Shown here: positions 1 to 17,033 of the stretch, piece after piece
How the letters are laid out: every line of letters begins with the position of its first letter
Numbering within the stretch: the stretch's first letter is position 1
DNA from: Mollicutes bacterium PWAP
GTDB lineage: Bacteria; Bacillota_I; Bacilli_A; Mycoplasmatales; Metamycoplasmataceae
Length of the DNA: 17,033 nt
Assembly: GCA_019661745.1 (NCBI GenBank)
Contig: JAIFTM010000042.1
Span: 1-17,033, forward strand
Reading direction: 5' to 3'
Notes under the pieces: model-generated
Told to the model about the DNA's origin: nothing
The model's input: the letters and a program-made list of their open reading frames with translations, nothing else
Database searches by the model: none
Translations under genes and position numbers: made by a program

Positions 1-1
1 A

Positions 2-127
2 TACAAACTTTTTATGTATTCTAATGAACCACATAAAAATTCTTTAAATATTAAAACATCTGATGGTATTATTATTTATATAAATGAATATCAAAAAGAA
101 GGAAAAAAACTTATAAAAATTAATTAA
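2..127 (+). CDS. C-terminal fragment, possibly methionyl-tRNA formyltransferase
   Basis: The reading frame is open from the left edge and ends at TAA 125-127, giving the last 41 residues of a protein whose start lies outside the window. The tail reads as a beta-rich segment (…IKTSDGIIIYINEY) followed by QKEGKK. That resembles the C-terminal domain of methionyl-tRNA formyltransferase (Fmt), where a short strand precedes a Q-x-EGKK-type motif. Fmt formylates initiator Met-tRNA, and a neighbouring tRNA gene would not be surprising. The assignment rests on this short tail only, so another protein is quite possible. No UGA codon occurs in the fragment. Confidence 0.4.
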   Translation, partial: YKLFMYSNEPHKNSLNIKTSDGIIIYINEYQKEGKKLIKIN

Positions 128-132
128 AAAAT

Positions 133-206
133 AAGGGTGTAGTTTAATGGTAGAACAAAAGTCTCCAAAACTTTTGGTGCGGGTTCGATTCCTGTCACCC
201 TTGCCA
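133..206 (+). tRNA. trnW: tRNA-Trp (anticodon CCA)
   Basis: A complete 74-nt cloverleaf can be folded by eye. The acceptor stem AAGGGTG pairs with CACCCTT, the D stem is GTTT/GAAC, and the anticodon stem AAAGT/ACTTT encloses the loop CTCCAAA. The T arm is GCGGG-TTCGATT-CCTGT, with discriminator G and an encoded CCA at 204-206. The anticodon CCA reads UGG (Trp). In mollicutes a second tRNA-Trp(UCA) reads the UGA codons that dominate this window; it is not here and must lie elsewhere. The gene starts 5 nt after the stop codon of the preceding partial gene, so it may share that transcript. Confidence 0.93.
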
Positions 207-231
207 TATCATTTTTTGACCAATAATTTTT

Positions 232-250
232 AGAAGATATTATCTTCTTT
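232..250 (+). terminator. Terminator-like hairpin after tRNA-Trp
   Basis: AGAAGAT (232-238) and ATCTTCT (242-248) form a 7-bp AT-rich hairpin with a 3-nt loop, followed by a T-rich stretch. It lies between the tRNA 3' end and the -10 box of the next gene. Confidence 0.5.
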
Positions 251-254
251 TCTT

Positions 255-260
255 TATAAT
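255..260 (+). promoter_or_regulatory. -10 box (TATAAT) of the SAP-like protein gene
   Basis: A perfect TATAAT lies 6 nt before the ATG at 267. With the usual 6-7 nt between -10 box and start point, transcription would begin at or next to the start codon. No Shine-Dalgarno sequence is present. No good -35 box is visible, which is common in mycoplasmas. Confidence 0.6.
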
Positions 261-266
261 AATTTT

Positions 267-815
267 ATGTTTAATAAAAATGATATTAGAAAAAAACTAA
301 AATTAAAAAAAGTTGTAGAATTGAAAAATTATGCAAAAAAAAGAAAAATTTCTATTCCTTCTAATTCTAAAAAAGAAGATATTTTAAATATTTTAATTAA
401 TTATAAATATGAAAAATACTTAAAAATTACCAATGAACCTCGTTATAAAAAACTTATTAAAATGACTAAATCTGAACTAATTATTTTTTCTGAAAAACAC
501 GATGTTAAAATTTTAGAGAACTATACAAAACATCAAATAGCAAAAAAATCTTACAATAAAGTATCTGAAAAAAACATTTCTAAAATCAACGAAGCAATTA
601 TAGAAAATCCTATTTTTGATATTAAAGAAAAAGAAATCGTTCCAATTGATTCGATTAAAAATAAAAATTCTAAAGAAGAAATTGATGCTGATAATGTTAA
701 TTTTTCTTTAGAAAAAAAGAAATCTTTACCTTGGTGAATGCCTATTATTATTGGTTTAATATTACTTTTAATAGTGGTTGGCGGTTCTTTTTTGGCAGGC
801 GTTCTTATAAAATAA
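267..815 (+). CDS. Tail-anchored membrane protein with SAP-like N-terminus
   Basis: The 182-residue protein is read through one UGA-Trp at 735-737; under the standard code it would appear to stop at 156 residues and lose its membrane anchor. Residues ~11-47 ([17 protein letters not shown]… [10 protein letters not shown]) resemble the SAP/Rho-N helix-turn-helix fold that binds nucleic acid. Residues ~60-98 look like a second, weaker copy ([16 protein letters not shown]…). A Lys/Glu/Asn-rich linker (~100-153) leads to a Trp-Trp pair (157 by UGA, 156 by UGG) and one C-terminal membrane helix (~159-181). With no signal peptide and only a C-terminal helix, the bulk should face the cytoplasm. I do not recognise a named orthologue. 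A membrane tether for DNA or RNA is an inference from the architecture. The start was chosen because the -10 box leaves no room for a leader. Confidence 0.75.
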
Positions 816-838
816 ATCCCATGGGATTTATTATTTTT
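811..838 (+). terminator. Rho-independent terminator overlapping a stop codon
   Basis: Positions 811-832 are a perfect 22-nt inverted repeat (AATAAATCCC/ATGGGATTTATT when split), followed by a T-rich tract. The TAA stop at 813-815 lies inside the 5' arm. Confidence 0.75.
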
Positions 839-839
839 A

Positions 840-845
840 TATAAT
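840..845 (+). promoter_or_regulatory. -10 box (TATAAT) of lepA
   Basis: A perfect TATAAT ends 7 nt before the lepA ATG at 853. No ribosome binding site lies between them, which predicts a leaderless or almost leaderless mRNA. Confidence 0.6.
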
Positions 846-852
846 TGTTTTA

Positions 853-2643
853 ATGATAAAAAAAAATATTAGAAATTTTGCAATTATTGCACATATTGAC
901 CATGGTAAAAGCACGCTTGCCGATCGTCTATTAGAACTAACAAATACTGTAAAAACACGCGATCTTAATGCACAACATTTAGATTCTATGGAACTTGAGA
1001 AAGAAAGAGGAATTACAATTAAACTTAATGCAGTTCAAATAGAATATAAAAATCATTTTTTCCATTTAATAGATACTCCAGGACATGTTGATTTTACTTA
1101 TGAAGTTTCTCGTTCATTAGCCGCTTGTGAAGGAGCTATTTTGGTAGTAGATGCTACTCAAGGTATAGAAGCCCAAACACTTGCAAATGTTTATTTAGCT
1201 ATAGAAAATAATTTAGAAATTATTCCAGTAATTAACAAAATTGATTTACCTAGTTCTGACCCCGAAAGAGTCAAAAAAGAAATTGAGGATGTTATTGGCA
1301 TTGATACTAGTGACGCTATTTTAGTTTCGGCAAAAACTGGTTTAAATGTTGATAAAGTTTTAGAAGCTATCATAAAACATATTCCCCACCCTGTAAATGC
1401 AGATGATGAAAACCCTTTAAAAGCTTTAGTTTTTGATAGTTATTTTGATTCTTATAGAGGAGTTATCCTTTTAATTAGAATTTTTGAAGGAAAAATTAAA
1501 AGACATGATAAATTTAAATTTATGAATAAAGGAACAAGTTTTGGAGTTGTTGATTTAGGAATTAAAAATCCTTCAGAAGTTTCAAAAAATGAACTTGTTG
1601 CTGGAGAAGTTGGTTGAATTTCTGCTTCAATCAGATCTGCTAAAGATGTTGCTGTCGGAGATACTATAACTTTAGTTGAAAAACCAACTAAAACATCTCT
1701 TGAAGGATATAAAAAATTAAATCCTGTTGTATTCACTGGTTTTTATCCTATTGATGGTAGAGACTATTCATTACTTAAAGAAAGTTTGGAAAGAATTAGT
1801 CTTTCTGATTCTTCAATAACTTGAGAACAAGAAAGTTCTAAAGCTTTAGGGCATGGTTTCCGTGTTGGATTTCTTGGTATGCTTCATATGGAAATTCTTC
1901 AAGAAAGACTTGATAGAGAATTTGGTTTATCTTTAATTGCAACAAGCCCTTCTGTTGAATTCCATGTTTATAAAACTGATGGATTAATGGTAAAAGTTGC
2001 AAATCCTACTTTACTTCCTGAACCCACTTATATTGAAAGAATTGAAGAACCAATAATTAAGGCTGAAATCTTGTGTTCTAAAGAATATTTAGGTTCTATT
2101 ATGGAACTTTGCCAAGATAAACGTGGTAAGTATTTAGATTTAGAATATATTGATGATGATAGACGTAAAATATTATATGAATTACCTCTTGTTGAAATTG
2201 TTTTTGATTTTTTTGATAAATTAAAATCTATTTCCAAAGGTTATGCTTCTTTTAATTATGAACCTGCGGGGTATAAAAAAGATAACTTAACAAAAGTAGA
2301 TATTATGTTAAATGGAGAAAAAGTAGATGCTTTCAGTTTTATAGTTCATAGAGACTTCGCTTATAGAAGAAGTAGAGATCTTACTAAACGTTTAAAAAAT
2401 GTTATTCCTCGTCATAACTTTGAAATTCCAGTTCAAGCAACTATTAATTCTAAAGTTATTTCTAGAGAAACTATCAAAGCTTATCGTAAAGATGTTACGG
2501 CTAAACTTTATGGTGGAGATAGAACTCGTAGAGATAAACTTCTTAAAAAACAAAAAGCTGGTAAAAAGCGTGCTAAAGCATTTGGTAAAGTAAATGTACC
2601 TCAAGATGCTTTCATTAAGGTGCTTAGAACAGATGAAAAATAG
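853..2643 (+). CDS. lepA: Elongation factor 4 (back-translocating GTPase LepA)
   Basis: The 596-residue protein matches the family's usual length of about 600. LepA is a ribosome-associated translational GTPase related to EF-G. The G motifs are clear: AHIDHGKST (13-21), RGITIK near 55, DTPGHVDF (74-81) and NKID (128-131). The C-terminal third has the LepA-specific region, with [22 protein letters not shown] and a basic end ([20 protein letters not shown]…). Two UGA codons (1615-1617 in GWISAS, and one in the later ITWEQ segment) encode Trp and would otherwise break the gene in two. It begins directly after a -10 box and appears to be transcribed alone, ending at the hairpin at 2673. Confidence 0.97.
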
Positions 2644-2672
2644 AAATTATTGATTCAAAAATTACAAAAGTT

Positions 2673-2700
2673 ATAATTACAAAAATTATTTCTTTTTTTT
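2673..2700 (+). terminator. Terminator after lepA
   Basis: ATAATT (2673-2678) pairs with AATTAT (2684-2689) around a 5-nt loop, followed by TTCTTTTTTTT. The stem is weak but the U tract is strong. Confidence 0.55.
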
Positions 2701-2734
2701 AATATAATTTAATAATATTTTTTGTCAAAATCTA

Positions 2735-2740
2735 TATAAT
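2735..2740 (+). promoter_or_regulatory. -10 box (TATAAT) of the ribosomal operon
   Basis: TATAAT lies about 114 nt upstream of rpmJ, so this transcript should start near 2747 and carry a leader of roughly 100 nt, unlike most genes in the window. The -35 region is not convincing. Confidence 0.5.
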
Positions 2741-2746
2741 TAAAAA

Positions 2747-2820
2747 GCATATATTTTATATGCAATTGTCGAATTCAGTAAAAACCTTTTTTAAGCGCTA
2801 AAGCTTTTTACTCTGTTCGA
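2747..2820 (+). promoter_or_regulatory. Structured leader of the rpmJ-rplQ operon
   Basis: Two hairpins follow the -10 box. The first is GCATATA (2747-2753) with TATATGC (2757-2763) around TTT. The second is larger, at 2769-2820. Its pairs are TCGAA with TTCGA, CAG (2776-2778) with CTG (2813-2815), TAAAAA (2779-2784) with TTTTTA (2805-2810), and CTTT with AAAG near the loop. It has two small bulges and one C/C mismatch. About 18 base pairs can form in total. No U tract follows, so it is not a simple terminator. A binding site for a ribosomal protein is an inference by analogy with autoregulated ribosomal operons. Confidence 0.45.
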
Positions 2821-2853
2821 AAAACTACATTAAAAAAACAAGAGGAGATTATT

Positions 2854-2970
2854 ATGAAAGTAAGATCGTCAGTAAAACCAATTTGTAAAGATTGTAAATT
2901 AATCAAAAGAAATGCTTCTAACAGAATCATTTGTCCAGTAAGCCCTAAACATAAACAAAGGCAAGGGTAA
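2854..2970 (+). CDS. rpmJ: 50S ribosomal protein L36
   Basis: This is a 38-residue protein, the normal L36 length. It begins [15 protein letters not shown] and has the zinc-ribbon ligands Cys11, Cys14, Cys27 and His33, so this is the zinc-binding form. A strong Shine-Dalgarno AGAGGAG (2841-2847) fixes the start at 2854. It opens the operon and is followed after 6 nt by rpsM. The usual upstream partner infA is absent here; the previous gene is lepA. Confidence 0.96.
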
Positions 2971-2976
2971 TTCTTA

Positions 2977-3342
2977 ATGGCTAGAGTTTTATCAGTTGAG
3001 ATACCTAACAACAAAAGAGTTGTTATCTCACTAACTTATATTCATGGAATTGGACAAACTACTGCTAAAACAATTCTTGAAAATGCAAATGTAGACGAAA
3101 ACACAAGAGTAAAAGATTTAACAAATGAACAATTAACTTCTATTAGATCTTTTGCTAAAAAATATAAAACTGGAGGGGATCTTCGTAGAGATACTGCCTT
3201 CAATATTAAAAGACTTATGGAAATAAAATCTTACAGAGGTTTAAGACACAGGCGCGGTCTTCCTGTAAGAGGACAAGTAACACAAAAAAATGCTAGAACT
3301 AGAAAAGGTCCTAGAAAAACTGTTGCTGGTAAGAAAGGGTAG
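2977..3342 (+). CDS. rpsM: 30S ribosomal protein S13
   Basis: The 121-residue protein has the S13 hallmarks: [20 protein letters not shown] near the start, the IHGIG helix-turn segment, and the [15 protein letters not shown] stretch with TRKGPRKT near the basic C-terminus, which contacts tRNA and 23S rRNA bridges. It sits 6 nt after rpmJ and 10 nt before rpsK, in the standard order of the bacterial alpha operon. No UGA codon is used. Confidence 0.97.
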
Positions 3343-3352
3343 TGAATAAATC

Positions 3353-3754
3353 ATGGCAAGAAAATCAAAAAGAAAAAATATTGCTAAAGGTATTGCACAC
3401 ATCCACTCTACACACAACAATACAATAATCACTTTTACAGATGAAAAAGGTGATGTAATAGCTTGAAGTTCAGCTGGTGCAATAGGGTATAAAGGTTCTA
3501 AAAAATCAACACCTTATGCCGCTTCATTAGCTGCTGGAGCTGCTTCTGATGCCGCTAAAGATCACGGTATTAAAGAAGTATCTGTTCAAATAAAAGGTAC
3601 AGGTCCTGGTAGAGATTCTGCTAGAAAACAAATAGAAGTTTCTGGAATCAAAGTTTCATTTGTTAAAGATGTTACTGCTATCCCTTATAATGGTACTAGA
3701 CCACCTAAAAAGATTCTTTTATGAAAAAAAGCTAAAGAAAAAAGCAGAAGATAA
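3353..3754 (+). CDS. rpsK: 30S ribosomal protein S11
   Basis: The 133-residue protein begins [20 protein letters not shown], and [13 protein letters not shown] and [12 protein letters not shown] are typical S11 segments. It also has the RPPKK… end that reaches the platform of the small subunit. Two UGA-Trp codons (in VIAWSS and in the LLWKK tail) interrupt it under the standard code, so it is invisible to a default gene finder. It follows S13 by 10 nt and ends directly before the rpoA Shine-Dalgarno. Confidence 0.96.
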
Positions 3755-3766
3755 TTGGAGGCATAT

Positions 3767-4804
3767 ATGAAAACTTTTAAAAGTTTAAAATTTACAAAAG
3801 CTTCAGCTGCAGCACAAAGTACTGCTAGCGAAAATGAAGTTAAATTTGAATTACAACCTCTTGAAAGAGGTTTAGGTAATACTTTAGGTAATTCAATTAG
3901 AAGAATTCTTTTATCATCTATTACAAGCGTTTCACCTTTTGCAATTAAAATGACTGGTGTTAACCATGAATTTCAATCAATTAAAGGTGTTGTTGAAGAT
4001 GTTGTTAGAGTTATTCTTAACTCAAAACAAATCGTTGTAAAATATGATATTGATTCTCAAATGTTTGAAGACAACAAAATTGTTAAATTAAGTTATAAAG
4101 GAAAATCTTCTCAAAAAAGAAATAAAGTTTATGGTTCTGATCTTGTTTCCGAAGGTATTGAAATTCTTAATGGTGATCAATATTTATTTGAAATTGCTGG
4201 AAAAGAAAACATAACTTTCGAAATTTATTTTACTTCTGGTAGAGGATTTATGCCTTATGATAAAAATAAACTATTTATTGAAAACAATTTATCTGAAATG
4301 AATCAAATGACTAAAATTCCTACTAATAATGGAGAGTTCATTGCTATTGATTCTCTTTTCTCTCCAGTAGAACAAGTTAGTTTTTCAGTTGAAGAGTTAA
4401 ATTCTAGTAGTGCTATAATTGAAGAAAAATTAAATTTAATAGTTAAAACTAATGGTTCAATTTCTCCAGAAGAATCTGTTTCATTAGGGGCTCACATTTT
4501 TAGAGCTCACCTTGAATCATTTTCTAACTTGGTTGAAAATGAAAAAGAAGAAGTATTTTCTGAAGAAAGAATTATTGAAGAAGATACAAATAATGAAGAA
4601 GTTATTTTAATAACTGATTTAGGATTATCACAAAGATCATATAACTGTTTAAAAAGAGCCGGATACATAACAGCTCAAGAAGTTGCAAAACTTTTACCAA
4701 AAGAGCTTAAAGGAATTAAAAACCTTGGAAGTAAATCTGCTGATGAAATTATTGATAAACTTACCGCTGAAGGATTATATGAAACAGTTGAGGGAGAAAA
4801 ATAA
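3767..4804 (+). CDS. rpoA: DNA-directed RNA polymerase subunit alpha
   Basis: The protein is 345 residues. The N-terminal domain carries the dimerisation motif ERGLGNTLGNSIRRILLSS near residues 33-51, which nucleates the alpha dimer and binds beta/beta'. An acidic linker (NEKEEVFSEERIIEEDTNNEE) leads to the C-terminal domain (~285-345). That domain has the LGLSQRSYNCLKRAGY and LKGIKNLGSKSADEI helices, which contact UP elements and activators in other bacteria. The start at 3767 is preferred over the in-frame TTG at 3755, because the TTG overlaps the GGAGG Shine-Dalgarno at 3757-3761, which is well spaced for the ATG. The stop overlaps the rplQ start by one base. Confidence 0.97.
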   Translation: MKTFKSLKFTKASAAAQSTASENEVKFELQPLERGLGNTLGNSIRRILLSSITSVSPFAIKMTGVNHEFQSIKGVVEDVVRVILNSKQIVVKYDIDSQMFEDNKIVKLSYKGKSSQKRNKVYGSDLVSEGIEILNGDQYLFEIAGKENITFEIYFTSGRGFMPYDKNKLFIENNLSEMNQMTKIPTNNGEFIAIDSLFSPVEQVSFSVEELNSSSAIIEEKLNLIVKTNGSISPEESVSLGAHIFRAHLESFSNLVENEKEEVFSEERIIEEDTNNEEVILITDLGLSQRSYNCLKRAGYITAQEVAKLLPKELKGIKNLGSKSADEIIDKLTAEGLYETVEGEK

Positions 4805-5163
4805 TGGCTAACCCAAAACAATTATTTAAAAGAAACGCCACTTGAAGAAAAGGTGTTGTTAGAACATTAGTTACTGATATTATTGTACATGGAAAAATTT
4901 ATACAACAGAAACAAAAGCCAAAGAATTAAGAAGGCATGTAGAAAAGCTTATTACTAAAGCCAAAAAAGGTACTTTAGCAGCTAGAAGAAATGCTGAAAA
5001 AATTTTAAGGCCTGTAGAGAAAGATGGAGTCCCAGTAGGTAAATATCTATTTGAAGTTATCGGTCCTAAATACAAAGATAGAAACGGCGGTTATACAAGA
5101 ATTATTAAAGCTCCTGCAAGGCGTGGAGATAATACTAATATGGCTTACATTGAACTTGTTTAA
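4804..5163 (+). CDS. rplQ: 50S ribosomal protein L17
   Basis: The 119-residue protein begins [20 protein letters not shown]. It contains [23 protein letters not shown] and the final [24 protein letters not shown] segment characteristic of L17. One UGA-Trp is present at residue 13. The start codon shares its first base with the rpoA stop (TAATG), suggesting translational coupling. It is the last gene of the operon; a terminator follows at 5177. Confidence 0.97.
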
Positions 5164-5176
5164 ATTATTTTAAATA

Positions 5177-5202
5177 AAATACTTATTTTTAAGTATTTTT
5201 TT
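5177..5202 (+). terminator. Terminator of the rpmJ-rplQ operon
   Basis: AAATACTT (5177-5184) pairs perfectly with AAGTATTT (5191-5198) around a 6-nt loop, and the T run continues to 5202. Confidence 0.75.
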
Positions 5203-5241
5203 ATTAATTATTTTTATTTAAATTATTTTCATTATTTAATT

Positions 5242-5247
5242 TATAAT
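5242..5247 (+). promoter_or_regulatory. -10 box (TATAAT) of pyrG
   Basis: TATAAT lies 28 nt upstream of the chosen pyrG ATG, giving a short leader of about 22 nt that includes the GGAG ribosome binding site at 5267-5270. Confidence 0.5.
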
Positions 5248-5275
5248 TATTTTTTAAAATATGAATGGAGTTATT

Positions 5276-6883
5276 ATGGAAAAACAAAAAAAAAAATCAA
5301 TTAAATATATTTTTGTTACAGGTGGCGTTGTATCAGGTTTGGGGAAAGGAGTAAGTGCTGCATCTTTAGGAAGATTATTGAAAAGTAAAGGTTACAATAT
5401 TTTTGTTCAAAAATTAGATCCTTACTTGAATTTAGATCCTGGAACTATGGATCCTTACGAACATGGGGAGGTTTATGTTACAAAAGACGGTGGAGAAACT
5501 GATTTAGATTTAGGTCATTATGAAAGATTTATTGGTGAACAATTTAACAAAAATTCTAATTACACACAAGGTAAAATATTACAAGAACTTTTTGATGAAG
5601 AAAGAAATGGAAAATTTTGTGGTAAAACTGTTCAAATATTTCCTCAATTTACAAATAAAATAATTGAAAAAATTCTTTTGTCTGAAAAAAATAAAAAAAT
5701 TGATTTTGTTATTACAGAAGTTGGGGGAACAATTGGCGATATGGAAAGTGAACCCTTTATTAAAGCAATTAGTGAATTTCAAAATATGAGAGAAACATTT
5801 TTAATTCATGTTACTTATCTCCCTTACCTAACAGCTTCTGAAGAATTAAAAACTAAACCTACTCAAGAGTCTGTAGCTAAAGTTATGTCCAAGGGGTTAA
5901 TTCCTTCTATGCTTCTTTTAAGATCTGAAATAGAAATTCCTAATAAAATTCTTGATAAAGTTTCAAGAAGAACATTAATAAAAAGAGAAAATGTTATTCC
6001 TGTACCTACAAATGATTCTATTTATAAAATCCCATTATTTTTTAATGAATTTAAAATGGCAGAAATAGTGGAAAAATATTTTGATATGCCAATTAAAAAA
6101 ATGGATATTTCTCCTTGATCAAATTTTGTTGCCAAAATTGATAAACCTAAATCAAAAATTTTAAATATTGGTTTAATTGGTAAATATGTTGAATTTGAAG
6201 ATGCTTATAAATCAATTTCTGAAGCATTAAAAATTAGTGCAATACATAAAAATGTTAAATTGATTTACAATTGAATTCAAGTTGATGAAATTACAAAAAT
6301 TAATGTCGATAATAAATTAAAAGGTTTAGATGGAATAATAATTTTACCTGGTTTTGGTAAACGTGGATTTGATGGCAAAGTTATTGTTTCTCAAAAATCA
6401 TGAAAAGATGATATTGTTACTTTAGGAATTTGTTATGGATTTCAAGCTATGGCTGTGGCACAAGCCAAAAGACAAGGGTTAGTAAATGCCACAAGCAGCG
6501 AAGTTGATAAAAAAGGTGATTTTGTAATAGATATTATAAAAGGTAAATCATTGAAAAATAAAGCTGGAATACTTCGCCTAGGAGAAAGCACAACTATTCT
6601 TAAAAAAGGTAGTATTGCATCTAAAATTTATGATTCCAATGAAGCTAAAGAAAGACATAGACATAAATTTGAAGTTAACCCCAAATACATCAATTCAATA
6701 GAAACAAAAACATTTATTTTTTCTGGATTTGATAAAAAGACAAATCTTTATGAAATGTTAGAAGACAATTCTAAAAAATTTTATATCGGTCTTCAAGCAC
6801 ACCCTGAATTTAATTCCAACCCCTTAACTAGTCATAAACTATTTGATGCCTTTATTGAATCAATTATTAAAAATGTAAAATAA
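5276..6883 (+). CDS. pyrG: CTP synthase (glutamine hydrolysing)
   Basis: The protein has 535 residues, the normal length. PyrG aminates UTP to CTP using ATP and glutamine-derived ammonia. The N-terminal synthetase domain (to ~270) has the nucleotide loop GGVVSGLGKG near residues 15-24, KLDPYLNLDPGTMDP and GGTIGDMESEPF. The C-terminal class I glutamine amidotransferase domain has the nucleophile Cys386 in GICYGFQ (more often GICLGMQ) and the His509/Glu511 pair in HPEF. At least three Trp are encoded by UGA, including the one ending the domain linker at 6116-6118. The ATG at 5276 has GGAG 5 nt upstream; the in-frame ATG at 5261 precedes that site and is not preferred. Confidence 0.97.
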
Positions 6884-6895
6884 TTGCATTTTTTT
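6869..6895 (+). terminator. Terminator overlapping the end of pyrG
   Basis: AAAAATG (6869-6875) pairs with CATTTTT (6887-6893), and the 3' arm merges with a T run. The stop codon TAA at 6881-6883 lies in the loop. Confidence 0.5.
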
Positions 6896-6918
6896 ATTTC
6901 TTAAATTTACTAAAATTA

Positions 6919-6924
6919 TATAAT
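6919..6924 (+). promoter_or_regulatory. -10 box (TATAAT) of the GH13-like gene
   Basis: TATAAT is followed after 8 nt by the Shine-Dalgarno AGAGGT (6933-6938) and then ATG 6943. The mRNA leader would be only about 12 nt but includes the ribosome binding site. Confidence 0.5.
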
Positions 6925-6942
6925 TTTTACAAAGAGGTAAAA

Positions 6943-8784
6943 ATGAATAAAAAAAGAATATTTTATTTAATGAATGTTGAAACATTTTATGATTCAAATA
7001 AAGATGGCATTGGTGATATTAAAGGAATTGAAAAAAAACTTGGTTACTTTAAATATTTAGGTGTTGATACATTAGTAATTCAAAAAGTTATGTCAAATGA
7101 ATTATTTTCATTAAGAAAATCAATTGGAACAAATGAAGAATTAAAATTGCTTACTACTAAAGCTAAACAAATGGGAATAGATATTTTGATTGAATTTGAT
7201 TATTTAAAATTAAATCAAACAATTGAAAAATATTTAAAAAATACTACTGGAGAAATGATATTAAGTGCTAAATTCAAAAAGATTATTGAAACTCTTTCTT
7301 CTTTGGTAACTAAATATAGTTCATTAGGTGTAGCTGGATTTGAATTTATTCGTTTTTCTTCATTAATGAATGATAAAGACAAAATGCTTAAATCAATTTC
7401 GTTTATATATAAAAAAATTAAAGAAATTTCTCCTAAATTTATTATTAAGGGGAGTAGTTCTTTCTTTGATTTTGAAGATACTGATAAAATTACTTATGGA
7501 GAAAATAAAGCTTTTGATTATTTTACAAATAAAAGATTAAGTTTTGTTGGCGCTTCTAAAGAAGAAAACTATTGAGTAAAAAAACAAAGAAAAACTACTC
7601 TACTTTTAGGTAGAATGATTAATAAATTTTATAGAAGAAAAGACAATTCTCAAGTTATAAGTTTTGGTTCGCGCTTTATTGGTCGTTTTATTGAACGTTG
7701 AGGAAATGATTCGAAATATCACGAACAAAGTGCCAAAGCAATTTTTATTATGAAAGTTATGATAACTACTTCTATTTCTATTTATGCGGGAGATGAATTT
7801 GGGGTTTTAAATAAAGAGTTTACATCATTAAATGATTTTAATGATGTAGAAATTGATATCAAAAGACAAAGATATTTATCAAATAATAAAAAACGAAAAA
7901 ATAGTAACTTTTTTATAGAACAATCTATTTTAAATAAAGAAGCTTCAGAAACTTTAATACCTTGAAATTCTAATTTTAAAACCAATTATGGATTTTCAAA
8001 AGGAGAAACAAATTTTTCCGCTCCCAAAAAAAGTATTTTATTTAATATTAAAAATCAAGTTTTAAATAATAATTCTGCTATTAACTTTGCTAAAAAATTA
8101 ATTAATTTTACTAACAGTAAAGAATATTTAAAATTTTATAATGATGCTGAATTTTCTGTTGGTGGAACTATTTTGAATGTTCTTACTTATAAAATAATGG
8201 GCACAAACAACAAAAACATTATTGTTGTTATAAATTTAAGTGATGAACCTAGAAGAATTAAAAAATATAAAAAATATAAAATTTTATTTTCTAGTTACAA
8301 TGATATTACTAAAAAACCTCATGTTTTAAGATCTTATGAAGCACTTATTTTAACTTCAATAGAAGAATTGGAAGAATTAAAAAAAGAAGATATTTTTAAA
8401 AAAGAAAATACTCAATTAAAAGAAGCAGTTATTGAATTGAATAAAAGTTCACAAGAAAAATTAAATGAAATCAAACAACAAGTTAATATTAATGAATCTT
8501 ATAAAACAAATGAAATTAATGTTTTTGAAGAAGAATCTATTGAAGGCGATGATTCAATTGATAAATTAGAAGAAGATTTGATTGAAATATCAACAAAAGA
8601 AATTAATATTGACTTTGGTGATGTGATTGATGAGACAACTTTAAATACTATTGCTATTAGTTTAGATGAAAACATAAAATATGCAAACAGAGATTATTCT
8701 CAAGGCAGTACTCGCTCAGAAGAAGAAATAGCAGCAACTATTGAAATGTCTGAAGAAGAAATAAGAAAAGCTTTAGAAGATTAA
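6943..8784 (+). CDS. GH13 (alpha-amylase family) homologue lacking catalytic residues, with acidic C-terminal tail
   Basis: The protein is 613 residues. The N-terminus (FYDSNKDGIGDIKGIEKKLGYF) is that of oligo-1,6-glucosidase-type GH13 enzymes, including the DxNxDGxGD calcium loop at 17-25. Residues 248-290 keep the family's R…R-GND…Y…SAK…IYAGDEFG framework. The active site is gone: where the family has GFRxD, this has GFEFI (132-136); the general-acid Glu is Ser171; NHDQPR is SRFIGR (243-248); and the DxVxNH motif is absent. Residues ~440-613 form an acidic, coiled-coil-like extension rich in Glu, ending in several …EEEI… runs. No signal peptide is seen. Three Trp are UGA. It sits between housekeeping genes with its own promoter and terminator. 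The frame is intact, so this is a maintained non-enzyme rather than a pseudogene; its role is unknown. Confidence 0.85.
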
Positions 8785-8809
8785 AAAAAGATCATTTTTT
8801 GATCTTTTT
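8785..8809. terminator. Bidirectional terminator between the GH13-like gene and dus
   Basis: AAAAAGATCA (8785-8794) pairs with TGATCTTTTT (8800-8809) around TTTTT. Both strands read a stem followed by T residues, so it can serve both convergent genes. It directly abuts the plus-strand stop, and its 3' end overlaps the minus-strand stop codon. Confidence 0.8.
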
Positions 8810-9797
8810 ATAATGAATTTTTAAATTCCATAATGCGTTCTCACATAATTTCTTTTGTATCGGATTTAATAATTGATTTATAAATTTCTTTATCTCCGCT
8901 TTTGAACCTTTTTAATCAATGAGAAGCAATATTTTTTGTTTTCAAAAAAGCAAATTTGCTTTCTTTAGAATCTCTTTTTCTTTCTTTTGAAAGATATGAA
9001 TAATATTTTTTTAAATAATCTATAGTTACATTAATTGTTGGCATATTTTCGTAACTTCCTGTATTTAAATAATCAATCATTTGTTTTAAAACAAAAATAT
9101 CATCTCTTGCACTACGCGCAACCATTATCGCATCTACACCCGTTGTTTCAATCATTCTTTTTGCATCTTCGGGAGTTCAAACATCTCCATTTCCAATAAC
9201 AGGAATAGAAACATGTTCTTTAATTTGTCTAATTTTATCTCAATCAGATTTTCCTTGATACATTTGGGCTCTTGTTCTTCCATGAACGGCAATAGCTGCA
9301 GCACCATTTTCTTCTGCTGCTTTAGCAACTTCTAAGTATGTAAGAGTTTCGTCATCTCAACCAATTCTTATTTTTATCGTTAAAGGTTTTTTAATTGCTC
9401 TAGAAACCTTTTTAACAATTTCTCCTACTTTATTTGCATCTTTTACTAAAGAAGAACCTGCATTACTTTTTATTGCAACTTTTTGGACCGGGCACCCCAT
9501 ATTTATATCTATAATTGCAGCATTCGAATTTTTATCATAAAATTTTGCTGCTGCAACATAATCTTCAATTTCTCCACCAAAAATTTGCAACGCAACAATC
9601 CCTTCTTCTTTTTCAATTTTTGCATATTCTAAAGTTCTTTCAGAATTATATTTTAAACCAACATTGGATGTCATTTCTGTATAAGTTAAGCTTACTCCCA
9701 TTTCTTTAGCTATTTTTCTTAATGCAATGTGTGTTTCTCCTGCCATTGGAGCTAATATTACTTTTTCTTTAATTTCTACATTTCCTATTTTAAACAT
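8808..9797 (-). CDS. dus: tRNA-dihydrouridine synthase (DusB-like)
   Basis: The 329-residue flavoprotein is predicted to reduce uridines in the tRNA D loop using FMN and NAD(P)H. Visible motifs are LAPMAG (15-20), the catalytic Cys102 in INMGCPVQKV, KIRIGWDD, VHGRTRAQMYQGKSDW, IPVIGNGDV and GVDAIMVARSA, followed by the all-helical tRNA-binding domain. Usual members have PMAGVTD; here it is PMAGETH. About five Trp are UGA, so the gene splits into fragments under the standard code. The start at 9797 is the first ATG after its -10 box and leaves no leader. It diverges from the gene at 9851 and converges on the GH13-like gene. Most mollicutes carry one Dus, and the DusB-type assignment is by overall resemblance. 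Confidence 0.92.
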
Positions 9798-9803
9798 AAA
9801 ATA

Positions 9804-9809
9804 ATTATA
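9804..9809 (-). promoter_or_regulatory. -10 box (TATAAT) of dus
   Basis: On the minus strand TATAAT is followed by six bases (TATTTT) and then the ATG. This again predicts initiation of transcription at the start codon. Confidence 0.6.
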
Positions 9810-9837
9810 TTTTAATTTTTTTATAAAATGTTTTTAT

Positions 9838-9843
9838 TATAAT
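9838..9843 (+). promoter_or_regulatory. -10 box (TATAAT) of the DUF2188-like gene
   Basis: A perfect TATAAT is followed by 7 nt (AAATAAG) and ATG 9851. It lies 28 nt from the divergent dus -10 box, so the two promoters overlap in their -35 regions and may interfere with each other. Confidence 0.6.
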
Positions 9844-9850
9844 AAATAAG

Positions 9851-10255
9851 ATGGATAAATTAAATAAACAAAAACAAAAAAAAGAAGCTCAAAAAAAAGA
9901 AGCTCAAAAAAAAGAAGCTCAAAAAAAAGTTAATAGAAAAGCGGGAGCAATAAAAGCAGCAGAAACAAGAGCCAAAAATAAAAAAATTGCTGAGTCCAAA
10001 AAAGAAAAAAGAGTTATTGCAGGTAAAAAAGCTGCAGAAACAAGGGGAAAAAACGAATACTTAATTCAAAAAACTTCTGATGGAAAAAAATGAGAAATTA
10101 GAAAAAGAACTTCTGGTAGAGCAACAAAAACTTTTAAAACAAAAAAAGAAGCTCAAGAATTTTATAAAAATATTAAAAATGCAAATGGCAAAAAATTAAT
10201 TACTAAAAAGAAAGATGGAAAAGTACAAAAAGTAGTTAAAAAAGTTATTAAATAG
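9851..10255 (+). CDS. Basic protein: Lys/Ala repeats plus a DUF2188-like domain
   Basis: The 134-residue protein is very rich in Lys and Ala, with one UGA-Trp (residue 81). Residues ~10-27 are tandem KKEAQ repeats. Residues ~30-68 hold two copies of a KAAETRxKN motif (AGAIKAAETRAKN and AGKKAAETRGKN), reminiscent of histone-H1-like or KGG-type basic proteins. Residues ~70-128 (W-EIRKRTSGRATKTFKTKKEA…NGKKLITKKKDGKVQ) match the pattern of the small DUF2188 domain, a strand-rich fold ending in a helix and a KDGKxQ hairpin. A nucleic-acid-binding role is inferred from charge and composition; the domain has no assigned function that I can state. Its leaderless-type promoter is divergent from dus. 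Confidence 0.75.
9875..9928 (+). repeat. 15-bp in-frame tandem repeat (KKEAQ), three full units and a partial
   Basis: The unit CAAAAAAAAGAAGCT begins at 9875, 9890 and 9905, and a fourth partial copy begins at 9920. The DNA copies are identical. Each holds an A8 run. Unit gain or loss stays in frame, while slippage in an A8 run would shift the frame. Confidence 0.95.
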
Positions 10256-10271
10256 TTTTTATAATAGTTTG

Positions 10272-10295
10272 AAAATCATTTTTATGATTTTTTTT
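10272..10295 (+). terminator. Terminator after the DUF2188-like gene
   Basis: AAAATCAT (10272-10279) pairs with ATGATTTT (10284-10291) around TTTT, and further Ts follow. Confidence 0.75.
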
Positions 10296-10359
10296 ATTAA
10301 ATTTAAATAAATTTTTCAAAACAAATAATCTTAGTTTTTTATATTTATAAAAATAACAA

Positions 10360-10365
10360 TATAAT
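10360..10365 (+). promoter_or_regulatory. -10 box (TATAAT) of pyrH
   Basis: TATAAT lies 32 nt before the pyrH ATG. The short leader contains the Shine-Dalgarno AGAGGT (10388-10393). Confidence 0.45.
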
Positions 10366-10397
10366 TAATTTAGTATATTTTTATAAAAGAGGTAGTA

Positions 10398-11093
10398 ATG
10401 AAAAAAATTTTAGTTAAATTAAGTGGAGAAGGTCTTTCTACAAAAGAAAATATTTTTGATAAAAAAATTATTGATCAAACAGCTAAACAATTAGTAACTT
10501 TAAGCAAAAAAGGATATTCTGTTTCTGTAGTAGTCGGTGGAGGAAATATTTGAAGAGGTGCTGAAAATAATTATATTCAAAGAAATAGAGCTGATTATAT
10601 TGGGATGATGGCAACAACTATTAATTCATTAGTTTTACAAAGTGCTATTGAAAAAAATGGAGCTGATTCAATAACACTTAATTCATTTTTTATTGATGAA
10701 AGAATTTGTGAGTACTATACTGTAGAAAAAGCAAATAAATATTTAAAAGAAGGCAAAATTGTTATATTTAGTGGAGGCATAGGCAGACCTTACTTTTCTA
10801 CTGACTCAAATGCTGCTCAAATTAGTAGTGAATTAAAAATAAAAACTATTTTAATGGGAAAAAACGGAGTTGATGGTGTTTATGATATGGATCCTTCTTT
10901 AAATAAAAAAGCAAAAAGATTTGACAATTTAACTTATGATGATCTTATTAACAAAAATTTAAAAGTAATGGATCAAACTGCAGTAATCATTTCTAAAAAT
11001 TCCAATATTGAAATTTTAGTTTTTAACATTAATGAAAATGATTCTCTTAATAAAGTTTTAAATAATGAAATTTTAAATACTAATATTAAATAA
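10398..11093 (+). CDS. pyrH: UMP kinase
   Basis: The 231-residue protein belongs to the amino-acid-kinase fold and phosphorylates UMP to UDP with ATP. UDP then leads on to UTP, the substrate of the CTP synthase encoded upstream. Motifs are KILVKLSGE at the start, VVVGGGNIWRG, the RADYIGMMATTINSL segment, IVIFSGGIGRPYFSTD, and the GVDGVYDMDP nucleotide-binding loop. Trp in NIWRG is UGA, which hides the first 69 residues from a standard-code gene finder. The Shine-Dalgarno AGAGGT lies 4 nt upstream of the ATG. The RDD-like gene follows after 62 nt. Confidence 0.96.
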
Positions 11094-11107
11094 ATCTTTT
11101 TTATATA

Positions 11108-11113
11108 TATAAT
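11108..11113 (+). promoter_or_regulatory. Possible -10 box (TATAAT) of the RDD-like gene
   Basis: TATAAT lies 42 nt before the next ATG, within the AT-rich gap after pyrH. No strong terminator separates the two genes, so co-transcription with pyrH is also possible. Confidence 0.35.
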
Positions 11114-11155
11114 AAATTTGTCTTAATTTTAAGATTTAAAAAAAGGAAAAATAAC

Positions 11156-11542
11156 ATGGCAGATAATAAATCTAAATCAAATTCTAAATCTAACGAAGTT
11201 AGAGATGGATCTTTGGTTAAAAGAATACTTGGTGGAATAATTTCTGGAATTGGTCCTTTGTGAATAATTTCAATTATTTTATTATTTATGAAAGGCACTA
11301 CTCTAGGAGGAATGATTTTTGGTTACAAAGTAATTGATAAAAGTTCTGGGAAAGATGGTTCTGAAGATGCTTCAGTAGCTTTAAGATACATTATATGAGG
11401 ATTTTTAGACACATTACTTTATGGATTAACTTTTTTCATTTGATGACTTTTAAGAAATGTTTTATTTCTAGAAAGTAAATATGACTGAAAAGAATTTAAA
11501 GAAAAACAAGCTAACGTTGTTAAAATTTGAACAACAAATTAA
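11156..11542 (+). CDS. Small RDD-like integral membrane protein
   Basis: The 128-residue protein is invisible under the standard code because all six of its Trp codons (residues 36, 81, 96, 97, 111 and 125) are UGA. A short hydrophilic Ser/Lys/Asn N-terminus precedes one hydrophobic segment (~24-45). Then comes a GTTLGGMIFGYKVIDKSSG motif (47-65) and ALRY (75-78), which resemble the RDD family signature GxTxGKrllGlrVvd…RaxxR. A long hydrophobic region follows (~78-104), and the C-terminus is charged. RDD proteins are small membrane proteins of mostly unknown function, some proposed as transporters. This copy is short, with two or three membrane segments. An AAAAGGA sequence lies 9 nt upstream of the ATG. 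Confidence 0.75.
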
Positions 11543-11556
11543 TATTTTTTTAATTT

Positions 11557-11586
11557 AAAATCACATTTTTTGTGATTTTTCTTTTT
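11557..11586 (+). terminator. Terminator after the RDD-like gene
   Basis: AAAATCACA (11557-11565) pairs perfectly with TGTGATTTT (11571-11579) around TTTTT, followed by TCTTTTT. It is one of the strongest hairpins in the window. Confidence 0.85.
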
Positions 11587-11604
11587 ATCATTATTTTAGA
11601 ATGG

Positions 11605-11610
11605 TAAAAT
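11605..11610 (+). promoter_or_regulatory. Extended -10 box (TGG-TAAAAT) of the tail-anchored protein gene
   Basis: TAAAAT preceded by TGG forms an extended -10 element (TGn). Six nucleotides separate it from ATG 11617, and there is no ribosome binding site. This is another predicted leaderless start. Confidence 0.5.
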
Positions 11611-11616
11611 ATAAAT

Positions 11617-12177
11617 ATGATACAAAAATTAAAAAAAGAAATTTCATTAAAAAAAAATGAAAAACAAGTAGAAACAAAAAAAATGAATTTTAAGGAAAAT
11701 TCAATACAAGAAATTATGTTAAAAGAAATTCAATTTGAAAGAAATTCTTTGGAACAAAAAATTTCCAATATGAAAGATTGATTTAAAATAAGTATTTTAG
11801 AAGGTATGAATGAAACAAAAGCAAAAAAATATTCAAATAAAAATATTCAAAAATATAAAAAAAATCTTTCTATTGTTAATGAATATGAAAAATATGATAT
11901 GAATTTAGCAAAAGAAAAGGATCTCTTAATTTTAAATTATTTTGAAAAAAACAAATCATTAGCAAAAAACAATGATAAAAAATCTAAAAAAATTATTTTT
12001 AAAAATAATAAATCAATAAAAAAAATAAGTAAAAAAAATAAAATTCTTATAACTTTAGATATTAAAAGAAAGAAAAAAATGAAAAACACAATTTTATTAT
12101 TAGGGTTAACAATTTTATTAATTGCTTGTTTTTTGGTCTTTCTAGATTCAACCGATGTTATTAGAACAATTAATTAA
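11617..12177 (+). CDS. Lys-rich tail-anchored membrane protein, unknown function
   Basis: I do not recognise this 186-residue protein. Residues 1-150 are hydrophilic, very rich in Lys and Asn, with heptad-like helical stretches near the N-terminus (residues ~1-55) that could form a coiled coil. The positively charged stretch KRKKKMK (150-156) precedes one hydrophobic helix (~157-176), and only ten residues follow. This is the layout of a tail-anchored protein with a cytoplasmic body. The LLIAC in the helix resembles a lipobox but is at the wrong end of the protein to act as one. One Trp (residue 55) is UGA. Base composition is even more A-rich than the neighbours. No clear terminator follows before the valS leader. 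Confidence 0.75.
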
Positions 12178-12374
12178 TAATCAAAGATGTAGATTTAAAT
12201 TACAAATACTTTTTTAGAGTTAATAGCAATGATAATATATTTGCAAGGAGTAATATAATTTAGTTATTATTAATAAACAGTTTAGACGCTATATATGATA
12301 AAGTAAGAGCCTTTTTGAAGTTGGTAAGTTAGTACTTCAAGTTTTGCTTTTTTTAATTTTTAAAAGGAGTTTCA
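12178..12374 (+). promoter_or_regulatory. Untranslated leader region of valS with attenuator-like hairpin
   Basis: This ~200-nt gap holds no credible protein gene. It has a TATAAT at 12254-12259, which would give a leader of ~110 nt. A two-part hairpin lies at 12305-12351: AAGAGC with GCTTTT as the outer stem and TTGAAGT (12315-12321) with ACTTCAA (12334-12340) as the inner stem. A T7 run (12348-12354) overlaps its 3' end, directly upstream of the valS ribosome binding site. The hairpin loop begins TGGT. A tRNA-responsive (T-box-like) attenuator is conceivable for a tRNA synthetase gene, but the conserved T-box sequence is not present. Confidence 0.4.
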
Positions 12375-14852
12375 ATGAACAAAAAATATGAACCAAAAAA
12401 ATTTGAACAAATAATCAATAAAAAGTGAATTGATACAGAAGTTTTTTCAAAACATGATAAAACCAAAGAACCATTCACAATTATACTTCCGCCCCCAAAT
12501 GTTACTGGTAAATTACATCTTGGACATGCTTGAGATGGTTTTATTCAAGATACAATGATTAGATTTAATAAATTAAATGGAAAAGATGTTTTATTTATTC
12601 CTGGTATGGATCATGCAGGAATTGCAACTCAAGCAAAAGTTGAACAAAGAATTTGAAAAGAAGAAGGTTTAAAAAAATCAGATATTGGTAGAAAAAAATT
12701 TTTAGAAAAAGTTTGAAATTGAAAAGAAGATTACGCAACTATTATTAGAAAACAATGAAATAAGTTAGGATTAGCTTTAGATTATAAAAAAGAAAGATTC
12801 ACTATGGATGATGGGTTAATAGAAGCTGTACAAAAAGTTTTTATTAAAATGTATCGTGATGGACTTATATATAAAGGTATTAGAGCTATTAATTGAGATC
12901 CTGTTCTTGAAACAACAATTTCTAATATTGAAGTTATTTCAAAAGAAACCAATTCAACAATGTTTTATTTTAAATACCCTATTAAAAACAGCGATAAATT
13001 TGTTGAAATAGCCACTACTCGTCCAGAAACTCTTTTTTCAGATGTTGCAATTGCAATTAATCCTAATGATGAAACAACTGCATGAATAAAAAATAAAACT
13101 ATAATTAATCCACTCTCTAAAAAAGAACTTATTGTTTTCACTGATGAAAAAATTGAAATAGGAAAAGGAACTGGAGTAATGAAAGTATCTGCTCATTCAG
13201 AAATGGATATAGATATGATTAATAAAAGAGATAATTTAGAAGTTATAGAAACCATAGATAAACAAGGTAATTTAAATGAATTAACTGGTAAATATAATGG
13301 AATTAATAGAAAAAAAGCCAGACTAATGATTGCTTCAGAAATGGAAGAATTAGGATTTTTAATTAAAAAAGAAACAATCAGAAACATTGTTGGTTATTCA
13401 GAAAGAACTGGAGAACCAGTTGAAACACTAGTTTCTTCTCAATGATTTATTAAAATGGAAAGTTTAGCTCAAAAATTATTAAATTCTTTAAATAGTAAAG
13501 ATAAAGTTATTTTTCATCCTCATAGATTTGAAGATGTTCTTAGAAAATGAATGGAAAATATTCATGATTGAACAATTAGTAGACAACTTTGATGAGGCCA
13601 TAGAATACCTGCTTGATATAAAGATGATGAACTAAAAATTCAATTAAAATCTCCTGGAGAAGGTTGAGTTCAAGATGAAGATGTTTTAGATACTTGATTT
13701 AGTTCCGGTATTGCTCCTTTTAGTTTTTTGGGTTGACCTGAAAATTTGGAAAATGTTGAACATTATTATCCTACTTCATTGTTAGTTACAGGTTATGATA
13801 TAATTTTTTTCTGAGTTGCTAGAATGTATTTTCAAGGACTTGATTTTATGAAAAAAGTCCCTTTTAAAGAAGTTCTTATTCATGGCCTTATTAGATCTTC
13901 TGATGGTAAAAAAATGTCTAAATCTTTAGGAAATGGAATTGATCCAATGGATGTAATTAAAAAATATGGATCCGATTCATTAAGATGATTTTTATTAACT
14001 AATTCCACTCCTGGGAATGACATAAGATATTCTGTAAAAAAAATTGAAAGTTCATGAAATTTAAATAATAAAATTTGAAATATTTCAAGATTTATTTTAG
14101 AAGAAATGAATGAAAGTCAATATAAAATGACAGAATCTGATAAATGAATTAAAGCTAAATTTGAAATTCTTAAAAATTTTGTTAAAGAAAAAATATTAAA
14201 ATATGATTTTACTTTAATAGGTAAAGAAATTAATAATTTCATATATAAAGATTTATCATCAAGTTATATTGAAATGTCTAAAGAAACGCAAAATCAAAAA
14301 TTTGCCAAAAATTTATTAAAAGATTTATTGGTTTTCTTACACCCTTGATTACCTTTTATTACTGATAAAATTTATTCATTATTTAATAATGGTGAATTAT
14401 TTGATAACATAATAATTTATTCAAATCATAAATTTGATACTAAAGAAATTGATTTAACTTTAAGTATTATTGAATCAATAAAAGAATATAAAACTTTCAA
14501 AGAAATTAAACATTCTAAACATATTAAATTTTCTTCAAATAAAGAACTTTCTAAACTGCAAAAACAATTAATTTTAAAATTTACTTCTGCAAAATATGAT
14601 AATAATTTAAAAAATGGCGCAAAAATTCAATCTTCTTCTTTTATTTTAATTATTGAAATGACTGAAGAAGATATTAAAAAAGAAAAAGAAAGAGTATTTA
14701 CAAGAATAAATAAATTAAAAGAAGAAATTAAAAGAGCTAGAGGCATGTTATTAAATGAAAGTTTCATTTCAAAAGCCCCTGAAGAAAAAATAATTTTGGA
14801 AAGAAAAAAACTTATTGAATTCGAAAAGGAATTAGATATTTTAAATAAATAA
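12375..14852 (+). CDS. valS: Valyl-tRNA synthetase
   Basis: The protein is 825 residues, slightly short of typical bacterial ValRS. It charges tRNA-Val with valine. Class I signatures are HLGH (48-51) after PPPNVTGKL, and KMSKS (513-517) in [13 protein letters not shown]. The CP1 editing domain follows the first half of the Rossmann fold, with [13 protein letters not shown] and [14 protein letters not shown], where most ValRS have AHDPND. The anticodon-binding helical domain follows 520. The last ~60 residues (from [13 protein letters not shown]) are the usual C-terminal coiled-coil arm. Many Trp are UGA. The ATG has AAAAGGAG 5 nt upstream. It converges on rnpB, with no clean intrinsic terminator visible at its end. 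Confidence 0.96.
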
Positions 14853-14894
14853 AATAATATTTTAAACAGTTTATTTTGTTTTTTTATTTTTTAA

Positions 14895-14920
14895 AATAAA
14901 AAAACAACCAAAAGGTTGTT
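14895..14920 (-). terminator. Terminator of rnpB
   Basis: On the minus strand AACAACC (14920-14914), TTTT loop and GGTTGTT (14909-14903) form a perfect hairpin followed by TTTTTTTATTTT. It begins immediately after the predicted mature 3' end. Confidence 0.85.
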
Positions 14921-15185
14921 GCACAATAAGCCGCGTTCTGTTTTTCAGATGATCATTTATCTACCTTACGGTCTTTGATGTAGTTCATTTCCATAATCAA
15001 AGTTCCCCTACCAAATTTGGGTTTCTAGCTCGCGGAGTTTACCGCGTTTCACTCTAAATTAATAGCTCGTCTCTGTGGCACTTGTCGTCTAAGCTAGGGT
15101 TTATTGGACCCTACACGGACCCTACAACCATCTCAGGTTGTGCTAGCGCGGACTTTCCTCTGCTTTCACAGCAATCATCTAGTGC
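14921..15185 (-). ncRNA. rnpB: RNase P RNA (M1-type ribozyme), compact form
   Basis: On the minus strand the conserved core is unmistakable: GAGGAAAGTCC near the 5' end, AGTGCCACAGAGACGA in the middle, the GTGAAACGCGGTAAACTCC segment containing the GGU that pairs with tRNA CCA, AAACCC…GGTAGGGGAAC, and CAGAACGCGGCTTA near the 3' end. The 5' GCAC pairs with the 3' GTGC to close helix P1. RNase P RNA is the catalytic subunit that cuts the 5' leader from pre-tRNAs. The predicted length is about 265 nt, much shorter than the usual 350-400 nt. The ends were set by the -10 box at 15192-15197 and by the terminator. Confidence 0.93.
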
Positions 15186-15191
15186 TTTTTT

Positions 15192-15197
15192 ATTATA
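15192..15197 (-). promoter_or_regulatory. -10 box (TATAAT) of rnpB
   Basis: On the minus strand TATAAT is followed by AAAAAA and then GCAC, placing the start point at about 15185. It lies 19 nt from the divergent typA -10 box. Confidence 0.6.
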
Positions 15198-15216
15198 TAT
15201 TTATTAAATAACATAC

Positions 15217-15222
15217 TATAAT
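15217..15222 (+). promoter_or_regulatory. -10 box (TATAAT) of typA
   Basis: TATAAT is followed by 10 nt and then ATG 15233, so the leader would be only about 3-4 nt with no ribosome binding site. Confidence 0.55.
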
Positions 15223-15232
15223 AAATATTGAC

Positions 15233-17033
15233 ATGATAAAAGAAAAAATTATAAATATAGCAGTTATTGCCCACGTTGATGCAGGTAAATCAACACTAGT
15301 AGATGCACTATTAGAACAAACAGGAACTTTTAATGAAAGAGATGAAAAAGTAGAACAAATTATGGATAGTAATGATCAAGAAAAAGAAAGAGGAATTACT
15401 ATCTATTCTAAGAATGCCTCTGTTAATTATAAAGGTGTAAAAATTAATATAGTTGATACTCCAGGACATGCTGATTTTTCAGGAGAAGTAGAACGTATTA
15501 TTAAAACAGTAGATACGGTTATCTTACTTGTGGATTGTGTAGAAGGACCAATGCCACAAACAAGATTTGTTTTATCTAAAGCATTAGAAAATAATTTAAA
15601 ACCTATTCTATTAATCAATAAAATTGATAAACCCGGATCAAGAATTGACGAAGTTATTGATTCTACTTTAGAATTATTTTTAGAATTAAATGCTTCAGAT
15701 GAACAAATTGAATTCCCTATTCTTTATGGAATTACAAAAGATGGAATTGTTAAAAAAGATTTGAATAAAGAAAAAAGTGATGTTTTTGATCTTTTTGATT
15801 TAGTTATTGACCATGTTGAAGATTATCCATTTAATGGTAATGAAAATCTTCAGTTACAAATTTCTTCTTTAAATTATGACAATTATTTAGGAAGAATGGG
15901 TTCTGGTAGAGTAACAAAAGGAACTATTAAAAAAGGTGATCGTTTAAGTTTGATTACTAATAATGGTCAAACAAAAACTTCTCAAGTTGCTAAGTTATTC
16001 GTTATGGAAGGACTAATAAAAAAAGAAGTTAAAGAAGCCTCTGCAGGAGAAATTGTAATAGTTTCTGGCATTAGTGACATAACTATTGGAGATACTTTAA
16101 GTAGTTTAGAAAATCCCGAACCTATGGAACCCATTAAAATGGAAGAACCAACTATTAGTATGAATTTTTATGTTAACGATTCTCCATTGGCAGGTTTAGA
16201 AGGAAAAAATGTTACTTCTAGAAATATAAAAGAAAGACTTTTAAAAGAAATTGAAACTAACGTTGCATTAAGAGTTAATGATATTAAAGACGAAGATGGT
16301 TATGAAGTTCAGGGTAGAGGTGAACTTCATCTTTCAGTTCTAATTGAAAGTATGAGACGTGAAGGTTTTGAACTTGCAGTTTCTAAACCTAAAGTTCTTT
16401 TTAAAGAAGTAGATGGATTAAAATTAGAACCATATGAAGAAGCTACAGTAACTTGTGATGATGAATATTCAGGCTCTGTTATTAATCAATTACAAGAAAG
16501 AAAAGGAATGATGATTGACATGGGAGTTCACAACAATCAAACTAGAATGGTATTCAAAATTCCTACTAGAGGGTTAATTGGTTATAGACAAACATTTATT
16601 ACAACTACTCGTGGTACTGGTATTCTTGAAAAATTTTTCTTAGAATACGATGTTTATGCTGGAGAAATTAAAGGTAGAAAAAATGGCGCATTAGTTTCTA
16701 CAGAAAAAGGTCAAGCCGTTGCATATGCATTATGAAAATTAGGCGAAAGAGGACAACTAATTATTAAACCTCAAGATAAAGTTTATGAAGGTATGGTAGT
16801 TGGTATTAATTCCAAGTATCAAGATTTAAATGTTAACCCTGTTAAGGGAAAACAACTTACTAATGTTAGAGCTAGTGGACATGATGATGCGATTCGTGTT
16901 CCTATTCCTGTAAAAATGAGTCTTGAAGAGTCATTAGAATTTATAGAACATGATGAACTTCTTGAAGTAACTCCTCAAACATTAAGAGTTCGTAAAAAAA
17001 TTCTTGATAAAAGATTTAGAAAAGTAACTAGAT
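15233..17033 (+). CDS. typA: Ribosome-associated GTPase TypA/BipA (3' end outside window)
   Basis: Six hundred codons are visible, which is almost the whole family length (~605-615), so only the last few residues are missing. BipA is a translational GTPase of the EF-G/LepA superfamily that acts on 70S ribosomes and in ribosome assembly or stress. Motifs are AHVDAGKST (13-21), [16 protein letters not shown] and NKIDKPG, a domain II ([18 protein letters not shown]), and the TypA-specific C-terminal half with [17 protein letters not shown] and [30 protein letters not shown]. One UGA-Trp at 16733-16735 hides the last 100 residues under the standard code. It diverges from rnpB. Confidence 0.96.

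Follow-up and report, generated by a model that had tools for sequence, protein, structure and literature searches.

The window analysed here, a 17,033-nucleotide stretch of DNA from Mollicutes bacterium PWAP, encodes a protein of 613 residues that has the predicted fold of a GH13 glycosidase and very probably is not one. Its catalytic positions are all replaced, as the initial annotation of this DNA had claimed, and copies with comparable losses, which we call disarmed, are widespread among its relatives, are under purifying selection there and mostly lie in conserved gene order with holA or pgsA. The reading we favour, and hold to be probable rather than firm, is that of a non-enzymatic GH13 protein serving as a cytosolic binding or oligomerisation platform that acts through its surface and its domain C.

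The source genome (G000), a code-4 mycoplasma genome of 549,125 bases in 85 contigs that is 80.9% complete, is the sole genome of its genus in our survey of 135 genomes of the window's GTDB family. The features of the gene and its product are collected in Table 1; the upstream neighbour is named pyrG on the basis of its sequence. The open frame and the Shine-Dalgarno sequence described in the initial annotation are both present, and the codon-position GC of the frame (0.316/0.268/0.098) resembles that of the other coding frames in the window. As to the transcription signals attributed to the gene, a terminator-like hairpin with a U run follows the stop codon, at which the terminator scan made no call, and the promoter of its own found no support when checked.

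Table 1. Features of the disarmed GH13 gene, its product and its surroundings in the window
Feature	Position	Strand	Basis
pyrG, upstream neighbour of the disarmed GH13 gene	5261..6883	+	ORF
GAGG, Shine-Dalgarno-like, 5 nt 5' of the ATG	6934..6937	+	direct reading of sequence
Disarmed GH13 protein, 613 aa plus stop (code 4)	6943..8784	+	ORF, profile matches, alignments
beta1-alpha1 calcium-type loop, retained, residues 12-25, contains DSNKDGIGD	6976..7017	+	sequence; conservation ratio to intact enzymes 0.81
CSR II, end of beta4: Glu134 replaces invariant Arg, Ile136 replaces nucleophile Asp	7342..7350	+	alignments, model
CSR III, end of beta5: Ser171 in place of acid/base Glu	7453..7455	+	alignments, model
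CSR IV, after beta7: Phe245 in place of transition-state Asp	7675..7677	+	alignments, model
Domain C, residues 402-472, conservation near that of intact enzymes	8146..8358	+	model, conservation
C-terminal extension, residues 476-613, net charge -23, predicted long helix to residue 531	8368..8781	+	model, composition
EEEIAAT tail-end motif, also in the P0002, G006 and G007 copies	8719..8739	+	alignment
Terminator-like hairpin plus U run, between the disarmed GH13 gene and convergent dusB	8785..8809	+	z -3.44

Membership of GH13 is indicated by profile and predicted structure, and the closest known enzymes are those of the oligo-1,6-glucosidase part to which the initial annotation had pointed. 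The protein matches Pfam Alpha-amylase (PF00128) with E 1.2e-17, its PDB matches are dextran and oligo-1,6-glucosidases (best E 5.4e-21), and the model has an intact GH13 fold, with a (beta/alpha)8 barrel predicted at high confidence plus domain C. The top NCBIfam equivalog, trehalose-6-phosphate hydrolase (TIGR02403), scores 88.9 bits against a curated cut-off of 799, and no second PF00128 protein was found in G000 as far as that incomplete genome extends. Structural identity to oligo-1,6-glucosidase, dextran glucosidase and trehalose-6-phosphate hydrolase (PDB 9u7v, 5do8, 2zic, 5brq) is 17-20%; the window protein has in common with these enzymes the fold, the calcium-type loop, domain C and YAGDEFG after beta8, whereas it lacks the triad, the region II Arg and GYD, has a shortened loop after beta3 (domain B) and carries an extra acidic tail. 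The DSNKDGIGD loop we take to be one with a calcium role.

Where GH13 enzymes have the Asp (beta4), Glu (beta5) and Asp (beta7) of the triad, the window protein has Ile136, Ser171 and Phe245; likewise, the region II Arg is E134, the region I Asn-His is L88 and K89, and the region IV His is R244, while Arg248, three residues past Phe245, is retained. Misalignment as a cause of seemingly missing residues was rejected, as alignments A1 and A2 and a larger MAFFT alignment agree with one another and with where the model puts the strands, and the model places no Asp/Glu/Asp set in the active site, the arrangement that had been named beforehand as telling against the claim. Among 54 disarmed copies (P0002, from outside the surveyed carriers described below, is included; L111, interrupted, and L089, cut by a contig end, are left out here and in the tree), 39 keep none of the triad residues, 15 keep one and none keeps two, as against all three in 29 of 29 intact comparison proteins. 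The nucleophile Asp is found in nine of the 54, the acid/base Glu in six and the transition-state Asp in none; GYD is absent throughout, the region II Arg occurs once, and the position of Arg248 is Arg in 48. Replacements vary from copy to copy, the commonest being Lys at the acid/base column (33/54).

An enzyme that is still active through a displaced or aberrant catalytic set would have a parallel in BmaN1 of GH13_45, which is reported to be active despite an aberrant triad (PMC11239784), and the scattered nucleophile Asp (9/54) and acid/base Glu (6/54) residues would suit it. We nevertheless regard this reading as highly improbable, given that no copy keeps two triad residues, that neither the transition-state Asp nor GYD occurs in any of them, and that the replacements vary.

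The 135 genomes of the family were searched with a profile built from disarmed copies, and matching copies were then read. A disarmed copy is present in 55 genomes, that is, in 55 of the 58 belonging to 11 genera (g1 1/1, g2 4/4, g4 3/3, g7 1/2, g8 1/2, g9 1/1, g10 1/1, g11 5/5, g12 11/12, g13 24/24 with one interrupted, g14 3/3), and the three genomes of these genera without one are 75-89% complete. None was seen in genera g3, g5 and g6, which make up 77 of the 135 genomes (a total assigned by handle ranges, including 17 genomes without a match that are not individually listed). The candidate of disarmed copies in these three genera was rejected, all 23 copies read there being intact enzymes (L014, L018, L021, 14 of g3 and six of g6; other matches, short ones included, lie outside the 23), and no disarmed copy was found behind holA in nine of the genomes holding copies from these genera. 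Disarmed copies outside the family were likewise rejected: a search at E 1e-20 over 248 genomes of the order, a set that contains those of the family, matched 18 genomes from other families, and the ten copies read (L023 and L026 among them; eight unread) all have the full triad. The initial annotation had named frameshifted or absent orthologues as evidence against it, and this did not come about in that form, since copies are mostly present and intact, but the copy of G073 is interrupted and the three genera just named show none. At the G073 locus (L111, 376-7532), a gene that we presume to be DNA-ligase-like (cluster c5), holA and the disarmed GH13 gene are each split in two ORFs; because three genes are split within 7 kb, assembly errors are possible there.

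Among the carriers with species names are Metamycoplasma canadense, alkalescens, gateae, auris, phocicerebrale, neophronis and hyosynoviae, M. arginini, Mycoplasma marinum, Mycoplasma todarodis and Candidatus Mycoplasma mahonii. The Metamycoplasma proteins (alkalescens, canadense, gateae, auris, phocicerebrale, neophronis, arginini and others) that NCBI calls 'alpha-amylase family glycosyl hydrolase' or 'Glucan 1,6-alpha-glucosidase' belong to the same group as that of the window. All 13 proteins of this set (P0047-P0059) are disarmed, without the Glu, the second Asp and GYD; nine of the 13 keep the nucleophile Asp. Their residues give no support to the activity implied by the NCBI name. Mycoplasma genomes therefore carry glucosidase annotations for an activity that is probably missing, including those of g13, in whose 24 genomes the disarmed protein is the sole GH13 found by the survey (E <= 1e-10).

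In a quick, unrooted tree of 74 rows, a single branch with SH-aLRT 100 separates 21 intact from 53 disarmed proteins. The window protein sits on the disarmed side and lacks GYD, and so belongs to the disarmed group as defined here. The split fits a single loss of catalysis, without proving it. The branch of the window protein is long (1.67), and grouping it with the intact proteins was not rejected by the AU test (p 0.347), as would be expected of a protein that branched off first within the disarmed group. For eight pairs of disarmed copies, one of them involving L089, Nei-Gojobori dN/dS is 0.03-0.18 (dS exceeds 1 in four pairs, which are near saturation), and that of holA, held by seven of the eight pairs, is 0.03-0.27. 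The low dN/dS for which the initial annotation had suggested looking is thus found in relatives, whose disarmed copies are under purifying selection. As this disarmed state is common to copies across the family, the claim that the fold is kept for something other than hydrolysis is stronger than first stated, but for the window's own copy, from a genus with a single genome, we infer selection from the open frame, the codon-position composition, the confident fold and the kept tail motif.

These same features bear on the reading that the gene is decaying and functionless in the window organism, which we consider quite improbable. It would accommodate the long branch, the change of neighbourhood to pyrG and dusB, the interrupted copy of G073 and the three genera without a copy seen; it sits poorly with 613 open codons whose GC pattern is like that of the window's other frames, with an intact Shine-Dalgarno sequence, with a barrel predicted at high confidence and with the retained end of the tail. 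A recent pseudogene is opposed by the dN/dS and conservation of the relatives, an argument that concerns the relatives and leaves room for such a state in the window copy.

Compared with 24 intact mollicute GH13 proteins, conservation in the disarmed group drops by 1.24 bits per column in the loops of the active-site face, by 0.71 in the other parts of the barrel and by 0.08 in domain C (loops versus rest of barrel, p 2e-5; barrel versus domain C, p 6e-12; 50 of 50 equal-size subsamples agree). Part of this relaxation may be plain divergence, given that mean pairwise identity is lower in the disarmed set (0.285) than in the intact one (0.415). Parts of the barrel that are among the best retained are the calcium-type loop, alpha1, alpha4 and the residues leading up to beta6 (ratios 0.81-0.92), while conservation in the group is lowest in the beta5-alpha5 loop (0.33). 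Tyr156, in alpha4, and Asp192 are among the sites whose conservation is specific to the family.

This pattern weakens sugar binding, one of the roles suggested at the outset, because nowhere in the protein has constraint relaxed more than in the loops that surround the old pocket. The main rival to a platform, which we judge unlikely, is non-catalytic binding of a sugar or phosphosugar in the old cleft, by a sensor or storage protein. The frequent Lys at the acid/base column and the retention of Arg248 in 48 of 54 copies would speak for it, as would the trehalose-6-phosphate hydrolase match, though at 88.9 against 799 bits; the relaxed cleft loops speak against it, the window protein has Ser171 rather than Lys, and in the 24 g13 genomes the survey found no intact GH13 that a sensor could still regulate. 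That Lys could nonetheless mean a surviving role of the pocket and in this respect counts against a scaffold, as do the missing long tail in most copies, the three genera showing no disarmed copy and the long branch of the window protein.

Net charge per 100 residues averages +3.2 in disarmed barrels, +1.0 in 318 neighbouring ORFs and -0.4 in 29 intact proteins. Nucleic-acid binding as the meaning of this basic charge was set aside as suggestive only, AT bias being a confounder and the order being reversed in one of seven same-genome pairs (G006).

The tail of the window protein, 138 residues long with a charge of -23, stands against a barrel of +29. At its very end it can be aligned with the P0002, G006 and G007 copies, (E/D)(E/D)IA(A/S)T ends the tail in four of the copies seen, and most disarmed copies lack a long tail. 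A profile of the motif searched against seven genomes found GH13 tails in three (G000, G006, G007), a chance-level match in G077 (E 0.044) and nothing in the other three; above chance it found GH13 tails only, and the possibility of a motif common to other proteins was dropped.

The disarmed GH13 gene lies directly behind holA in 42 of 54 neighbourhoods, L111 counted among them, and in ten of the 42 comEC directly precedes holA (two holA members and one comEC member were confirmed by Pfam, the rest by clustering). The distance from the holA stop to the GH13 ATG ranges from -14 to +44 nt, with a median of 9 and eight overlaps (n=41, with L089 and without L111). Since the link is missing in 12 of the 54, the window included, it may mean shared expression only. 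In the window the gene lies between pyrG and the convergent dusB, not behind holA or pgsA as is typical, though not universal, for the group; holA was not found in G000, itself 80.9% complete, by Pfam PF06144 or by a 12-row family profile. In many g13 genomes an MHJ_0274-family gene and pgsA, so named on the basis of its sequence, follow. The order MHJ_0274 gene, pgsA, disarmed GH13 occurs in six genomes (G006, G007, G009, G020, G077 and G078), and in the four of these that were searched holA lies elsewhere in the genome. The MHJ_0274-family membrane protein adjoins pgsA in 31 loci (for example L063 4835-5338 and L086 7567-8103), and NF045939, an NCBIfam family named after a locus of M. hyopneumoniae, matches three of three tested members of this cluster (c2). 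As a specific partner the c2 protein was rejected: no disarmed copy was seen in g6, and because M. hyopneumoniae presumably belongs with that genus, the two proteins would not depend on each other.

Under the platform reading, the triad and the region II Arg would have disappeared in an ancestor together with the GYD motif and most of domain B, after which the cytosolic barrel and domain C would have been kept for binding or oligomerisation. Such a platform would work via its surface (the beta1 loop and alpha1, alpha4 and domain C) and no longer via the pocket that once bound sugar. The acidic helical tail would be an addition made in the window lineage and in some relatives, and its conserved end may serve for docking, as a peptide, or belong to a helix used in oligomerisation. 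A bolder version, which we put forward as rather unlikely, is that the barrel was recruited once, early in the family, as a structural part of a neighbouring core process (DNA replication via the clamp-loader subunit HolA, or membrane-lipid synthesis via PgsA) and became a housekeeping component in 11 genera, including g13, where no working GH13 was found.

Non-enzymatic GH13 proteins were known before. The ectodomains of 4F2hc (GH13_34) and rBAT (GH13_35) are examples, and 4F2hc, which serves as a partner subunit, lacks domain B and the triad (PMC8537225, PMC11239784); the window protein resembles it in lacking the triad and in its shortened domain B, and would probably work in a similar way. 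4F2hc and rBAT are, however, glycosylated membrane ectodomains of amino-acid transporters, whereas the mycoplasma group is bacterial, looks cytosolic because no signal peptide or anchor is apparent by eye, and has relatives mostly beside holA or pgsA. That the protein assists a membrane transporter, in the way 4F2hc does with those for amino acids, is therefore very improbable: the model and alignments begin at beta1, visual inspection of both showed no membrane anchor of the heavy-subunit type, and no transporter gene was recognised among the recurrent neighbour clusters, which were mostly judged by eye. A homodimer interface of rBAT is located in alpha4 and the beta5-alpha5 loop (PMC8537225). 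Use of alpha4 as an interface here is a guess by analogy, and the poor conservation of the beta5-alpha5 loop argues against an interface of the rBAT type. Among bacteria, GH13_48 has members without catalytic residues (PMC11239784), and with BmaN1 these are bacterial GH13 proteins with incomplete or aberrant triads; the mycoplasma group is set beside them by loss of catalytic residues and differs in a loss that spans 11 genera with conserved synteny.

A description of the mycoplasma group was not found in the open-access full-text literature, most subscription papers being outside that scope, and glucosidase, amylase and glycosid are not mentioned in PMC2751442 or PMC6753208. A syntenic group under selection in 11 genera of small-genome bacteria would clearly exemplify the conversion of an enzyme fold to a structural role.

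Some further observations concern the relatives and the window. At L010 (2215-3765) and L017 (2617-4107) an intact GH13 paralogue is followed by a gene that from its sequence we name a GH65-like phosphorylase, a pairing that suggests a disaccharide-phosphorolysis operon. In the window, positions 9851-10255 encode a protein that matches DUF2188 (E 7e-9) and has KKEAQ repeats in a row close to the N-terminus, and the product of 267-815, just upstream of lepA, has a weak, sub-cut-off Rho_N-like N-terminus and a hydrophobic C-terminal segment. A tRNA-Trp with anticodon CCA lies at 133-206, while the Trp codons of six window genes checked are TGA in all 37 cases. With a second tRNA, of anticodon TCA, present on another contig (locus L223), where ARAGORN labels it SeC under the standard code, the two together look like the usual set of a code-4 mycoplasma.
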